From the NCBI RefSeq assembly GCF_900112175.1, contig NZ_FOYT01000003.1:62001-126000 (forward strand): DNA of 64,000 bases. The letters run 5' to 3'. The position numbers and the translations under genes were made by a program. The notes under the pieces are model-generated. The model searched no databases. It was not told the DNA's origin and saw only the letters and a list, made by a program, of their open reading frames with translations. Source of the DNA: Halogeometricum rufum (GTDB taxonomy: Archaea > Halobacteriota > Halobacteria > Halobacteriales > Haloferacaceae). The number at the start of each line of letters is the position of its first letter. Position 1 is the stretch's first letter. Positions 1-64,000 of this stretch are shown here, in pieces.

Positions 1-2
1 TG

Positions 3-172
3 ATGGCGTCCAGCACCGATTCCTCGGCGACGGTCGACGAAGAAGTCCGCCGACTGTACGAGCGGTATCAGGCGGCCGAGAGCGACGCCGAACGCCACCA
101 GATCGCCCTCGAGATGGGGGAAACTTGACGGATGCCGACGCGGAGATCTACGCAGCGCTCGAAGACGAGTGA
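3..172 (+). pseudogene. frameshifted small haloarchaeal protein
   Basis: An open frame from an ATG at 3 encodes a 41-residue acidic, helical peptide (it contains VRRLYERYQAAESD) and stops at 126-128. A second frame starting near 125 continues with LTDADAEIYAALEDE and stops at 170-172. The two pieces read naturally as one protein of about 56 residues if one base is corrected around the G-run at 116-120. Either the gene is broken or the G-run carries a sequencing indel. The real start could lie before the window. The family is not recognised. Confidence 0.45.
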
Positions 173-396
173 GTGAACAGGGTTCTCAGCCCCTCCGTAG
201 CTATCGACGGCTGCTTTGCTACCCAGTGACGACGCCTCTTGGCCGACCGACCATCGCGACGGGCTGACGCTTGTCCTCGAAAAGATCGAAGAGCGGATCG
301 TGGCCCCCTGGAGTGAGTAGGCGATCCAGCAGGTGTGACTGTTTATGCGCGCCAGTACGCGTGAGGCGCGCTCTCGCGCGTCCTGCGAGATCTATC

Positions 397-783
397 ATGA
401 CAGGCCCCGATGCATTCGACGACACGTCAGCCGACCACGAACAATTCGAAGCCAAACTCATCGCTCACGATCAGGATGCCGCCCGGGTCACGACAGCGGA
501 CGTCGACCACGAAAGAGCCCGGCAACTCGTCAGTGACCTCGCCGACGCAGACATCATTATCCCAATCGCCGAAAAGCGCGTGTTCATCCACGAGCCGAGT
601 CGTGAAGCGTTCGAATCAGTCATCCAACTCGCCGTCTTCCACCCTGACCGATTTTGTAGAACCAACAGTAGAGTCGCTCTCCGTTCGGTTACTAAACACC
701 ACGACAGCCGTTCTATGACATCCTGTATCGTGGTAGGTTTTGGTCGGTGGGGTCAGAGGTCTGCGGCGGCAAAACGCCGGTAG
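397..783 (+). CDS. small conserved haloarchaeal protein with an unnatural C-terminus
   Basis: ATG at 397 opens an acidic protein (MTGPDAFDDTSADHEQFE...). The first 85 or so residues have haloarchaeal composition and end in a beta-strand-like stretch (IIIPIAEKRVFIHEPS, then ESVIQLAVFH). After about 651 the frame runs on into Arg/Ser-rich sequence that looks non-coding and overlaps the 3' end of the convergent ABC permease. The original C-terminus has probably been lost or frameshifted. The function is unknown. Before it, at 173-396, I see only a short open tail ending at the TAG near 320 and no clear gene. Confidence 0.5.
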   Translation: MTGPDAFDDTSADHEQFEAKLIAHDQDAARVTTADVDHERARQLVSDLADADIIIPIAEKRVFIHEPSREAFESVIQLAVFHPDRFCRTNSRVALRSVTKHHDSRSMTSCIVVGFGRWGQRSAAAKRR

Positions 784-1607
784 CCGAACACCAGCGGAAC
801 GACGAGCCAGACCACGAGGACGGTTACGCTAGCCCATCCCGTGAGGTAGAACGGGACCGGACCGCCCAACATCCCGCCGAGGCTCAGGGCTGCCGTCGTG
901 CCGTCACCGAGGAACCACCCGAGCGCGTTCTGGTAGGCAGCGGACGGCGTGACGACGTTGAGGAAGGCGTACCACCCAGGGACCGTCGTGAGCCCTCCGA
1001 AAGAGAACCCGTTCACGACGAACATGACCGCCGGCGCGAGGAGGTCACCGAGGAACTCGAGGAGGACGAACACCCCGACTCCGAACGCCATCGCCCGTCC
1101 ACCGCTCCCGGTCGTCGCGGAGACGGCGACCATGATGCCCACGTACACGAGGGCGAACAGGAGCGTGACCCCGGCGAAGATCGCGTAGTCGACCGGGGAG
1201 AACGACGGGAACAGTGCGAGGATCACCGCCAGCGTGACCGCGAGGCCGACGAGAATGGCGACCGCGAGTACCGCGGTGCGTCCGAGGAGTTTTCCGAGAA
1301 CTACGTCCGCGCGGCTGTGGGGAAAGCCCAGCAGGAGCTTGCTTGAGCCGCGGTCGCGTTCACCGGCGATCGAGCCCGCCCCGATGACGATGGCCGCGAT
1401 GGAGACGAACAGCGTCATCACGGCCAGCAGGAGCGTCAGGTAGCCGAGGGTACTCAGTTCGCCGATATCCCGGCTGAGTTCCGGAACCGTCGCATAGAGG
1501 ACCGCCATCCCTGCCGAGAGGAGCACGAATGCGGCGGTGATGGCCCAGAGGGCTTTCGAGAGCCGCGCGTCCCGGAAATCTTTCCGGGCAACGACGACCC
1601 AGCTCAT
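753..1607 (-). CDS. ABC-2 type transporter permease
   Basis: This 284-residue protein is almost wholly hydrophobic, with about six membrane segments (near residues 20-40, 53-78, 110-135, 140-165, 180-205 and 252-275). It has the N-terminal cytosolic start MSWVVVARKDFRDAR typical of ABC-2 (NatB/YhaP-like) permeases. Its ATG overlaps the stop of the upstream ATP-binding gene by 4 nt, so the two are translationally coupled and form one exporter in the membrane. The substrate cannot be read from the sequence; relatives export ions, drugs or peptides. Confidence 0.88.
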   Translation of the reverse strand: MSWVVVARKDFRDARLSKALWAITAAFVLLSAGMAVLYATVPELSRDIGELSTLGYLTLLLAVMTLFVSIAAIVIGAGSIAGERDRGSSKLLLGFPHSRADVVLGKLLGRTAVLAVAILVGLAVTLAVILALFPSFSPVDYAIFAGVTLLFALVYVGIMVAVSATTGSGGRAMAFGVGVFVLLEFLGDLLAPAVMFVVNGFSFGGLTTVPGWYAFLNVVTPSAAYQNALGWFLGDGTTAALSLGGMLGGPVPFYLTGWASVTVLVVWLVVPLVFGYRRFAAADL

Positions 1608-2626
1608 GCGCGCACCTCCTCGCCGCCAGCCGAGGGAGTCGCGGGCTCGGCTTCGCCGTCCTTGCTGCTCGTGTCCGTGTCGTCCTCCGTCGTGTAGGCG
1701 GCGAACATCTCCTCGAGGGACGTCTCCTCGATATCGAAATCGACGATAGTCTCTCCAGCCACTTCGACGGCGTGCATCACAGCCGTCTTCGTCTCGGGCG
1801 CACAGGTCACCGTCAGGCGAGTCTCGCTGTCAGCGTGGACGTCGGCGACACCCGGAAGAGCAGTAACCGCGTCGATCACGTCGTCGGTCACCGACTGGAC
1901 GGTGAGGACCAGTCGGGCATCAGTCCCGAGGGCATCTCGCAGTGCGTCGATCGTGTCGACGGCGACCAGTTTGCCGTTCCGGAGGATGCCAACGCGGTCA
2001 CAGACCGCCTCGACCTGTTCGAGGACGTGCGAGGAGAAGAACACCGTCGCCCCGTGGTCACGCTCCGCCCGAATGATCTCGCGCATCTCGCGAGCGCCGT
2101 TCGGGTCGAGTCCCGTCGACGGCTCGTCGAGGATGAGGAGTTCCGGTGAGCCAGCGAGCGCCATCGCGAGGACGAGCCGCTGTTTCATGCCCTTCGAGAA
2201 GCCGCCGGCCTTCCGGTCAGCCGCGTCGGCGATGCCGACGCGCTCCAGCAGTTCGACCGGGTCGTCGTCACTGCCCTTCGAGGCGATCGCGAATTCGAGG
2301 TGCTGTCGGGCCGTCAGGCGGTCGTAGAGGTGATAGCCGTCGGGAAGGACCCCGACAGCCTGCCGAACGGCTAGCGAATCGTCCTGTGCATCGTAGCCGA
2401 GGACGGTCGCCGTCCCTCCCGTCGGGCGAACGAAATCAAGGAGGATGTCGATGGTCGTCGACTTCCCTGCGCCGTTCGGCCCGAGGAAGCCGAATATCTC
2501 CCCTCTGCGGACGGTGAGTGTTACATCGTTGAGCGCAGTGACGTCGCCGTACTGCTTGCCGAGTCCAACAAGTTCGATCGCGATCTCGTCGGCGAGAGGG
2601 TCGGCTCGTGTATCGAGTTGACTCAT
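1604..2626 (-). CDS. ABC transporter ATP-binding protein
   Basis: 340 residues. The Walker A motif GPNGAGKST lies at residues 49-57, a signature-like GGFSKGMKQR near 141-150, and the Walker B LLILDEPSTGLDP near 164-176, followed by the H-loop SSH. After the nucleotide-binding domain comes a C-terminal extension of about 110 residues ending in an acidic Ser/Thr-rich tail, as in NatA/CcmA-type exporter ATPases. It is the first gene of a two-gene operon with the permease at 753-1607 and powers that permease. A TATA box lies about 60 nt upstream, within a sequence shared with the CPBP gene at 2727-3623. Confidence 0.93.
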   Translation of the reverse strand: MSQLDTRADPLADEIAIELVGLGKQYGDVTALNDVTLTVRRGEIFGFLGPNGAGKSTTIDILLDFVRPTGGTATVLGYDAQDDSLAVRQAVGVLPDGYHLYDRLTARQHLEFAIASKGSDDDPVELLERVGIADAADRKAGGFSKGMKQRLVLAMALAGSPELLILDEPSTGLDPNGAREMREIIRAERDHGATVFFSSHVLEQVEAVCDRVGILRNGKLVAVDTIDALRDALGTDARLVLTVQSVTDDVIDAVTALPGVADVHADSETRLTVTCAPETKTAVMHAVEVAGETIVDFDIEETSLEEMFAAYTTEDDTDTSSKDGEAEPATPSAGGEEVRA

Positions 2627-2657
2627 ACGACTTCCATACGAGCGATTGCAGCAAGGG

Positions 2658-2690
2658 TGCGCTCGCCGAATACGTCCGTGTTTTAAATAC
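2658..2690 (-). promoter_or_regulatory. promoter of the ABC exporter operon (shared element, copy A)
   Basis: Read on the minus strand, the block starts with the TATA sequence GTATTTAAAA (2681-2690) and continues CACGGA...CGGCGAGCGCA, ending 31 nt before the ATG of the ABC ATPase. About 29 of 33 bases match copy B at 3713-3745. Conservation runs well past the TATA box into the region expected to hold the transcription start, so a regulator site may be included. Confidence 0.6.
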
Positions 2691-2726
2691 TCGGCCGTCG
2701 GTGACGAGCGATCTTTGTCCGGAGGG

Positions 2727-3623
2727 TCACGATCGGATCAACACCTCCCGCCGGAACAGGACGATGAACACAGCGATCATGACGAGACCGAACACCGCTC
2801 CGAGAATTCCTTCGCCAGTGACGAGGAAGACCTCGCCGGCGATGAAACCCTGTTCGTTCGCGTAGATACTTCCCAGAACCCACGGGTTGAGGATGTTCCA
2901 GACGAGGTGCAGAATCGCCACGGGCAGGACGCTTCCGTTCGAGAGGAAGTAACAGTACGCGAATGGGAACGAGATGGCGAACACGGCGATCGCCTGAACG
3001 ACAGCGACGGTGAGGGGGTCACCGACACCGGTCACTGCGGCCGCCCGGTAGAGGAATGCGGAGTGAAACAGCGCCCAGACGACACCCACGGCCGCCGTGG
3101 CACCCGCTCGTCCCCATTTTTCGGTCAGTGCCGGGAGTAGGTATCCCCGCCAGCCTAACTCCTCGCCGTACATTCTGACGAGCTGCTCGAATAGGACAAT
3201 CGCCAGGACGGCGAACCCGAACTGTTCGATGACCATGACCACGAAGTTCTGTGGGCCCGGCTGGTAGACGCCGAGACCACTCGCGAGGGCGATGGCACCG
3301 ACGCTGCCGATAAACAGGGCCGGGTAGAGGAACGCGAATCCGAGCGACGGGATGGTCGCACCGCGAATCGAGGACACGATCGTTCCGACGATGGACTGAC
3401 CCTGGATCCGGCGAAGGGCGAGAACGACGACAGCGGGCGTGAGCATCAGCACGGTTGTCGTGTAACCTGGAATCGAATCGGTGACGATCAGTAGCGATAT
3501 CGACCAGCTAACGACTAATGTAATCACCACGAATGCGCCGATATACACGTCCGGCGGCACCTCGAATTTTGGGGCGGCCCGTTCAACAGCCATCCGGGCC
3601 CCTCCAGCCAGTGACATCATCAC
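2727..3623 (-). CDS. CPBP family intramembrane metalloprotease
   Basis: 298 residues with about eight hydrophobic segments. CPBP/Abi motif 1 (EELGWRGYLLP) lies at residues 154-164. Motif 2 is FHSAF near 187 and the third conserved motif is HLVWNI near 238. These supply the Glu and His residues used by the Rce1/CPBP glutamate intramembrane proteases, some of which act in bacteriocin immunity or prenyl-protein processing. A start at Met11 (3593) is equally likely, because the MMMSLAGGAR prefix is not membrane-like. It follows the ABC operon on the same strand and has a similar promoter. Confidence 0.85.
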   Translation of the reverse strand: MMMSLAGGARMAVERAAPKFEVPPDVYIGAFVVITLVVSWSISLLIVTDSIPGYTTTVLMLTPAVVVLALRRIQGQSIVGTIVSSIRGATIPSLGFAFLYPALFIGSVGAIALASGLGVYQPGPQNFVVMVIEQFGFAVLAIVLFEQLVRMYGEELGWRGYLLPALTEKWGRAGATAAVGVVWALFHSAFLYRAAAVTGVGDPLTVAVVQAIAVFAISFPFAYCYFLSNGSVLPVAILHLVWNILNPWVLGSIYANEQGFIAGEVFLVTGEGILGAVFGLVMIAVFIVLFRREVLIRS

Positions 3624-3712
3624 GTCGCGCGAATTCTACTGCCTCACCGTGGAGTACAGGTCGTGAATCGAATGGATTCATAGACGTCTGATACGGGTCA
3701 AAGTTCCAAGAT

Positions 3713-3745
3713 TGCGCTCGCCGTATCTATCCGTGTTTTATATAC
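3713..3745 (-). promoter_or_regulatory. promoter of CPBP gene (shared element, copy B)
   Basis: On the minus strand the block reads GTATATAAAACACGGA, then CGGCGAGCGCA, about 29 of 33 bases identical to copy A at 2658-2690. The TATA box is canonical. It lies 90 nt before the ATG at 3623 (120 nt before the alternative ATG at 3593), so the transcript would have a leader, unlike most genes here. Confidence 0.55.
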
Positions 3746-3832
3746 ATCTTGGCTAACGAGTCGGGGATAGAATGGTGTATTAAACGGTGTATCCAATTAG
3801 CCTGGGGGGAGCCCATCACGGCAGATTGGATT

Positions 3833-4882
3833 CTACTTCTCGAGAGTAACGCTCCCGTCGTGGCCAACGTCGATATTAGATTCGGCGTACACGTCATCAA
3901 CGCGGCTGTCGCCACGTATCCCAGCGCTCTCTTCGTCACTTCGGCCTCGAAGGGTGGGAACGAGCAGGCCAGGATCTATACGGAGACTCCCCTCGACGAC
4001 GTAGACGTACGTGATGACGCCGACGAGTCCAACAAAGCCTGCAACCACACCCAAGAATCCGGCTTCGAAACCGAAGGCCCCGCCAGTCCAACTGGTCGGT
4101 CCCGTCACTTCGAGGGCGAGAATGTGGGCCGGAAGTTCGATGCCACTCACGGGCTGGCCGAACAGGACTCCCATCGAGATGTTCCAACTGGTGTGGAACC
4201 CAATCGCGAGCGCGAGTCGACCAGTCAACACGTAGCTCGCTGCGACCGTAATCGCAATAACTGCAATCACGACCACGGAGGCGAGTGAGGCGCCGGCGTT
4301 CGCCGAGTGAACGATACCGAACACGACGCTAGAAACGATGATGGCAGCAAGGACGGCCGGGACCGTCCCATAGTTCGCAAACCCCTCGGCAACGTTCTTC
4401 AGAACGACCCCACGAGCCACGAGTTCTTCGTAGAAGCCGACGACTGCAAAGAGGAGCAATGCGCCGACCAGTCCCAGAATGAATCCTTCGGGTCCAGCGA
4501 CGATTGTATCGACCACGACAGCCCATCCTGCGGATAGCGCGACGCCGACAGCAACAGTTTGCGCGATGAGGGCTAGCCCGGCACCAACCACGAGATCACG
4601 CCCCCATACCTTTCGCTCTCGAAACCCGTAGTCAGTAACCGGTCGCTGATCGATGTAGCGAGCAACCACGAGGGCACCAATGACGGCCCCGAGACCGAGT
4701 CCAAGTGTGGTAAGGACAAGGTAGCCGAACGAGAGTGGTTGCACGAATGCCACTGATACGAGGTCAGCGACAATCGTTCCGACGACAGCGAATGTCGCGA
4801 TCACGACGAACCCGATGAGGAGTCGGACCAACGCGCGTGGCCGTCGCTCGACACTGTTCCAAACGAGGCTTCGAATGTGCAT
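3833..4882 (-). CDS. CPBP family intramembrane metalloprotease
   Basis: 349 residues with about eight membrane spans. Motif 1 is YEELVARGVVL with the Glu pair at residues 152-153 and Arg157. Motif 2 is FGIVHSANAG near 188-197, and motif 3 is GFHTSWNISMG near 228-238. The C-terminal 60 residues are acidic and soluble. It is a second CPBP protein lying behind the first on the same strand but is clearly divergent from it. The shared promoter block is not visible upstream; the nearest AT-rich element on the minus strand is at about 4935-4948. No gene is seen at 4883-5175. Confidence 0.85.
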   Translation of the reverse strand: MHIRSLVWNSVERRPRALVRLLIGFVVIATFAVVGTIVADLVSVAFVQPLSFGYLVLTTLGLGLGAVIGALVVARYIDQRPVTDYGFRERKVWGRDLVVGAGLALIAQTVAVGVALSAGWAVVVDTIVAGPEGFILGLVGALLLFAVVGFYEELVARGVVLKNVAEGFANYGTVPAVLAAIIVSSVVFGIVHSANAGASLASVVVIAVIAITVAASYVLTGRLALAIGFHTSWNISMGVLFGQPVSGIELPAHILALEVTGPTSWTGGAFGFEAGFLGVVAGFVGLVGVITYVYVVEGSLRIDPGLLVPTLRGRSDEESAGIRGDSRVDDVYAESNIDVGHDGSVTLEK

Positions 4883-5175
4883 ACATGATGAATGTTCGGC
4901 AGAGAAAGAATGGCTCCGTCGTATCCATCAGGCTTTACAAATAGTCTGATCCACTGCGAACTCCGCGGAACGGAGGTGAGATATGCCAACTCTTCGTTTC
5001 CACCAAGCCCTCGACAACCCACAACCGCGAGTCATACCGATTGTTTCGATCGGATCGTGGTGGAGCCGAATCCAGCGTCCCAATGCCGTGCTCTTCGAAG
5101 GTATCGACCCAGAACTCTCTCCACTCGTCTCAGTTGGCCAGTCGGAAATCAAACGCCGAGATTGCCACCGCTACC

Positions 5176-5856
5176 TCAATCGTCCGCGGAGCTATCCTGG
5201 CTCGTCGGCATAGCCACGCGTAGCGCATCGCCGATGAGCGTGTTCTGCGCTCGGCGAAGGCGGTCAGAGAGTGACTGGGGGGTGATATCGAGTTCTTCAG
5301 CGACGGCCGCCATCGACGTCTCCCTCGGAAGATCAAAGAAGCCCATCTGCCACGCTGTTACCAGCGCCTCGTGTTGTTTCGGGGTGAGTCCGAACTGGCT
5401 GCCCGTCTGCGCGTAGGACATCTCGTGGAGGCGGACGAGGTCGAACGAGAACCCTTGATCGCGGAGATGGGAGGTAAACTCGCCGATCAATGCATGGTCA
5501 TCGAATCGGATTCGAAGAACCCACCCGTCGGCCGTCCCCTTGGCTTTCAGGATCGATGTCCCCTCGTTCGTGTACGCCTGTACGAGGGATTCGACGCTCT
5601 CTACCCATATCGCACGATACATCGTACCCAGGTCGCCGTCCAGTATCTGCTGGAGGGAATCGATCGACCCGTCCGAACTGGCGGCGGCTTCGAAGGCCGC
5701 GTTCGACACCCCGGAGACCATGAAGTACGGGGTCAGGGACTCCATATCCGAGGCGACGACTCGGTCGATCTGGACGACAGCCTCCGGCTCAACCTCGAAC
5801 GTCTCGGAGAGTGCGAAGGCTCGCGGAGGGACGCGGAACTCTCCAAAGATGGCCAT
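5176..5856 (-). CDS. bacterio-opsin activator-type HTH regulator
   Basis: 226 residues. The N-terminal 150 residues form an alpha/beta sensor-like region (MAIFGEFRVPPRAFALSET...). The C-terminus has the HTH_10 pattern seen in haloarchaeal Bat-like regulators: LTPKQHEALVTAWQMGFFDLP near 172-192, then VAEELDITPQSLSDRLRRA near 200-218. It probably controls transcription of nearby or distant genes. It is transcribed away from its upstream neighbourhood with its own AT-rich promoter around 5865-5890. Its ligand is not evident. Confidence 0.85.
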   Translation of the reverse strand: MAIFGEFRVPPRAFALSETFEVEPEAVVQIDRVVASDMESLTPYFMVSGVSNAAFEAAASSDGSIDSLQQILDGDLGTMYRAIWVESVESLVQAYTNEGTSILKAKGTADGWVLRIRFDDHALIGEFTSHLRDQGFSFDLVRLHEMSYAQTGSQFGLTPKQHEALVTAWQMGFFDLPRETSMAAVAEELDITPQSLSDRLRRAQNTLIGDALRVAMPTSQDSSADD

Positions 5857-6058
5857 GAGATACTATTTTCAACGTGACTGAATAATTGTTTGGGAGCGAG
5901 TCCGTAGTGGCGAGACGATTCGCTGACCGAACGAGCACGGAAGTCACGACGCTGCCTCGGGAATTCAAAACCGGAGACAGGAGGCAGCTCGAGTTGCACG
6001 ACTCTTCATCCGGAGGCAATCATATCGTGAACGACGACGGAAATGTCCTATATCAGCT

Positions 6059-7018
6059 TCATTCCTCGGGACCGTACAGTTCAGCCAAGAACGTCCGGAT
6101 ATGGTCGGTCGCACGACCCTGCCCAGTAGTCGAGAGGAAGTGGCGTTCGCCGGCCAAGGTGAGACACTCCACGAGCGATGGCAGCGTTTGCTTGACCTGT
6201 GGGCGAATTCGACCCGCGGGGAAGAACGGATCCCGTTCGCCCAAGACCAGCAGGGTCGGTGCGTCGAACCCGGCCAGTGCCGCCGGGTCGTCCGGACCGG
6301 GGAAGGCAGCTTTGAGATCACCCGTCCGAAGCGCTTGCCCGACTGTCTCGATCACGACGTCGTCAACAGACCGTATCGAATCGCTGAACATCGGGGCGAG
6401 AGCACGGGTCAACAACCCGCGTCGTGGGACGGCCCGATAGACCAGCGAGAGAGCGACGATTCGGGCGAGAGCCGGCGAAAGAGGGGTGCCAAAACCTGCG
6501 GGGGCGACCAGTACGGCGCCGGTGATTCGGTCTGGGGCGTGAACGGCCGTCTCCAGGAGAATTCCCCCGCCATGGGACATTCCGACCATCGCTGCCCGAT
6601 CGATTCCGAGGCCATCGAGTACGTCGACGACCCACGGACCGTACTCGTCGGGTTCGTGCGGGTCGCTCCAGCCCGGCTGTCCGGGGGTATCCGGCGCGAT
6701 GAGGTAGTATGCATCCGCAAGTCCCTGAACCCATGCGAGGGTCACCGGATTCGTGACGTTACCGCCTTGGAATACCATTACCGGCGGCGCAGTGGGATCC
6801 CCGGCAGTGAGGACGTGCGTTCGACCCGCGCGGGTCTCGACCCAGTGATCAGTGATGGCTTCCTCAAGGAGGACACTGATAGCGTTCTCGTAGAGTTCCC
6901 CGAACCGAGACACGCCGGCAGAGCGAGTACCGCCGTCGACCGAGTCAGCAGTTGCCCCGGAGATCTCTGGGCTGTCGGTGGCGATGGGTTCGTGACCAGA
7001 GCGGGATCGTGTATTCAT
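6059..7018 (-). CDS. alpha/beta hydrolase
   Basis: 319 residues. The nucleophile elbow GMSHGGG places Ser148 as the catalytic serine. The acid is likely the Asp in LGERDPFFP near 262, and the base the His in GERHFLS near 300. The oxyanion region is MVFQGGN near 81-87. This is the MhpC/epoxide-hydrolase-like fold, and the substrate is unknown. About 60 residues precede the fold and are of low complexity. A possible TATA box (AATTATATCG on the minus strand) lies 20-30 nt upstream of the ATG. Confidence 0.85.
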   Translation of the reverse strand: MNTRSRSGHEPIATDSPEISGATADSVDGGTRSAGVSRFGELYENAISVLLEEAITDHWVETRAGRTHVLTAGDPTAPPVMVFQGGNVTNPVTLAWVQGLADAYYLIAPDTPGQPGWSDPHEPDEYGPWVVDVLDGLGIDRAAMVGMSHGGGILLETAVHAPDRITGAVLVAPAGFGTPLSPALARIVALSLVYRAVPRRGLLTRALAPMFSDSIRSVDDVVIETVGQALRTGDLKAAFPGPDDPAALAGFDAPTLLVLGERDPFFPAGRIRPQVKQTLPSLVECLTLAGERHFLSTTGQGRATDHIRTFLAELYGPEE

Positions 7019-7162
7019 ACCAGTGATACGTCTGATGACACGATATAATTGCTTGGCCAGTCGTTGGCAGAGCGACCGGGGGCTTGCTTAACAGTGGCGG
7101 TGCTCTGGGAAGACACAGGTCACTACTGATTTATTAGTTCCACCTCCGGTCCAGTTGGTGAC

Positions 7163-7519
7163 ATGTCCTCAGACGCTATTTCGGCAGATGTTCAGCAGTC
7201 GCTCGTCGCCACTGTCACGACCGAGACGGTCCCCGGGTCACGAGATTGTAGAAATCCTCGGCATCGCCCCGTAAACACCGTCTGAGCACGGAATGTGGGG
7301 AGAGACATCACCTAGGGGCTTCGGAATCTCGCCGGCGGCGAACTCAAGGACTACTCGAAGTTGCTCGGTGATGCCCGAGATCAGGCCATCGAGCGGATGC
7401 AAGCGAACGCACTCGAGAGGGGTGCTGACGCCGTCGTCAACGTCCGGATGGGAACGTCGGAGGTCACCCAGAGCGCGTCCGAAGTAATCACCTATGGGAC
7501 GGCTGTCAAACTCGCTTGA
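7163..7519 (+). pseudogene. UPF0145 (YbjQ-like) protein, frameshifted and with stops
   Basis: ATG at 7163 opens MSSDAISADVQQSLVATVTT, then ETVPG. After one extra base near 7240 the frame continues HEIVEILGIAP. A further correction gives NTV-stop-ARNVGRDIT-stop-GLRNLAGGELKDYSK, and the last part (LLGDARDQAIERM, then ADAVVNVRMGTS, then ITYGTAVKLA) ends at TGA 7517-7519. The order ETVPG, GRDIT, GADAVVNVR, YGTAV matches the heavy-metal-binding-like UPF0145 family along its whole length of about 105 residues. Two in-frame stops (TGA, TAG) and at least two frameshifts make it inactive. Confidence 0.8.
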
Positions 7520-7633
7520 AGTACCATCTATTGATCAAAAGGGCACTGACCACCGGCTCAATAGTGGTCGCAAGTGCCACAGTCTACGTTCCATATGCAT
7601 TGAGAACTCCAGTCTCAACTATAGGTCGGTTGG

Positions 7634-7920
7634 GATGTCGAGAATGCAACCGTCGCGCTCTCGCCGGAAGTGACCGCTCTGGCACGGAAAGCAACCGACG
7701 TTGTCGGGCTTGACTACGCTGGCGTTGACCCGATAAAGGCGATGATGGCTGGACCGTCCGGGAGGGTAACACGACGGCCGGTTTCAGAGCGCCGTTCGAA
7801 GCGACCGGTCGAAGCGTAGCCCCCTATATCGCGTCACCCGATATCCTTTCGGAGTACAGCGTCGACGTGGAGAAGCGAGTCGGCGACACGGACGCTGATT
7901 CTGCGTCAAACGGAGAATAG
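7634..7920 (+). pseudogene. remnant of RimK-type ATP-grasp ligase (C-terminal part)
   Basis: From 7634 the frame reads VALSPEVTALARKATDVVGL, DYAGVDPIK. After a one-base deletion near 7740 it continues GDDGWTV, NTTAGFRAPFEATGRS, VAPYIA and an acidic tail, ending at TAG 7918-7920. LDYAGVD...DGWTVLE.N.TAGF is the C-terminal ATP/Mg-binding part of haloarchaeal RimK-like glutamate ligases. The expected Glu before GNTTAG is Arg here. The N-terminal two thirds are absent; 7520-7633 shows nothing recognisable. Confidence 0.75.
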
Positions 7921-7937
7921 TTGGGTGGACACCGGGG

Positions 7938-9146
7938 TCACCCGCCGAGCCACCAGCCGTAGAGCTGTTCCTGCTCGTCTGTGTCGGGATGCTTTTTCGA
8001 CTGGCCGTAGGTCTTCCCCTTGAGGAGTTGGCGTTCGACGGCGTTCGCTGCGAGACGGAGGGCGTGAGAGGCACCGTACCCCTCCCCGTCTGCAGTGAAG
8101 TAGCCACGATCAGTTACTAATCGAATCCGTGCGAGCACGAGTGGCACGCCCCGACTCTGTTCCTTGTGCTCCTGAATTTCGATGCTGGCCTTGATCACGC
8201 TCATCTCGCCGTACTTCGAGGCCATGCCCTCGATCAGCGAGGCGACGTCGTCGTAGTCCATCCCCTCCAGCAGGTCGAGCCCGAACACCTGCACGGCGTT
8301 TCGGTCGTCGCGCTCCCAGGTGAGTGCCTCGATGACGTCCGTCTTCGTGACGATACCGACCGGTTCGTCGGTGTCGTCGGTCGTGACGACGAGTGAGGAG
8401 ATCTCCTGCTCGAACATCGTCTCGACGACCTCGTCGAGCGGTGCGCTCCGTTCTACCGTCACGACTGCATCGGACATCAGGTTCCGTACCGGTAGGTCGA
8501 GCATTCGGTCGGCGTCGCCCTCACGCGAGCCGAACCCGCCACGATTCTTCCCTCCGCCACCGCGGCCGCCGAAGTTACTCGACGAACCACCCTGACTCTT
8601 ACTGCCACCTCGCGTCGTGAACTCGATAACGTCGTACAGGCTCACCATTCCAGCGAGGGCGTCCCCGTCGACGACCGGGAGATGGGCGATTCCGGCTTCT
8701 CGAAGCATGTTGAGCGCTTTCCCGATCGTGGTTTCAGGAGTCGCGCTGATCAGCTTCCCTGTGTAGGTGTCCTCGACAGTCGCCGCGTCGAGAAACGGAC
8801 GGACAGCCTCGAGGACGGCGTCGGCGGTCACCACACCGACGACACGGTCGTCGTGGAGTACGGGGAGCGTTTTTGCGTCGCTACCGATCATGAGTCGCGC
8901 GACCTCACGGACGTCCTCGGTACGGCCGACTGTCGGGACGTGCTGTACTTGTGAGCCGACCTTCGCAGACGGCTGATTCGACGAGGAAGCCAGCTGTCGG
9001 CGACTAACGATGCCGCGATACTCGTCGCCGTCTGTGACGACGACGGCATCGAGTTCTTGATTCTCGAATGCCCCGGCAACCTTCGAGAGCGGTGTGCCGA
9101 TGTCGAACTCCGTGAACTTTGAGGAGAGGATCTCAGAGATATCCAT
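7938..9146 (-). CDS. multi-CBS domain protein
   Basis: 402 residues. CBS motifs run at about 1-55 (ILSSKFTEFDIGTPL...GIVSRRQL), 60-115 (HVPTVGRTEDVREVA...GVVTADAVLEAV), 125-180 (GKLISATPETTIGKA...GMVSLYDVIEF) and 220-275 (NLMSDAVVTVERSAP...GIVTKTDVIEAL). A Gly/Ser/Arg-rich linker at about 183-210 separates CBS 3 from CBS 4. The last 110 residues (SVIKASIEIQEHKEQSRGVP...) look like a small alpha/beta domain resembling hibernation-factor folds. CBS pairs bind adenosyl ligands, so it may be a nucleotide-responsive regulator. It is monocistronic. Confidence 0.85.
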   Translation of the reverse strand: MDISEILSSKFTEFDIGTPLSKVAGAFENQELDAVVVTDGDEYRGIVSRRQLASSSNQPSAKVGSQVQHVPTVGRTEDVREVARLMIGSDAKTLPVLHDDRVVGVVTADAVLEAVRPFLDAATVEDTYTGKLISATPETTIGKALNMLREAGIAHLPVVDGDALAGMVSLYDVIEFTTRGGSKSQGGSSSNFGGRGGGGKNRGGFGSREGDADRMLDLPVRNLMSDAVVTVERSAPLDEVVETMFEQEISSLVVTTDDTDEPVGIVTKTDVIEALTWERDDRNAVQVFGLDLLEGMDYDDVASLIEGMASKYGEMSVIKASIEIQEHKEQSRGVPLVLARIRLVTDRGYFTADGEGYGASHALRLAANAVERQLLKGKTYGQSKKHPDTDEQEQLYGWWLGG

Positions 9147-9566
9147 GTGTGACTTCCTACTAAGAGGGTCCCTGGACGGTTATGCCTATCCCACTCCCGT
9201 ACTGTTCGAGCCGGTCTCTGCGACAGTCTCTCTGTTCGGAACTACCCGAATACACGACAGGAAGTAAGACTCCGTCCGATGGCGACCACACGACTGCAGA
9301 TCCGAGCGACGTGCGTTCCGTACCTGATACCGTTCGCGTCTGTACCGGAAACCAGATCTCCTTAGAATCCGAGGAGACGAAACGATATACGTGCAGAGTG
9401 TTAACAATGAACATGTCGACGCCTGAGCGGTCCCGTTCAGTTCTGACCACGAAGCGGGGAGGCGGTTCAACCGCGCCCGACTCTCGACATCGGACACACA
9501 CCAGGCTTACACCCGTTCCGTCGATTCGAGATAGAGAGGGTAGTACACGACAACGCCACGTAAGAG

Positions 9567-11354
9567 GTGAGGCGAGTGTCGTCCGAGACTGACGAGGCCA
9601 CGGGCGGATCCGGCACTGAGGAGGAGACGGTCGGCGAACTGTCCGAGGGTCTCCAGGTCGAACTGTTCCACCCGGACACCGAGCGTAAGCCGGGCGACAC
9701 GAACGTCGAACGATGGGGGTTCGACGTCCACCCGCAGGTGTTCCCGATCGCCTGCGCGGTGATCGCACTGTTCATCGGCCTCACGCTGGCGTTCAAGTCG
9801 GGGTCGGCGGACGTCTTCGGGACCGGGCAGACGATCATCTCTGCGGGTGGTGGGTGGTTCTACATCCTCGCAGTGAACGTCTTCATCCTCGTCATTCTGT
9901 ACTTCGCACTGAGCAAGTACGGGAGTATCCGCATCGGCGGCGTCGAGGCTGATAGGGAGTTCACGACCTTCTCCTGGATGGCGATGTTGTTCAGCGCCGG
10001 GATGGGAATCGGCCTGATGTTCTTCAGCGTCGCCGAGCCGATCTCCCACTTCGGATCCGTGCCGCCGTTTTTCGCGGGCGTGGAGAGCGGAACCAGGGCC
10101 GCTGGCACGGCGGGGATGGCGATGACCTACTTTCACTGGGGCATCCACCCCTGGGCGATATACGCGCTCGTCGGACTCGGACTGGCGTTTTTCTCGTTCA
10201 ATCGCGGGCTTCCACTGACCTTTCGGTCCATCTTCTGGCCGTTGCTCGGCGAGCGAATCTACGGGTGGCCGGGCCATCTCATCGACATCCTCTCTGTCAT
10301 GGCGACGCTGTTCGGCCTCTCGACGTCGCTCGGGATCGGCGTCCAGCAGGTCAACGCCGGCTTCACGGTCCTCTCAGGCCAGTATCTCTCGACGACAATC
10401 CCCCAAGCAACGTGGGTGCAGGTCGCGCTCATCGCGGGCATCACCGCCATCGCGACGCTGTCGGTCGCCGCGGGCCTCGACGGCGGCGTCCGCAGACTCA
10501 GCGAGTTGAACCTGTATCTTATGCTCGCGTTCCTCGCGCTGATGCTCGCCGTCGGGCCGACGCTGTACCTCCTCAGAGGGTTCGTCTCCAGTATCGGAAC
10601 CTACGTCGGCGTCCTTCCCGAGTTGGCGTTCTGGACCCAGACCGCCGGAGGCACGACCTGGCAGAGCGGCTGGACTATCTTCTACTGGGGATGGTGGATC
10701 TCGTGGTCGCCGTTCGTCGGCATGTTCATCGCCCGTATCTCGAAGGGCCGGACCGTCCGCGAGTTCGTGCTCGCAGTCCTCATTTTACCCTCGCTGTTTT
10801 CGTTCTTCTGGATGTCCACGTTCGGCGGGTCGGCCCTGTTCGTCGAACTGGAGACGAGTGCTACCCTCGTCGGGGCGGTCGACGAGAACGTCGCGACTGC
10901 GATGTTCGAGCTATTCTCGTTTTATCCGCTGACCGCGCTGTTGTCGGTCATCGGGGTCGTGCTCGTGATCACCTTCTTCGTCACCTCGTCGGACTCCGGG
11001 TCGCTGGTGATCGACCACCTGACCTCCGGCGGGAAATACGACGTCCCAGTCACCCAGCGGGTCTTCTGGGCTGTCGCCGAAGGTGCCGTCGCGGCCGTCC
11101 TGTTGATCGGGGGCGGACTCGGCGCGCTCCAGACCGCCGCGATCGCGGCTGGCCTCCCCTTCGCGTTCGTTCTCTTGTTGATGTGCTATACGGTCTACCT
11201 GGGGCTCGACAGCGAATACGAGATCATGGAATCCGACGAGTTCGCCGAGTGGGTAGAACGGATCGAGGCGCAGAACAATATCCCCCCGGCCGGGAGCGAG
11301 GACGTCGTGAGAGAGGGAGACGATAGTGGCGATGTGACCAGTGGCGACGACTGA
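9567..11354 (+). CDS. BCCT family betaine/carnitine/choline transporter
   Basis: 595 residues with 12 predicted membrane helices, the normal size for the family. The soluble N-terminus of about 55 residues is acidic. The BCCT signatures are present: MGIGLMFFSVAEP near 150-162, the Trp-rich WTIFYWGWWISWSPFVGMF near 370-388, and the periodic Trp/Phe in the substrate-binding helix. It imports compatible solutes such as glycine betaine, coupled to Na+ or H+, in response to salinity. A GTG start at 9567 is preceded by AGAG (a weak SD). The acidic C-terminal tail of about 30 residues could be regulatory, as in BetP. Confidence 0.93.
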   Translation: MRRVSSETDEATGGSGTEEETVGELSEGLQVELFHPDTERKPGDTNVERWGFDVHPQVFPIACAVIALFIGLTLAFKSGSADVFGTGQTIISAGGGWFYILAVNVFILVILYFALSKYGSIRIGGVEADREFTTFSWMAMLFSAGMGIGLMFFSVAEPISHFGSVPPFFAGVESGTRAAGTAGMAMTYFHWGIHPWAIYALVGLGLAFFSFNRGLPLTFRSIFWPLLGERIYGWPGHLIDILSVMATLFGLSTSLGIGVQQVNAGFTVLSGQYLSTTIPQATWVQVALIAGITAIATLSVAAGLDGGVRRLSELNLYLMLAFLALMLAVGPTLYLLRGFVSSIGTYVGVLPELAFWTQTAGGTTWQSGWTIFYWGWWISWSPFVGMFIARISKGRTVREFVLAVLILPSLFSFFWMSTFGGSALFVELETSATLVGAVDENVATAMFELFSFYPLTALLSVIGVVLVITFFVTSSDSGSLVIDHLTSGGKYDVPVTQRVFWAVAEGAVAAVLLIGGGLGALQTAAIAAGLPFAFVLLLMCYTVYLGLDSEYEIMESDEFAEWVERIEAQNNIPPAGSEDVVREGDDSGDVTSGDD

Positions 11355-11602
11355 CAGCGACCTTCGGGACGCTGCTGTACTGAATGAGTGTATCCAAGGG
11401 CCAGCGTGGGGAGGGCAAGGCCGGCTCCGATGACCGTGCCATCGAGGGAAGAGACCAGAACGGCAGCGTCAAGCAACAACACGACGAGCGTGGCGGCGAA
11501 CTAGCAACAGAGGGCTGACACTGTCCGAAATAAACAAAAACCAAAAACTATCCCCACGTATGTCAGTACGTCTATAAGTTATAGGACGACGTGTAGTGTC
11601 CT

Positions 11603-12391
11603 ATGGGATCAGTTGTTGAGCGTCGACCAGTTGCGTTCACTCTCGGCTTCGGCGCTGCGATGATCGCGGTCACAGTCGTCAGTCGCGTCGCACTCGAGGC
11701 GCTGTTCCCGAGTCTCACTCTCCACGGTATCGGCCTGATCCTCAACTGGGTCTTCGTCGCCCTGGTCGTCGGTCTCGTCGCGTGGCTCGGTTGGTGGGAG
11801 AAGATACGCCTCACGGCACCCGTCAACCGCCGCGCGCTGATCTATCTGCTCCCGTTCGCCGCGATGGTGTTCGTCCCGGTTGCGTTCGGATTCGCCATCC
11901 CGGACGTATCGCTGGTCGAGGGCACGACGCTTCCCGCGTGGGCCGCTCTGTTCGTCGTCGTTGTCGGCGTCGCACTCGGCGCAGCCGTCTCGGAGGAACT
12001 CCTCTACCGCGGCGTGTTGCTCCGGGCACTCGAACCACGTGGTCGCGTTCTGGCCGTCGTTCTACCGGCCGTCGTGTTCGGCCTCTCGCACGTCTCACAG
12101 GTCATCCTCGGCAACTCCCTCGCCGAGTGGCTCCCCCAGATGATCCTGATCATCCCGCTGGGAATCGGCCTCGGGGCCGTCGCCTTCCGACTGGAGAGCC
12201 TCTGGCCACTCGTCCTCTGGCATTTCTCGGTCGACGTTACGGGTCTGTTGGTCGCGAATCCCTCGCCCCTGATGGATCTCGCGGCCATTGGCCTGATATT
12301 CGTCGTCTTCGTGGTCGGCGTGAGTCTCCTCTGGCAGGATCGACGACTCGAGGCGCCGCGAACGCGTGCGCGGACCGAACTTCCAGAGTGA
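11603..12391 (+). CDS. CPBP family intramembrane metalloprotease
   Basis: 262 residues with about eight membrane spans. Motif 1 EELLYRGVLLR has Glu131-Glu132 and Arg136. Motif 2 is FGLSHVSQ with His near 161, and motif 3 is LWHFSVDVTG with His near 208. It is the third CPBP protein in the first 13 kb and is closer to bacterial YdiL-like members than the other two. A TATA-like TCTATAAGTTATAGG lies about 30 nt before the ATG, so it is leaderless or nearly so. Confidence 0.88.
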   Translation: MGSVVERRPVAFTLGFGAAMIAVTVVSRVALEALFPSLTLHGIGLILNWVFVALVVGLVAWLGWWEKIRLTAPVNRRALIYLLPFAAMVFVPVAFGFAIPDVSLVEGTTLPAWAALFVVVVGVALGAAVSEELLYRGVLLRALEPRGRVLAVVLPAVVFGLSHVSQVILGNSLAEWLPQMILIIPLGIGLGAVAFRLESLWPLVLWHFSVDVTGLLVANPSPLMDLAAIGLIFVVFVVGVSLLWQDRRLEAPRTRARTELPE

Positions 12392-12944
12392 AATACGAGA
12401 TTTCCTTCGAACACAGCGGGACGGTTCGTCGGCGGATCCCCGGGGCATCTTCGTCCAGAGACGGGTGTATTTGCCCGCCACGCCGACTGTTTCTACCGAA
12501 CGACTGATTCAGACTCAGCAGTTCAAGAAATAAGACACGCATCAATTCCATCCTCGGAGGTTGTGAAGTTGGGACTACACCGGGTTTAGCGGGGACGTGG
12601 AGCGTGTTTTCGGGCGAATCGGCGAACGGGAACTGCTTGGGACCGCTCTCCGAACGGCGTTCCTGCCGTACACCAAATCACATGGCCGAATTCCGGTGAC
12701 TTCCGGAGGCGTTGCCAGTTAGAGGCCGTGCTACCCCAGACTGAGAGCGTTACTACTCGACCCCGGTCTCCGTCTTCGACAGCGTCACCGTGTTGTCGGC
12801 CGTCACAACGAATCCGACACATCTGCTTCGAAAAGGACACTAGCTTGGCCCGCCGGCGGAAAGTTGCAGTATCTCCAGATCGGATTCGACTCCACCGACC
12901 CGAGTGGTGCCAACGTTCGCATCCAGCCCGTTCATCTGAGACCT

Positions 12945-12964
12945 GTTTTGATAAACCGGGTGAA
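12945..12964 (-). promoter_or_regulatory. recurrent 20-bp element, copy a
   Basis: The minus strand reads TTCACCCGGTTTATCAAAAC, matching the consensus KTCACYCGGTTAATCAAAAA found at six other places. It points away from the HalOD1 gene, and no convincing minus-strand gene follows, so its target may be lost. Confidence 0.45.
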
Positions 12965-12980
12965 AAACTTCGGAGTTTTT
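12963..12980. other. perfect inverted repeat with TCGG loop
   Basis: AAAAACT-TCGG-AGTTTTT is a 7-bp perfect stem with a tetraloop and a T5 run on either strand. It could be a short terminator-like hairpin or a regulator site just upstream of the HalOD1 coding region. Confidence 0.4.
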
Positions 12981-13004
12981 GATCGCCTAACACGAATCAG
13001 AACT

Positions 13005-13307
13005 GTGGAGTACGAAATCGGGCCGGAAGAGTCGGTCAGCGAGGCCGTCGTACGCGCGGTGAGCGCAGTCGAGGGCCGTAAACCATGTTCCCTCCGACCG
13101 CTGGCGGATGTCGTCGATCCGACTGCGTTAGATTCGTTGTTCGACCCGCGGTACGACGGAACACCTCGGACGGGGGGACGCCTCTCGTTCGTGTACAACG
13201 ATTGTTGCGTTACGATCGACAATGGTGAGTATCTCACGCTCCTGTCGCTCGAAGACCGGGTTTGCGACGAACGCGGTCGAGAACCCTCTGACAGTTGCGT
13301 CCGCTGA
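13005..13307 (+). CDS. HalOD1 output-domain protein
   Basis: From the GTG at 13005 the product is 100 residues. VEYEIGPEESVSEAVVRAV, RPLADVVDPTALDSLF, GGRLSFVYNDCCVTIDNGEY is the full haloarchaeal output domain HalOD1, a small domain of signalling proteins often found alone. The frame is open back to 12864, but the upstream part crosses the hairpin and promoter-like region and has poor composition, so the later GTG is preferred. Direct partners are unknown. Confidence 0.7.
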   Translation: MEYEIGPEESVSEAVVRAVSAVEGRKPCSLRPLADVVDPTALDSLFDPRYDGTPRTGGRLSFVYNDCCVTIDNGEYLTLLSLEDRVCDERGREPSDSCVR

Positions 13308-13337
13308 CGGAGTCGCTAATAGTCGCTCGCCGGGAGG

Positions 13338-14141
13338 TTACTGCTTGGGGTCACGGGCGGTCAACAACCCCTGTGCCATGAGTCGTCGGGCGATGACGAC
13401 CAGACCGTTCCCGAATCCTTCGCCGAATATCGCTTGTTCCTCCTTGGTGTCGGGCATGAGTGAACTCACGAGAATCGTCGAGCGGTCGATCAGGAGGAGT
13501 CGACCGATGGCCGTCTCGTCTTCGGTCACGTTCTCGCCGTGTAGCCACTCCAAGCCAGAGATGAACGTCGTGGCGTCCGGCACGGCCGTTTGTATCTGGT
13601 CCTGAAGCGACTCCGTCAACGCGCCGATGAGAAGGTCGACTCCGTCACCGACCTCGTTGAGGCTGGCAACGAGATCCTCCGTCAAGAGCGACTCGTCGCC
13701 GACGACGAGAACGACCTCCTCGGATGCTTCCTCGATGAGTTGGTCCGTCCGATTTTCGATCGCGTCCCGTCCGGACATCGCCCATATCTGCTGGACGGGG
13801 GTCTCGTCGTCCTGCTCGACGATTTCGACCGTGTCCAGCGCATCGTGGAGTCGCTCGACGCGGTCTTCGTACTGGTCGCGCAGCGTCTCGGTCGCCTCGT
13901 CGAGCGGAACCGCTCGGAACTGCTGCGGGCTCGAATGCTGGATCTCGACCAGGCCTTGCGCTTCCAGCACTCGAATCGCATCGTACACCCGCGTTCGGGG
14001 AACCTCCGTCATCTCACTCAACTGCTTCGCTGTGCCCGTGTGGAGACGGGACAGGCCGACGAAGCATCGCGCCTCGTATTCCTTCAAGCCGAGTTGTTGG
14101 AGGACTTGGGTCGCTTCCTCCAAGCTATTAGTCGTATCCAT
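13338..14141 (-). CDS. TrmB family transcriptional regulator
   Basis: 267 residues from the ATG at 14141 (MDTTNSLEEATQVLQQLGLK). Winged helix: LGLKEYEARCFVGLSRLHTG at about 17-36 and MTEVPRTRVYDAIRVLEAQGLV at about 44-65. A short coiled coil follows (about 85-105), then a phospholipase-D-like ligand domain (SEEVVLVVGDESLLTEDL...). TrmB proteins bind sugars or other metabolites and repress or activate metabolic genes. The frame extends upstream to 14216, but that part lacks protein-like composition. It is divergent from the paralogous regulator at 14532. Confidence 0.88.
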   Translation of the reverse strand: MDTTNSLEEATQVLQQLGLKEYEARCFVGLSRLHTGTAKQLSEMTEVPRTRVYDAIRVLEAQGLVEIQHSSPQQFRAVPLDEATETLRDQYEDRVERLHDALDTVEIVEQDDETPVQQIWAMSGRDAIENRTDQLIEEASEEVVLVVGDESLLTEDLVASLNEVGDGVDLLIGALTESLQDQIQTAVPDATTFISGLEWLHGENVTEDETAIGRLLLIDRSTILVSSLMPDTKEEQAIFGEGFGNGLVVIARRLMAQGLLTARDPKQ

Positions 14142-14379
14142 GTGTCCCAACCTCCCAGGGAGGTTCCCTAGTGGTCCTATAGACGATTCGGCCCCGCCAC
14201 GGATAGGTATTGTCACTTAGTTCATGACGGCACCGACCGGAGATACGTGGCAGGACCGATCTGATGACCTGAAACTGCGGTCCAACCATAGCTCTCGGAG
14301 ATTTTGTGAGTATCGTAGTGACAACAACAAAATGAGCGTCTCGACGCGTAGAGATGCAAATATACGAACGAGTAGTAGA

Positions 14380-14399
14380 GTCACTCGTTTAATCACAAA
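14380..14399 (+). promoter_or_regulatory. recurrent 20-bp element, copy g
   Basis: GTCACTCGTTTAATCACAAA lies in the divergent region between the two TrmB genes, pointing at the one starting at 14532 but 132 nt before it, farther than at the four best-placed copies. Confidence 0.45.
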
Positions 14400-14531
14400 A
14401 GGATTTACCGCGTGGAGTACAACCTCCGAATCGGTGCGCAATCTAGTACTGTGTCCCAACCACGCTACTGCTGCGTGCCGCCCCGGCCACTTCGTGTGGC
14501 CGGAACGTGCTGATCCAATGCCGCTAAATCG

Positions 14532-15329
14532 ATGAACAACGATCCAATAGAGGACCCACAGTCCGTCGCAATCGAGCAACTCGAACGGTTCGGGTTGAGT
14601 GCCTACGCCGCACGGACGTTCGTCGCGCTTGCGAGCCTCGGCACGGGGACGGCCAGAGATATCAGTCAGGTGTCAGAGGTGCCGCGCACTCGAGTATACG
14701 ACGCGATCGACGAGTTGCACGACCGGGGGCTCGTCGATATCCTCCAGTCGTCACCCAAGCAGTTCTGGGCAATCTCCGCCGAAACCGCGAGTCGGACATT
14801 CGAACACGAGCTCCAGCACCGCACGGAAGTCCTCCAGACGGCACTGAGTGAACTCGAACCGATCGAACAGCGGGCCGAGCAGCGCGGCGTCTGGACGGTG
14901 AACGGGCAGACTGCGGTCACGGAACGAGTTCTGAATTTCTTTGCTAGCGCGGAGGATGAAATCGTCTACATGACCGTCGAAGACCTGCTCACCGAGGACC
15001 TGATCGAGGGGTTAGGTGAGGCCGCAGAGCGGGGTGTTTCGATCAGGCTCGGCGGGGTGTCGACGGAGGTCCAGGAACGCATTCAGGACGAGATTCCCGG
15101 CGCGACGATGTTTGAGTCGCTGTGGGTCTGGACGGATACGTCGGCGGGGCGGCTCATGATGGTCGACGGGCGAAAGACCCTCGTGAGTGCGCTCGTCAAC
15201 GGCGTGGACACGAGTCCGTCCGATCCGCGGTCGGAGACCGCCATCTGGGGAGAGGGAGACACGAACAGTCTGGTCGTGGTTTTGAAGGCGATCTTCACCT
15301 GGCGCCTCCAGACGGACCCGCCAGACTAA
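14532..15329 (+). CDS. TrmB family transcriptional regulator
   Basis: 265 residues, paralogous to the protein encoded at 13338-14141 with the same domain order. The winged helix is FGLSAYAARTFVALASLGTG, then VSEVPRTRVYDAIDELHDRG (residues about 18-65). A helical linker with repeated Glu/Leu (about 85-115) is followed by the sensor domain (DEIVYMTVEDLLTEDLIEGL...) ending in GEGDTNSLVVVL, which matches GEGFGNGLVVIA in the paralogue. The pair probably arose by duplication and inversion. The effector is not evident. Confidence 0.88.
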   Translation: MNNDPIEDPQSVAIEQLERFGLSAYAARTFVALASLGTGTARDISQVSEVPRTRVYDAIDELHDRGLVDILQSSPKQFWAISAETASRTFEHELQHRTEVLQTALSELEPIEQRAEQRGVWTVNGQTAVTERVLNFFASAEDEIVYMTVEDLLTEDLIEGLGEAAERGVSIRLGGVSTEVQERIQDEIPGATMFESLWVWTDTSAGRLMMVDGRKTLVSALVNGVDTSPSDPRSETAIWGEGDTNSLVVVLKAIFTWRLQTDPPD

Positions 15330-15585
15330 CGCGACCCGGACTATCGATCAGTTACAACGCGTCCACGTGAATCCACGAGGCGTAGAACGCTGACCGACGT
15401 ACTGGAACTATCTCTCGTGAGGTGAGTGGGTCGCCGAACAGACCCCGGCTGATACCTGGTGAAACTGTGATGCGGTGGGACGGGTTGTCCTTACGCACTC
15501 TCGTCCTCGTCGGCGCCGATAGTGTGCCTCGATTCTACTAACTACCGGAGACCACACCAGTCGAAAGAATAGCTCCGTTCGCGGA

Positions 15586-15921
15586 TCAGGGATTCGGCAG
15601 CCACACGTCTCCAGTGAACGAGTCGAGCACTGTCTCGACCTGTTCGTCGGGGTGGTACCGGACGACTCCGCTCCCGTGTTGGAATTCGACGACGCCGTGG
15701 GCCGATAACTTCGGCAGATGGACGTGGTGGAGTTGGATGGCGAGTCCTTCGCGATCCAGGGGTGGACCGTTTGTGAAGTCGAAAGCTCGACCGTGTATCT
15801 GATCGACGAGGTCGTCGAACGTCGATGTCCCGTCAGTCTCGTGGCGCAAGTGGTGGATTATCCGACGTCGGTGCCGATCGGCGACGAGTTGGAGACACGC
15901 GTCGAGACTGTGAATCGACAT
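15586..15921 (-). CDS. small winged-helix regulator (DUF7344-like)
   Basis: 111 residues: LQLVADRHRRRIIHHLRHET, then FDDLVDQIHG, LAIQLHHVHLPKLSAHGVVE and FQHGSGVVRYHPDEQVETVL. This is the standalone winged-helix arrangement common in haloarchaea (DUF7344-like), a putative DNA-binding regulator. The recurrent element copy e lies 56 nt before its ATG. Upstream at 15330-15585 I see no gene. Confidence 0.8.
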   Translation of the reverse strand: MSIHSLDACLQLVADRHRRRIIHHLRHETDGTSTFDDLVDQIHGRAFDFTNGPPLDREGLAIQLHHVHLPKLSAHGVVEFQHGSGVVRYHPDEQVETVLDSFTGDVWLPNP

Positions 15922-15977
15922 ACCGCGTAACTATCTATCAGGGTACCTCAATTGGGGCGGTTTTCACACTCGAGAAT

Positions 15978-15997
15978 ATTTTGATTATGTGAGTTAC
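15978..15997 (-). promoter_or_regulatory. recurrent 20-bp element, copy e
   Basis: The minus strand reads GTAACTCACATAATCAAAAT. It is most similar to copy f at 23117-23136 and ends 56 nt before the start codon of the small winged-helix gene, the same spacing as copy f to its gene. Confidence 0.6.
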
Positions 15998-16058
15998 ACT
16001 CGGTGAGCACAGGCCCACGAGAGTGGTAGAGTGAATGCGGTAGGCCATCGAAGTCTAC

Positions 16059-16078
16059 GTCACCCGGTTAATCAATAA
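16059..16078 (+). promoter_or_regulatory. recurrent 20-bp element, copy b
   Basis: GTCACCCGGTTAATCAATAA is followed by a very AT-rich stretch (GTTTAATTATTAAAATG). A 31-codon frame starts at 16095, and the first credible gene (16254) is 175 nt downstream. The short frame shows no known motif, so the target is unclear. Confidence 0.5.
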
Positions 16079-16253
16079 CTGTTTAATTATTAAAATGTCG
16101 TCACTTGATGCAGTCGGAGAGCGTTCGTCCCGGTGTCCGCCCACCGGCGGAGAGATTACACGTGGTACGAAACGACATCAGCTCGGATGAAGGTGAACGG
16201 CGCCGATAACGACCACAGATCGTCCCTGCCAGGTCCTCCCCAGCGACTGAACG

Positions 16254-16400
16254 ATGCCAAAATGCAACAATTGTGATACGTTTGTAACGCCACGGTTTGC
16301 CCGCGTCTTCGGGGACAACGAGGACGACATCTACGGCTGCCGGAACTGTCTGTCAGTCACAGCACTGGTCGAGGGGCACGCGTCACGGGATACCGCGTGA
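16254..16400 (+). CDS. small zinc-finger protein (DUF7563-like)
   Basis: 48 residues: MPKCNNCDTFVTPRFARVFG, NEDDIYGCRNCLSVTALV. Two CxxC pairs (CNNC, CRNC) spaced about 25 residues apart make one zinc-ribbon-like site. The sequence pattern is widespread as a tiny gene in haloarchaea. It is the first of two consecutive small zinc proteins. Confidence 0.75.
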   Translation: MPKCNNCDTFVTPRFARVFGDNEDDIYGCRNCLSVTALVEGHASRDTA

Positions 16401-16463
16401 CGGCGACGAACGCCTCCGACCTCGATCGATGCTCGGTGTCGGTGCGGTAATTATCAACAGAAC

Positions 16464-16604
16464 ATGACAAGCACACACGACTCCGTTTCAGAAGCAACGC
16501 TCTACGTATGCCGTGATTGTGGAGACGGCATCGAAGACCCCAACACGAACAACTGTCCTCACTGTGGCGGACCGTTGGTGAACAGTACTGTCCCGCACGA
16601 TTAG
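16464..16604 (+). CDS. small rubrerythrin-like zinc-ribbon protein
   Basis: 46 residues: MTSTHDSVSEATLYVCRDCG, then NNCPHCGGPLVN. CRDCG and CPHCG form a single zinc ribbon like the rubredoxin-type part of rubrerythrin. It starts 63 nt after the stop of the other small zinc-finger gene. Such short zinc proteins are abundant in haloarchaea; their function here is unknown. Confidence 0.75.
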   Translation: MTSTHDSVSEATLYVCRDCGDGIEDPNTNNCPHCGGPLVNSTVPHD

Positions 16605-17058
16605 TACGAAATCGTGCGGAACGCACATATTCATAGTCGACCTCGTGACACGAATTCCTCCGCTGAGGGTTCTCTGCGACCTCTAGACGGCGGCTCAACG
16701 AATCGAAGACGGGTTCTTCAGCTCGGTTCCAAAGTGGTCATCGATGTGTGCAATCGCGTTCTCTGAGCGTCGTCTTTCTCTCACATTCTCTTCTTCAGTC
16801 GCCCCGCCAGAGTTCCCAAAGGGGGCGACCAAATCGGCGCGAAGGGTACGTCCTGCAGGTTGAGGCTGTAGCCGACACCCGAATCGAACGGCACGTGATT
16901 CGAGAAGTCTCGGCACTACGGAAGATGGACGACGAGTAGGGAACACCACTCACACACTCCCAGTAGTCTCCGGTGTCCGGGAACACGGACACCTGAAAGA
17001 GATGCAGGTGCCCGCGTGGGAAACCAGTTCTTTTCCCTCCAAAGCGCCTCCGTTCGGT
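16605..17058. other. intergenic region with possible gene fragment
   Basis: No intact gene. On the plus strand the frame ending at the TAG at 16937-16939 reads EGYVLQVEAVADTRIERHVI, REVSALRKMDDE, which looks like the C-terminus of a real protein whose upstream part has been lost. The family is not recognised. An 8-bp inverted repeat precedes the SLC13 gene. Confidence 0.3.
16972..16993. promoter_or_regulatory. inverted repeat upstream of SLC13 permease
   Basis: GGTGTCCG-N6-CGGACACC is a perfect 8-bp inverted repeat 65 nt before the ATG at 17059. It may be a regulator site or an RNA hairpin in the leader; the sequence alone does not decide. Confidence 0.4.
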
Positions 17059-18930
17059 ATGGCGTTCTTTTCACCAACGCTGGTCGTTCAGGGCTTGGCT
17101 TCCACGCCCGTAACGGCCGAGATGCTCGTCGTCTTCGCCCTCATTCTCCTCGCACTCGTGCTCTTTGCGACCGAATGGTTCCCTATCGACGTCACCGCCA
17201 TTTTGATCATGGTGCTGTTGATGGTGCTCGGGCCGTGGACACAGATCTCCCCGCGGGAGGGAATCTCCGGATTCGCGAATCCAGCGACGATCACGGTCCT
17301 GGCGATGCTCATCCTGAGCACGGGAATCAACCGAACCGGCATCGTCCAACTGATTGGCCGGAAGATGGCTGCGTTCGCGGGAACGGATCGGCGAAAGCAA
17401 CTCGCCGCGACGATCGGGGTCACTGGCCCGGTCTCGGGGTTCGTCAACAACACGCCGGTCGTCGCGATTCTGGTGCCCGTGATCGCCGACCTCGCACACG
17501 AGGGGAACACCTCTCCCTCGAAGCTGCTGATGCCGCTGTCGTTCGCGTCGATGCTCGGGGGGACGCTCACGCTCATCGGGACCTCGACGAACATCCTCGC
17601 GAGCGACATCGCGGCCCAGCTCGGGGCCGAGTCGCCCGAGCTCGGATTACAAGCCTTCGGGATGTTCGAGTTCACCAAACTCGGTGTGATCGTCTTTGCG
17701 GTCGGCGCGGTGTACCTCATGACGGTCGGCGTCCGACTGCTCCCCGAACGGATTCCCGCTGACGAGGACCTCGTCGAGGAGTACGCGCTCCAGGAGTACC
17801 TCGCGGACGTTGTCGTCCCGGCGAACTCACCACTGATCGGCCAGACCGTCCGGGAGGCGCTCGGCGAGGACGACCTCGATATCGACGTGTTACAGCTGAT
17901 TCGCTACGGCGAGCGGTTCGACGAACCGCTCGCTCGGAAAGAGATTCGCGAAAACGATACGCTCCGACTCAGGACGAACCGAGAGACACTGGAGTACATC
18001 ATGGATGCGGAAGGGCTCACACTGTCGGGAAATCCCCAAACCGAAGACGACCTTCACCCGGACGAGGAGGAACCAGTCCTCGTCGAGGTCGTCGTCCCGT
18101 CGGGATCGTTCCTCGTCGGGGAGACGCTGACGAGTTCGACGTTCCGCCAGCGCTACGACGCGAACGTCCTCGCGTTTCGAACACGTGGCGACGTCGTCCG
18201 AGACCGATTCGAGGACATCCGTATCAGGGTCGGTGACACTCTCCTCGTGCAGGCACCGCCCGATAGCCTCACCCGTCTCGTCGAGAACGAGGACTTCATC
18301 GTCGCCCACGAGTTCGACGAGGTGACCTACCGGAGCGAGAAGATTCCGTTCGCGGTTGGAATCATTGCTGGCGTGGTCGCACTGCCGGCGTTGAACATTC
18401 TCCCGATCGTCGTCTCGGCACTTGCCGGCGTCGTGGCGATGGTCTTCACCGGCGTGCTCAAGCCGACAGAACTCTACTCGTCCGTCGAATGGAACGTGAT
18501 CTTCCTGCTCGCCGGCGTCATCCCTCTCGGCATTGCGCTGCAGCAGACCGGGGCGGCAGCGCTGCTGGGCAACGCCGTGGCTTCGACTGCGACGTTCTTG
18601 CCAGCGATCGGCGTCCTGTGGGTGTTCTATCTCGCGACCGGGCTGTTGACGAGCGTCATCAGCAACAACGCGAGCGTCGTCCTCATGATTCCGGTGGCTG
18701 CCAACGCCGCCCAGTCGATCGGGGCGAACGCGTTCGCGTTCGTTCTGGCGGTCACGTTCGCCGCCTCGACGGCGTTCATGACGCCCGTCGGCTACCAGAC
18801 GAATCTCTTCGTCTACGGGCCGGGCGGGTACACGTTTTCCGACTTCATTCGGGTCGGCGCGCCGTTACAGTTCCTCCTCTCGATTGTCACCGTCCTCGGA
18901 ATCGCGTTCTTCTGGGGCGTCCGCGTGTGA
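17059..18930 (+). CDS. SLC13 family permease with two RCK_C domains
   Basis: 623 residues from the ATG at 17059; the upstream in-frame extension to 17002 is not membrane-like. N-terminal hydrophobic half, then two soluble TrkA_C/RCK_C domains at about 225-310 (YALQEYLADVVVPANSPLIG...) and 325-415 (VEVVVPSGSFLVGETLTSST...), then a second membrane half with the SNNASVVLMIPVA and TPVGYQTNLFVYGPGGYTF motifs of the DASS/ArsB fold. Family members import dicarboxylates or sulfate with Na+. RCK_C domains in other transporters bind c-di-AMP, relevant because a diadenylate cyclase lies 0.8 kb downstream. Confidence 0.88.
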   Translation: MAFFSPTLVVQGLASTPVTAEMLVVFALILLALVLFATEWFPIDVTAILIMVLLMVLGPWTQISPREGISGFANPATITVLAMLILSTGINRTGIVQLIGRKMAAFAGTDRRKQLAATIGVTGPVSGFVNNTPVVAILVPVIADLAHEGNTSPSKLLMPLSFASMLGGTLTLIGTSTNILASDIAAQLGAESPELGLQAFGMFEFTKLGVIVFAVGAVYLMTVGVRLLPERIPADEDLVEEYALQEYLADVVVPANSPLIGQTVREALGEDDLDIDVLQLIRYGERFDEPLARKEIRENDTLRLRTNRETLEYIMDAEGLTLSGNPQTEDDLHPDEEEPVLVEVVVPSGSFLVGETLTSSTFRQRYDANVLAFRTRGDVVRDRFEDIRIRVGDTLLVQAPPDSLTRLVENEDFIVAHEFDEVTYRSEKIPFAVGIIAGVVALPALNILPIVVSALAGVVAMVFTGVLKPTELYSSVEWNVIFLLAGVIPLGIALQQTGAAALLGNAVASTATFLPAIGVLWVFYLATGLLTSVISNNASVVLMIPVAANAAQSIGANAFAFVLAVTFAASTAFMTPVGYQTNLFVYGPGGYTFSDFIRVGAPLQFLLSIVTVLGIAFFWGVRV

Positions 18931-19026
18931 GACGAACCGTTCTGCCCGAGATACCGCGCCGACGTCACCACCTCCGACTGGAGGTGTCGTACGAACGTTG
19001 ATTCATCTGGCCGTCGTGCTAGAAGT

Positions 19027-19449
19027 ATGGCCGAGTTTCCAGACGAACGACAGCTCGTACTACGGGCGCGTTCCCAGTTGGACCAGTGGACGAGAAGTGC
19101 CCGGATAAAGGCGTACTCTGAACTGTTCGAAGGTGACGATCCGATCCTCTCTCCTGAAGAGATACGGCTACTCGATGCGCTCGATTCCGAACTGGAGCGC
19201 CGAGGCGGCGACGGTGTCTGGGGGACCGACCAGTACGGAATCCACGCGGCGGGGACCTCGAGTTCGGATAGCCCGCTCGGCGTCGTCTGTGTCTACCATC
19301 CACAGATCACGAAGGACTCCGTCCTCCGTGGGGGAGACGATTTAGACGACGAGACCGAAGAGCGACTCAACGCAGCGCTCTGGCGATACAGCGAGCGCGT
19401 CGCGACACTCGTCGAAGCGGAACTCGACGAATTCGTGCGTCGAACCTAG
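19027..19449 (+). CDS. conserved haloarchaeal protein, unknown function
   Basis: 140 residues, acidic, no membrane segments. It is mostly helical (DERQLVLRARSQLDQWTRSA..., then LSPEEIRLLDALDSELERRG) with a short beta-like middle (GVWGTDQYGIHAAG, LGVVCVYHPQI) and a helical C-terminus. It is typical of conserved haloarchaeal single-domain proteins, and no catalytic motif is apparent. It lies between the SLC13 permease and the diadenylate cyclase on the same strand. Confidence 0.75.
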   Translation: MAEFPDERQLVLRARSQLDQWTRSARIKAYSELFEGDDPILSPEEIRLLDALDSELERRGGDGVWGTDQYGIHAAGTSSSDSPLGVVCVYHPQITKDSVLRGGDDLDDETEERLNAALWRYSERVATLVEAELDEFVRRT

Positions 19450-19640
19450 CGGTAAGCTCCGATCTGTCCCGGTGTCGGGTGGTCGCGCGCATCGATTTCG
19501 AACCGGAAGAGAATCCCGCCGCCGACAGCGCGGGCAATACCACACGCTGGCGACGGAATACATTCGCTAGCGGCCGGAGGGAACAGGGGTCACGTCACTC
19601 CACGTCGCTCACCGTCGACGACGCAAACACCTCGGTATTC

Positions 19641-19660
19641 TTCACCCGGATAATCAATAC
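19641..19660 (+). promoter_or_regulatory. recurrent 20-bp element, copy c
   Basis: TTCACCCGGATAATCAATAC ends 57 nt before the ATG of the diadenylate cyclase gene. It matches the consensus at all but four positions. Confidence 0.6.
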
Positions 19661-19717
19661 CCAACCCGGTATGAAATCCGGGGATGCTATCCACCTGACT
19701 CCCCGACTTACCATCAA

Positions 19718-20290
19718 ATGACCGACTTCGTTGAGAATGTGAGCACACAGACCTCGGAACGCGAATCGTCGGACGGTATCGCGGTGCTCGATAGGATAGA
19801 GAGCTGCGTCAAGGAAATCAGTCACGGGTTCGAGCGATGGGATGACCCCTACGCCCGGGGGCCGGGTCTCTATTTCGTCGTCGAGCGTGAGTCGGTAGCC
19901 GAGTTCACGGACCCGATGGGGACGAACCGCTGGCCGGTCGAGGACTGTGCGAGCGTGTTTGATGAAACCGATGCACTCCTCGAGACGGCACGAGGAGTTG
20001 CCTTTTCCTGCGACGGCGCAGTCGTCATCCACAACGACGGGACGATTCAAGAGGAGATGGTCAGGGTCGACCAGCTACCGACAGCCGAACGAGCACGGGG
20101 CGACGAACTTCCCTATGCGGGATGGATGGGCACCCGCCATATGAGCGCGCTGGAAACCGCGACCCGCAAGGAAGTGGTCGCAGCCATCACACTCAGCGAG
20201 GAGGACGGGCGAGTGACGACTTTCACTGACGTAGGGTTCGAAGACTATCGAAGGACGAGAGACGACGAAGACGAACGTGCGACTGACTGA
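19718..20290 (+). CDS. diadenylate cyclase (DAC domain), short haloarchaeal type
   Basis: 190 residues. The DAC/DisA_N hallmarks are present: DGA at residues 99-101 (SCDGAVVIHNDGTI) and the RH motif at 140-141 (GTRHMSALETATRKEVVAAI). A strand SEEDGRVTTFTDVGFEDYRR follows. It would condense two ATP to c-di-AMP. The protein is shorter than the core archaeal DacZ and has its own N-terminus (ISHGFERWDDPYARGPGLYF), so it is likely a second cyclase. The RHR of most DACs is RHM here. The recurrent element precedes it by 57 nt, and transport genes flank it on both sides. Confidence 0.82.
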   Translation: MTDFVENVSTQTSERESSDGIAVLDRIESCVKEISHGFERWDDPYARGPGLYFVVERESVAEFTDPMGTNRWPVEDCASVFDETDALLETARGVAFSCDGAVVIHNDGTIQEEMVRVDQLPTAERARGDELPYAGWMGTRHMSALETATRKEVVAAITLSEEDGRVTTFTDVGFEDYRRTRDDEDERATD

Positions 20291-20310
20291 CCTACGGAGC
20301 GTGAATACCC

Positions 20311-20738
20311 ATGGTCGTTGAGTCGAGCTTGTTACTCACGTTTCTCGCCGGGCTGACTCTCGTCTTGGCCGTTGCGCACACATCGGAGCGGTCGCCGACA
20401 GACTCGGGCTTGCGCCGGTCGTCGGTGAACTCCTCAACGGGTTGGTGCTCGGCCCATCGATTCTCGGTTTCGCCGCCCCGAACGTCACGGCTATCGTCGT
20501 CCCGATTCCCGATCGGCTGACAGCCCTTGCGTCGCTCGTTCTCCTCCTCGTATTGGCCGGAACTGAAATCGACGGTCAGACGGTACGCCGCTACGTTCGA
20601 CCGACGATAGCGCTCGCTACCGGAGCCTCCGTCGTACCGTTCCTTTCCGGATTCGTCTCGGGATGGGTTCTCCCAGCGAGATTCCTCGTCATCCCCGAGC
20701 AACGACTGCCGTTCTGTGGGGAGGCGAACCGGCGCTGA
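20311..20738 (+). pseudogene. CPA2-type cation/proton antiporter, frameshifted and truncated
   Basis: ATG at 20311 starts MVVESSLLLTFLAGLTLVLA. After a frameshift near 20378 the protein continues HIGAVADRLGLAPVVGELLN, GLVLGPSILGFAAP, LVLLLVLAGTEIDGQTVR, the start of a KefB/NapA-type antiporter. About 130 of the usual 380 or more residues remain before a stop at 20736-20738. The last residues (RFLVIPEQRLPFCGEANRR) are not antiporter-like. It is non-functional. The location 20 nt after the cyclase gene suggests a former operon. Confidence 0.75.
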
Positions 20739-20906
20739 CGCGACTACGGGTCTCGTCGGTCGGGTCAGTGGCGGTGCTTTCGTTGAGAGGTTCTCACCGA
20801 ACGGTGACCACGATACGTGAGAACGAGGCGTTCTTTCACGGCGGCTTCACGACCCACTCGATGAGTGGTTTTTGCGGCCATCCGTGGGCGTTATTAAGTG
20901 CTCGCG

Positions 20907-21719
20907 ATGGTGAGCGACGGAGCTGCTGTCCAGATCGGAATTCTCGTTGCGACAGTCGCGGGGCTCTGGATCGGGGCCCGTCTCCTCGTCGATTCCGTGA
21001 TCAGGCTGGCCCGTCGGCTCGGGCTGTCGGAGCTCACTATCGGCCTCACCGTCGTCGCCGCCGGCACCTCCACTCCGGAACTGGTGGTCACCGCCGACGC
21101 GGCACTGGCCGGTCTGGGGGCGATCGCGGTCGGCAACGTCGTCGGGTCGAACATCTACAATCTCGCGTTCATACTCGGCGTCGTCTCGCTGGTTCGGGTC
21201 ATTCCGATCGAGCGGTCGCTGGTCCACCGTGACGGAGTGGTTCTGGTCGCGAGCACGCTCGTCGGTGCCGCAGTCATGTTCGACCGAACGGTGGTCCGTG
21301 TCGAAGGTGCCGTGCTCCTCGTCTCGTTCGTCGCCTACACGGCGTACCTGCTCCGGACCGGTGATGACCCCCCGGACACGGTTCCCAGTTCCGTGAGAGG
21401 GGGGATACCGACAGCGCTGACCGAACGTGTGACGTTCCGCGGACGCGATGCGGTCCTGCTGGTGCTGGGGCTCGCCGTGGTCTTGGTGAGCGGCGACCTG
21501 ATGGTGGAGACGGCCTCCACGCTGGCACGGGCAGCGGTCATCCAGCCGGTGTCCTTCGGGTCAGTCGCGCTCGAGTCCGTCGCATGGCTCATCGTCGTCG
21601 CTGGGGTCGTGGTCGCGGCGCTGTGGACGGGCCGAAAGCTCTCGCGGCCGGAAGGAGCGGTGTTCGCTGCCTCGGAGGTCGGACGGTGGGTGCTGGGACT
21701 GCTGGGGCTGGTCGGATGA
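20907..21719 (+). CDS. Ca/Na exchanger family protein lacking the second alpha-repeat
   Basis: 270 residues from the ATG at 20907. The first alpha-repeat is intact: GLTVVAAGTSTPELVVTADA, then GNVVGSNIYNLAFILG. The second half should carry a similar repeat, but after GDLMVETASTLARAAVIQP the sequence jumps to membrane helices near the C-terminus (LIVVAGVVVAALWTGRKLSR...GRWVLGLLG), so about 45-60 residues including the second GTS.PE/GS..FN block are missing in frame. Normal members have two repeats and about 310-330 residues. Ion exchange is therefore doubtful; this may be a decaying gene. Confidence 0.75.
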   Translation: MVSDGAAVQIGILVATVAGLWIGARLLVDSVIRLARRLGLSELTIGLTVVAAGTSTPELVVTADAALAGLGAIAVGNVVGSNIYNLAFILGVVSLVRVIPIERSLVHRDGVVLVASTLVGAAVMFDRTVVRVEGAVLLVSFVAYTAYLLRTGDDPPDTVPSSVRGGIPTALTERVTFRGRDAVLLVLGLAVVLVSGDLMVETASTLARAAVIQPVSFGSVALESVAWLIVVAGVVVAALWTGRKLSRPEGAVFAASEVGRWVLGLLGLVG

Positions 21720-21925
21720 GAGACGCTCGGCCGCGATGAGTGGTCCTGCGAGAGCCACTGCCGAGAGGTGCGCGCCGTTGAATCGGGAAGCCCCTCGAGA
21801 AGGCCTGTTGTAAGTCAGTGCGGGACTTCGCTGAGACGGTCGGCTCTCCGTCTCGGCGGTATCGTGGAATCCGGGGTCGCGACGGGTCGGACGGAGACAG
21901 CAGCGATTCGCGGGAGTACGCCGGT

Positions 21926-23059
21926 CTACGACGAAACCGACGTTTGTTCTTCCGGTTCCGTGGCAGGGTCGTCCTCGACGGCTTCGTCGGCGCTCTCGAC
22001 GTTCGGGTCACCGTTCTTGACCGCCTTGGCCTGCTGTTCCAGCCCTGCGACGTCCATCTCGGCGGCCTTCTCTATCTCGCCGAGAATCTCCTTGATGTCG
22101 TCTAGACCGATGAGTTCGCGCGTTTCGGCGTCGAATTGCAGGCTGTCTAACTGGTGTCCGTTGGCCGCCACGTCACTGCCCGCGAGGTGCTTGCCGTAGC
22201 GACCCACCAGCGAGGTGAGTTCCTGGGGGATGACGAACGTCGTCGACTCGCCCTGCCCGATCGCTTCGAGCGTGTCCATTCCTTTGTCGATGATGGCGCG
22301 TTCGCCCATCGACTCGGCGGACTTGGCGCGCAGGACCGTCGAGATGGCGTCACCCTGTGCTTCGAGGATCTGACTCTGCTTTTCGCCCTGCGCTCTGATG
22401 ATGTTCGACTGCTTGTCCCCTTCGGCCTTCTCGACTGCACTCCGGCGTTCGCCCTGTGCTTCGAGGATCGTCGCCCGGCGTCTCCGCTCCGCGCCGGTTT
22501 GCTGTTCCATCGCGTGCTGAACCTCCTGACTTGGGTTGACCTCTCGGACCTCGACCGACTCGACGCGAATTCCCCATTCGTCGGTCGGTTCGTCCAGTTC
22601 CTTTCGAATGCGAGCGTTGATCTCCTGCCGCTTGTTCAGCGTGTCGTCCAGTTCCATGTCGCCGAGGACCGCCCGGAGCGTGGTCTGGGCGAGGTTCGAT
22701 ACCGCCGTCTTGTAGTCTTCGACCTCCAGAAACGCCTTCTTCGCGTCCATCACACGGAGATAGACGACAGCATCCGCTGTCACGGGGGAGTTGTCACGCG
22801 TGATCGCCTCCTGACGAGGCACGTCCATCGTCTGAGTACGCATGTCGAACGTGTACGTGCGCGAGACGAACGGAGGGACGAAGTTGATACCCGGTTCGAG
22901 CAAGCCGCGATACTCGCCGAACACGGTGAGCGCCTGTTTGTCGTAGGCGTCCACGAACCGCACCATCTGCCAGACCGTCACCACTGCCAGCACCAGTACG
23001 AACAGGCCGACAATCCAGAATCCGAGAGCAGAGATCTGTAGCGTGATCGGAGCGTGCAT
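21926..23059 (-). CDS. SPFH/band 7 (stomatin-like) membrane protein
   Basis: 377 residues. One N-terminal membrane helix (about 10-32) is followed by the SPFH domain (YRGLLEPGINFVPPFVSRTY, MDVPRQEAITRDNSPVTADA, about 40-200). Then comes a long charged helix with the QGERRSAVEKAEGDKQSNII type repeats (about 205-255), and an acidic C-terminus ending EEQTSVSS. Stomatin/slipin relatives form oligomeric rings that organise membranes and stabilise membrane proteases or channels; no NfeD partner gene is next to it. The recurrent element copy f lies 57 nt upstream. Confidence 0.9.
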   Translation of the reverse strand: MHAPITLQISALGFWIVGLFVLVLAVVTVWQMVRFVDAYDKQALTVFGEYRGLLEPGINFVPPFVSRTYTFDMRTQTMDVPRQEAITRDNSPVTADAVVYLRVMDAKKAFLEVEDYKTAVSNLAQTTLRAVLGDMELDDTLNKRQEINARIRKELDEPTDEWGIRVESVEVREVNPSQEVQHAMEQQTGAERRRRATILEAQGERRSAVEKAEGDKQSNIIRAQGEKQSQILEAQGDAISTVLRAKSAESMGERAIIDKGMDTLEAIGQGESTTFVIPQELTSLVGRYGKHLAGSDVAANGHQLDSLQFDAETRELIGLDDIKEILGEIEKAAEMDVAGLEQQAKAVKNGDPNVESADEAVEDDPATEPEEQTSVSS

Positions 23060-23116
23060 GTGTTCCGGGTTCCGTCCATAACAGCATCAAGAGCCGACAT
23101 TTTCACTCTCGTTCGG

Positions 23117-23136
23117 TTTTTAATTATGTGGGGTAC
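23117..23136 (-). promoter_or_regulatory. recurrent 20-bp element, copy f
   Basis: The minus strand reads GTACCCCACATAATTAAAAA, near-identical in layout to copy e, ending 57 nt before the ATG of the SPFH gene. Confidence 0.6.
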
Positions 23137-23303
23137 ACAAACGGCGGCATACGGACTCGCCTACTCAGAGTAGAGTCCCGTCAGGGCTCCGAACGCTCAC
23201 AGGCCCGCGGCTTTTCAACCGTCACGTGTGCGCATCCGCCGAGCGTATCACGACCGTTCGCGGTCGGGAACGAGCACTCACTTGGGTAGCGACGGCGAAC
23301 TCC

Positions 23304-23609
23304 TCAGAACGAAATGTCGGTTTCGTCCGTGGGCCCTCCCGATGCTCCGGAGAGGTTAGCACCCCGGTCGTCGTAGAATTTGCGCCCGATGTACTCGTCG
23401 CTTAGATTACCGATGATGGTCGTGAACAACTCGTCGGCCGACGCGTACGTCTCCTGCCCGACGGGTCCGATGATCGTAGAGACCGTCTCAGTTTCCTGAG
23501 CGTCTGGAGCCTCGATATCGACCGCTCCGACCTGCCTGATGACCGAGTCTTGGTGGATCGGAAACGTGAGTTCGTCTTCGAGAAATGCGAGTACGTCACT
23601 TATCTCCAT
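23304..23609 (-). CDS. DUF5789-like haloarchaeal protein
   Basis: 101 residues from the ATG at 23609: MEISDVLAFLEDELTFPIHQ, VGAVDIEAPDAQETETVSTI, YASADELFTTIIGNLSDEYI, GRKFYDDRGANLSG. The final IGRKFYDDRG block and the short alpha/beta layout match the DUF5789 family of small haloarchaeal proteins of unknown role. An upstream in-frame stretch to 23795 crosses the promoter element and is not coding. Copy d of the recurrent element lies 61 nt upstream. Confidence 0.8.
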   Translation of the reverse strand: MEISDVLAFLEDELTFPIHQDSVIRQVGAVDIEAPDAQETETVSTIIGPVGQETYASADELFTTIIGNLSDEYIGRKFYDDRGANLSGASGGPTDETDISF

Positions 23610-23670
23610 AGGACAGGTACACCGACGTTCCCCGGTTACCTCAATTGACAGCGTTTTACTACTCGAGGTG

Positions 23671-23690
23671 TTTTTGATTAACCGAGTCAC
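23671..23690 (-). promoter_or_regulatory. recurrent 20-bp element, copy d
   Basis: The minus strand reads GTGACTCGGTTAATCAAAAA, matching the consensus at 19 of 20 positions, and ends 61 nt before the ATG of the DUF5789-like gene. Confidence 0.6.
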
Positions 23691-24006
23691 TTGGCTCCCC
23701 GCACCGTTCACGGTGATACTGTGAACGAGCGCTCTCCTAACGGTGCCCCGGTTGTCGCCGCTTCCGAATCGACAGTACACCGAAATGTGGGACAACGCCC
23801 CTCGGCTCTGTGCGGTAGCGTCAGCCGTTGCGTGAACGAGGAGGTCAATCTCGTTCGTGAGGTCATCGACTCCGTGCTTCGACGTTCTATACTGCGCGGT
23901 CTATGACACCGGTACGTCGTCCAGGTTCCCGACGAACGCTCCGATATCGAGGGCCACACCGACGAGCGTCCACACAGTTATCCGAATCGGGTGCCTATCT
24001 CAGAGC

Positions 24007-24339
24007 ATGCCGGACGACACACGGGACCGAGACGAGACCGCAGACGACGAACAGCGACAACAGCCAGAACGGAAGCGAGAGGACGTTCGCGACCGCGCCC
24101 AGGAAGAACGAGCGATGAGCGGTGACCCCGGTGGGCGGCTCGGTGACCTCGATGGGGCGCTCGCAGCCCAAGACTATCCAACCACGACGGACGAATTGGT
24201 CGAGGCCTATGGCGACTACGAGATCGAAGCCCAGGGTGGGACGATGTCCCTCGAAGAGGTGCTCGCCCCGACCGATAACCAAACGTACGACTCCGCCGAC
24301 GATGTCCGAAGCCGCGTACTGGGATTGGTGCATCGGTAA
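24007..24339 (+). CDS. DUF5789-like haloarchaeal protein
   Basis: 110 residues. The first 35 are charged and disordered (Arg/Glu/Gln-rich). After them GDLDGALAAQDYPTTTDELV, EAYGDYEIEAQGGTMSLEEV, YDSADDVRSRVLGLVHR resembles the second DUF5789 subtype, the same broad family as the divergent gene at 23304. The function is unknown. The intergenic stretch between the two genes (23691-24006) holds no other gene I can support. Confidence 0.75.
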   Translation: MPDDTRDRDETADDEQRQQPERKREDVRDRAQEERAMSGDPGGRLGDLDGALAAQDYPTTTDELVEAYGDYEIEAQGGTMSLEEVLAPTDNQTYDSADDVRSRVLGLVHR

Positions 24340-24578
24340 CCGCCGTCGTCCCGGTATCCGCTCTCGCCGGTCCATCTTTCTCCCGCACTCGAAGTCGGGC
24401 TCACCATCTCACGGCACTCTCTCGGCGATTCTCGGTTCCTCCGGTGGTTCGTCGCGCCACTTCTCGTTCGTGTCCTTCGAGGTGATGCGTCGGACGGCGA
24501 AACGACCCGGACCACCGCTCCCGTCAGGGACGCATTTTTAATACCGTCGAACGGTCCGTTTCGGTAAGGGACCACTCT

Positions 24579-25598
24579 ATGGACGACTCGACCCGTTCCG
24601 CGTCGGCAGACCGCGTCGTCGACCTCTTGGAGCGTGACGCCCGAGACGAGGCTCTCGAACGTCTCGAGACGGTACAGTCGGCGACGGCGGAGGACCGGAA
24701 GGCGACGGTGCGGTCACTCCGAGCGGTGGCCGAGGACCGCCCCGTACTCGTCGGGGAGGTCTGTGCGGCGCTGACGTCGTTTCTCGACGACGAGGAACGG
24801 TCGATTCGGTTGACGGCCGCGAAACTGTTCGTCGCTGTCGCGGAGGCGACGCCGAACGCCGTCGTCCCCGCGGTTCCGTCGCTCGCCGACCGACTCGGTG
24901 ACGAAGGGGAGTTCTACTACGTCCGCGCCCGGTGTGCCGAAGCGCTCGGGTACGTGGCGCTCGACCGTCCCGAGGAAGTCAGCGACCCGGGGACGCTGGC
25001 GGAGTTGCGGGTCGGACTGTCGTTCGACGAACCGGAGGTGAGAGAGAAGTTGGCGAAGGCGCTGGCGTGCGTCGCACTGGGCGACCCGAGTCGGCTCCGA
25101 CACCAGGTCGCCTCGCTGGCCGACCACCTCGACGACGACCGAGAACTCGTCCGCTACCACCTCTGTACGGCGCTGGTGGTAGTGGGATGTGAACACCCCG
25201 AGAGGCTCTCCGAATCCGAGGCGGCGTTCCGGTCGCGACTGACGGACGAGAACGAGAGCCCGTACGTCCGGGGGCGCGCCGCGGAGGCTCTCGCCTTGCT
25301 CGTTCGGGACGGGACGGCCGTCGAACCGGTCTCCGAACTCGACCCGGGTGCGTTCGAAGACGACGAGGCACCGGCGTTTCTGACCGACCGGGTGCGTTTC
25401 CTCCGGCGTCTGCAGACCGGCGAACGGACCACCGGAGTGCCCGATGGAGTCGGGACCGTCGAGGCAGTTCGGGCGGAGACGGCCGGTGTCGCGGACGAGA
25501 TCGCGTCGCCCGACGGCGACGGCGAGTGTCCGAACTGTGGGCTCGCCCTGCCGGCGGAGGGACCGCCGATGTGCCCGCGATGCGGTGCCCCTCGGTGA
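24579..25598 (+). CDS. HEAT-repeat protein with C-terminal zinc ribbon
   Basis: 339 residues. Residues 1-260 form a run of helical HEAT/ARM-like repeats (SIRLTAAKLFVAVAEATPNA, YYVRARCAEALGYVALDRPE, EVREKLAKALACVALGDPSR, YVRGRAAEALALLVRDG), a protein-interaction scaffold. The C-terminus has CPNCGLALP...CPRCGAPR, a single zinc ribbon. It probably binds other proteins or nucleic acid; the partner is unknown. A TATA-like TTTTTAATAC lies about 36 nt upstream. Confidence 0.8.
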   Translation: MDDSTRSASADRVVDLLERDARDEALERLETVQSATAEDRKATVRSLRAVAEDRPVLVGEVCAALTSFLDDEERSIRLTAAKLFVAVAEATPNAVVPAVPSLADRLGDEGEFYYVRARCAEALGYVALDRPEEVSDPGTLAELRVGLSFDEPEVREKLAKALACVALGDPSRLRHQVASLADHLDDDRELVRYHLCTALVVVGCEHPERLSESEAAFRSRLTDENESPYVRGRAAEALALLVRDGTAVEPVSELDPGAFEDDEAPAFLTDRVRFLRRLQTGERTTGVPDGVGTVEAVRAETAGVADEIASPDGDGECPNCGLALPAEGPPMCPRCGAPR

Positions 25599-25898
25599 TG
25601 GTCGAGACGGAGCGACGCACCGCGAGGCGACCCGACTCCGACCGGCGTTCGAACGCAACCGACGGCGCGGCGACGTACTCCAACAGCGCGGGTCGCCGTA
25701 GTTCTGCCCAGACGCGTGCCGACGTCGAGTCCAGCAGCGTCGAAACGGTTGCTTTCGTGCGGAGTAGAGACGCGAACGCGGTGCTTCTTAGTCATCTTGG
25801 CGAGCGCTCGCCGTAGTTTCCGCGTCGCAGTCCCGGATAGCTGCGTCGGTCCCCGTAGAAATCGCGCGCTGCCGTCGAAGCCGTCCCGGTCGCACCGC
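25599..25898. other. intergenic, nothing recognised
   Basis: About 300 bases between a plus-strand gene and the 3' end of a minus-strand gene. No ribbon, repeat or protein-like frame is visible. Confidence 0.4.
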
Positions 25899-26357
25899 TC
25901 AGTCCCCAGCCTCGGCCTCCCGTTTCCCGGCGACGTCGTCGGGCGAGAGTCGGAAGAACCGGAACTCCAGCGTGAGCGGATGGCTGTCGTACACGTCCAC
26001 GAACGGGATGGCCACTCGCTCCATCGCATCGGCGACGGCCGAGTCGAGCGCCGATTTCGTGATCTCTTCTAACCTTCCCGTGGCGACGACGCTCCGCCAA
26101 CCGGCGTCCGTCCGGTCGTGCGTGACGAACGAAACCATCACGTCGTCGTCCACGACGTCCGTCTTTCCAGCGTCGTCGGGACCGACTGCGAATCGGAAGT
26201 AGAAGTTTCCAGTCTCCGGGTCGTACCCGTACGACACCGGACGGGAGTACGGCGGTTCGCCGCTCGGAGTATCGACCGATATCGTACCCGTTCCACCGTG
26301 GTCCAAAAATTCGTTCCGTTCCTCCTCGCTCATCCGTACCGAGCGGACATCCTCCAT
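25899..26357 (-). CDS. pyridoxamine 5'-phosphate oxidase-like flavin-binding protein
   Basis: 152 residues from the ATG at 26357: MEDVRSVRMSEEERNEFLDH, GGTGTISVDTPSGEPPYSRP, VSYGYDPETGNFYFRFAVGP, VMVSFVTHDRTDAGWRSVVA, TGRLEEI. This split-barrel pattern is that of the haloarchaeal PNPOx-like family, which binds FMN, F420 or heme. The long open frame running upstream to 27461 on this strand is antisense to the UspA gene and is not coding. No substrate can be assigned. Confidence 0.85.
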   Translation of the reverse strand: MEDVRSVRMSEEERNEFLDHGGTGTISVDTPSGEPPYSRPVSYGYDPETGNFYFRFAVGPDDAGKTDVVDDDVMVSFVTHDRTDAGWRSVVATGRLEEITKSALDSAVADAMERVAIPFVDVYDSHPLTLEFRFFRLSPDDVAGKREAEAGD

Positions 26358-26666
26358 ACAGGCAGTTCTAGTTGGAACGCAAAAACTGTGGCTCCGCGCG
26401 CCGACCGCAATCGGACCTGTGGGTCCGCAATCGAGCGCTCCGTTCGGGAATCGAAGGACCGACCGATTCGGGTTCGCGAGCCCACGGCACCGAGACTGGG
26501 GACGTTCGGGCGACCCTGACGCTGCCATCTCCCGTGACGGACCTGCTGAACTCGGTTCTGCCGTGCGGCCCTCGAATCGCGAGACCGAACTCGTTCCGGC
26601 CAACGTCGAGAGTCGGAAACGGCCCCAAACGATGAAGATGGTCGCAGGCAAACAGCTCTCTTCGGG
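26358..26666. other. intergenic divergent region, nothing else recognised
   Basis: About 310 bases between the starts of the PNPOx-like gene and the UspA gene. It should contain both promoters, but no clear TATA pair or palindrome stands out. Confidence 0.35.
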
Positions 26667-27560
26667 ATGTACGACCGCATCGTGATTGCTGTCGACGGGA
26701 GCGACGAAGCGAGGCGAGCAGCACGACGTGGCCTTCAACTGGCTCAGATGTTCGATGCGACCGCTACTGTTCTCTCCGTCGTCGAACGGAAGGCGCTCCG
26801 ACTCACGGAGACCTCCGCAGAGAAAACTCGGTTCCGAGAACGAGGAGAGGAAGCCCTCGCAGACGTCGAAGAACTCGCGTCCGAACTGGGCTACCCCGTT
26901 CGCACGAATCTGACCGAAGGCAAGCCCGCCGTCCGGATCAGCGAGTACGCGGACGAGCGGGGCGCAGACCTGATCGTCGTCGGGAGACAGGGGGTGACCG
27001 GGCTCGGTCGGCGTCTCCTCGGCGGCGTTACCGAACGGGTCCTCCATCGAAGCGACGTGCCCGTACTCGTCGTTCCGGGCGGAGACGACGCCGGGACGGA
27101 GTCCGGTTACTCGCGAGTCCTCCTCACGACCGACGGGAGCGAAAACGCCGACGTGGCGACTCCCCACGGAGTAGCGATCGCCCAGCGGTATCGCTCGGAG
27201 GTCCACGTTTTGAACGTCGTGGATCTCCAGACCGCGGGAGGCGTATTCAACGCGGGAGGCCTCGAAAGGGAGTTCGTCGAACGACTCGACGAGAGAGGCC
27301 GAGAAGCCGTCGACAGCGTTGCGGACGAAATCGCGAACGCCGCAGCGGAGTTGACTGTGACGACTGCCGTCGAACGGACGAGGGCGTACGAAGGGGTCGC
27401 CCCCGGTGTCCGCGAGTACGTCGAGGAAAACGAGATCGATCTCGTCGTGATGGGTTCGCACGGCCGGTCGGGCCTTCGGCGTCAGCTTCTCGGTAGTGTC
27501 GCTTCCACCGTGCTTCGGACGGTCGACGTTCCAGTTCTCGTCGTAAAGCGGCCCGGCTGA
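26667..27560 (+). CDS. universal stress protein, two UspA domains
   Basis: 297 residues. Domain 1 (1-145) starts MYDRIVIAVDGSDEARRAAR and ends with the ATP-binding loop VVGRQGVTGLGRRLLGGVTE. Domain 2 (150-297) starts YSRVLLTTDGSENADVATPH and ends VMGSHGRSGLRRQLLGSVAS, VLVVKRP. Both G-x2-G-x9-G(S/T) motifs are intact, so both domains should bind ATP. The role is in general stress survival; the target is unknown. It is transcribed divergently from the PNPOx-like gene. Confidence 0.9.
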   Translation: MYDRIVIAVDGSDEARRAARRGLQLAQMFDATATVLSVVERKALRLTETSAEKTRFRERGEEALADVEELASELGYPVRTNLTEGKPAVRISEYADERGADLIVVGRQGVTGLGRRLLGGVTERVLHRSDVPVLVVPGGDDAGTESGYSRVLLTTDGSENADVATPHGVAIAQRYRSEVHVLNVVDLQTAGGVFNAGGLEREFVERLDERGREAVDSVADEIANAAAELTVTTAVERTRAYEGVAPGVREYVEENEIDLVVMGSHGRSGLRRQLLGSVASTVLRTVDVPVLVVKRPG

Positions 27561-27835
27561 CGTCCGCCACGAGCGAGTGTATCGGTCGAGGAAACCGACG
27601 ACTCACTCCTCGACCCGCCCGACCCGTTCTCGAAGCGAGTGAGCCCGGTCGTTCGTGAGTTCCCCGCTCGGTCACGTCTCCGCTCCCGGCGGCTATCCAC
27701 CGTTACGGGCACTGGCGACGGGCGAGTCGACGCGACCTGATGAGCGACGCCGACGGACAACCGGTGGTCCCGACGTCGTCGGCCGGCGTCTCGTGAACGG
27801 CCGATATGTCGCCCCCAAAGCACAATTCGTCGAGC

Positions 27836-27851
27836 TTTAGGTCGGCCGAAA
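27836..27851. promoter_or_regulatory. upstream DtxR-like operator of first binding-protein gene
   Basis: TTTAGGTCGGCCGAAA matches the palindrome TTTAGG-N4-CCTAAA with one mismatch. It lies just upstream of the TATA-like TTTTAT (27861-27866), where a second repressor dimer could bind. Confidence 0.45.
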
Positions 27852-27870
27852 TCAGAACCGTTTTATTGGA

Positions 27871-27885
27871 TTAGGTGGACCTAAA
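27871..27885. promoter_or_regulatory. DtxR-like operator over start site of first binding-protein gene
   Basis: TTAGGTGGACCTAAA contains the perfect inverted repeat TTAGGT-GG-ACCTAA and ends 5 nt before the GTG start at 27891. With a TATA-like TTTTAT at 27861, transcription should start near the start codon, so the site covers the initiation point. The half-site TTAGG resembles that of DtxR/IdeR iron regulators. Confidence 0.65.
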
Positions 27886-27890
27886 ATCTG

Positions 27891-29150
27891 GTGTCAGACG
27901 ACGATCTAGCACACGAGGCCCCGACGCGGCGGGAGTACGTGAAGTACGGGGGAGCGTTCATCGGCGGAGGATTGCTTGCGGGCTGTACAGGCCAGCCCGA
28001 TACCGGAGGGACGCCGACGGCGGCGAGTACCGACACCGCAGCGGTCACCGAGACGGGAACGCAGACGGAGCAGGGCAGTTACACGGTCGAGATGTTCCCC
28101 GTCGGCGAGGTGGAATTCGAGTCCGTTCCGGAGTCGGTCACGACTTACTCGATGGCGTGGGCGGACATGGTAGTCTCGCTCGGACAGGCGGAGAAACTGC
28201 AGACAGACAGACTGAGTGGGCCCACGCTCTTCTACGACAGGTTCGACATCGACTACGACATGAACTGGCCACCGCTGTGGCAAGACGGCGGGATGCCCAA
28301 AGAAGTGTTCTACGAGCACGACCCAGACGCGTTCCTCATCGACCCGAATCTGATCCAGGCGTGGGACGACAACTGGGAGGACGCTGACGTCGAGGAGATC
28401 GAGTCGAACGTCGCCCCCTTTTTCGGGTGTATGAACCGCCGCTTCCGTAACGAGTGGCAGCAGGAGGTGGGGTACCCCGAACGGGCTCCGTCGATGCTGG
28501 AGGCGTTCGAGAAGGTCGGAGCGGTCCTGGACGAACGGACCCGGGTGGAGGCCTGGCTCGACCTCCACGAGGACCTCCAGTCCGAACTCCAGTCACGGAT
28601 TCCGGACGACCCCGAGACGCCGTCGATAGGCCTGATAAATAGCGGCTCCTCTCCCGAAAGCGGCGAGTTCTACGTGCTCTATCTCGAGGACAACGGATAC
28701 GAGATGAAGCCCTACCGCGACCTCGGGTTGGTCGAAGCGGACGCCTTCGCGGGCGTCGAGACCGGACAGTACGGACTGACCGACTACGAGACGTTGCTGG
28801 AAGTGGACCCGGACCTCATCCTCGTCCACTGGGGCATCACCACGGGGTCGGTGACCTTCGGCGGCGACGGCGCGTTCGACGCCGAACAGTTCCGCGAGAA
28901 GTTCGTCGCGCCGATGGAGAACGACGACGTCGGGAGCCAACTCACCGCGGTTCAGGAGGGACGCGTCCTCCCCGGTCCGACCGCGGAACAGGGGCCGCTC
29001 GTCAACGCGTTCCAGACCGAACTGACCGCACGGCTGTTCTATCCCGAGGAGTTCGGCGAACTCGACTTAGACGCGCCGTTGGACGTCTCCGAGGAAAAAC
29101 AGTTGTTCGACCGTCAGCGCGTCGCAGACATCCTCGATGGGAACCTCTGA
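27891..29150 (+). CDS. Tat lipoprotein, iron/siderophore-type ABC substrate-binding protein
   Basis: 419 residues. The N-terminus has a twin-arginine signal (TRREYVKYGGAFIGGG) followed by the lipobox LLAGC at about 27-31, then a Thr/Ser-rich linker, so it is exported folded and lipid-anchored. The rest is a FepB/FhuD-like binding fold: YTVEMFPVGEVEFESVPESV near 62-82 and YETLLEVDPDLILVHWG near 300. No permease or ATPase genes adjoin. It is paralogous to the gene at 30571 and has the same operator. A GTG start is chosen because the Tat signal begins here and the operator ends just upstream. Confidence 0.85.
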   Translation: MSDDDLAHEAPTRREYVKYGGAFIGGGLLAGCTGQPDTGGTPTAASTDTAAVTETGTQTEQGSYTVEMFPVGEVEFESVPESVTTYSMAWADMVVSLGQAEKLQTDRLSGPTLFYDRFDIDYDMNWPPLWQDGGMPKEVFYEHDPDAFLIDPNLIQAWDDNWEDADVEEIESNVAPFFGCMNRRFRNEWQQEVGYPERAPSMLEAFEKVGAVLDERTRVEAWLDLHEDLQSELQSRIPDDPETPSIGLINSGSSPESGEFYVLYLEDNGYEMKPYRDLGLVEADAFAGVETGQYGLTDYETLLEVDPDLILVHWGITTGSVTFGGDGAFDAEQFREKFVAPMENDDVGSQLTAVQEGRVLPGPTAEQGPLVNAFQTELTARLFYPEEFGELDLDAPLDVSEEKQLFDRQRVADILDGNL

Positions 29151-29430
29151 GCAACCGACGAATCACGACGTCGTCGTCGGTGGCGGACCGGCGGGCTCCT
29201 CAGCGGCCGTCTGTACCGCTCGGTATAGCCTCGACACGGTCGTGTTCGACGAGGGAAGCGTGGCCCTGCGACGCTGCGCATCTGAGAGAACTACCTCGGG
29301 TTCTCCGCCGGTATCGACATCGATACCTTCTACCCTGATGCACGCCCACGTCAGCAAGGTGGGATGTGATGTGATCACCGAGACGGTCACCACTATCACA
29401 CGCGAGGCGGCCGATTCGTCCGAGTCAGGC
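29137..29430 (+). pseudogene. FAD-dependent oxidoreductase (thioredoxin-reductase-like) remnant
   Basis: ATG at 29137 overlaps the end of the binding-protein gene by 14 nt. HDVVVGGGPAGSSAAVCTAR, YSLDTVVFDEGS is a dinucleotide-binding N-terminus (GGGPAG). After a frameshift near 29280 the second frame reads ENYLGFSAGIDIDTFYP. A second shift near 29335 restores LMHAHVSKVGCDVITETVTT. Nothing follows: the remaining two thirds of the enzyme are absent. Such a gene often follows iron-binding-protein genes in haloarchaea, so a reductase of the uptake operon has been lost. Confidence 0.75.
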
Positions 29431-29503
29431 GTCGGGAGAGTACCGAGAATCCGATCCACCTCTCTCGTAACACTCCCAGAGAGGTCCGACGCCCGCCCGA
29501 AGT

Positions 29504-29923
29504 TCAGTCGCGGTCACCCGCGGGAACGGTGAGGACGGGAACGGGTGAGAGTCGAACCACTCGTTCGGCGACGCTTCCCACGACGAGACGGTCGATGCCC
29601 GACCGTCCGTGGGAGCCGACGACGAGGACGTCGATGCCGCGTTCGGAGACGTACTCCAGTATCTCTTCGTGCGGATTCCCCTCCGCAATCTCGGTCACGA
29701 CGGAGAGTCCCGCTTGCGTTCCCGTCACCTCGACGTCTCGCAGTGCCTCACGCCCCTCGTCCCGGAGCGCTTCCCGTAACGGTCCCGAGCGTGCGACTCG
29801 AAAGTCGACGACGTACAGGGCGTGGAGAGTCGCCTCCCACCGCGTCGCAATATCGATGGCGTGTTCGAGTGCGGCTTCCGCACCCCGGCTCCCGTCGGTT
29901 GGAATCAAGATGTCGTCGTACAT
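29504..29923 (-). CDS. universal stress protein, single UspA domain
   Basis: 139 residues from the ATG at 29923 (MYDDILIPTDGSRGAEAALE). The ATP-binding loop VVGSHGRSGIDRLVVGSVAE lies near residues 107-126, followed by VVRLSPVPVLTVPAG. A further in-frame stretch upstream to 30076 is not protein-like. It lies between the two orphan binding-protein genes on the opposite strand. Confidence 0.88.
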   Translation of the reverse strand: MYDDILIPTDGSRGAEAALEHAIDIATRWEATLHALYVVDFRVARSGPLREALRDEGREALRDVEVTGTQAGLSVVTEIAEGNPHEEILEYVSERGIDVLVVGSHGRSGIDRLVVGSVAERVVRLSPVPVLTVPAGDRD

Positions 29924-30202
29924 ACCTACCGTTGACGTGGGAGCAGTATCAAAGCCACCGGGTCGACAGTCGCACCGCGTGTCATCGAGACGGTGCTCCG
30001 GACACTCCACGTGTTGGGCGTGACTCCCGAGACCGGCCAAGTCGTTCGATACGGCCGTGCCGAAACTAGCACGCACATCGCCGGTCCTCCCGCTTCACCT
30101 CCGACGTCGGATGCCCGAATACGACGATGCGAGTCGACGTGACCTCCTCGCGACAGTCGTGGTATCTCCTCGCAAACAAAAGCGCCCGTTTGAGCTATGG
30201 TC

Positions 30203-30236
30203 GTATATTTAACAGATAGACGAGTAGAACGAGGTG
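30203..30236 (+). promoter_or_regulatory. TATA box and ribosome binding site of small membrane gene
   Basis: GTATATTTAA (30203-30212) is a good TATA box, and GAGGTG (30231-30236) sits 6 nt before the ATG at 30243. A real Shine-Dalgarno is unusual among genes here and decides this start over the GTG at 30234. Confidence 0.55.
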
Positions 30237-30242
30237 AGAACG

Positions 30243-30431
30243 ATGTATCCGGTACAAACCGTCTACCCACTCGCCTTAGCCGGAGTAAACGTCACCGTCG
30301 GTTCGCTTCTCTACTACCTGCTCGAATCGCTCCTCGGAGTTTCGCTGGTCGCAGTCGGAGTTCTCGTCGTCTGTGCCGTAATCGGAAGGACAGCCTGCGA
30401 ACACAACCCTGTACGCGGGAAATCCGCGTGA
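30243..30431 (+). CDS. small membrane protein, unknown function
   Basis: 62 residues: MYPVQTVYPLALAGVNVTVG, SLLYYLLESLLGVSLVAVGV, LVVCAVIGRTACEHNPVRGK. One or two hydrophobic helices cover about residues 8-48, with a short polar tail. It has its own TATA box and SD sequence. No family is recognised, and it could be a regulator or accessory of a membrane complex. Confidence 0.6.
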   Translation: MYPVQTVYPLALAGVNVTVGSLLYYLLESLLGVSLVAVGVLVVCAVIGRTACEHNPVRGKSA

Positions 30432-30550
30432 GTGCTTCCCGCGCACTTCCCTGATTCGGCGGACCGCATCGAGTATCCGCCGACGGAAGCGTCCGAACGA
30501 ATTGCCTTCGGAGGATTCGGCTCGGAAAGGAACCAGAACTGTTTTGTTGT

Positions 30551-30566
30551 TTTAGGCTGGCCTAAA
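30551..30566. promoter_or_regulatory. DtxR-like operator over start site of second binding-protein gene
   Basis: TTTAGGCTGGCCTAAA is a perfect inverted repeat (TTTAGGC-TG-GCCTAAA) ending 4 nt before the ATG at 30571. Position and sequence match the operator at 27871, which argues for one metal-dependent repressor controlling both genes. Confidence 0.7.
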
Positions 30567-30570
30567 TCTC

Positions 30571-31797
30571 ATGGGAGAAGACGGCTGTGAAGACGAAGCA
30601 CCGACGCGGCGAGACTACGTGAGATACACCGGTGCTGTCTTCGGCGGCGGACTGCTGGCGGGCTGCACGGCCGAGAACGGTTCCGGAACGACCCCCCACT
30701 CGACGGAGACGGCCGCTCAGACGACGGCCACGGACATCGCCACAGCGACGCAGGCGGAGACGACGGCGGGGAACGACGCCTACACCGTCGAGATGGCGCC
30801 GGTCGGAGAGGTGACCTTCGAGTCGGTCCCCGAGACGTGGCTCCCGTACGGTGGCGACTACGCCGACATAGGGGTCGCCCTCGGGCAGGCGGACGGGATG
30901 CTGGGTATCGGTCAGGCCGGAGAGTACCACACCGACCCGTACGAGGAACTGCCGGGCGTGAGCGTCGACGAAGACGAGCTAGCGGAACACGACCTCGTCG
31001 AGGCCGACATGTCAAAAGAGCTGTTCTACGAACTCGGCGCCGACGTCCACGTCGTCGATACGGGGATGCTGCGAAACTGGTTCGACTGGAGCGACGGCGA
31101 CGTCGAGGAGATTCGCGAGAACGTCGCGCCGTTCCTCGGGAACACGATCTTCCGGCGGTCCGACGGCTGGCACGACTACCGCTACTACACCCTGTATCAG
31201 GCCTTCGAGAAGATGGCCACCCTCTTCGGAGAACGCGAGCGCTTCGAGGCGCTGAAATCGCTCCACGACGAGTTCGTCGCCGACCTCCAGTCGCAGTTAC
31301 CCCCTGCCGCCGAGCGACCGACCGTCTTCCTCACCTTCGAGGGGACCGACGAACCCGAGACGTTCTCGCCGTATCGACTCGCCGACCAGGGGACGAGCAA
31401 GAAACAGTGGAACGACCTCGGCGTCAGCGACGCGCTGGCCGGCACCGGTATCGAGAACCTGAGTACCGAGAACCGCGGCGAACTCGACTACGAGAACCTG
31501 CTCACCGTCGACCCGGACGTGCTCCTGATTCGGGGTCACGAGGACAAATCGGTCGCGGAGTTCAGGGACACCGTCCTCGCGTACATGGAAGGCCACCCGG
31601 TCGCGAGCGAACTGGCGGCCGTGCAGAACCGGCGGGTGTACCGCGGGGGATACCTCCGACAGGGGCCGATCCAGAATCTGTTCCTCACGGAACGCGCCAC
31701 CCAACAGCTCTATCCGGACACGTTCGGGGAAGTGACATCCGACGAACGACTGTTCGACCGCCAGCGAGTCGCCGACATCGTCGCGGGGGCGTTCTGA
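30571..31797 (+). CDS. Tat lipoprotein, iron/siderophore-type ABC substrate-binding protein
   Basis: 408 residues. The Tat signal is PTRRDYVRYTGAVFGGG and the lipobox LLAGC lies near residues 26-30, with a Thr-rich linker after it. The mature part is like its paralogue at 27891: YTVEMAPVGEVTFESVPETW, YENLLTVDPDVLLIRGH, and the shared C-terminus LFDRQRVADI. It would capture a ferric siderophore or related chelate at the cell surface for a permease encoded elsewhere. The two paralogues have diverged clearly, suggesting different ligands. Confidence 0.85.
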   Translation: MGEDGCEDEAPTRRDYVRYTGAVFGGGLLAGCTAENGSGTTPHSTETAAQTTATDIATATQAETTAGNDAYTVEMAPVGEVTFESVPETWLPYGGDYADIGVALGQADGMLGIGQAGEYHTDPYEELPGVSVDEDELAEHDLVEADMSKELFYELGADVHVVDTGMLRNWFDWSDGDVEEIRENVAPFLGNTIFRRSDGWHDYRYYTLYQAFEKMATLFGERERFEALKSLHDEFVADLQSQLPPAAERPTVFLTFEGTDEPETFSPYRLADQGTSKKQWNDLGVSDALAGTGIENLSTENRGELDYENLLTVDPDVLLIRGHEDKSVAEFRDTVLAYMEGHPVASELAAVQNRRVYRGGYLRQGPIQNLFLTERATQQLYPDTFGEVTSDERLFDRQRVADIVAGAF

Positions 31798-31799
31798 CC

Positions 31800-32069
31800 G
31801 TGACGGAAGAGCGCTCGCGCGCGTCGACCCGAGAGCGGAACGAGCGGACGAGACGGGCGGACCGGTCGGCGGACCGTCCCGACAGGCCCCGTATGCGCGC
31901 CCGGCGGTGGGTCATCGCGTACCACTACCGCGAACCGGCGGACTACGGAGTTCCGGAACTCCCCGAGTGGACGGTGCGCCGCACGGAGTGCAACGGCATC
32001 TCACTCGCCGAGGACGACGACTCGGAACCGTTCATCAGTGCGGACCGACCGGTCCGGGTGCGGAGGTAG
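31800..32069 (+). CDS. small basic-to-acidic protein, unknown
   Basis: 89 residues from a GTG at 31800, or 58 from the ATG at 31893, which is the better start because the first 31 residues are Arg/Ser-rich and poorly protein-like. The later part reads MRARRWVIAYHYREPADYGV, PELPEWTVRRTECNGISLAE, SEPFISADRPVRVRR, compact and beta-rich with a conserved look. It begins 3 nt after the binding-protein stop, so it could be co-transcribed. No family is assigned. Confidence 0.5.
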   Translation: MTEERSRASTRERNERTRRADRSADRPDRPRMRARRWVIAYHYREPADYGVPELPEWTVRRTECNGISLAEDDDSEPFISADRPVRVRR

Positions 32070-32585
32070 CGGAGTCGATACTCGGCCCGTGGCGCGAACG
32101 CGTCCCGTGGCACGTCGTTGTCGGTCGAAAACCACCGTAGTGGGGGACGACGACGGTCGAGACGACGATCGCCGAAATCGGAGGCCCGACCGGTCCAGTT
32201 AGCCTTCCGGCCGAGAGGACGGGCTAGAATGTCGAGAGAGACACTGGTCAGGCGGAGACAGACGAGCGTCGACGGTGTGACATTCCGCGTTCACGGAGAC
32301 GAAAGTGGCCGATTTTCGCTCAGTACCATTTCATTGACAATATTGTCTTACGTAGCTACGGGTGTAATGCTTAGGCTGTTTCTCACTGGAACACGAGAGT
32401 CGGAGAGACGTGAACGCGTCCACTTCGGAACGGGTCGGTTCTATCGAGGTCACTGCGCACCTCCCCTCACCAGGGACGAGACGAGGGGTATAGGTTGATT
32501 ACGATTCAGGTTCTCTAGAGGGGCGAGAAGCGACCGAGGTACCGCTGCGACGAGTTCTGTCGGTCGAGTCTCGGGAGAACTCATC
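32070..32585. other. intergenic region with an AT-rich patch
   Basis: About 515 bases. A frame from the ATG at 32229 (MSRETLVRRRQTSVDGVTFR...) is open to 32498 but is Arg-rich and unconvincing. The stretch at about 32325-32385 (CAATATTGTCTTACGTAGC within it) is far less GC-rich than its surroundings and may be a promoter or a trace of inserted DNA. Confidence 0.35.
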
Positions 32586-33191
32586 ATGAGTCAGGCACTT
32601 CCAGAAGAGTGGTTCGTTATCGACGACCGGGTGAACGCGGCTATCGCGTGGATACTGACCGCCGTCGTCGCCGCAGTCGGAGTTAGTAATCTCCTCGAGG
32701 GAGCGTTCGTCGTCACGGCTCTCGCAGTCGTCACGGCGGGCGTCGCCGTCGTGCCGGCACTGAGTCGTCGCTCCTGGACGAAGACCGTCCCGTGGTGGAT
32801 GCTGCTGCTCGCGTCCCTCCCGTTGGTCGTCGTCACCTACGACCGGTCACTTCTGGGAGACGCCGTCTTCTCGGTCAGCATCGCTATGCTCGCGCTTCTC
32901 GTCGTCGTCGCACTTCAGATGGTCACGACCGTTCGAATGACTCCGAACTTCGCCATCGGGTTCGTGATGGTCGTGACGATGGGGACGGCGGGACTGTGGG
33001 CGCTCGGGTCTGGGGCGTCGGCACGGTATCTCGGGACGGCGTTCGTCGAGACCAACGAGGAACTGATGCTCGTGTTCAGCGCCGTGTCGGTGGCGAGTGT
33101 CTTCTCGGCGTTCGCGTTCCGCTGGTACTTCAGACGACAACTGGAAGCGAATCTCGAAGACGGCTCGCCCGCGGAGGTGGAGACGGCATGA
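32586..33191 (+). CDS. membrane protein of unknown function, coupled to YjdF-like gene
   Basis: 201 residues with about six membrane helices (near 20-40, 41-60, 68-85, 92-115, 120-142 and 155-178). The C-terminus is cytosolic and acidic (ANLEDGSPAEVETA). No catalytic motif is visible. Its TGA overlaps the ATG of the next gene (ATGA), so the two are translated together and probably work in one membrane complex. Confidence 0.75.
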   Translation: MSQALPEEWFVIDDRVNAAIAWILTAVVAAVGVSNLLEGAFVVTALAVVTAGVAVVPALSRRSWTKTVPWWMLLLASLPLVVVTYDRSLLGDAVFSVSIAMLALLVVVALQMVTTVRMTPNFAIGFVMVVTMGTAGLWALGSGASARYLGTAFVETNEELMLVFSAVSVASVFSAFAFRWYFRRQLEANLEDGSPAEVETA

Positions 33192-33850
33192 GACTGACGG
33201 CGTACGTGACCGAACGCCGGCAGACCCGGCTCGTTCGGTTCCTCCAAGCGGTGATGGTCGGAATTCTCGCCGTCGGCCTCCTCACTCTCAACCCGGGAAT
33301 CGTCGTCAACGCCGCCGTCGGTCTCCTCGTGACGTTCCTCCCGGCGTACCTCGAACGGAACTACAAGTTCGCGATGAACGTCGGCCTCGTCCTCTGGATC
33401 ACGGTGGCGATGTTCCTCCACGCGTTCGGGACGCTTCCCCTCCCGGCGTTGGACTTCCTGAGCCCGTATTCGGCGACGTGGTGGTGGGACCACATGACGC
33501 ACGCGCTCTCGTCGTCGCTGGTAGCGGGCGTCGCCTACGCGACCGTGGTCGCCCTCGACGAACACTCGGAGTTCGTCCACATGCCGCCGAAGGTCCTCTT
33601 CGTCTTCATGCTCATGTTCGTTCTGGCGTTCGGCGTCGTCTGGGAACTGCTCGAGTTCTACATCAGCGTCGGTGCCGGCCTCGTCGGAGCCGACACGGTC
33701 CTCACGCAGTACGGCCTCGAAGACACGGTGCTGGACATGTTCTACAACACGGTCGGCGGCCTCCTCGTCGCCGTCTTCGGGTCGGCTCACCTGTCCGGCG
33801 TCTCGCGAGAACTCGCCGCGAGACTCGACGCCCGGTCCGCGAACAGGTGA
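33188..33850 (+). CDS. YjdF/DUF2238-like membrane protein
   Basis: 220 residues with six to seven helices. The family-like core WWWDHMTHALSSSLVAGVAY (about 100-119) and the later VVWELLEFYISVGAG, then TVLTQYGLEDTVLDMFYNTV, GGLLVAVFG carry the conserved D-H...E...D...N polar residues inside membrane segments, as in DUF2238/YjdF proteins. The function is unknown even in bacteria. It is the second gene of a two-gene operon with the 201-residue membrane protein. Confidence 0.78.
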   Translation: MRLTAYVTERRQTRLVRFLQAVMVGILAVGLLTLNPGIVVNAAVGLLVTFLPAYLERNYKFAMNVGLVLWITVAMFLHAFGTLPLPALDFLSPYSATWWWDHMTHALSSSLVAGVAYATVVALDEHSEFVHMPPKVLFVFMLMFVLAFGVVWELLEFYISVGAGLVGADTVLTQYGLEDTVLDMFYNTVGGLLVAVFGSAHLSGVSRELAARLDARSANR

Positions 33851-33905
33851 CTCGGGCCCTACTCCTCGGTCGTCGGAAGGAGCCGGTGTCGCGCGCTCTC
33901 GCGGA

Positions 33906-34403
33906 TTATCCCGATATCTCCTCGGCGGCGAACGCCTCGCGAAGTCTGTCCTCGTCTTCGGGCGAGAGGTTCGTCTCGAGAATCTCGAACTCGTAGTCCG
34001 ACAGTTCCTGTTCGATTCGCTCCATCTGCGCGTCGCGGGCCAGCAGGAACAACGCGGAGTCGCCCGGTTGGACCGTATTCGCGACCTCTTTGATGAACGA
34101 GTCGTCGATACCGATATCGGTGAATTTGCCGCCGAGTGCGCCCGTCACCGCTCCGACGGCCATTCCGAGCCACGGCATCCAGAAGATGACGCCGATGAGG
34201 AGTCCCCAGAACGACCCCCCGAGCGCACCCGCACCGACGAGGCTGTAGGCCTGTTTGACCTTCACTTGGCCGTTCTCTTTCCGAACGGCGATGGCGGCGT
34301 CGTCTATCGTGATAAGTTCCCGACGCTGCAGTTGGTACATCTTCTCCCGCATGTTCTCCGCGCCGTCCATCGTGTCGAAAGCGAGTACTACTAACGAACT
34401 CAT
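33906..34403 (-). CDS. DUF1269 family protein
   Basis: 165 residues from the ATG at 34403: MSSLVVLAFDTMDGAENMRE, KMYQLQRRELITIDDAAIAV, then a glycine-rich hydrophobic hairpin GAGALGGSFWGLLIGVIFWM, PWLGMAVGAVTGALGGKFTD and a polar C-terminus. This layout (ferredoxin-like N-terminus plus Gly-zipper hairpin) is typical of DUF1269 stress-associated membrane proteins. TATA-like sequences lie 35-60 nt upstream. Confidence 0.85.
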   Translation of the reverse strand: MSSLVVLAFDTMDGAENMREKMYQLQRRELITIDDAAIAVRKENGQVKVKQAYSLVGAGALGGSFWGLLIGVIFWMPWLGMAVGAVTGALGGKFTDIGIDDSFIKEVANTVQPGDSALFLLARDAQMERIEQELSDYEFEILETNLSPEDEDRLREAFAAEEISG

Positions 34404-34628
34404 TTTGCTTACCCGTCGACACGTATGCACGAAAGCAGCATAAACGATGCTTATAGACCGCGCGACTGTCGTCGATTCGGTAATACGCCGAGGGTCCGCA
34501 CGGTCGGACGGCCAGCGACGACTCTCGACGAACTCCGTACGTCGAATACGCGACCGGGTCAGGTTCACCGCCTCCTTCGCGGTGCCGACCGACCGTCTCT
34601 CCTGTCCGAGATGGCCGAACGGCGGTCC

Positions 34629-35957
34629 TCACTCGTTCGGGGCAGGGCCGTCGCGCTCGACGGGCCCCGAGACCCGCCGGTCGGCTTCGGAGTTCGAATC
34701 GTCCGCCTCTCTGCGCTCTGAAATCGGTGCCTCCGCGGACGGCCGTGGACGCGCCGATTCGCTGTCTGACCCGTCCGCCGGTTCGCGGTCGGATTGCGAG
34801 GCGTCGAGGAGCCACGGGAACAGTATCCGGCCGAACTCGAACGCCACGACGAACAGGAGCGGTGCGAGGAAGATGCCGTACCACCCGAAGAGCAGTGGGC
34901 CGACGGTGTACGCGAGCATCACAGCACCGACGTGGAGCGTCCGACCGCTGACGTACGGGCGGAGCAACTGGTCGGGGACGTAGTCCACGATGACGAAGGA
35001 GACGGCGAAGAAGACGACGGGGAACCAGACCGCTTCCGGGTCGAACCAGAGCGCCCGCCCGAGGAGATACGCCCCGACCGGCCACGTGACGAGTTTGATA
35101 CCGATAACCGGGACGAGACTCGCCGCGCCGACGAGGATACCGAGGAACGCCGCCTCCGGGATTCGAGTGGCCGTCGGTGCGAAGACGTTGAGCAGGCCGT
35201 ACGTCGTGGCGGCGAGGATTCCGGTGAGGAGTGCGTTCAGGATGTTTCCGAAGTAGACGTTGTGGAGGTCCCTGTCGACCGTCACGAAGTACGACTCCAG
35301 ACGGCCGCCTTCCTCGACGAACGTGTTCCGAGCCCACCGCGCGACGAGGTAGTCGTCTCTGAGCAGGTAGAAGACGAGGATGAGGACGATGAACGCGTGA
35401 ATACCGACGTTGACGGCGACACCGACCCAGCCGAGTATCGACCCGACGGCGTCGCCGACGAAGGCTCCGAGGTCGACGTCGCTGAGCCGACTCGGGTCTC
35501 TGAGAACCTCGTCGAGGAACACGCCCAGTTGAGTCAGCAGCGACGTGAGGTCGAGATACGGCTGGACGAACGCCTCGACGTCGCCGAGAACGTCCGACTC
35601 GAGCAGGTCGTCCAGCGAAGTGAGCAAGATGGCGAACGTCCACCCGGCGACGAACAGGAGGGGCAATGCCACCACTGAGAGCGTGAGGGCGACAGCGACC
35701 GTCCGTGACCCGAACCGAGTCTCGACGCGACGCAGTACCGGACGGGTGACGTAGTAGACGAAGAGGCCCACGACCACGGTGCCGACGTACCGCCACCCCA
35801 CGTAGAGCAGTCCCGCGACGAGGACGAGCGTGACGAACCAGAGCGCCGCACGTCCGCGGTCGAGAGCGGGCCACTCGACGGTCGCGGCGACTCCTCCGGC
35901 GTGGTCCGTCTCGGACGGGTCGGACGCCGACGACTCGGTGTTGGGTTCTTCGGCCAT
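34629..35957 (-). CDS. AI-2E family transporter
   Basis: 442 residues with eight predicted helices. An acidic N-terminus of about 35 residues is followed by LWFVTLVLVAGLLYVGWRYV, a large extramembrane middle (about 120-190), then FYLLRDD (about 215) and the conserved AAFLGILVGAASLVPVIGIK and YVSGRTLHVGAVMLAYTVGP, LLFGWYGIFLAPLL. The layout matches the AI-2E/PerM (UPF0118) family, whose members export small molecules or act as Na+/H+ antiporters. The acidic tail of 65 residues is unusually long. It is monocistronic. Confidence 0.87.
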   Translation of the reverse strand: MAEEPNTESSASDPSETDHAGGVAATVEWPALDRGRAALWFVTLVLVAGLLYVGWRYVGTVVVGLFVYYVTRPVLRRVETRFGSRTVAVALTLSVVALPLLFVAGWTFAILLTSLDDLLESDVLGDVEAFVQPYLDLTSLLTQLGVFLDEVLRDPSRLSDVDLGAFVGDAVGSILGWVGVAVNVGIHAFIVLILVFYLLRDDYLVARWARNTFVEEGGRLESYFVTVDRDLHNVYFGNILNALLTGILAATTYGLLNVFAPTATRIPEAAFLGILVGAASLVPVIGIKLVTWPVGAYLLGRALWFDPEAVWFPVVFFAVSFVIVDYVPDQLLRPYVSGRTLHVGAVMLAYTVGPLLFGWYGIFLAPLLFVVAFEFGRILFPWLLDASQSDREPADGSDSESARPRPSAEAPISERREADDSNSEADRRVSGPVERDGPAPNE

Positions 35958-36159
35958 GGTGGAGACGGACGATTGCGGTAGGGGGTGATGCGTCCTGCCG
36001 CCTGCCGCCCGTCGAACGCGTGTGAGAACGGGAGGTACCGAGATAGCTCTTTCTCGGGACTCCCCCTCACTGGATGTCGTTCGCGGGTCCGTCGCGGGCG
36101 CGACGACCGAGGAATCAATATCCGGTGCGTGTTACCGATTCGGCACGACGGTCGAGGTG

Positions 36160-36594
36160 ATGTTCGGCGTCGTCGTCTCGTACGGCGGTCTGCGGGGAGA
36201 AATCGGGACGATTCGTCGGACGCTCCGGCGCACCGACGAGTTCCGCCCGGAGTCCGAACTCGTCACCGAACTCGCCGGGTTCGTTCGAGTGAACGCCGAC
36301 CGACTGAAGCGGGACGCGGAGGGGCGCGAACTCGACCGCGTGGAGACGGTGGCGCGGTCTCACGACTCCTGTCGGGAGGCGACGGCCGTCGTTCGAGAGC
36401 GAGCGACTGCGGAGGAACGGGAGGAGTACGGACGGTTCGTCCGGTGGTGCGCCGAACGGGTCGTCGACGCCGGCGTCGAGGGCGGGGTACTGCGGTTCGG
36501 TGGTCGCCGGGTCAGTCCGGCCGAGAGAGCGTTCGTGGACTCCATCGCGGACGCGTTCGACACCGCCGGGCATTCCACCGAGCCGGACGGGTGA
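36160..36594 (+). CDS. conserved haloarchaeal protein, unknown function
   Basis: 144 residues from the ATG at 36160 (MFGVVVSYGGLRGEIGTIRR). It is soluble and mainly helical, rich in Arg/Glu pairs (FVRVNADRLKRDAEGRELDR, TAEEREEYGRFVRWCAERVV). A start at 36022 is possible, but the first 46 residues have poor composition. No motif or family is recognised. Confidence 0.6.
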   Translation: MFGVVVSYGGLRGEIGTIRRTLRRTDEFRPESELVTELAGFVRVNADRLKRDAEGRELDRVETVARSHDSCREATAVVRERATAEEREEYGRFVRWCAERVVDAGVEGGVLRFGGRRVSPAERAFVDSIADAFDTAGHSTEPDG

Positions 36595-36732
36595 GAGACT
36601 CGTTCGGCGAGCGTGGGGGTGTCCCCCGACGCCAGCACGTCCGCCCTCGACTCCGGGTCGGCGTACTCCTCACGGCGAGTGCGTCCCCCGTGACGTGTCT
36701 CGAAGAAGGGAGGGCCTCACTGCCGAGGCCGT

Positions 36733-37359
36733 TCAGACACCGGTGTCGGGCCGAGGGGTCCGGGGCGGAGTCGGGGCGAGTTCGGCGCTGGCCGCACGGC
36801 CGAGGACGACCATCGAGAGCCCGGTACTCAGGAGGTTGACGCCGAACAGGAGCCCGAGTGCCCACGCGGCAGTCGCCGGGTATCCGGCGAAGAGGAGGCC
36901 GGCGAGCAGGAACGAGATGCCCCCCGAGACGGCGGGCCACACCCATCCGCGCTCGGTCCGGAGCGACCACGCAAAGTAGAGCAACGCGACGCCGTCCGCG
37001 ACGAAGTAGGCGACGAGGAGGAGCGTCAACGACGTCAGCGCGAGCACCGGATTGAACAGCATCGCGAGGCCGGCGACGAGGAAGACGACGGCGAGCAGTA
37101 TCTCGCCGACGGCCCCTCGCCACCCCGACGCGGAGAACGCGTGAGCGACGTGGGCGACCCCGGCGATAGCGAGTGCGCCGCCGATGAAGAGTCCGACCGT
37201 GAGCGAGGACAACAACGGGAAGAGTATCGCCCCGACGCCCAGTACCGCGAGGAGTCCGCCGACGATCATCAGGGTGCGACCCTCGTCACGGAGGATAGCT
37301 TCGAGCGGTGCTTCTGTCTCGGTGGCCATCTCCGGCTCGGTAGGGGTAACAGAACTCAT
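36733..37359 (-). CDS. HdeD/DUF308 family membrane protein
   Basis: 208 residues with six membrane helices arranged as three repeated pairs (TLMIVGGLLAVLGVGAILFP, GLFIGGALAIAGVAHVAHAF, EILLAVVFLVAGLAMLFNPV, LLLVAYFVADGVALLYFAWS, ...). This is the HdeD (DUF308) pattern; HdeD supports acid resistance at high cell density in E. coli, but the archaeal role is unknown. A perfect 17-bp palindrome lies 4 nt upstream of its start codon and may be its operator. Confidence 0.85.
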   Translation of the reverse strand: MSSVTPTEPEMATETEAPLEAILRDEGRTLMIVGGLLAVLGVGAILFPLLSSLTVGLFIGGALAIAGVAHVAHAFSASGWRGAVGEILLAVVFLVAGLAMLFNPVLALTSLTLLLVAYFVADGVALLYFAWSLRTERGWVWPAVSGGISFLLAGLLFAGYPATAAWALGLLFGVNLLSTGLSMVVLGRAASAELAPTPPRTPRPDTGV

Positions 37360-37363
37360 GTTC

Positions 37364-37380
37364 GAACGTATTGTACGTTC
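37364..37380. promoter_or_regulatory. palindromic operator between HdeD and DUF389 genes
   Basis: GAACGTATTGTACGTTC is a perfect inverted repeat (GAACGTA-TTG-TACGTTC), ending 4 nt from the HdeD start codon and 116 nt before the divergent DUF389-type gene. Its position over a leaderless start resembles the metal operators at 27871 and 30551, but the sequence is different. Confidence 0.55.
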
Positions 37381-37496
37381 ATATCAGTCATAAGCACATC
37401 CTACGAGCTCCGAGAATATCACGTCTCCCTGACGGCGACGACACCATCCTATCAGAGCACTCATACTTTTTGTTCTCTCGTCGCTTCCTACTGTGC

Positions 37497-38849
37497 ATGC
37501 GACTCGTACAGGTGTTGGTACCGGAGGGGAGACGAGAGAGCGTTCTCGACTCCCTCGACGTGCAGGGAGTCGACTACGCAGTCTTCGAAGAAGTCGGACG
37601 GGGGGACTTCGAGGCGATGGTACAGTTTCCCGTTCCGCCCAGTGGCGTCGAGACGGTGATGGAGGAGTTGACGAAGGCAGGTATCCGAGACGACACGTAC
37701 ACCATCGTCCTCGCCACGGAGACGGTCGTCTCACAGCGTCTCTCGGCGTTGAAAGAGCGATTCCCCGGCCTCAGGATCTCTCGTGAAGAGCTCCACGCCC
37801 GAGCGGAGGACCTCGCACCGGCGAACTCGACGTTTTTCAGTTTCTTGCTACTCAGCACTGTCATCGCCACGACGGGCCTCCTCCTCGACTCCGCGGCGAC
37901 CATCATCGGAGCGATGGTCGTCGCACCCCTGATGGGACCGGCAGTCTCCGCGTCCGTCGGGACGATACTGGCCGACCGGCGGATGGCGTCTCGCGGCGTC
38001 ACCCTTCAGGTGACTGGTCTCCTGGCAGCCATCGCGACGGCCGCGATACTCGGGGTGCTGCTCCGAGAGACGCTCCTCATCCCGCCGGGGCTGGAGATTC
38101 GAGAGATCCCGCAGGTCGCAGAACGAACCAGTCCGAACGTCCTGTCGCTCTTTCTCGCTCTGGGGTCGGGAATCGCGGGGTCGATCAGTATCATGCGGGG
38201 GTCCGGGTCGACTCTCGTCGGTGTCGCCATCGCCGTCGCTCTCGTCCCGCCGGCGGCGACGTCGGGGTTAGGTCTCGCGTTCGGCCTCCCCAGCGTCGCC
38301 CTCACGGGCGCGGTTCTCGTCGTCGTCAACCTGCTGGCCATCAACCTCTCGGCGCTGATTCTGTTCTACCTGTCGGGGTTCAAGCCACTGGACGCCGGCG
38401 AGCAGGAAGGCGTCAGAGCGTCTATCGTCTCTCGAATCACCGTCATCGGTATAGCTCTCGCGGTTCTCTCTGTCGTCCTCGCCGGGGTGACGTACGCGTC
38501 GTTCCAGACCGCCTCGTTCGAGCGGGAGACGCAGATCGAACTCCAGCGACAGTTCGACGAGGCGGACGTCGAAGGGGTCGAACTCGCCAGTGTCACGGTG
38601 GACTACGGACCCGCCGACCTACTCCTCGGGAACCAGCCTCGCGTCGACGTGCTGGTCGGTGTCCCGCGTGACCTGGACGTCCCGCCCGACCTCGCACAGC
38701 GATTCGACGACCACCTGACCGAACAGATGGGCCGAGACGTGGTCGTCAGGGTCGGGTTCGTCGAAGCACAGATATCCGACGACGCAGAGACGAGGCCCTC
38801 GCTCGGAAGACTCGTGCCCGACCGGCCCCCGGTGATTCGCCATGGCTGA
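37497..38849 (+). CDS. DUF389/TIGR00341 family membrane protein
   Basis: 450 residues from the ATG at 37497. The N-terminal 110 residues form a small alpha/beta domain (MRLVQVLVPEGRRESVLDSL..., ACT-like). Six or so membrane helices follow, with the TIGR00341 signature DSAATIIGAMVVAPLMGPAV and SGIAGSISIMRGSGSTLVGV, AIAVALVPPAATSGLG. A C-terminal soluble domain (about 345-450) comes last. The function is unknown; the Gly/Pro-rich helices suggest a transporter or channel. It is divergent from HdeD. Confidence 0.88.
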   Translation: MRLVQVLVPEGRRESVLDSLDVQGVDYAVFEEVGRGDFEAMVQFPVPPSGVETVMEELTKAGIRDDTYTIVLATETVVSQRLSALKERFPGLRISREELHARAEDLAPANSTFFSFLLLSTVIATTGLLLDSAATIIGAMVVAPLMGPAVSASVGTILADRRMASRGVTLQVTGLLAAIATAAILGVLLRETLLIPPGLEIREIPQVAERTSPNVLSLFLALGSGIAGSISIMRGSGSTLVGVAIAVALVPPAATSGLGLAFGLPSVALTGAVLVVVNLLAINLSALILFYLSGFKPLDAGEQEGVRASIVSRITVIGIALAVLSVVLAGVTYASFQTASFERETQIELQRQFDEADVEGVELASVTVDYGPADLLLGNQPRVDVLVGVPRDLDVPPDLAQRFDDHLTEQMGRDVVVRVGFVEAQISDDAETRPSLGRLVPDRPPVIRHG

Positions 38850-39057
38850 GCGCGCGACGGCCTCGTCCGACCGCGAGGGAGTTCGCGCGACGACCGTCCG
38901 TCGACGGTCGAGGCGGACGGGAGTCGCCACCGGCGGACGGACGCGATTGAGCGACGGCGGCGGCAGAGTCGCGACGACGCGCGGAGAGCGCCGCCGACGG
39001 CGTGTCGCACCGAGACGACCGTTTCGGGCCCGGTCGCAGCGAGGTGGAAGACCGTGA
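38842..39057 (+). CDS. doubtful Arg-rich small ORF
   Basis: 71 codons from an ATG overlapping the DUF389-gene stop by 8 nt and ending in a TGA that overlaps the GTG of the phosphoesterase gene (GTGA). The overlaps look operon-like. The product has about 20 arginines and few acidic residues, which is atypical for a halophile, so it may be a chance frame in GC-rich DNA. Confidence 0.2.
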   Translation: MAERATASSDREGVRATTVRRRSRRTGVATGGRTRLSDGGGRVATTRGERRRRRVAPRRPFRARSQRGGRP

Positions 39058-40388
39058 CCGACGCGTACTACCTGATAAGTGACCTCCACATCGGCGGCGA
39101 CGAGCAACTGGAGCACGTCGACTTCCTGGAGGAGTTGCTGTCGTTCCTCCGGATGCTCGAACGGACGGACGAGGACGCCGAGTTGATAATCAACGGCGAC
39201 GCGTTCGGCCTGTGGGAGTTCACCGGCGTCGACGGACTGGACAAGTTCGACGCCCTCGTCGACCGGTACCCGGAACTGTTCGACCAACTCGAAGCCACCG
39301 GCAGTCGGGTTCCCATCACGCTCATCCCCGGGAACCACGACTACGAACTGGCGGCGTATCCCGAGTACGTCGACCGTCTGGCCGAGTACAACGTCACGCT
39401 TCGACAGGTGGTCTCGCTCACCCGAGAGGTCGGTGACTACGTCGTCCACGTCGAACACGGGATGCAACGGGACTCCAACAACCGGATTCCGGACTTCGGA
39501 AACCCCCACGCGAACCCTCCGGGATACTTCGTCAACAGACAGGTCACGAGTCGCGCCGGGCGTCTCTCCGCGCGCGGGAAGTTCAACTGGCTCAAGGACA
39601 TCCAAGCGGTGACACCGATGACGCAGATTCCGGCGTGGATGGTGTCCAACTACTTCTATCGGGAAATGAGTCCGTGGCTCAGATACGTCTCCGCGCCGTT
39701 CTTCCTGCTGTTTAACGTCGGATTCCTCTACGTTCTCGCGTTCGCACTCGACGCAGTCGGTCTCTGGTCGCTCCCGATGGACCTCGTCGAAGGCGTCCTC
39801 GAACTGTTCGGTCCGGTGGGGACGCTGGTCGACCTCCTGTTGACGGCGAACCTCGTCATCACGCTGTTGCTGTTACTCGTCGCCATCCCCCTGTACGTCT
39901 TCGTCAGAGACGCTCGCAAGACGCTCAGACGGTTCGGAATCGACCGGCCGGACGACCGAGACCCGCCCGTCGACGACTATCTCGCGGGCGCGAGAGCGTT
40001 GTTCGCGTCCGACCCGTCGGTCGCCGTGTTCGTCTACGGGCACACCCACCGACCCGCCGTCACCGAAGTCGACGGGAGGGCCGTCGTCAACACGGGGACG
40101 TGGCTGAAGCGACTCCAGCGAGTCGAACCCAGCTTGGGTGTCCTCCCGCCCGTCTTCTACTCCTGGTACCAACTCAACTACGTTCGTCTGTCGGCGGCGG
40201 ACGACGGCGGCGTCGTCGTCGACTACGAACTCGTCGAGAAGGCGGCACCGGACGACGAGACGTGGTTCCAACGCCTCGTCACGTCGGCACCGAGACGGGA
40301 GGACGAGATTCCGGCGCGAACAGTCGTCCGACCGACGAGTGAACCGAACGAGGCAGTCCAAACGGACTCGAATCCGGGAGTCAGGTGA
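39054..40388 (+). CDS. membrane-anchored metallophosphoesterase
   Basis: 444 residues. Metal-binding motifs are in order: DLHIGG (residues 10-15), NGDAFGLWEF (about 44-53), PGNHDY (about 88-93), EHGMQRD (about 136) and GHTHRPA (about 326). Between the last two an insert of about 120 residues carries two membrane helices (WLRYVSAPFFLLFNVGFLYV; LLLTANLVITLLLLLVAIPL), so the catalytic domain is tethered to the membrane. It resembles UDP-diacylglucosamine-pyrophosphatase-like or calcineurin-like enzymes; the substrate is unknown. A possible zinc ribbon lies out of frame just after the stop. Confidence 0.85.
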   Translation: MTDAYYLISDLHIGGDEQLEHVDFLEELLSFLRMLERTDEDAELIINGDAFGLWEFTGVDGLDKFDALVDRYPELFDQLEATGSRVPITLIPGNHDYELAAYPEYVDRLAEYNVTLRQVVSLTREVGDYVVHVEHGMQRDSNNRIPDFGNPHANPPGYFVNRQVTSRAGRLSARGKFNWLKDIQAVTPMTQIPAWMVSNYFYREMSPWLRYVSAPFFLLFNVGFLYVLAFALDAVGLWSLPMDLVEGVLELFGPVGTLVDLLLTANLVITLLLLLVAIPLYVFVRDARKTLRRFGIDRPDDRDPPVDDYLAGARALFASDPSVAVFVYGHTHRPAVTEVDGRAVVNTGTWLKRLQRVEPSLGVLPPVFYSWYQLNYVRLSAADDGGVVVDYELVEKAAPDDETWFQRLVTSAPRREDEIPARTVVRPTSEPNEAVQTDSNPGVR

Positions 40389-40509
40389 CGGGCGGACCGC
40401 GACTTTCCCGGAACGGACCGGAGAAGGGACCGAGGCGTCGGAGAACCCGAGTGCCAACTGGTGCCCGCACTGCGGCGAGCGACTCGACTCGGGCGACTCC
40501 CACCGCTGA
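40389..40509 (+). other. out-of-frame zinc-ribbon-like tail after the phosphoesterase
   Basis: The frame one base off from the phosphoesterase reads FPERTGEGTEASENPSANWC, PHCGERLDSGDSHR and stops at 40507-40509. It has no start codon of its own nearby. ANWCPHCGERL looks like half of a real zinc ribbon, so the phosphoesterase may once have extended into it. Either a recent frameshift or a sequencing indel near 40370-40388 would explain it. Confidence 0.35.
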
Positions 40510-40583
40510 GTCGGGCCTGCCGGAAGACGGACCTCTCGGTCCGTAAGGGAGGTTTATCGAGCGCGGCGCCGTATCGGACGTCT

Positions 40584-42251
40584 ATGGAATCTGACGCGAA
40601 TGCTTCCGTCCCCGACGACGACACGGTGGCGGCCAGTTCGGCGGGAGGGTTGGCGTACTGGGGACCGGCGGTCGCGGTGAGTCTCGCGATGTTCATCGGC
40701 GTCATCGATTCGACGTTGATGAACGTCGCGATTCCGGCCATCGTCGTCGACCTCGACACGACTGTCACGGTCGTACAGGGAGCGATATCGTTCTACGCGA
40801 TGGTCATGGCGGCGTTGATTCTCCCCGGCGGCAAACTGTCGTCGATGTACGGGATTCGGCGACTGATGACCGCGACGCTTCTCGTGTACGGAGTCGGGAC
40901 GACGCTGGCGGCGCTGAGCTGGAACGTCGTCGTCCTCTACGTCGGGTGGTCCGTCATCGAGGGCGCCGCGGCCGCCGTGTTACTCCCGCTGACGTTCACC
41001 GTCCTCCTCGTCAGTTACGAAGGGCGGGACCGGGCGAAAGCGCTCGGTATCCTCGCCGGGGTGAACGCGGCCGGGGCCGCTTTCGGCCCGCTACTCGGAG
41101 GGGCGGTCACGACGTTCGCGAGTTGGCGGTGGGGCTTCGGTATCGAGGTGCTCATCGTCCTCGTCGCACTCTTCTTCGTTCGGTATCTCCCCCGCGAACC
41201 CCTGACCGAGACTCGCTCGGCGTTCGACGTCGGTGGGACGGTGCTCTCGGTCGTGGGGACGACAGCCCTCGTGGCCGGCGTGCTGTTCGCAGGCCGGTAC
41301 GGCTGGGTGGCGTCTCGCCGACCGTTCGTCGTCGGCGACGTTCGGCTGGACCTGTTCGGGGCGTCCCCGACCGTCTGGCTCGTCGGCCTCGGAATCGTCG
41401 TCTTCGCGGCCTTCGTCCAGTACGAGCGACGAATCGAGCGACGCGGCGGGTCGCCCCTGGTTCCGGTCCGTCTGCTGGCGAACGGGGCGTTCACCGCCGG
41501 CGTCGTCACGAACGCGTCGCGGTCCCTGGTCCTCGCCGGGTTCATCTTCGTGGTGCCGGTCTTCCTCCAGTCCGGCGCGGGATACACCGCGTTCGAGACC
41601 GGCGTCGCGATGCTCCCGTTCTCGGTCGCGACGTTCGTCACGTCTCTCTTCACGACCGACTGGCGGCGGTTCGTCCCGTCGAAAACGCTGATTCAGGGCG
41701 GAATCGTCCTCATGGGGCTCGGGATACTCTCACTCGTGTCTCGGACGACGCTCGACGCGACGCTGGTGCAACTCGCCGTGCCGATGGCGCTGGTCGGCCT
41801 CGGCCTCGGGCTCGTGATGGCGCAGCTTATCGACGTGACGCTCTCGTCGGTCGACGCGAAGGACGCGGCGGCGGCGTCCGGTCTGATGAACGCGACGATG
41901 ATGCTCGGCTACTCGTTCGGGACCGCTATCGTGGGCACGTACTTACTGCGCCGATTCTACGGAGGCGTCGTCGACGGCGTATTCGCCGCCGTGGGCACGG
42001 ACGTGTCGGCCGGTGACCGGGCGGGACTCGTGTCCGCTCTCGAAGACGCCGCGGAGACCGCGACCAAAGAGACGCAACGAGAGTTCCTCGACGGCCTCTC
42101 CGCGGCGCAACGAGAACTGCTGGTCGGCGTGTTCGACAGCGCGATCGTACAGGCACAGCGAGAGACGCTGTTGCTCCTCACGCTCCTCGTGCTTCTCGTG
42201 CTCCTGCTCTCGACGCTTCTCCCGGGCGGCGAGACCGACGCCGAGTCGTAG
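40584..42251 (+). CDS. MFS transporter, DHA2 (14-TM drug exporter) type
   Basis: 555 residues from the ATG at 40584 (MESDANASVPDDDTVAASSA); a longer frame to 40461 is not protein-like. Fourteen helices. The DHA2 motif is FIGVIDSTLMNVAIPAIVVD, followed by LPGGKLSSMYGIRRLM (motif A, near 75-90) and VNAAGAAFGPLLGGAV (motif C, near 155-170). An extra soluble segment of about 60 residues precedes the last helix. It probably exports hydrophobic compounds using the proton gradient. A TATA-like GGTTTATCG lies about 30 nt upstream (leaderless). Confidence 0.9.
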   Translation: MESDANASVPDDDTVAASSAGGLAYWGPAVAVSLAMFIGVIDSTLMNVAIPAIVVDLDTTVTVVQGAISFYAMVMAALILPGGKLSSMYGIRRLMTATLLVYGVGTTLAALSWNVVVLYVGWSVIEGAAAAVLLPLTFTVLLVSYEGRDRAKALGILAGVNAAGAAFGPLLGGAVTTFASWRWGFGIEVLIVLVALFFVRYLPREPLTETRSAFDVGGTVLSVVGTTALVAGVLFAGRYGWVASRRPFVVGDVRLDLFGASPTVWLVGLGIVVFAAFVQYERRIERRGGSPLVPVRLLANGAFTAGVVTNASRSLVLAGFIFVVPVFLQSGAGYTAFETGVAMLPFSVATFVTSLFTTDWRRFVPSKTLIQGGIVLMGLGILSLVSRTTLDATLVQLAVPMALVGLGLGLVMAQLIDVTLSSVDAKDAAAASGLMNATMMLGYSFGTAIVGTYLLRRFYGGVVDGVFAAVGTDVSAGDRAGLVSALEDAAETATKETQREFLDGLSAAQRELLVGVFDSAIVQAQRETLLLLTLLVLLVLLLSTLLPGGETDAES

Positions 42252-42715
42252 ACCGGTGGCCGGTCGTGACGGTGATTCGACTCGCCGGCCGACGCTACTA
42301 TACGTGCCACACTTTCGATTCACGATGGCGTCAACCGTCCGCCTCGGCCGCGATGCACCCGAATCTCACTGCTTCGGGAGCCGACGCGGAACGTACTCCT
42401 CCGGAAACGAAGGAAATAGGCAGTAGTACGCGAAGCTAGTCGGGTCCTTACGTGGCCATTACTGTAACGTCGAAACCGGTAGAGGCAACTTACCCGTCCG
42501 AGGGACGGTCAGGCGGACGGGTCGGTAGCGACGAACCGCCGTCCGAATCCCACACCTGCGCGTCGTCTCCGCTTCGAGCAAAACGGGCCCGAAATACCTA
42601 TCCGGCGGCGAACGCTACGTTGGAGTACGCTCTTCACAGGGGAGCACAAGACTGTGCGTCCGCGGCGCCGAATCGGTCGACGGCGACCGTCGCGTCCCCG
42701 AGACACTCGAAAACG
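42252..42715. other. intergenic region before multicopper oxidase
   Basis: About 460 bases. The frame of the oxidase is open upstream to 42452 but encodes Ser/Ala/Arg-rich sequence without domain features. It should contain the oxidase promoter; I see no clear palindrome. Confidence 0.35.
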
Positions 42716-44209
42716 ATGGAACCCGACCACAAGCACACGCGCGAAGACGGTACACCGAACGACGACCAGTCGAGACCGCTCTCCCGGCGGGCGCTCCTTC
42801 GCTCGGCTCAGGTAGCCGCGGTCGGTGCGCTCGCGGGATGTGTCGGCAGTATCCCGGGAACGGGCTCGAACGGTCGCGAGGTCACGCCACGGCCGACGGT
42901 CACCGAGGAACCGGACGAATCGGTCGGTCTCACCGCCGCGCCCGGGACGGCGACCGGACCGACCGGGGCGAACGAGACGTGGGCGTACGAAGGGCGGTTC
43001 CCGGGCCCCGAACTCCGCGTTCGAGAGGGAGACGTTCTCGGCGTCGAACTCACCAACGACCTGCCCGACGAGACGACGATTCACTGGCACGGCGTGCCCG
43101 TTCCGAACCCCGTCGACGGCGTGCCCGGAGTGACGCAGGAGCCGGTGCGGCCCGGCGAGACGTACGGGTACGAGTTCCGCGCCGAACCTCCTGGCACGTA
43201 CTTCTACCACAGTCACGTCGGACTGCAACTCGACCGCGGGTTACTCGGTCCGCTCGTCGTCGAGGAACGGGACCCGCACGTCGAGTACGACCGGGACGTG
43301 GTCGTCGTGTTCGACGACTACCTCCCCGGCGAACCGCACCTGCCATCCGACACCGGTCCGGGCGGTGGCGGTATGGGGGGCGGCATGGGTGGCGGCGGCG
43401 CTGGCGGAACGGGAGGCGCGAGGATGGGCGACGCGCGCCCGCCGTACGAGGGACACCTCGTCAACGGCCGACTCCCGAGCGACCCGGCACGGTTCGAGGT
43501 GACGGAGGGTGAGCGGGTTCGGTTCCGGTTCGTGAACGCCGCCAGCGCGACGGTGTACGGCGTCCGGATGGCCGGTCACGAGATGGCGATAACGCACGCC
43601 GACGGCCGGCCGGTCGAACCGGTGCAGGCGGACTCGTTCGTCTTCGGTGCCGGAGAGCGATACGACGCCGTGGTCGAAGCGAGCAACCCGGGGACGTGGT
43701 CACTCCGAGCGGACGCGCTCGACGGGAACGAACCGCCCGCGAGGGCGGTTCTCGCGTACGACGGGGCGAACGAGTCGGCGACGCCGACGGCCCCGTCGTC
43801 GCCGAGCGAGCGACTCGAATACGGGGACCTGCGCGCCGTCTCGTCGCTCGACGGGGTCGACGGGAGTCCCGACAGAACCTTCGACCTGACGCTGTCCCGC
43901 GGCAGGGGGGAGTACGTCTGGACGATCGACGGACAGGCCTACCCCGAAGCGGACCCGCTCTCGATTCGCCCGGGCGAACACGTCCGCATCCGGATGACGA
44001 ACCGGAGCCCCGTCGTCCATCCGATGCACCTCCACGGACACTTCTTCCGGGTCGGCGACGCCGTCAAAGACACCGTCCTCGTGCCGGGTCACATGGGACA
44101 GGTCGCCATCGACTTCCACGCCGACAACCCCGGTCGGTGGCTGTTCCACTGTCACAACCTCTACCACCTCGACGCGGGGATGGCGCGCGTCCTCAGATAC
44201 GTCGAGTGA
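42716..44209 (+). CDS. Tat-exported multicopper oxidase
   Basis: 497 residues from the ATG at 42716. A Tat signal (LSRRALLRSAQVAAVG) is followed by the lipobox ALAGC near 36-40. Copper ligands are in order: HWHGVPVPNPVDG, FYHSHVG, HPMHLHGHFFRV and HCHNLYHLDAGM, giving a type 1 site and a trinuclear cluster. A Gly/Met-rich loop (GGGGMGGGMGGGGAGG within it, near residues 217-240) resembles Met-rich copper-binding inserts of CueO-type cuprous oxidases. It probably oxidises Cu(I) or phenolic substrates outside the cell. The next genes, on the opposite strand, include a DUF4396 protein. Confidence 0.9.
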   Translation: MEPDHKHTREDGTPNDDQSRPLSRRALLRSAQVAAVGALAGCVGSIPGTGSNGREVTPRPTVTEEPDESVGLTAAPGTATGPTGANETWAYEGRFPGPELRVREGDVLGVELTNDLPDETTIHWHGVPVPNPVDGVPGVTQEPVRPGETYGYEFRAEPPGTYFYHSHVGLQLDRGLLGPLVVEERDPHVEYDRDVVVVFDDYLPGEPHLPSDTGPGGGGMGGGMGGGGAGGTGGARMGDARPPYEGHLVNGRLPSDPARFEVTEGERVRFRFVNAASATVYGVRMAGHEMAITHADGRPVEPVQADSFVFGAGERYDAVVEASNPGTWSLRADALDGNEPPARAVLAYDGANESATPTAPSSPSERLEYGDLRAVSSLDGVDGSPDRTFDLTLSRGRGEYVWTIDGQAYPEADPLSIRPGEHVRIRMTNRSPVVHPMHLHGHFFRVGDAVKDTVLVPGHMGQVAIDFHADNPGRWLFHCHNLYHLDAGMARVLRYVE

Positions 44210-44231
44210 GCGTTCGCCGAGGCCGCTCCTC

Positions 44232-45206
44232 CTACCCCTCGTCTCGTTCGGCGTCGGCGAACGGGGCGACCGAGGTGTTCCGCTGGGCGACCCACGAGAG
44301 TCGCAGCACGAACGAGAACAGCACCGCGAGGGGAGCGAACCCCGCAGCCAACGAGACGACGACGAACGGGAGCACCCAGCCCGGAGTCGGCGGTGCCGAC
44401 CCCACGGCGCCGTAGACGGCGAGTACCCCGGCGGTGAGAACCTCCACCGGAACGCCGACGTAGAGCAGGAGTCGCGAGAGGTACGAGAGTTCCTTCTCGA
44501 TGTACACCGTCCGGAAGTACTTCCGCGCGGTGTCGATGTGGAGCAGTTGCTCTCGGACGCGGTCCAGCAGTCGGCGCTGGTCGTCGGTTAGCTCGTCGAA
44601 CTCGGACTCTATCGCCGCGATTTCGTACAGCTGTGACGCGTGGTTCGTCCCGAGGGTCGCCTCGATGACACCGAAGATGTCCACGCTCGACCCGTCGAGT
44701 GTCGCTCGCACGTCGGCGGCGTCGGACGAGAGGTCGTCGGCGAGTCCCGCGACGCGTTCGGACAGTCGCCCGTCGTCGGTCTCCGAGAGGGAGTCGCGCA
44801 GCGCCATCGCGTCGGCGCTGACCGCCTCGTGGAGGAAGCGCAGGAACGCCGTCGGCGAGAGGGGGGTCGGCGACGACCCGGACGTCTCTTCGACCTCGTT
44901 CCGGTACGCCATCGCGTCTCGAATCCGGTCGTGGAGTTCCCCGGGGGAGCCGAGTTCGCGCGAGAGGACGAGTTGGTTGATGGAAAGTACGACGGTGACG
45001 AGGGTGAGGTTCCCCCCGAAGAGAGAGCTGAACAGGAAGTACATCGGGCTCGACGGCGTCCCGGAGAGGAGTCCGACGGCCGCGGCTATCGAGAACAGGA
45101 CGAGGATTCCCGCGACGAGAACCGCCGCGACGGCTGGTCGGGCACCGCCGACGAGCGCCCAGCGAACGACCGTCCCGTCGAGCGTGTTTCGGATTCCAGA
45201 GGACAC
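44232..45206 (-). CDS. haloarchaeal membrane protein, unknown function
   Basis: 324 residues: two N-terminal helices (about 25-50 and 58-80), a long soluble helical middle (about 85-240) with many Glu/Asp/Arg residues (DRIRDAMAYRNEVEETSG, RLLDRVREQLLHIDTARKYF) and two C-terminal helices (about 250-270 and 280-305). This resembles haloarchaeal proteins with bestrophin-like or ion-channel-like outlines, but no motif is decisive. It starts 9 nt after the stop of the DUF4396 gene, so they form an operon. Confidence 0.7.
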   Translation of the reverse strand: MSSGIRNTLDGTVVRWALVGGARPAVAAVLVAGILVLFSIAAAVGLLSGTPSSPMYFLFSSLFGGNLTLVTVVLSINQLVLSRELGSPGELHDRIRDAMAYRNEVEETSGSSPTPLSPTAFLRFLHEAVSADAMALRDSLSETDDGRLSERVAGLADDLSSDAADVRATLDGSSVDIFGVIEATLGTNHASQLYEIAAIESEFDELTDDQRRLLDRVREQLLHIDTARKYFRTVYIEKELSYLSRLLLYVGVPVEVLTAGVLAVYGAVGSAPPTPGWVLPFVVVSLAAGFAPLAVLFSFVLRLSWVAQRNTSVAPFADAERDEG

Positions 45207-45215
45207 GGTGAGGGA

Positions 45216-45962
45216 TCAGTCGCCCGCCTGCGCCTGCGAACGCGTGCTGCGGCCGTCGTCGCCCATCTCGGCGGGGTTCTTCATACCCTCTTTCACGCCG
45301 AAGTTGACGAGGACGACGTTGATGGGGAAGGCGGCGACGAACCCGAGCGACAGCGAGAACGCCAGCGCCATCCAGAACAGGACGTCGGTGACGTGTGCCG
45401 ACGCGGCGAGGAGCAGGTCCGCCCCGATGGCGACTATCTCCATGATGGTGATCGACGGCGTCTCGCTGTAGAGGGCGTCCTTCATCGACTCCCAGAAAGC
45501 GACGCCCTCCTGCATCAGGGGGCCGACGGTGAGCGCGTAGCCGAACAGGTACGCGAAGCCGAACGTGATGGCGGCAACCCAGCCGATTGCGAGGCCGAGA
45601 ATCGCCTGTGCGGTGAGGATGCCGACGACTTCGCCCGCACCGCACCCCGAGTAGCAGTGGGCCGTCGAGCGGAGACCCCGTCGCCACACCGAGTCGTGCG
45701 AAATCTGCGTCCGTCCGGAGTACCAGTAGATAGCGAGGCCGAACGGGCCGGAGTAGAGGACGACCAGCGTCCAGACCCCTTTCATCATCGACGGGAGCGC
45801 CTGATTCCGATTTCTGACGTCCCACCAGAGCGTGCCGACGGACGCGACGACGAGAAGCGCCCAGACGCCCATCACGGCGGGACTGGAGAGGATCGGTGTC
45901 AGCAACTGGCGGGCCGGTGCGAACGTGTGTTCGAGCTGTGTGACGAGTTGTTGAATTGGCAT
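45216..45962 (-). CDS. DUF4396 domain membrane protein
   Basis: 248 residues from the ATG at 45962 (MPIQQLVTQLEHTFAPARQL). About six helices. The conserved AHCYSGCGAGEVVGIL motif (residues about 117-132) carries the His and two Cys that mark DUF4396 and suggest a metal site in the membrane, then AITFGFAYLFGYALTVGPLM and an FAAFP/FGVKEGMKNP-like end. The function is not established. It is the first gene of a two-gene operon convergent with the multicopper oxidase, which is suggestive of copper handling. Confidence 0.78.
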   Translation of the reverse strand: MPIQQLVTQLEHTFAPARQLLTPILSSPAVMGVWALLVVASVGTLWWDVRNRNQALPSMMKGVWTLVVLYSGPFGLAIYWYSGRTQISHDSVWRRGLRSTAHCYSGCGAGEVVGILTAQAILGLAIGWVAAITFGFAYLFGYALTVGPLMQEGVAFWESMKDALYSETPSITIMEIVAIGADLLLAASAHVTDVLFWMALAFSLSLGFVAAFPINVVLVNFGVKEGMKNPAEMGDDGRSTRSQAQAGD

Positions 45963-46366
45963 GTGTGGGTCGGTACGCTGCCCGAACCAGACTCGGAGAC
46001 GCCGCGGGCAGTCACTCACTCTGAGTGCAATCGAGACACCGTTATCGCGGGGAACATTAGACCATTGTGGCTATCGTGCGATACTGCACCACGACATCCG
46101 CTCCTCGTTCGGGTGTCCGCACTTCGCGCACGGGACAGTCACCGATGGAGAGAGTTCGACTGAACCACGTCTAGCGATGAACTGGCACCGTTCGATAGTA
46201 AATTCGGTCGTTCGTTCGTCTCCCTGTTCGGAAGAGTGGTGTGTGAGAGAGCTCTGTCAGAGAAGGTCCGGTTTTGAGACCACCGCTGCTTCAGATGAGT
46301 AACAAACCTATCCGCGAGTAGTTTCGGGAGGCGGAATCCGCGAGTCGCCCCGAACGCGCCGACGGA
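45963..46366. other. intergenic region, nothing recognised
   Basis: About 400 bases, relatively poorer in GC. No protein-like frame or repeat is seen. It contains the promoter of the DUF4396 operon at its left end and the 3' side of the AIM24 gene at its right end. Confidence 0.35.
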
Positions 46367-47035
46367 CTACTGTCCGTGTCGTTGACCGCCCTCCTCGTAC
46401 GGTTGAACGACGACGAAGCCCTCGTTGCCGGTGAACTCCATCTGCACCGCCTCGCCCGACGTCTGACCGATTTCGAACGTCTTGTTCGTCGCGACGGACG
46501 GAGAGAGGTTGGTGCTCCACGCGACGGTGGCGTCCGGGTCGGTGAACACCGGCGGCGTCATCACCACCGGGTCGCCGTGCGTCGAGATGGCCACCGTGCC
46601 GGGGCCGGTGAGGTAGACGTTCGTCAGACCGCCCGCCGCGGCCTCCGAGAGGCCGCCGATGGTGTTTATCTCGTAGTCGACGCCGGACTCGAACGCGAGG
46701 ACGTCGTCGCCGTTGACCGAGATGGACTCGTCCGCGTCGAGGTCCAGAATCTGAACTTTCTTGCCCTGGTCGGCGACGTAGAGGTTCCCGTTGCCCTCGG
46801 CCTCCATTATCGGCGTCCCTTCGCTGCTGACGGCCTCTTTGATGAACCCGGTGAGTCCGCCTTCGGCGGACGACTTCCCCGTGAACGTCATCTCGCCGGT
46901 GTAGGCGACCATCGTCCCGGCCTTTATCATCACCGTCCCGTCGACCGGGACGTTCAGCAGTCGCTTGTTCTCTCGCTGGAATCCGTCGACGCCCGTAGAC
47001 GGGGCGTTCGACCGCGTGAACTCTGTTAACTCCAT
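46367..47035 (-). CDS. AIM24/TIGR00266 family protein
   Basis: 222 residues, a soluble beta-rich protein: KRLLNVPVDGTVMIKAGTMV, AYTGEMTFTGKSS, GNGNLYVADQGKKVQILDLD, NVYLTGPGTVAISTHGDPVV and the C-terminal TSGEAVQMEFTGNEGFVVVQ. This is the tryptophan-RNA-binding-attenuator-like AIM24 fold. The biochemical role is unknown; members are often linked with membrane or stress functions. Confidence 0.87.
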   Translation of the reverse strand: MELTEFTRSNAPSTGVDGFQRENKRLLNVPVDGTVMIKAGTMVAYTGEMTFTGKSSAEGGLTGFIKEAVSSEGTPIMEAEGNGNLYVADQGKKVQILDLDADESISVNGDDVLAFESGVDYEINTIGGLSEAAAGGLTNVYLTGPGTVAISTHGDPVVMTPPVFTDPDATVAWSTNLSPSVATNKTFEIGQTSGEAVQMEFTGNEGFVVVQPYEEGGQRHGQ

Positions 47036-47060
47036 TACGGTTCGGAACTGATAGCAGATA

Positions 47061-47073
47061 GATATTTATATGC
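47061..47073 (-). promoter_or_regulatory. TATA box of AIM24 gene
   Basis: The minus strand reads GCATATAAATATC, about 26-38 nt before the ATG at 47035, consistent with a leaderless transcript. Confidence 0.55.
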
Positions 47074-47170
47074 TGTCATCTCGATCGGGTCGACGGGTAC
47101 CGTCCGTGTGGCGCGGTTCCAATCGCCGTGATGAGTAACACCAAAGGGGGCAGACGGCGAACACCGACCA

Positions 47171-48553
47171 ATGCCGAACTGGGACTGCGACTTCCTCGCG
47201 ACGCTCGAACTCGACGGCCGCGTCGAGTTCGGCGTCGGCGAGCGCGACCGATACGCGGCGGACGCGAGTCCGCACGACCCCGCCGAACCCGACGCCGTCG
47301 TGCACGCCGCGTCGACCGAGGACGTGTCGGCGGTGTTGGCTGCGGCCGACGACCGGGGCGTGCCGGTCACGCCGTGGGGCGGCGGGTCCGGCCTGGAGGG
47401 AAGCGCCGTCCCCGTCGAGGGCGGCGTCGTCCTCACGACGCGCGGTATCGACCACGTCGACCCGCGGCCGTCGGACCTCGTGGCCACGGTCGGACCGGGC
47501 GTGGTCTACGACGACCTGAACGACCGACTCGCCCGCCACGGTCTGCGGTTCGCGCCCGGCATCTCGAGCGGCGACCTCGCCACGGTGGGCGGGATGGTCG
47601 CCACGAACGCCTCCGGCTTCAACGCCGTCCGCTACGGCGAGACGCGGGACCACGTCCGCCGCCTCGAAGTCGTCCTCGCGGACGGGACCGTACTCGACTG
47701 CGGGACGGCGGCGGTGAAGACGTCCTCGGGGTACAGCCTGGTCGACCTGTTCGTCGGCAGCGAGGGCACCCTCGGCGTCGTGACGGAGGTGACGTTGGGA
47801 CTCGTCGGCGTCCCGCAGGAGAAGCGCGCGGCGCTCACCACCTTCCCCGACGAGCGCTCGGCGGCCGAAGCCGTCGCGGAGGTGATTCGGTACGGCGTCC
47901 GCCCGGGTGCGCTGGAGTTCGTCGGGCCGACGCAGGCGGAACTCATCGACGCCTACAGCGACGCCGCCGACCTCGCGCCCAAACCGACGCTCGTGGTCGA
48001 ACTCCACGGCAACTCCGCGGCCGGCGTGGAGGCCGACCTCGAGTTCGTCCGCGAGATATTCGACGACTGCGGGATGGACCGGTGGACCGAGGCCGACCGA
48101 GGAGAGATGGACGGCGTCTGGGCCGCCCGGCGGGACGCGCTCCCCGCGGCCCGCGCCCACCGGGAGGAGTGGGACGTTGGCGTCGTCGGCGACGTCGTCG
48201 TCCCCATCTCCGCGTATCCCGACATCGTCGCCGCCGTCGAGGCGGCCGCGGCGGACCTCGACCTGCTCACGCCGTGCGTCGGCCACGCGGGAGACGGGAA
48301 TCTCCACTACACGCCGCTGGTGGACCCCGACGACGCGGAGATGGTCGCTCGCGTCCGCGAACTCAACGAACGCGTCGTCACCACCGCGATAGAGATGGGC
48401 GGCACGGCCACGGGGGAACACGGCGTCGGCATCGGCAAGCGGTCGTACATGGACCGCGAACACGGCGCCGCCGTGGCGGTCATGCGCGCGATAAAGGACG
48501 CGCTCGACCCGAACGGGACGCTCAACCCCGGGAAGATGCTGCCGCCCGAGTGA
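47171..48553 (+). CDS. GlcD-type FAD-linked oxidase (D-2-hydroxyacid/glycolate)
   Basis: 460 residues, typical length. The PCMH FAD-binding domain (about 35-215) includes PVTPWGGGSGLEGSAVPVEG, ISSGDLATVGGMVATNASGF and DLFVGSEGTLGVVTEVTLGL. The FAD-oxidase C-terminal domain carries the metal-binding-type VGHAGDGNLHYTPLVDPDDA and GEHGVGIGKRSYM motifs. It oxidises a D-2-hydroxyacid such as D-lactate or glycolate, feeding electrons to the respiratory chain. Convergent to it, 50 nt away, is a GlcG-like gene, a common partner in glycolate-type operons. Confidence 0.9.
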   Translation: MPNWDCDFLATLELDGRVEFGVGERDRYAADASPHDPAEPDAVVHAASTEDVSAVLAAADDRGVPVTPWGGGSGLEGSAVPVEGGVVLTTRGIDHVDPRPSDLVATVGPGVVYDDLNDRLARHGLRFAPGISSGDLATVGGMVATNASGFNAVRYGETRDHVRRLEVVLADGTVLDCGTAAVKTSSGYSLVDLFVGSEGTLGVVTEVTLGLVGVPQEKRAALTTFPDERSAAEAVAEVIRYGVRPGALEFVGPTQAELIDAYSDAADLAPKPTLVVELHGNSAAGVEADLEFVREIFDDCGMDRWTEADRGEMDGVWAARRDALPAARAHREEWDVGVVGDVVVPISAYPDIVAAVEAAAADLDLLTPCVGHAGDGNLHYTPLVDPDDAEMVARVRELNERVVTTAIEMGGTATGEHGVGIGKRSYMDREHGAAVAVMRAIKDALDPNGTLNPGKMLPPE

Positions 48554-48603
48554 CGGCGACCCCCGGGCGACGGGAAGTGCGAGCGTCGGTCGGCGACGAC
48601 CCG

Positions 48604-49014
48604 CTAGCCGGACTCGAACGCCTCCACGGCGGCCGACGCCACGGTGACGTCCTCCTCGGCGCTCCCCCCGGAGACGCCGACGGCGCCGACGACGGTGCCG
48701 TCGACTTCGAGCGGGAGACCGCCGCCGAACGTGACGATGCGGCCGTCGTTCGTCCCGCCGAGGCCGTACAGCGACTCGCCGGGCTGGGAGACTTCCCACA
48801 CCGTCTCCGTATCCATCTCCAGCGAGACGGCGGTGTACGCCTTGTTCTGTGCGATGTCGATGCTGGCGAGGAGCGCGCCGTCCATCCGGTGGAACGCGAC
48901 GAGGTTCGCCCCGTCGTCCATCACCGCGATGCACATCGGGACGCCCATCTCCTCGGCCCGCGCCTCTGCTGCCGATACTATCTCCTTCGAATCGTCGAGC
49001 GTTAGCTTTGTCAT
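48604..49014 (-). CDS. GlcG/HbpS family heme-binding-like protein
   Basis: 136 residues from the ATG at 49014: MTKLTLDDSKEIVSAAEARA, EEMGVPMCIAVMDDGANLVA, FHRMDGALLASIDIAQNKAY, TFGGGLPLEVDGTVVGAVGV, SGGSAEEDVTVASAAVEAFE. This is the full GlcG/HbpS (DUF336) fold, whose members form oligomers and bind heme or act beside glycolate and diol enzymes. It is convergent to the GlcD-type gene. Confidence 0.88.
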   Translation of the reverse strand: MTKLTLDDSKEIVSAAEARAEEMGVPMCIAVMDDGANLVAFHRMDGALLASIDIAQNKAYTAVSLEMDTETVWEVSQPGESLYGLGGTNDGRIVTFGGGLPLEVDGTVVGAVGVSGGSAEEDVTVASAAVEAFESG

Positions 49015-49278
49015 GTGAGTCACCCGACTAGTCCTGTCCACTCGCAGCTACGTAAACCCGCTAGCTCGGCGTCCGCAAGGCGGTTCCCAGCCGCTGGCAC
49101 GGTATTCAGTCAAGTCCGAGAGACTGTGTGATTACAACGATACTCTCGTAAAGTTAAAGCGAACGTCACGACGGCGGGTGGCGCAGCGCTCTCGGCTGGT
49201 CGAAGTAGCGAGCAAAGCCGTGCAGACGACCGATTGCCCACCACCAGTTACTTACTCGGGTCGGCGGAATAGGGGTGC

Positions 49279-50694
49279 ATGACGGAGGCTCGCAGTCGAC
49301 TCGAAGACGACTTGCAGACGGTGCGCGACCTGTCGCTGTTCGTCGCGTACAACGCGAACGTGGACGCGGTGATTCGGGTCGACGAGTCCCTGGAGGCCGC
49401 ACTCGAACCGCCCGCCGGCGACCCGGGGACGACGGCGCCCCCGGACCGCCTCGCGTCGAAGTCGGACCTCGCGACCGCTATCGCGCACGCGATGGCCGCG
49501 GGCGAGGGCGACCAAGGCGCCATGACGGCCGACCTCGCCGACGAACTGGAGGCGAAACTCCGCGCGGACGCGATGCAGATGGGCGGACAGGCGGGCATCA
49601 TGACCAACCTGCTGTCGACGCTGGCGGCGTCGCCCGTCGTCTACACCTACCTGCTGTCGGAGACGCAGCGGTCGATGTTCGACCGACCGGAGCGAATCCG
49701 GTTCCCCCTCGTCGAGGACGGCGAAGTCCGGTTCGCTTCCCTCGACGACGCGCCGACAGCCGAACGAACGAAGATAAACTGGATATTCGAGTTCAGGGAG
49801 GGCGCGGAGTTCTTCGGCGTTCGAGCGACGGGCAACACGCGGTTCATCGCCGCCTCGCGGCCGCCGGAGTTCGACCTGCACGCCGGCGAACTCGACGCGG
49901 TCATCGACCAGGTGGGCGACGGCACCCACGGCGCACTCCTCGCGGGGTACCACAACCTGACGCCCGAGAACGTCGAGGCGGGCTACGACCGGACGCTTCG
50001 CCACGCGCGGGACGTGCTGCGCCGACTTCGGTCCGAACGGGAGTTCCCCGTCCACGTCGAGTACGCGGTCACGCACGACGACGAACTTCGTCGGAGCGTC
50101 ACGGAGACGATTCTCCCGGAGGCGAACGTGGTCGGTCTGGACCCGCACGAACTGAGCCTGCTGCGGGAGGACCTGAACCTCGCCGCCGAACCGGCGGACG
50201 AGGGCGACGGCGCCGTCGGCGCCCTCGAGGAAGCGTCCCTCGAAGACGAGTCGCCGGAGCGGTCCATCGTCGCGCACTACCGAACGCTCGTTGCGCTTCG
50301 GGACCGCCTCGGCGTCGACTGCGTCCGGATGCACGCCATGCACTACCACCTCGCGGTGATGGACGACTACCTCCCGCCGGAGGCCGTCGAACGCGGCCTC
50401 GAATTCGCCGCCGTCAACGCCGCGACGAAGGCCGCGACCGGGCACATCGACGGGCCGGAGGCGCTCGAAACCGGGCTGGAGTACGAACCGTCGACGGCGG
50501 GGAAGCGGGCCGTCGAGTCCCTCGCGGACGCCGTCGACGCGACGGCCGAGGACGGCGTGCTCGCGACCCCGTCCGTCGTCGCCTGCCCGAACCGCGTCGT
50601 CGACGACCCCGCGGGTACGGTCGGCATCGGCGACATCGTGTCCGCCGCCAGTTTCGCGCTCGAAGTCGGCGCGACGGTCGAGGACGCTCGGTGA
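49279..50694 (+). CDS. ADP-dependent glucokinase/phosphofructokinase family protein
   Basis: 471 residues, about the family size. The ribokinase-like ADP-dependent sugar kinase features are visible: YNANVDAVIRVDESL (about 24-38), QMGGQAGIMTNLLSTLAASP (about 98-117) and the catalytic GxGD motif GIGDIVSAASF (about 450-460). It would phosphorylate a hexose or fructose-6-phosphate using ADP. Most haloarchaea use modified Entner-Doudoroff routes, so its in vivo substrate is open. The next gene starts 10 nt downstream. Confidence 0.83.
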   Translation: MTEARSRLEDDLQTVRDLSLFVAYNANVDAVIRVDESLEAALEPPAGDPGTTAPPDRLASKSDLATAIAHAMAAGEGDQGAMTADLADELEAKLRADAMQMGGQAGIMTNLLSTLAASPVVYTYLLSETQRSMFDRPERIRFPLVEDGEVRFASLDDAPTAERTKINWIFEFREGAEFFGVRATGNTRFIAASRPPEFDLHAGELDAVIDQVGDGTHGALLAGYHNLTPENVEAGYDRTLRHARDVLRRLRSEREFPVHVEYAVTHDDELRRSVTETILPEANVVGLDPHELSLLREDLNLAAEPADEGDGAVGALEEASLEDESPERSIVAHYRTLVALRDRLGVDCVRMHAMHYHLAVMDDYLPPEAVERGLEFAAVNAATKAATGHIDGPEALETGLEYEPSTAGKRAVESLADAVDATAEDGVLATPSVVACPNRVVDDPAGTVGIGDIVSAASFALEVGATVEDAR

Positions 50695-50704
50695 CGGAGA
50701 ACCC

Positions 50705-51358
50705 GTGTCCGACAGTCTCGTCGCCGGCGGCACCCGATTCGCGCGGACGGTCGGCAGATACGTCAACCACGACGACGTGCTCGTCCGGTTCGCGTCGCTG
50801 TGGGTCGTCGTCGCGGCGGCGTTCACCGTCGCGTGGGTCGGCAGTTACGCCTTCCTCCCGCAGAGACTGCTGCGCGGCGGAAATCCGGGCGCGACGGCCG
50901 ACTACGCCGGCAGCGTCGCGTCGGAGTTCCTCCGTCTCTTCGCGTGGAACGTCGGCGTCACGCTCGTCGCGATAGCGGCCAACACGTTCCGGTCGGTGAA
51001 CACGCCGCTCGGATACGTCCTCCTCGTCGTTCAGGCGCCCGGGTACGGCGCAATCTGGGGGACTGGGTCGCTGGCGGTGGGGACCGGCGCGCGAATCGCC
51101 CCGTCGCTGTCCGTCCTCGTTGCGCGGAGCGGACCGCTGGAGATTACGGCCATAGTCGCCGTCGTCGTCGCCACGCGCGGCGTGATGGTCTGGCATCAGG
51201 CGTCCGGACCCCGCTGGAGGGAGGAGTTCGAGCGCGTCCGGTCGCCGCGCGAGTGGTCGCTGACGCGTCGGGAGTGGGTCGTCCTCGCCGTCGGCTACCT
51301 CCTCTTGGCGGTCGCGAACTATCGCGAGGCGACGGCAATCGCGCGAATCGCGGGGTGA
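50705..51358 (+). CDS. membrane protein, SpoIIM-like outline, unknown function
   Basis: 217 residues from a GTG 10 nt after the sugar-kinase stop, hence the same operon. About five helices (32-52, 80-98, 105-128, 145-165 and 190-208). The middle FAWNVGVTLVAIAANTFRSV, NTPLGYVLLVVQAPGYGAIW resembles the N...G..N pattern of stage II sporulation M-like proteins, but the match is weak. The function is unknown. Confidence 0.65.
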   Translation: MSDSLVAGGTRFARTVGRYVNHDDVLVRFASLWVVVAAAFTVAWVGSYAFLPQRLLRGGNPGATADYAGSVASEFLRLFAWNVGVTLVAIAANTFRSVNTPLGYVLLVVQAPGYGAIWGTGSLAVGTGARIAPSLSVLVARSGPLEITAIVAVVVATRGVMVWHQASGPRWREEFERVRSPREWSLTRREWVVLAVGYLLLAVANYREATAIARIAG

Positions 51359-51406
51359 GACGACCGTCGAGCCAGCGGTCGCGACGCGACGACGCCGACC
51401 GGTCGC

Positions 51407-52051
51407 TCACTCGTCCAGTTCGAGGTAGCTCATCGCCTCCTCGTCGGACACCTGGTCGAACCGCTCGTAGAACTGCCCGACGCCCATGAACCCGCTCGGG
51501 GTCAGGAGGCAGACGACGTCGTCGGCCATCGCCGACAACTCGTCGACGGTTCGGGGCGGTCCGACCGGCACCGCCAGCACGATTCGCTCGGCGTCGCGGT
51601 CCGCGAGCATCCGCAGACAGGCCCTGACGGTCGACCCCGTGGCGACGCCGTCGTCGACGACGACCACGCGCTTTCCCGTCAGGTCGGGAGCCGGTCGGTC
51701 GCCGCGGTACTGTTCGACCTTTCCCCGGGCGTTCTCGGCCTCGCGTTCGCGCTCCCGTTCGAAGTAGTCCTCGTCGGACCCGGTCCGGGAGAACGCCTCC
51801 TCGTTGCGCCAGACGGTGCCGTCGCTGGCGACGGCGCCGATGGCGTACTCGGGGTTCCCCGGCGCGCCTATCTTCTGTGCGACGACGATGTCGAGCGGTG
51901 CGTCGAGCGCGTCCGCGACGGCGCGGCCGAGGGGGAGCCCCCCGCGGGGAATCGCGAGGACGACGTCCGCGTCGACGCCCCGGTCACGGAGCGCCGCGCC
52001 GAGTCGCGCTCCCGCCTCGGCCCGGTCGCTGAATCGGCGAGGGTCTGCCAT
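51407..52051 (-). CDS. phosphoribosyltransferase
   Basis: 214 residues from the ATG at 52051 (MADPRRFSDRAEAGARLGAA). The PRPP-binding loop is KRVVVVDDGVATGSTVRACL (about 123-142), with VVLAIPRGGLPLGRAVADAL at the N-terminal side and the hood-like middle SRTGSDEDYFEREREREAEN. This arrangement is common in haloarchaeal free-standing phosphoribosyltransferases that often pair with a dienelactone-hydrolase-like gene, as here (52158). The base or partner substrate is unknown. Confidence 0.88.
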   Translation of the reverse strand: MADPRRFSDRAEAGARLGAALRDRGVDADVVLAIPRGGLPLGRAVADALDAPLDIVVAQKIGAPGNPEYAIGAVASDGTVWRNEEAFSRTGSDEDYFEREREREAENARGKVEQYRGDRPAPDLTGKRVVVVDDGVATGSTVRACLRMLADRDAERIVLAVPVGPPRTVDELSAMADDVVCLLTPSGFMGVGQFYERFDQVSDEEAMSYLELDE

Positions 52052-52157
52052 GCGTGTTCGTGTGTGAACGTCTCCCACTGCCCTGAAACGCGCGAACGTT
52101 CCCACGCGATAGGAACGACCCCGACCGCTAAAGCGCGGCGGGCGCGTCGGTTTCAGC

Positions 52158-52796
52158 ATGACGCAGCGCAGCGAGACGCTCGTCGACATCCCGGTCGAGG
52201 GCGTCGAACTGGAGGGGATGCTCGAAGTCCCGCCCGGGGCGACGGGACTGGTGGTGTTCGCTCACGGGAGCGGGTCGAGCAGGAAGAGTCCGCGCAACAA
52301 CTACGTCGCCGAGGTCATCCGCGAGCGAGGGCTCGGAACGCTCCTGTTCGACCTCCTGACCGAGGAGGAGGACCGGCTTCGCGAGAACCGCTTCGACATC
52401 CCGGTGCTGACGGACCGCCTCGTCGCCGTCACCGAGTGGGTGCGGGACCGCGACGATACCCGCGACCTGAACGTGGGCTACTTCGGGTCCAGTACGGGCG
52501 CGGCGTCTGCGCTTCGGGCGGCGGCGCGTCTGGGCGACGACGTGGGCGCGGTGGTCTCGCGCGGCGGCCGCGTCGACATGGCGTCGGAGGTGCTCGACGA
52601 CGTCGGGGCGCCGACGCTGTTCGTCGTCGGGGGTGCCGACACGCAGGTGCTGGAACTCAACCGCGACGCGTTCGCCCGCCTCGACTGCGAGAGAGACCTG
52701 CACGTCGTCGAGGGCGCGGGGCACCTGTTCGAGGGCGAGGGCGAACTCGAAGAAGTCGCCGCGGTGGCGGCGGACTGGTTCGAGGACGCGCTGTAG
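52158..52796 (+). CDS. dienelactone-hydrolase-like alpha/beta hydrolase
   Basis: 212 residues, compact. The oxyanion region is VVFAHGSGSSRKSPRNNYVA (about 32-51). The nucleophile elbow is YFGSSTGAAS with Ser at about 115. The acid is VVGGADTQV (about 155-163) and the His lies in VEGAGHLFEG (about 185). It is divergent from the phosphoribosyltransferase, with which it shares the 106-bp upstream region. The same two families are often found fused or adjacent, suggesting a joint though undefined role. Confidence 0.87.
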   Translation: MTQRSETLVDIPVEGVELEGMLEVPPGATGLVVFAHGSGSSRKSPRNNYVAEVIRERGLGTLLFDLLTEEEDRLRENRFDIPVLTDRLVAVTEWVRDRDDTRDLNVGYFGSSTGAASALRAAARLGDDVGAVVSRGGRVDMASEVLDDVGAPTLFVVGGADTQVLELNRDAFARLDCERDLHVVEGAGHLFEGEGELEEVAAVAADWFEDAL

Positions 52797-52853
52797 GGGC
52801 CGACGGGCGGGGCAGACGGTTACGACCGCGAGCCCGCGAGTCGAATCGCTGGC

Positions 52854-53723
52854 TCACTCCTCGGGACCGCCGTCAGAAATCGTGAAGACGGGCAGGTCGC
52901 TGGTCCGGACGACGCGTTCGGTCACGCTGCCGAGGAACCGCTGGTCGAGTCCCGTCTGCCCGTGCGTCCCCATCACGATACAGTCGACGCCGTACTCGTC
53001 GGCGTACTCTGTGATGGCCCCGTGCGGCGACCCGGTCAGGACCGACGCCTCGACGGTCCCGACGCCCGCCTCCGTGGCGCGTTCGACTATCGCGTCGAGC
53101 ACCCGCTGGCCGGCGTCTTCGAGCGACTCCAGGAGGGTGGCGGGGTCGGTGCCGCCGTGGAGGACGCCCGCGTCGACGACGTGGACCGTGTGCAGTGCCG
53201 CACCGGTCAGTCGGGCCAGTTCGATGGCGTGGTCGGCGGCGGCCCGCGCGCAGTCGCTGCCGTCGGTCGGCACCAGAATCGCGTCGAACGGGAGGTCGAC
53301 GATCGTCCCCTCGTGGACCGTGACGACCGGCACGGGCGACTCGCGTATCGTCCGCTCGGCGACGCTCCCGAGTACGAACCGGTCGACGCCGGTCCGGCCG
53401 TACGTTCCCATCACGATGCAATCGATAGCGTGTTCGGTCGCGTAGTCGAGGATGGTGCGGTGAATCCGGCCCTCTGATTCGACCGCGGTGACGCTCACGT
53501 CGAGACCGGCGTCGGTGGCTATCTCGGCGGCGGGCGACGTCGCGCGCTCTGCGCTCCGCGCGAGTCCGTCGTCCGCTTCGTCCGCCGTCGACGACTCCCC
53601 GGGTTCGAGGACGTGAACGACGTGGAGGTGGGCGTCGAACCGCCCCGCGAGTTCGACCGCTGTCTCGGCCGCGGCCCGCGCGACGTCGCTCCCGTCGGTC
53701 GGCACCAGTATCGAGTCGTACAT
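52854..53723 (-). CDS. universal stress protein, two UspA domains
   Basis: 289 residues from the ATG at 53723. Domain 1 is MYDSILVPTDGSDVARAAAE...VMGTYGRTGVDRFVLGSVAE; domain 2 is FDAILVPTDGSDCARAAADH...VMGTHGQTGLDQRFLGSVTE, VVRTSDLPVFTISDGGPEE. Both ATP loops (G-x2-G-x9-G-S) are intact. The frame extends upstream to 53954 without protein character. It is the third of four UspA-family genes in the window. Confidence 0.9.
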   Translation of the reverse strand: MYDSILVPTDGSDVARAAAETAVELAGRFDAHLHVVHVLEPGESSTADEADDGLARSAERATSPAAEIATDAGLDVSVTAVESEGRIHRTILDYATEHAIDCIVMGTYGRTGVDRFVLGSVAERTIRESPVPVVTVHEGTIVDLPFDAILVPTDGSDCARAAADHAIELARLTGAALHTVHVVDAGVLHGGTDPATLLESLEDAGQRVLDAIVERATEAGVGTVEASVLTGSPHGAITEYADEYGVDCIVMGTHGQTGLDQRFLGSVTERVVRTSDLPVFTISDGGPEE

Positions 53724-53865
53724 GGTCGCTCTACCGGTCGGTACGGCGCGGGGGACATCAACGTGACACTCGGTCCCGGTCCGCAGGAATCGGTCGCGGT
53801 TTCCCGGCGGCGGCCGAACCCGCGGCGACGGCGGATTCCGCGGTGCCGTCACGGCGGCGGGCGAC

Positions 53866-54015
53866 TCATTCGGAGTAGCCCTCCTGGAGGAACACCCCCT
53901 CGGTCTCGTATATCGCGACGAGTTCGGTGATGAACTCCTCGTACGTCTCGTCATCCTCCAGGTGGTCGTCCAGTCGCTCTCTGAGTTCGTCGCTGATTTC
54001 GAGTGTGTGCGTCAC
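53866..54015 (-). CDS. small acidic protein, DUF7557-like (antitoxin-like outline)
   Basis: 49 residues from a GTG at 54015: MTHTLEISDELRERLDDHLE, DDETYEEFITELVAIYETEG, VFLQEGYSE. The pattern is short N-terminal strand plus helices, as in haloarchaeal DUF7557 proteins and CopG/VapB-like antitoxins, but no toxin gene adjoins. It lies between the UspA gene and thiL on the same strand. Confidence 0.75.
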   Translation of the reverse strand: MTHTLEISDELRERLDDHLEDDETYEEFITELVAIYETEGVFLQEGYSE

Positions 54016-54138
54016 GGTCGGAGAGGCCTCCACACTCCCGTACGCGGACGAGCGTCAAATAGACACACACCTGTCGACGGGGCGGGCCGGCGTCGCCACG
54101 GACGGTCGAGTCGGCATCCGCGCGGCGACGGAACGGTC

Positions 54139-55014
54139 TCAGTCGCCGTGGGTGTACCCCCGGTCCGGGACCGGTTCCCCGTCGATGGTCACCGCTTCCT
54201 CCGTGACCTCCCCGACGACGGTCACCGGAACGGGCGAGGCCGTTCGCGCGGCCTCCAGTCGGTCGCGAGGGACCGTGAACACGAGTTCGAAGTCCTCGCC
54301 CGTGTAGAGGCCGCACTCGCGTTCGTCGGCGTCGGTCGTCGCCTCCTCGAAGACGGCGTCGTCGAGCGGAACGCGGTCCCACGCGACGGCGAAGCCGCAG
54401 TCGCTGGCCTCGGCCAACTGGTGGAGCGACCGGGCCAGTCCGTCGGAGGAGTCCATCATGGCCGACGCGTGCGGGGCCAGCGCTCGGCCCGCGGCGACTC
54501 GCGGTTCGAACCGGAAGAGGTCGTTCCCCCGGTCGTGTGCCCCTCGCTCGAACGCGCGGATGGCCGCTCCGGTCCGTCCGAGCGTCCCCGTCACGCAGAC
54601 GGCGTCGCCGACCGCCGCGGTGGACCGATAGACGGGCGCTTCCGTCCGGCCGACGACGGCGGAGGCGACCGTGAACTCGTCGTGAGTGTCGAGGTCACCG
54701 CCGACGTACCGGCCGTCGACCAGTTCGCAGACGTCGCGCGCGCCGCGGACGAACGCGTGCAGTTCGTCGCCGTCGAACTCGGGCGCCGCGTAGGCGGCGA
54801 CGGCGGCCGTCGCCTCGGCCCCCATCGCGGCGACGTCCGACAGCGAAGCGCCGACGGCGCGCCAACCGGCGGTGTACCGCGTCGTCCCCTCGGGGAAGTC
54901 GGTCTGCTGGTGGAGCATGTCCACCGTGAATATCAGGTCGCCGACGACGGCGGCGTCGTCGCCGGCGTCCGGGAGCCACTCGTAAATCGCCGCGAGCGAT
55001 TCGCGTTCGTCCAT
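54139..55014 (-). CDS. thiL: thiamine-phosphate kinase
   Basis: 291 residues from the ATG at 55014. The AIR-synthase-like ATP fold has DAGDDAAVV (about 16-24), DFPEGTTRYTAGWRAVGASL, SDVAAMGA (about 42-69), the VGGDLDTHDE motif (about 105) and MMDSSDGLARSLHQLA (about 188-203). It phosphorylates thiamine monophosphate to the coenzyme thiamine diphosphate in the cytosol. It is divergent from the methionine adenosyltransferase gene, with only 60 nt between the start codons. Confidence 0.9.
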   Translation of the reverse strand: MDERESLAAIYEWLPDAGDDAAVVGDLIFTVDMLHQQTDFPEGTTRYTAGWRAVGASLSDVAAMGAEATAAVAAYAAPEFDGDELHAFVRGARDVCELVDGRYVGGDLDTHDEFTVASAVVGRTEAPVYRSTAAVGDAVCVTGTLGRTGAAIRAFERGAHDRGNDLFRFEPRVAAGRALAPHASAMMDSSDGLARSLHQLAEASDCGFAVAWDRVPLDDAVFEEATTDADERECGLYTGEDFELVFTVPRDRLEAARTASPVPVTVVGEVTEEAVTIDGEPVPDRGYTHGD

Positions 55015-55074
55015 GTCCGAGGATGGGGACAGCGGCGGATTATTCTTTGCTAGCACACCACAGTCTCTGTACCG

Positions 55075-56235
55075 ATGGCGAACCCAACAGTCACGATTCG
55101 ATACCTCGACCGGAATCCCATCTCGTCGCGTTCGACGGAGTTCGTCGAGCGGAAGGGAATCGGGCATCCCGACTCCATCTGCGACGGTATCGCCGAAGCC
55201 GTCTCCAGACACCTCTCGCGGCGCTATCTGGACGAGTTCGGTCGGATTCTCCACCACAACACCGATAGCGTGCAACTCGTCGCCGGAACGACGGACCCGG
55301 CGTTCGGCGGCGGAACGGTCGGCGAGCCGATGTACGTCCTCCTCGGCGGCAGAGCGACGAAGACCGTCGACGGCCGACGAATCCCGGTCGACGACATCGC
55401 CGTCGAAGCCGCCGAAGACTACGTCGACGCGCGGTTCCGGGAGGTGTCCAGAGACGACGTCGAGTTCGAATCGAGAATCGGAGAGACGTCCGTGGAGTTA
55501 CGGTCGCTGTTCGACGCGGGCGCGGTTCCACGAGCGAACGACACCAGCGTCGGCGTCGGCTACGCTCCGCTGTCGGAGACCGAGAGAATCGTCCGCGGGA
55601 TCGAATCGGAGCTACGCGGAGCGATTCCGGCGGTCGGCGAGGACGTGAAGGTGATGGCGTGGCGCTCCGGGGACGACCTCCGACTCACCGTCGCGGCCGC
55701 CGTCATCTCGCGGCACGTCGCCGACATCGACGAGTACGTGGCGGTGAAAGAGTTAATTGGTGAGACCGTCAGACGCTACGCGACCGAGCGGACGACTCGA
55801 ACGGTACACGTCGACGTGAACGCCGCCGACGACGTCGGGTCGGAACGCGTCTACCTCACCGAGACCGGCCTCTCCGCGGAGATGGGCGACGACGGGAACG
55901 TCGGACGCGGGAACCGAGTGAACGGGCTCATCACGCCGCACCGACCGACGAGTCTCGAAGCGACGGGCGGGAAGAACCCGGTCAGCCACGTCGGGAAACT
56001 GTACAACGTCGTGGCGACGAACGCCGCCGAACGCGTTCACGAGACGCTCGGTGCCGACCACACGGAGGTGAAACTGCTCTCGAAGATCGGTGACCCGGTC
56101 ACGGAACCGATGGCCGTCGACATCGACACGACGGCGCGCGACGACGAGGCGGTGCGGCGCGTCGTCGAGGACGAACTCGAAGAGACGCCGTCGCTCACGG
56201 AGGCCCTCGTGGCGGGACAGGTGCCGCTGTTTTGA
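55075..56235 (+). CDS. archaeal-type methionine adenosyltransferase
   Basis: 386 residues, close to the 400 usual for the archaeal family. Motifs include [20 protein letters not shown] (about 23-42), [12 protein letters not shown] (about 61-72), [18 protein letters not shown], then [10 protein letters not shown] and [20 protein letters not shown] (about 300-320). It makes S-adenosylmethionine from methionine and ATP. A methyltransferase gene lies directly downstream on the other strand. Compared with core MATs the sequence looks complete, with no missing key block. Confidence 0.9.
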
Positions 56236-56329
56236 CCGCTTCCCGTCCGCGTTGCGGTCCGCGGCACAGAGTCGACCGCGGCGGGTCGTCGGCGGATACG
56301 CCTCGACTAGCGTCACCGCGTCCCCGGCG

Positions 56330-56959
56330 CTATCGACTCGCCTTGATGCCGACGAACGAGCCGTCGCCGTACCCCGACTCGACCGGTTCCGGACCGTCGA
56401 CGTCGCCCGGCCAGTGGTAGATGGTCTGCACGAAGTCGAAGTCGGTGAAACCGGCGGTCTCCAGCGCCTCGACGAGTTCCTCCGTCGAGACGAACACCGC
56501 CTCCCGGTAGAACGGGTTCGCCTCCTTCTTCTCCTGATAGGTTCGACCGACCGGGCTGTCCCTGTCGATGTACCCGACGACGAGCGAACCGGAGGGAGCG
56601 AGGACGCGTTCGGCCTCCGCCAGCGTCCGGGGGATGTCGTCAACGAAACAGATGGTCGTCACGATGAGCGCGGTGTCGAACGTTCCGTCGCTGAACGGGA
56701 GGTACTCTGCGACGCCTCTGACCGCCTCGATTCCGCGTTCGCGGGCGTACGCGAGCATCTCGACCGCGGGGTCGAGTCCGACCTGCATCCCGAGCGGTGC
56801 GGCGAACCGACCGCTGCCGACGCCTATTTCGACGCCGTAACCGGTCGTCGACACGAGGCGACCGAGGGCGTCCAGTTCGGACTGGTAGGCGTCCTCGTGC
56901 GCCTCGAACCAGTCCTCGTATCGCTCGGTATGCGTCTCGAACGGGGCTGTCTTCGGCAT
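56330..56959 (-). CDS. class I SAM-dependent methyltransferase
   Basis: 209 residues from the ATG at 56959 (MPKTAPFETHTERYEDWFEA). Motif I GVEIGVGSGRFAAPLGMQVG (about 42-61), the acidic loop LDPAVEML, motif II-like YLPFSDGTFDTALIVTTICF (about 86-105) and motif III VLAPSGSLVVGYIDRDS (about 120-136) give a UbiE/methyltransf_11 fold. The substrate is unknown. Convergent with the methionine adenosyltransferase gene. Confidence 0.88.
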   Translation of the reverse strand: MPKTAPFETHTERYEDWFEAHEDAYQSELDALGRLVSTTGYGVEIGVGSGRFAAPLGMQVGLDPAVEMLAYARERGIEAVRGVAEYLPFSDGTFDTALIVTTICFVDDIPRTLAEAERVLAPSGSLVVGYIDRDSPVGRTYQEKKEANPFYREAVFVSTEELVEALETAGFTDFDFVQTIYHWPGDVDGPEPVESGYGDGSFVGIKASR

Positions 56960-57054
56960 GGGTGGATGTACGAGCGACGTCGATACCAATGTTCGGGGCG
57001 GGACGAGCCCGCTTCCGGGAAACGCTTGTTACGACGCGCTCCGTCAGTCCTCGT

Positions 57055-58062
57055 ATGGCCGACGCCTCGACGGTAGAGAAAGGTGGCGCCGGATTCGAGG
57101 GCGTGAAACTCCTCCTCTGTGAGAATCCCCTCCCGCCCATCGACGAGGCGGTCGAAGCCGCCCGGGACGAACTGCCGAGGAGCAACCACTACACAGAACC
57201 TCACTCGGCGCCGTTGCGAGAACTGCTCGCCGACCGCGTCGGCGTTTCGACCGACCACGTTCACGTCAACGCCGGGTCCGAACTGATTCTCCGCCAGTTG
57301 TTCGACCGGTTCGGACAGCAGGTCCACCTCCTGACGCCGACTTACCCCCTGTTCCCGGAGATTTCCGAGGTGTACACCGAGACGCGGCTCACCCCGGGCG
57401 ATGACTTCCGGTTCGACCTCCGCGAGTTGGAGGTCCCCGACGGGACGACGCTCGCCGTCCTCGTGAACCCGAACAACCCGAACGGGACCGGATTCGATAC
57501 GGCGCCGCTCCCGGCGTTGCTCGACGCGAACCCCGAGGTGCGGTTTCTGGTGGACGAGGCGTTCGTCGACTTCGTCGACGAGTCGGTGACGGACCTCGTG
57601 CCCGAACACGACAACCTGCTCGTGACCCGGACGCTGTCGAAGGCGCACAGTCTGGCCGGCTTTCGCGTGGGGTACGCGGTCCTTCCCGAAGCCGTTGCCG
57701 CCGACCTGAACGCGAGCAACGACGCCTATCCGCTCACGCGACCGAGTCAGGCGGCGGCCATCGCGACCCTCGAACACGAGTCGAAGATTCGAGGGCGCAT
57801 CGCCGACCTTCGGTCGTGGGCGGGGCAACTGGCCGCCGACCTCCGGTCGCTGGGCGTCGAGACGTTCCCGACGGAGACGTACTTCTTCCTCGCGGACTTC
57901 GCCCCGCACGACGCGGCCGACGTCGCGGCGGCGCTACGAGACCGGGATATCTACGTCAAGCCGCTCGACGACGACCGACTCGGTCCGGGGTACATGCGCG
58001 TGACGACGGCCCGACCGACGGACAACGAACGGGTCGTGAGCGCGCTGGAGGAGATACTCTGA
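57055..58062 (+). CDS. PLP-dependent aminotransferase (HisC/CobD-like)
   Basis: 335 residues from the ATG at 57055. LLLCENPLPPIDEAVEAARD at the N-terminus, NAGSELILRQL near 70, NPNNPNGTGF near 140, VDEAFVDFVD near 165 (PLP-binding Asp) and the PLP lysine in TRTLSKAHSLAGFRVGYAVL near 192-211 place it in the class I/II aminotransferases close to histidinol-phosphate aminotransferase and threonine-phosphate decarboxylase. At this length and without neighbours from His or cobalamin synthesis, the exact substrate is open. Confidence 0.85.
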   Translation: MADASTVEKGGAGFEGVKLLLCENPLPPIDEAVEAARDELPRSNHYTEPHSAPLRELLADRVGVSTDHVHVNAGSELILRQLFDRFGQQVHLLTPTYPLFPEISEVYTETRLTPGDDFRFDLRELEVPDGTTLAVLVNPNNPNGTGFDTAPLPALLDANPEVRFLVDEAFVDFVDESVTDLVPEHDNLLVTRTLSKAHSLAGFRVGYAVLPEAVAADLNASNDAYPLTRPSQAAAIATLEHESKIRGRIADLRSWAGQLAADLRSLGVETFPTETYFFLADFAPHDAADVAAALRDRDIYVKPLDDDRLGPGYMRVTTARPTDNERVVSALEEIL

Positions 58063-58072
58063 GGGGGCGGCG

Positions 58073-58831
58073 TCAGGCGAGTCCGCGACGGAGGAGTTTC
58101 ACGCCGAGCATCAGTACGATACCGCTCAGAAAGACCGCGAAGTGCAGCGCCGCCTTCCGGACGTCTCGATCCTCTTTTATCTCGGGAATCAGGTCCGAGC
58201 TGGCGATGTAGACGAAGTTACCCGCGGCGAACGGGAGGAGGAACACGGGCGTCCACCCGACGACGCCGGCGAGGTAGTGGCCCGCGACGCCCCCGAGGAT
58301 GACGGTGGACTGCGTGAGGTAGTTGAGGACGAGCGCTTGCGTCCGATCGAACCCGCCGTACACGAGGACGCCGAAGTCGCCGAGTTCCTGCGGAATCTCG
58401 TGCAGCGCGATGGCTGCCGCCGTCACGAGTCCGACCTCGACGCCGAGGAGGAACGCGCCCGCGACGACCAGTCCGTCGATGAAGTTGTGAATCGTATCGG
58501 AGAGCAACACGAGGTACGACACCGGTTCGTGGTCGTGCGTGGCCGCGTGGTGGTGGTGCCAGTGGATGAACTGTTCGAGGACGTAGAACAGACAGAACCC
58601 GGCCACGAGAGACAGAAACAACGGGAGCGTGTCCGCTCGACCGTACTCCTGGATGGCGCGGGGGAGGAGGTGGAGGAAGGCGCCGCCGATAAGGCCACCG
58701 GCGGCCAACGCGACGAGCAACAACAGGACCCTGTCCAGCAGTTCGTCGTTCAGAAAGAGCGTCAGAGCGCCGAGCCAGGCGATCAGGCTTATGCAGAACG
58801 TCGTCCCGACGGTCCAGACGAGTGGGTCCAT
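58073..58831 (-). CDS. ZIP family metal transporter
   Basis: 252 residues with eight helices. A His-rich loop HWHHHHAATHDHE (about 90-102) joins helices 3 and 4. The metal-binding signatures are HNFIDGLVVAGAFLLG (helix 4, about 115-130) and ALHEIPQELGDFGVLVYGG (helix 5, about 142-160). It transports Zn(II) or other divalent metals, by homology into the cytosol. It is convergent with the aminotransferase gene. Confidence 0.9.
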   Translation of the reverse strand: MDPLVWTVGTTFCISLIAWLGALTLFLNDELLDRVLLLLVALAAGGLIGGAFLHLLPRAIQEYGRADTLPLFLSLVAGFCLFYVLEQFIHWHHHHAATHDHEPVSYLVLLSDTIHNFIDGLVVAGAFLLGVEVGLVTAAAIALHEIPQELGDFGVLVYGGFDRTQALVLNYLTQSTVILGGVAGHYLAGVVGWTPVFLLPFAAGNFVYIASSDLIPEIKEDRDVRKAALHFAVFLSGIVLMLGVKLLRRGLA

Positions 58832-58914
58832 CGGCCGAGCATGCGTTCGGGACGACGATAGGTGTTCGGACGGCCATCCCGCAAACCAAAGAGCCAGGGG
58901 ACGTATGGGAACAC

Positions 58915-59304
58915 ATGCAGTCTCGATTCCGTGACTCTCGGTGGACGGCGGCTATCGTCGGGACGGTCGTGCTCTTCGTCGCGTCGGTCGTCCCCTCACC
59001 GCTGGAGCGTCATCCGGAGTGGAAGTGGGTCGGCCCGGACAAGGTCCTGCATCTGGTCGCACACGCGGCCTACGCGGTGGCACTCGCGGACGCGCTTCGC
59101 GGCGGGCGGTGCGACGAGCGACAGGCCGCCGTCCTCGCCGTCTGTGGCTCGACCGTCCACAGCCTCGTGACCGGCCGGGTTCAAGAGCGGGTTCCGGGAC
59201 GGGCGTTCGAGGTTGCGGACGTCCTCGCGAGCCTCCTCGGCGCGGTGCTCGCCGTGGGGGGCTGGTACGCGAAGAACGGGACGGGCGTCCGAGACGGCGA
59301 CTGA
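58915..59304 (+). CDS. VanZ-like membrane protein
   Basis: 129 residues from the ATG at 58915. Three or four helices (about 10-28, 43-62, 68-85 and 100-118). SVVPSPLERHPEWKWVGPDK, VLHLVAHAAYAVALADAL has the DK..H...H/Y pattern of VanZ-like proteins, followed by GRAFEVADVLASLLGAVLAV. In bacteria VanZ gives teicoplanin resistance; the archaeal role is unknown. Confidence 0.75.
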   Translation: MQSRFRDSRWTAAIVGTVVLFVASVVPSPLERHPEWKWVGPDKVLHLVAHAAYAVALADALRGGRCDERQAAVLAVCGSTVHSLVTGRVQERVPGRAFEVADVLASLLGAVLAVGGWYAKNGTGVRDGD

Positions 59305-59361
59305 GACGGTCGGTCGTCGGCGTTCGACGTGGTGTCGCGGTCGGTAGCGGAGGTCGGGTGG

Positions 59362-59790
59362 CTATCTGACGACGACCACGGGCGTCGGCGCGCGTCTGAC
59401 CACCGTCTCGGCGACGGACCCGAGGATCGCTCGGGCGACGAGAGAGCGACCGTGACTGCCGATGACTATCGTATCGACGCCGTGCTCCTCGGCGTACGCG
59501 ACGATCTGGCGGGCGGGCTTTCCGACCCGCGTCGCCGTCGATATCTCTCGGCCGCGGTCGGCGGCGGTCTCCTTCGCCGACGCGAGCAGGGACGCAGAGC
59601 GGTCGTTCGCCCGCTTTCGAAGTTCCTCGGACCCGATTAGCGCCTCGGCCCCGTAGCTCTCCTCCACGTAGTCGACGACGTGGAGCGCGGTTATCTCCGC
59701 CCCCGGGTACGTCTCCAGTGCGTGTTCGAGCGCCTTCCGTGCGAGCGGCGTCCCGTCGAACGCCACGAGGAGTCGGTCGATTTCGGGCAC
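59362..59790 (-). CDS. universal stress protein, single UspA domain
   Basis: 142 residues from a GTG at 59790 (MPEIDRLLVAFDGTPLARKA). The ATP-binding loop is VIGSHGRSLVARAILGSVAE near 113-132, then VVRRAPTPVVVVR. The first glycine pair is spaced as GSHGRS, so ATP binding is likely. An open frame far upstream to 60783 is antisense to the next gene and not coding. Confidence 0.88.
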   Translation of the reverse strand: MPEIDRLLVAFDGTPLARKALEHALETYPGAEITALHVVDYVEESYGAEALIGSEELRKRANDRSASLLASAKETAADRGREISTATRVGKPARQIVAYAEEHGVDTIVIGSHGRSLVARAILGSVAETVVRRAPTPVVVVR

Positions 59791-59891
59791 GGTCGACGTT
59801 CGACGCCGAAGCACAAAAGAGGAACCGGAGCGACCGACTGCGACGGCGCGAGCGGAATCGGGCGCGGATGCGCGCGGCGTTCGCCAGCGGG

Positions 59892-60980
59892 TCAGAAGGG
59901 GAACAACGCGAGGGACACCGGAACCAGCACCAGCGAGACGAGGAAGCCGGCGAGCGCTCGTCGGTCGTCGACGAGACGGGTGTGGAACCCCTCGATGGCG
60001 TCGAAGTAGACGGAGAACCACAGTAACTCGACCAGCGTCACCGCCGTGCCGACGACGAGGAGGGCCAAGACGAACGCCACTGCCTCGGGCGATTCCAGGA
60101 CGACGGCGACGACGACTGTGTCGAACAGGGTTCCGATGTTCGCGCCGAGCACGTAGGGGACCACTTCCCGTCGTTCCAGATAGCCGCGGTTGTAGAGCGG
60201 GACGATGACGCCGAGCGAGAAGGCGACGCTCGTGGTGATGCCGGTGACGAGGACGCCGAGGCCGAGCGAGACCCACCGCCGACGGAACCGCCGGAACACG
60301 CGCTGACGGAGCCACTCGGTATCGACCCGCTTGAGGACGCGGTCGAAGAGGTTCAGGCTGCCGAACAGAACCAGAACGGCCACGCCGAATCCGGGGGCGG
60401 CGCCGACGGCGTCGACGATGGCCGTGGTCGCCGGTTCCAGCACCGACAGCGGCTGGAACGTCAGTTCGAGGTGGCCGCCCACGTCCGCGAACGCGGTCCG
60501 AAACCAGGGCAACAGGAGGTAGCCGACGAGGGTCGCCGGCAGGTAGACGGAGTGAGTCAACAGGAACGTCAGCAGCCCCAGACTGATGGCTTTTCCCACC
60601 GAGTACCGGCGTTTCTGCAGGTAATCCAGCGCGCCGACGAAGACGACGATTGCGGCCGCGCCGAGTCGCGACCCGGCAACCATCAGATACAGTTGCGTCG
60701 CCGTGACGACGCCGGCGTCGAACAGCGAGACGGCCAGGGCGGCGACGACCGAACCGTTCGTCAGGGCGTACGTGGCCACCCAACTGACGCCGAGTGCTCG
60801 CACGTCGCCGGCGACGTAGCGGTCGAAGAACCGTCCGAGAGGGACTGCCGCCGCCTCCGTCGCCGTCCCCAGCAGTTGGACTCCGAACAGGAACAGCGCC
60901 AGCGAAATCAGGCCACCGAGCCAGAGGGGGCCGGAGACGCGGACCCGCGCTATCGTCCCGCTCACGGTACTCGGTTCCAC
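59892..60980 (-). CDS. Na/Pi-cotransporter-like membrane protein
   Basis: 362 residues from a GTG at 60980 (VEPSTVSGTIARVRVSGPLW); a second GTG at 60965 is also possible. Eight to nine helices in two inverted halves. ALTNGSVVAALAVSLFDAGV with MVAGSRLGAAAIV in the first half and GITTSVAFSLGVIVPLYNRG with YVLGANIGTLFDTVVVAVVL in the second correspond to the paired QSS/GANIGTT-like repeats of Na/phosphate cotransporters (NptA/PF02690). The canonical QSSS is not clear. There is no C-terminal PhoU domain. Confidence 0.8.
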   Translation of the reverse strand: MEPSTVSGTIARVRVSGPLWLGGLISLALFLFGVQLLGTATEAAAVPLGRFFDRYVAGDVRALGVSWVATYALTNGSVVAALAVSLFDAGVVTATQLYLMVAGSRLGAAAIVVFVGALDYLQKRRYSVGKAISLGLLTFLLTHSVYLPATLVGYLLLPWFRTAFADVGGHLELTFQPLSVLEPATTAIVDAVGAAPGFGVAVLVLFGSLNLFDRVLKRVDTEWLRQRVFRRFRRRWVSLGLGVLVTGITTSVAFSLGVIVPLYNRGYLERREVVPYVLGANIGTLFDTVVVAVVLESPEAVAFVLALLVVGTAVTLVELLWFSVYFDAIEGFHTRLVDDRRALAGFLVSLVLVPVSLALFPF

Positions 60981-61168
60981 GGTGTTCGCCTCTGGGCGAG
61001 GTCCGCCGGGACCATAACGTTTCGCTCCGCTGACGATGCAGAGCGGACGACGCCGCGGAGTCCGGACGACCGAGAGCCGATGCGGGTCCCGCAGCGACGC
61101 GACCACGCCGTTCCTACGCGGTGGGAACCACCGACTCGACTATGAGACAGTGGCGCATACGAACCTGC

Positions 61169-61456
61169 ATGGGAGAACTCGAAACCGAAGAACAGCGGAC
61201 GCGAGCGGAGGTGGCCACCTACCTCCGCGAGTTGGCGGACCAACTCGACGACGACGGTGAAGTGACACTCGAACTCGGGAACCGGCGGGTGACGCTCGAA
61301 CCGGTCGACCCCATCACGTTCAAACTCGAAGGCGAGTCCGATTGGACCGCAGGCGAACCCGAAGCCAAGCAGAGTATCGAGTTCGAGATGGTGTGGCGGC
61401 GGGCGGTCCAGGGGGACGAAGACGCCTCGCTGAACGTCGAACGGACGGACCAATGA
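61169..61456 (+). CDS. amphi-Trp domain protein
   Basis: 95 residues from the ATG at 61169: MGELETEEQRTRAEVATYLR, ELADQLDDDGEVTLELGNRR, VTLEPVDPITFKLEGESDWT, KQSIEFEMVWRRAV. This matches the amphi-Trp domain, a small helix-plus-sheet unit of unknown function widespread in haloarchaea. It has no operon partner. Confidence 0.8.
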   Translation: MGELETEEQRTRAEVATYLRELADQLDDDGEVTLELGNRRVTLEPVDPITFKLEGESDWTAGEPEAKQSIEFEMVWRRAVQGDEDASLNVERTDQ

Positions 61457-61541
61457 GCGACGCGGGTCGCTCTCGACGGTGAAAGAGTGCGCCGGAGGGT
61501 GGCGAGTTCGGCCGTGACGACGGTCCGGGCCACCTGCAGCG

Positions 61542-61970
61542 TCAGTCGTCCGGCTCGTATTCGCGCGACTGTGCCTCGATGACCGTCGCCACGTCGTCGA
61601 GCATCTCGCCCGTCGTCGCGACGACGTCGTCGAGCGTTGCGATGCCGACGAGTTTGCCGTCGTCGTCGACGACGGGAATCCGTCGCACCGCCCCGTCGGC
61701 CATAGTCGCCGGGGGGTCCACCGCCGTGGCGTCCTCGTGAATCGTCACCGGGTCCGACGTCATGACGTCGGCGGCGGTCAGTTCGGTCAGGTCGTCGTGG
61801 TGAGCCACCGCGAGGGCGATGTCCCGGTCCGTGACGATACCGACCGGTTCGTCGTCCTCGACGATGACGAGGTCACCGAGTTCCTCGTCCGCCATCGTCC
61901 GAGCGAGTTCCTTCAACGCCGTCTCTCTGTTCGCCGTTTCGGCCTCGACCGCGAGATTGGATACTGGCAT
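61542..61970 (-). CDS. CBS-pair protein
   Basis: 142 residues, two CBS motifs: VSNLAVEAETANRETALKEL...VGIVTDRDIAL (about 2-60) and MTSDPVTIHEDATAVDPPAT...LVGIATLDDVVAT (about 70-125). A stand-alone CBS pair usually binds AMP/ATP-type ligands and regulates a partner protein; no partner is adjacent. Confidence 0.88.
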   Translation of the reverse strand: MPVSNLAVEAETANRETALKELARTMADEELGDLVIVEDDEPVGIVTDRDIALAVAHHDDLTELTAADVMTSDPVTIHEDATAVDPPATMADGAVRRIPVVDDDGKLVGIATLDDVVATTGEMLDDVATVIEAQSREYEPDD

Positions 61971-62083
61971 GACACTTGAACTGTCGGTTCGCAGTCACAA
62001 GTAGTCCGTCGACACCTACCACCAGTCGAGAATCGTGTGGTACTTTAACACGGCTACAGGGAGTCAGTGTCGACGAGAGAGAG

Positions 62084-62290
62084 CTATCGGACGTCGTCGA
62101 GACTGACGAACGAGCCCTCTTTGGCCGTTATCCAGGTCGTCATGCGTTCGAAGTCGTCCGCATCGGGCGGGAACAGCGTACACTCGGCGGGGCGGCCCTG
62201 CGAGACGACGATTTCGGCCGCCAACGCGGGGGCGGAGTCGTCGGGAGTCGGCGGTCGTTCGGCTTCGTCGTCGGTCACGCGTTCGCTCAT
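62084..62290 (-). CDS. small haloarchaeal protein (DUF7511-like)
   Basis: 68 residues from the ATG at 62290: MSERVTDDEAERPPTPDDSA, PALAAEIVVSQGRPAECTLF, PPDADDFERMTTWITAKEGS, FVSLDDVR. It is acidic and single-domain, and the pattern PAECTLFPPDADDFERMTTWI is common to a family of small proteins in haloarchaea (DUF7511-like). The long upstream extension to 62647 lacks protein character. The function is unknown. Confidence 0.75.
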   Translation of the reverse strand: MSERVTDDEAERPPTPDDSAPALAAEIVVSQGRPAECTLFPPDADDFERMTTWITAKEGSFVSLDDVR

Positions 62291-62920
62291 AGTAGTAAGC
62301 CTCCGTGTATGTGCGGCAATCCGACGGTACAGCGGGGGAGCGTATAGTTCCCGAACTGAGTTCTCACGTGGTGGGAAGGGGCGCGCGGGGCGTCGCCTCG
62401 GCGGACGTCGCCACGGGAGAACCTCGCCGTCCGAACCGCTACTCGAATAGTAGTAGTTGTATCCAGTCGCGGCGAGCGACGGGGCGAGCGACGGCGGCGC
62501 CAACAGACGAAATCCGGGGCCCTGTCGCGTCGCGGTACCGGAGTCGCTGGTGAAAGCGCTTCTCTCGCGGAATATCGCGGCGATTCCCTCGTCGACGGGT
62601 CGACGACCGGGCGCGAACCGCGGGCGCGTTCGCATCGTCCATCGCAAGCCGACGTGAGCGTCGATTTCGAACGCTGCCTCTCGGCACCCGTCCGCCGATA
62701 TGTGGTATTTCGGCGATATCTAACCGTCCATCCACGTCCCAGTCGGCGAACGGACTCTGCCGACGGTCCACCGCCAATTAATCCAAGTATTTATACTGAT
62801 GTCAGGGCCGCGTCGTCGGTCGTCTTCCCTCTCTCGGGACCCGTCGGCGGTAATTCGGTCGGAGTCGTCGCCGCCGTCGGGTCGAAGCCGTCCCGGGGGC
62901 CGTCGCTCCGGACCGGCCCG
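62291..62920. other. intergenic region, no gene seen
   Basis: About 630 bases. Both strands have open frames, but all are Arg/Ser-rich. An AT-rich core at about 62776-62800 (AATTAATCC and TATTTATACTGA) looks like a promoter on either strand. No protein-like product follows it. Confidence 0.4.
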
Positions 62921-63274
62921 TCACGCGGGCGCGTACTGCTCGTGAATCCGGTCCATCCGCGCCGCCATCACGAAGTCGGTCTTGTGGAGGCCGTCTATCT
63001 TGTGCGTCCACATCTCGACGCGGACTTCGCCCCACTCGAGGTGGAGGTCGGGGTGGTGCCACTCCTCCTCGGCGAGTTCGCCTATCTCGTAGGTGAACTC
63101 GAGGGCGTCTCTGAAGTCCCCGAACGCGTACGTACCGTCGAGGTGGTGGTCGTCGACGACTTCCCAGACGTCGTCGTCGAGTTCGGCGAGGTAGTCGTCG
63201 TACTCGGTTTCGGTGAGCGGTTCGTCCTCTGAGGTGCACGCCTCGCACTCCTGGTCGGCCAGCGTCGATGCCAT
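62921..63274 (-). CDS. 4a-hydroxytetrahydrobiopterin dehydratase (PCD/DCoH) like
   Basis: 117 residues from the ATG at 63274 (an alternative ATG at 63295 adds 7). The PCD signature is visible: [55 protein letters not shown], with the catalytic His pair ([13 protein letters not shown]) and the H in THKIDGL. The N-terminal [20 protein letters not shown] includes two Cys. It recycles the pterin after aromatic hydroxylation, or has a related role; no hydroxylase gene adjoins. Confidence 0.85.
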
Positions 63275-63429
63275 GGCAGAAAGTACGGTCGCCATCGGCT
63301 TGTATCTTCACCAGCGACGGTCCGCTCCGGGGGCGAAAGTCGGCTGAAGGGACGGTGCTAACGGACGAAACGTACCGTGTCCACGGACGCCCTCGCCGAG
63401 CGGAACGCCCCGGCGAGGGCGGCGCGCCG

Positions 63430-64000
63430 CTACAGTCGGTCGGCGACCGCTTCGACGGGGTGTGGCGGGATGCCGTCGGCGCCATCGCGGTCGCCCAGTT
63501 GCGAGCGACACGACCCCCCGGGTGCGACCACTCGCTCCCCGTCGCTCTCGTCGACTTTGTCGAACAGCAGACGGCCGATGGTCTTCGAGAGGTCGTAGTG
63601 TTCGTCGTGGTACCCGAAACTGCCGGCCATGCCGCAGCAGGTCGAATCTAACGGGTCCACCTCGTAGCCGACGCGGCGCAGGACGCCGACCGCGTGGTGG
63701 TCCTTGTTGGTCGCCTTCTGGTTGCAGTGGCCGTGATAGCTCAGCGACCCGGCCGCGCCGGGCGTCCGGTCGGCTATCGGGAGCGACTCGTCGAGTCGAA
63801 ACGCGTCGAGGTACTCCAGCACGCCGTACGCGCTGTCGGCGACGCGTTCGACCTCGGGGCCGTCGAGCAGGTCGAGGTACTCGTCCTGGAACATCACGGC
63901 GTCGGAGGGTTCGACGAACACGACGTCCCAACCGGCGGCGACGGGGCCGGCGAGTCGGTCGGTGTTCGTCCGCGCCCGGTCGGCGGCGAGGTCCAGCATC
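63430..64000 (-). CDS. (Fe-S)-binding oxidoreductase, C-terminal part (partial)
   Basis: The visible part is the C-terminal 190 residues; the N-terminus lies beyond the window end. The cysteine-rich (CCG) domain is clear: YHGHCNQKATNKDHHAVGVL and VDPLDSTCCGMAGSFGYHDE, HYDLSKTIGRLLFD, as in GlpC/GlcF or fused FAD/Fe-S D-lactate dehydrogenases. The CCGMAGSFGY block most resembles the end of the fused FAD-linked/Fe-S enzymes of about 1000 residues. This pairs in theme with the GlcD-type oxidase at 47171. Confidence 0.82.
   Translation of the reverse strand, partial: MLDLAADRARTNTDRLAGPVAAGWDVVFVEPSDAVMFQDEYLDLLDGPEVERVADSAYGVLEYLDAFRLDESLPIADRTPGAAGSLSYHGHCNQKATNKDHHAVGVLRRVGYEVDPLDSTCCGMAGSFGYHDEHYDLSKTIGRLLFDKVDESDGERVVAPGGSCRSQLGDRDGADGIPPHPVEAVADRL

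Follow-up and report, generated by a model that had tools for sequence, protein, structure and literature searches.

Two siderophore-type binding-protein genes lie without an adjacent permease in a 64-kb stretch of a 4.19-Mb haloarchaeal genome (C3:62001-126000, hereafter the window), and both have short palindromes at their starts, which raises the question of what controls them and where a repressor must sit to shut an archaeal promoter. The first gene (27891-29150, GTG start, 419 aa) and the second gene (30571-31797, ATG start, 408 aa), both on the forward strand like every window feature given here, encode siderophore/ferrichrome-type substrate-binding lipoproteins with twin-arginine/lipobox starts that are 38% identical to each other. 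Both proteins pass PF01497 (Peripla_BP_2), with 30.9 and 55.8 bits against a cut-off of 27.5, in agreement with the iron-type identity proposed in an earlier note on this DNA; NCBIfam gave no match for either. The same note had called the genes orphans, and a genome-wide PF01032 search bears this out, as it found only two strong FecCD permeases (C1:1168109 and C7:85054), both outside the window. Family and regulon membership suggest that the ligand may be a ferric siderophore.

We read the palindromes and their distances to the start codons directly and found them to be as described, correct to the base. In the first gene TTAGGTGGACCTAA occupies 27871-27884, 6 nt before the GTG at 27891, and forms the centre of a putative proximal operator, ATTAGGTGGACCTAAA (27870-27885). 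The putative operator of the second gene, TTTAGGCTGGCCTAAA (30551-30566), is perfect and ends 4 nt before the ATG at 30571. A near-match upstream of the TATA box of the first gene is also present, at 27836-27851 (TTTAGGTCGGCCGAAA, with one mismatch and at a distance of 34 bp from the proximal site); the earlier note had missed that it looks like a second, distal operator. Between these two sites lies the core promoter (27853-27867), in which we read a BRE-like CAGAACC (27853-27859) and a TATA-like TTTTATT (27861-27867), matching the BRE and TATA columns of the logo of 82 promoters presented below. The second gene has a TATA-like TTTTGTT (30542-30548), read from the sequence, and no distal operator with at least 8/10 matches upstream. 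The proximal site is thus placed downstream of the TATA box and ahead of the start codon, over the promoter, and in the first gene it adjoins the presumed leaderless transcription start. In the 82 aligned promoters the TATA box precedes the start codon by about 24-29 nt, as expected of leaderless transcripts, which supports the geometry that had been suggested. With up to two mismatches to TTTAGGN4CCTAAA allowed, the three palindromes are the sole matches in the 64-kb window; 100 dinucleotide shuffles of the window gave a mean of 0.18 matches and none reached 3.

The TTAGG half-site had been likened to those of DtxR/IdeR-type regulators. The sites indeed have the form of inverted TTAGG/CCTAA repeats with a 4-bp spacer, and TTAGGN4CCTAA is exactly the one-dimer half site of the actinobacterial IdeR/DtxR box TTAGGTTAGSCTAACCTAA, described as binding one dimer of Saccharopolyspora IdeR (PMC10317159). 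IdeR-repressed genes likewise carry their box over the start site or promoter (PMC10317159). In contrast to the 19-bp IdeR box, where two dimer sites overlap, the paired sites described here flank an archaeal core promoter at a distance of 33-36 bp from each other. The full box, with its four overlapping CCTAA repeats, was rejected as a description of the TTTAGGN4CCTAAA-type sites since the flanks of all sites in this genome are without extra repeats. A Fur box was also rejected, the motif not being of the GATAATGATAATCATTATC type (general knowledge and sequence).

A lack of enrichment of the motif at other iron genes had been named beforehand as refuting this reading, and the reading passed this test. 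The whole genome contains 17 perfect TTAGGN4CCTAA sites, nearly all at iron or metal genes, versus none for the reversed control. Twelve further sites have one mismatch, a class for which the reversed control gave 22 in all; 7 of these 12 pair with another site 31-36 bp away. All seven siderophore-type binding-protein genes of the family of the window genes (two each in the window, on C7 and on C4, and one on C1) have an operator 4-8 nt before the start, at -18 to -20. Among the other three PF01497 genes, two are without a nearby site (at least 8/10 matches) and the third has only an imperfect one about 0.9 kb upstream. Operators are also found at a FecCD permease and ATPase operon (C7:84910), an SBP_bac_6-type ABC transporter (C5:199521) and, just upstream of the latter, the gene of an unassigned 387-aa protein (C5:198268), as well as at an FAD oxidoreductase (C4:226999), a gluconate-2-dehydrogenase-3/GMC oxidoreductase operon (C1:1590548) and an amphi-Trp protein (C4:216599). 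Operator pairs are found at a NifU-like gene (C3:246117/246148), a DUF7551/7552 and DtxR operon (C3:248302/248337), a P-type ATPase with an SPC motif (C3:275746/275778) and a candidate RNA (C2:382836/382872). The sites are thus common to several iron uptake genes and adjoin a DtxR-family gene in the DUF7552-DtxR operon, the two marks by which we judged an archaeal DtxR-family regulon. The ratio of seven operator-bearing binding proteins to one operator-bearing permease arises because the genome has only two strong FecCD permeases, one of which adjoins the site-less PF01497 gene at C1:1169342. The seven scattered paralogues probably feed the one operator-controlled FecCD/ATPase system on C7, a proposal that we hold with moderate confidence; the orphan genes on several contigs would then make up one regulon around an apparently single permease.

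Could the palindromes be chance occurrences, or functionless repeats inherited with the promoters? The promoters in the window do belong to paralogous genes of common lineage, but enrichment is seen genome-wide and family-wide with controls at zero, and the sites are conserved at targets that are unrelated to each other, an RNA gene among them. Chance origin is ruled out by the shuffles and the reversed-pattern controls, and we consider the probability of this reading as a whole to be negligible. The window sites are very probably operators at which a DtxR-family repressor, activated by metal, controls a regulon for iron acquisition.

To describe the operators in relatives we used 105 homologous binding-protein promoters of the same family, a set biased to close homologues of the second gene, from which five further loci were excluded as no start was found. 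Of the 105 promoters, 82 have a proximal site with at least 9/10 matches at positions -17 to -21 relative to the start (shuffle mean 0.04), a lower bound because a few loci may carry a wrongly chosen start. A distal site is present in 55/105 (shuffle mean 0.33), at -54/-55 in 51 of the 105, and where both sites occur they are exactly 36 bp apart in 47 of 54 cases. The consensus over the 82 promoters is TTTAGGCNNGCCTAAA, and in the logo the distal operator is followed after a few nt by CGAAA (BRE) and TTTAT (TATA), and these, again after a few nt, by the proximal TTTAGGCNNGCCTAAA, with the start codon 4-6 nt further on. Pairs 33-36 bp apart occur in 50 of 60 genomes of the family and in 25 of 28 genera, compared with 0 in all controls, and most of them enclose the BRE and TATA elements of a leaderless promoter. 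Halogeometricum pallidum JCM 14848 (NZ_AOIV01000021, contig_21), for instance, has a pair at 276742. The near-match of the first window gene therefore appears to be a genuine second operator, one half of a conserved pair with BRE and TATA between its members. The first gene has both sites and the second the proximal one alone, as do several paralogues, indicating that the pair is not required.

We also scanned about 85,000 prokaryote species for strict pairs and recovered at least 118 stretches, a sample rather than a full census. Among the matches listed, nearly all are from Halobacteria, Poseidoniales, marine group III (MGIII) and Methanosarcinaceae, including Methanosarcina; the exceptions are one Ruoffia (Firmicute) and one Thermoleophilaceae contig. 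The neighbouring genes among these matches, named from N-terminal sequences instead of a family search, encode binding proteins, dat-like siderophore synthesis, FTR1-like and FeoB-like proteins, and they include DUF7552(-DtxR) operons and DtxR genes. The DtxR genes were assigned by phmmer; that of Ruoffia is 20 bp from the pair and those of MGIII are at 43 bp. No description of the conserved bracket was found in the literature searched, which two key papers lay outside. A local motif sighting may in this way become a rule, open to testing, for how Euryarchaeota control iron genes, stating where the repressor must sit to shut the promoter, with a second site abutting the BRE often kept.

How would such sites act? 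Each TTTAGGCNNGCCTAAA-type palindrome would take up a single dimer and so correspond to the half site of IdeR. In the first window gene two such sites flank the BRE/TATA core promoter, and in the second a single site covers the stretch from the TATA box to the start codon. When iron is plentiful, metal-loaded dimers are expected to occupy the proximal site, and the distal one where present. The proximal dimer would block RNA polymerase between TATA and start and the distal dimer, abutting the BRE, should hinder TFB, so that TBP/TFB and RNA polymerase would form no start complex on the occupied sites. In iron starvation the repressor would leave and leaderless mRNAs for both binding proteins would be made. 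Repression through operator binding is thus what the arrangement suggests, and we have moderate confidence in a steric block of the core promoter by the dimers.

The sites might alternatively serve activation or fine tuning, with the distal operator recruiting or positioning factors. At the NifU-like gene and at the SPC-motif P-type ATPase the pair indeed lies wholly upstream of the TATA box. SPC-motif P-type ATPases include Fe/Co exporters. An activator-like position would suit these two genes and recalls dual DtxR-family regulators. The upstream pair of the P-type ATPase was not confirmed in relatives, where short-form close orthologues are rare and other loci are without sites. At the window genes, however, the stretch from TATA to start is taken up by a site, and a dimer bound there should keep the polymerase out; such genes are induced in low iron in published data (PMC11349517). 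We consider activation or fine tuning in place of simple repression highly improbable.

We next consider the repressor itself. Three proteins with the DNA-binding and metal-binding domains of DtxR (PF01325 and PF02742) are encoded in the genome: a three-domain protein with an added FeoA domain (C1:999975), present in 60/60 genomes, a two-domain protein (C1:1047134), with homologues in essentially all genomes, and an accessory regulator beside a DUF7552 gene (C3:246598-246972), which falls just under the PF02742 cut-off. There is strong reason to think that the binder of the operators is a DtxR-family protein. The accessory regulator deserved attention since it is placed among four of the sites and its homologues are near such sites in other genomes, but in genomes with many pairs (G010, G016, G018, G019, G022 and G030) its best match has only about 30-33% identity. 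This argues that the motif is independent of the accessory regulator and that the binder would be the three-domain or the two-domain protein. The distribution across genomes rules out the accessory protein as a necessary binder, and it is unlikely to be the binder here in place of the other two.

By analogy with Hfx. mediterranei we lean towards the three-domain regulator. This choice is based on a published correlation in that species, in which a three-domain DtxR rises as the genes of iron PBPs, permease, ATPase, a FAD oxidoreductase and siderophores go down together (PMC11218638). At the start of the regulator's own gene, however, lies a conserved palindrome of a related but distinct kind, TTAGACNNGTCTAA, which makes its preferred site uncertain. 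In NCBIfam it scores below both cut-offs, with 220.9 of the 350 bits needed for MntR and 110.6 of 290 for DtxR. MntR being the best score, the binder might sense manganese or another metal; with manganese the genes would be repressed by Mn. The targets, however, are siderophore-type binding proteins, a permease and an SBP_bac_6-type ABC system, those in relatives include FTR1- and FeoB-like and siderophore synthesis genes, and the fhuD homologues of Hfx. volcanii are induced by iron starvation (PMC11349517). Manganese control is accordingly improbable in our view, and we propose iron as the co-repressor with moderate confidence.

Several known systems resemble the one proposed here. The TroR regulon of Hfx. 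volcanii likewise has a DtxR-family regulator of haloarchaeal iron uptake. The TroR motif is reported to precede start codons by about 100 nt (Martinez Pastor et al. 2024), as opposed to 4-8 nt here, where another copy follows some 36 bp farther upstream, a contrast to be taken as a lead only. The archaeal FetR or 'ferR' signal (Leyn and Rodionov 2015, applied in PMC11349517) is also a DtxR-family signal before siderophore transport genes. In Hfx. volcanii it precedes all fhu genes, and the expression of five fhuD genes increases over 4-fold when iron is low (PMC11349517). As in the present genome, many fhuD paralogues (11) are found there against two permeases (PMC11349517); up-regulation in iron starvation would be a further likeness. 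In view of this published regulon and its paralogues, neither the regulon nor the orphan paralogues are new; the window genes would be new members of a known regulon, and the bracket a conserved arrangement of its operators that is now better defined.

Downstream of the pair at C2:382836/382872, in the direction in which it reads, no plausible gene is present. Its use as an activator site upstream of DUF7553 was rejected because the BRE/TATA orientation drives the opposite strand, into the RNA gene. At this place relatives share a two-hairpin, non-coding sequence in which a UCUGUCCC linker is conserved along with a GUGGGCAUCA loop, and the 5' stem shows compensatory changes at several pairs. 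A small protein was rejected as an explanation, since the spacing of the blocks varies by non-multiples of three and the stem pairs covary. A covariance model built from eight sequences was searched in 119 genomes of the family and gave one strong match in each of 16 (E 1e-18 to 2e-11), followed by a gap to E 8e-4. Ten of these genomes did not enter the model under their own name, but two of the ten carry the same sequence as contigs used for it (Haloprofundus and Halogranum) or close relatives of them, so that about eight are independent of model building, several being of the same genus. In each of the 16 an operator pair with a spacing of 35-36 bp immediately precedes the RNA. Rfam gave no match near the gathering score, and 195 genomes of the order gave no strong match outside the family.

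This bracketed two-hairpin RNA is thus a candidate iron-starvation sRNA, previously unlisted. Like the RyhB-type bacterial iron-sparing RNAs, it is short and its promoter has operators of the presumed iron repressor; it differs in its archaeal host and its lack of an Rfam match, the likeness resting on the promoter operators and not on shared sequence. We are evenly divided on the joint reading, in which a Euryarchaeal DtxR-family clamp of two single-dimer operators 33-36 bp apart brackets BRE/TATA and, in Haloferacaceae, a clamped promoter drives a two-hairpin iron-starvation regulatory RNA with an exposed UCUGUCCC linker and GUGGGCAUCA loop, an archaeal functional counterpart of RyhB. The candidate is a specific, deletable lead for an iron-responsive archaeal sRNA and the most novel lead of this analysis.

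Of note, the first window gene is followed by a decayed remnant of an NAD(P)/FAD-dependent oxidoreductase gene (29137-29532; Pyr_redox_2), with 51.5% identity over 66 aa to an intact copy on C4 (L033:16090-16995) that has its own operator.

On contig C2 of the H. rufum genome, a paired DtxR-type operator immediately precedes a two-hairpin non-coding RNA encoded on the plus strand (C2:382887-382983, equivalent to 4887-4984 of the extracted stretch L029) at a locus adjoined by a DUF7553 gene. This RNA had no match in Rfam and is conserved in 16 of 119 same-family genomes (relatives in stretches L418-L433). We consider it a candidate iron-starvation sRNA.

Two further operator pairs lie entirely 5' of the TATA box, one at a heavy-metal P-type ATPase gene with an SPC motif (L031:5747-5792) and the other at a NifU-like gene (L030:6118-6162). 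This placement suggests that the same regulator may also act as an activator at these two genes. At the universal three-domain DtxR gene, a TTAGACNNGTCTAA-like palindrome whose half-site differs from that of the regulon motif is conserved at -22 from the start (L016, approximately 1479-1492; relatives L377-L406). Among the matches listed, the only clearly bacterial strict pair with an adjoining regulator was that of the Firmicute Ruoffia tabacinasalis (L232), 20 bp from a DtxR-family gene.

Perfect operators were also found at other genes. One lies 9 nt upstream of a gluconate-2-dehydrogenase subunit 3/GMC oxidoreductase operon (L028:4549-6795), a predicted and unexpected member of an iron regulon. 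Another accompanies a gene (L035:6269-7465) located 5' of an SBP_bac_6-type ABC operon; the unassigned 387-aa product of this gene had no match in Pfam or NCBIfam, and a similar protein adjoins an operator pair on a Salinirussus contig (L145).

By eye, the genes that flank and separate the siderophore-type binding-protein genes 1 and 2 (window 26667-27560 and 29504-29931) were recognised as encoding universal stress proteins of the UspA-like type; their starts carry no operator. Behind binding-protein gene 1 lies the remnant of an NAD(P)/FAD-dependent oxidoreductase gene (window 29137-29532); the intact copy is present on contig C4 (L033:16090-16995), with a perfect operator 4 nt 5' of its start.
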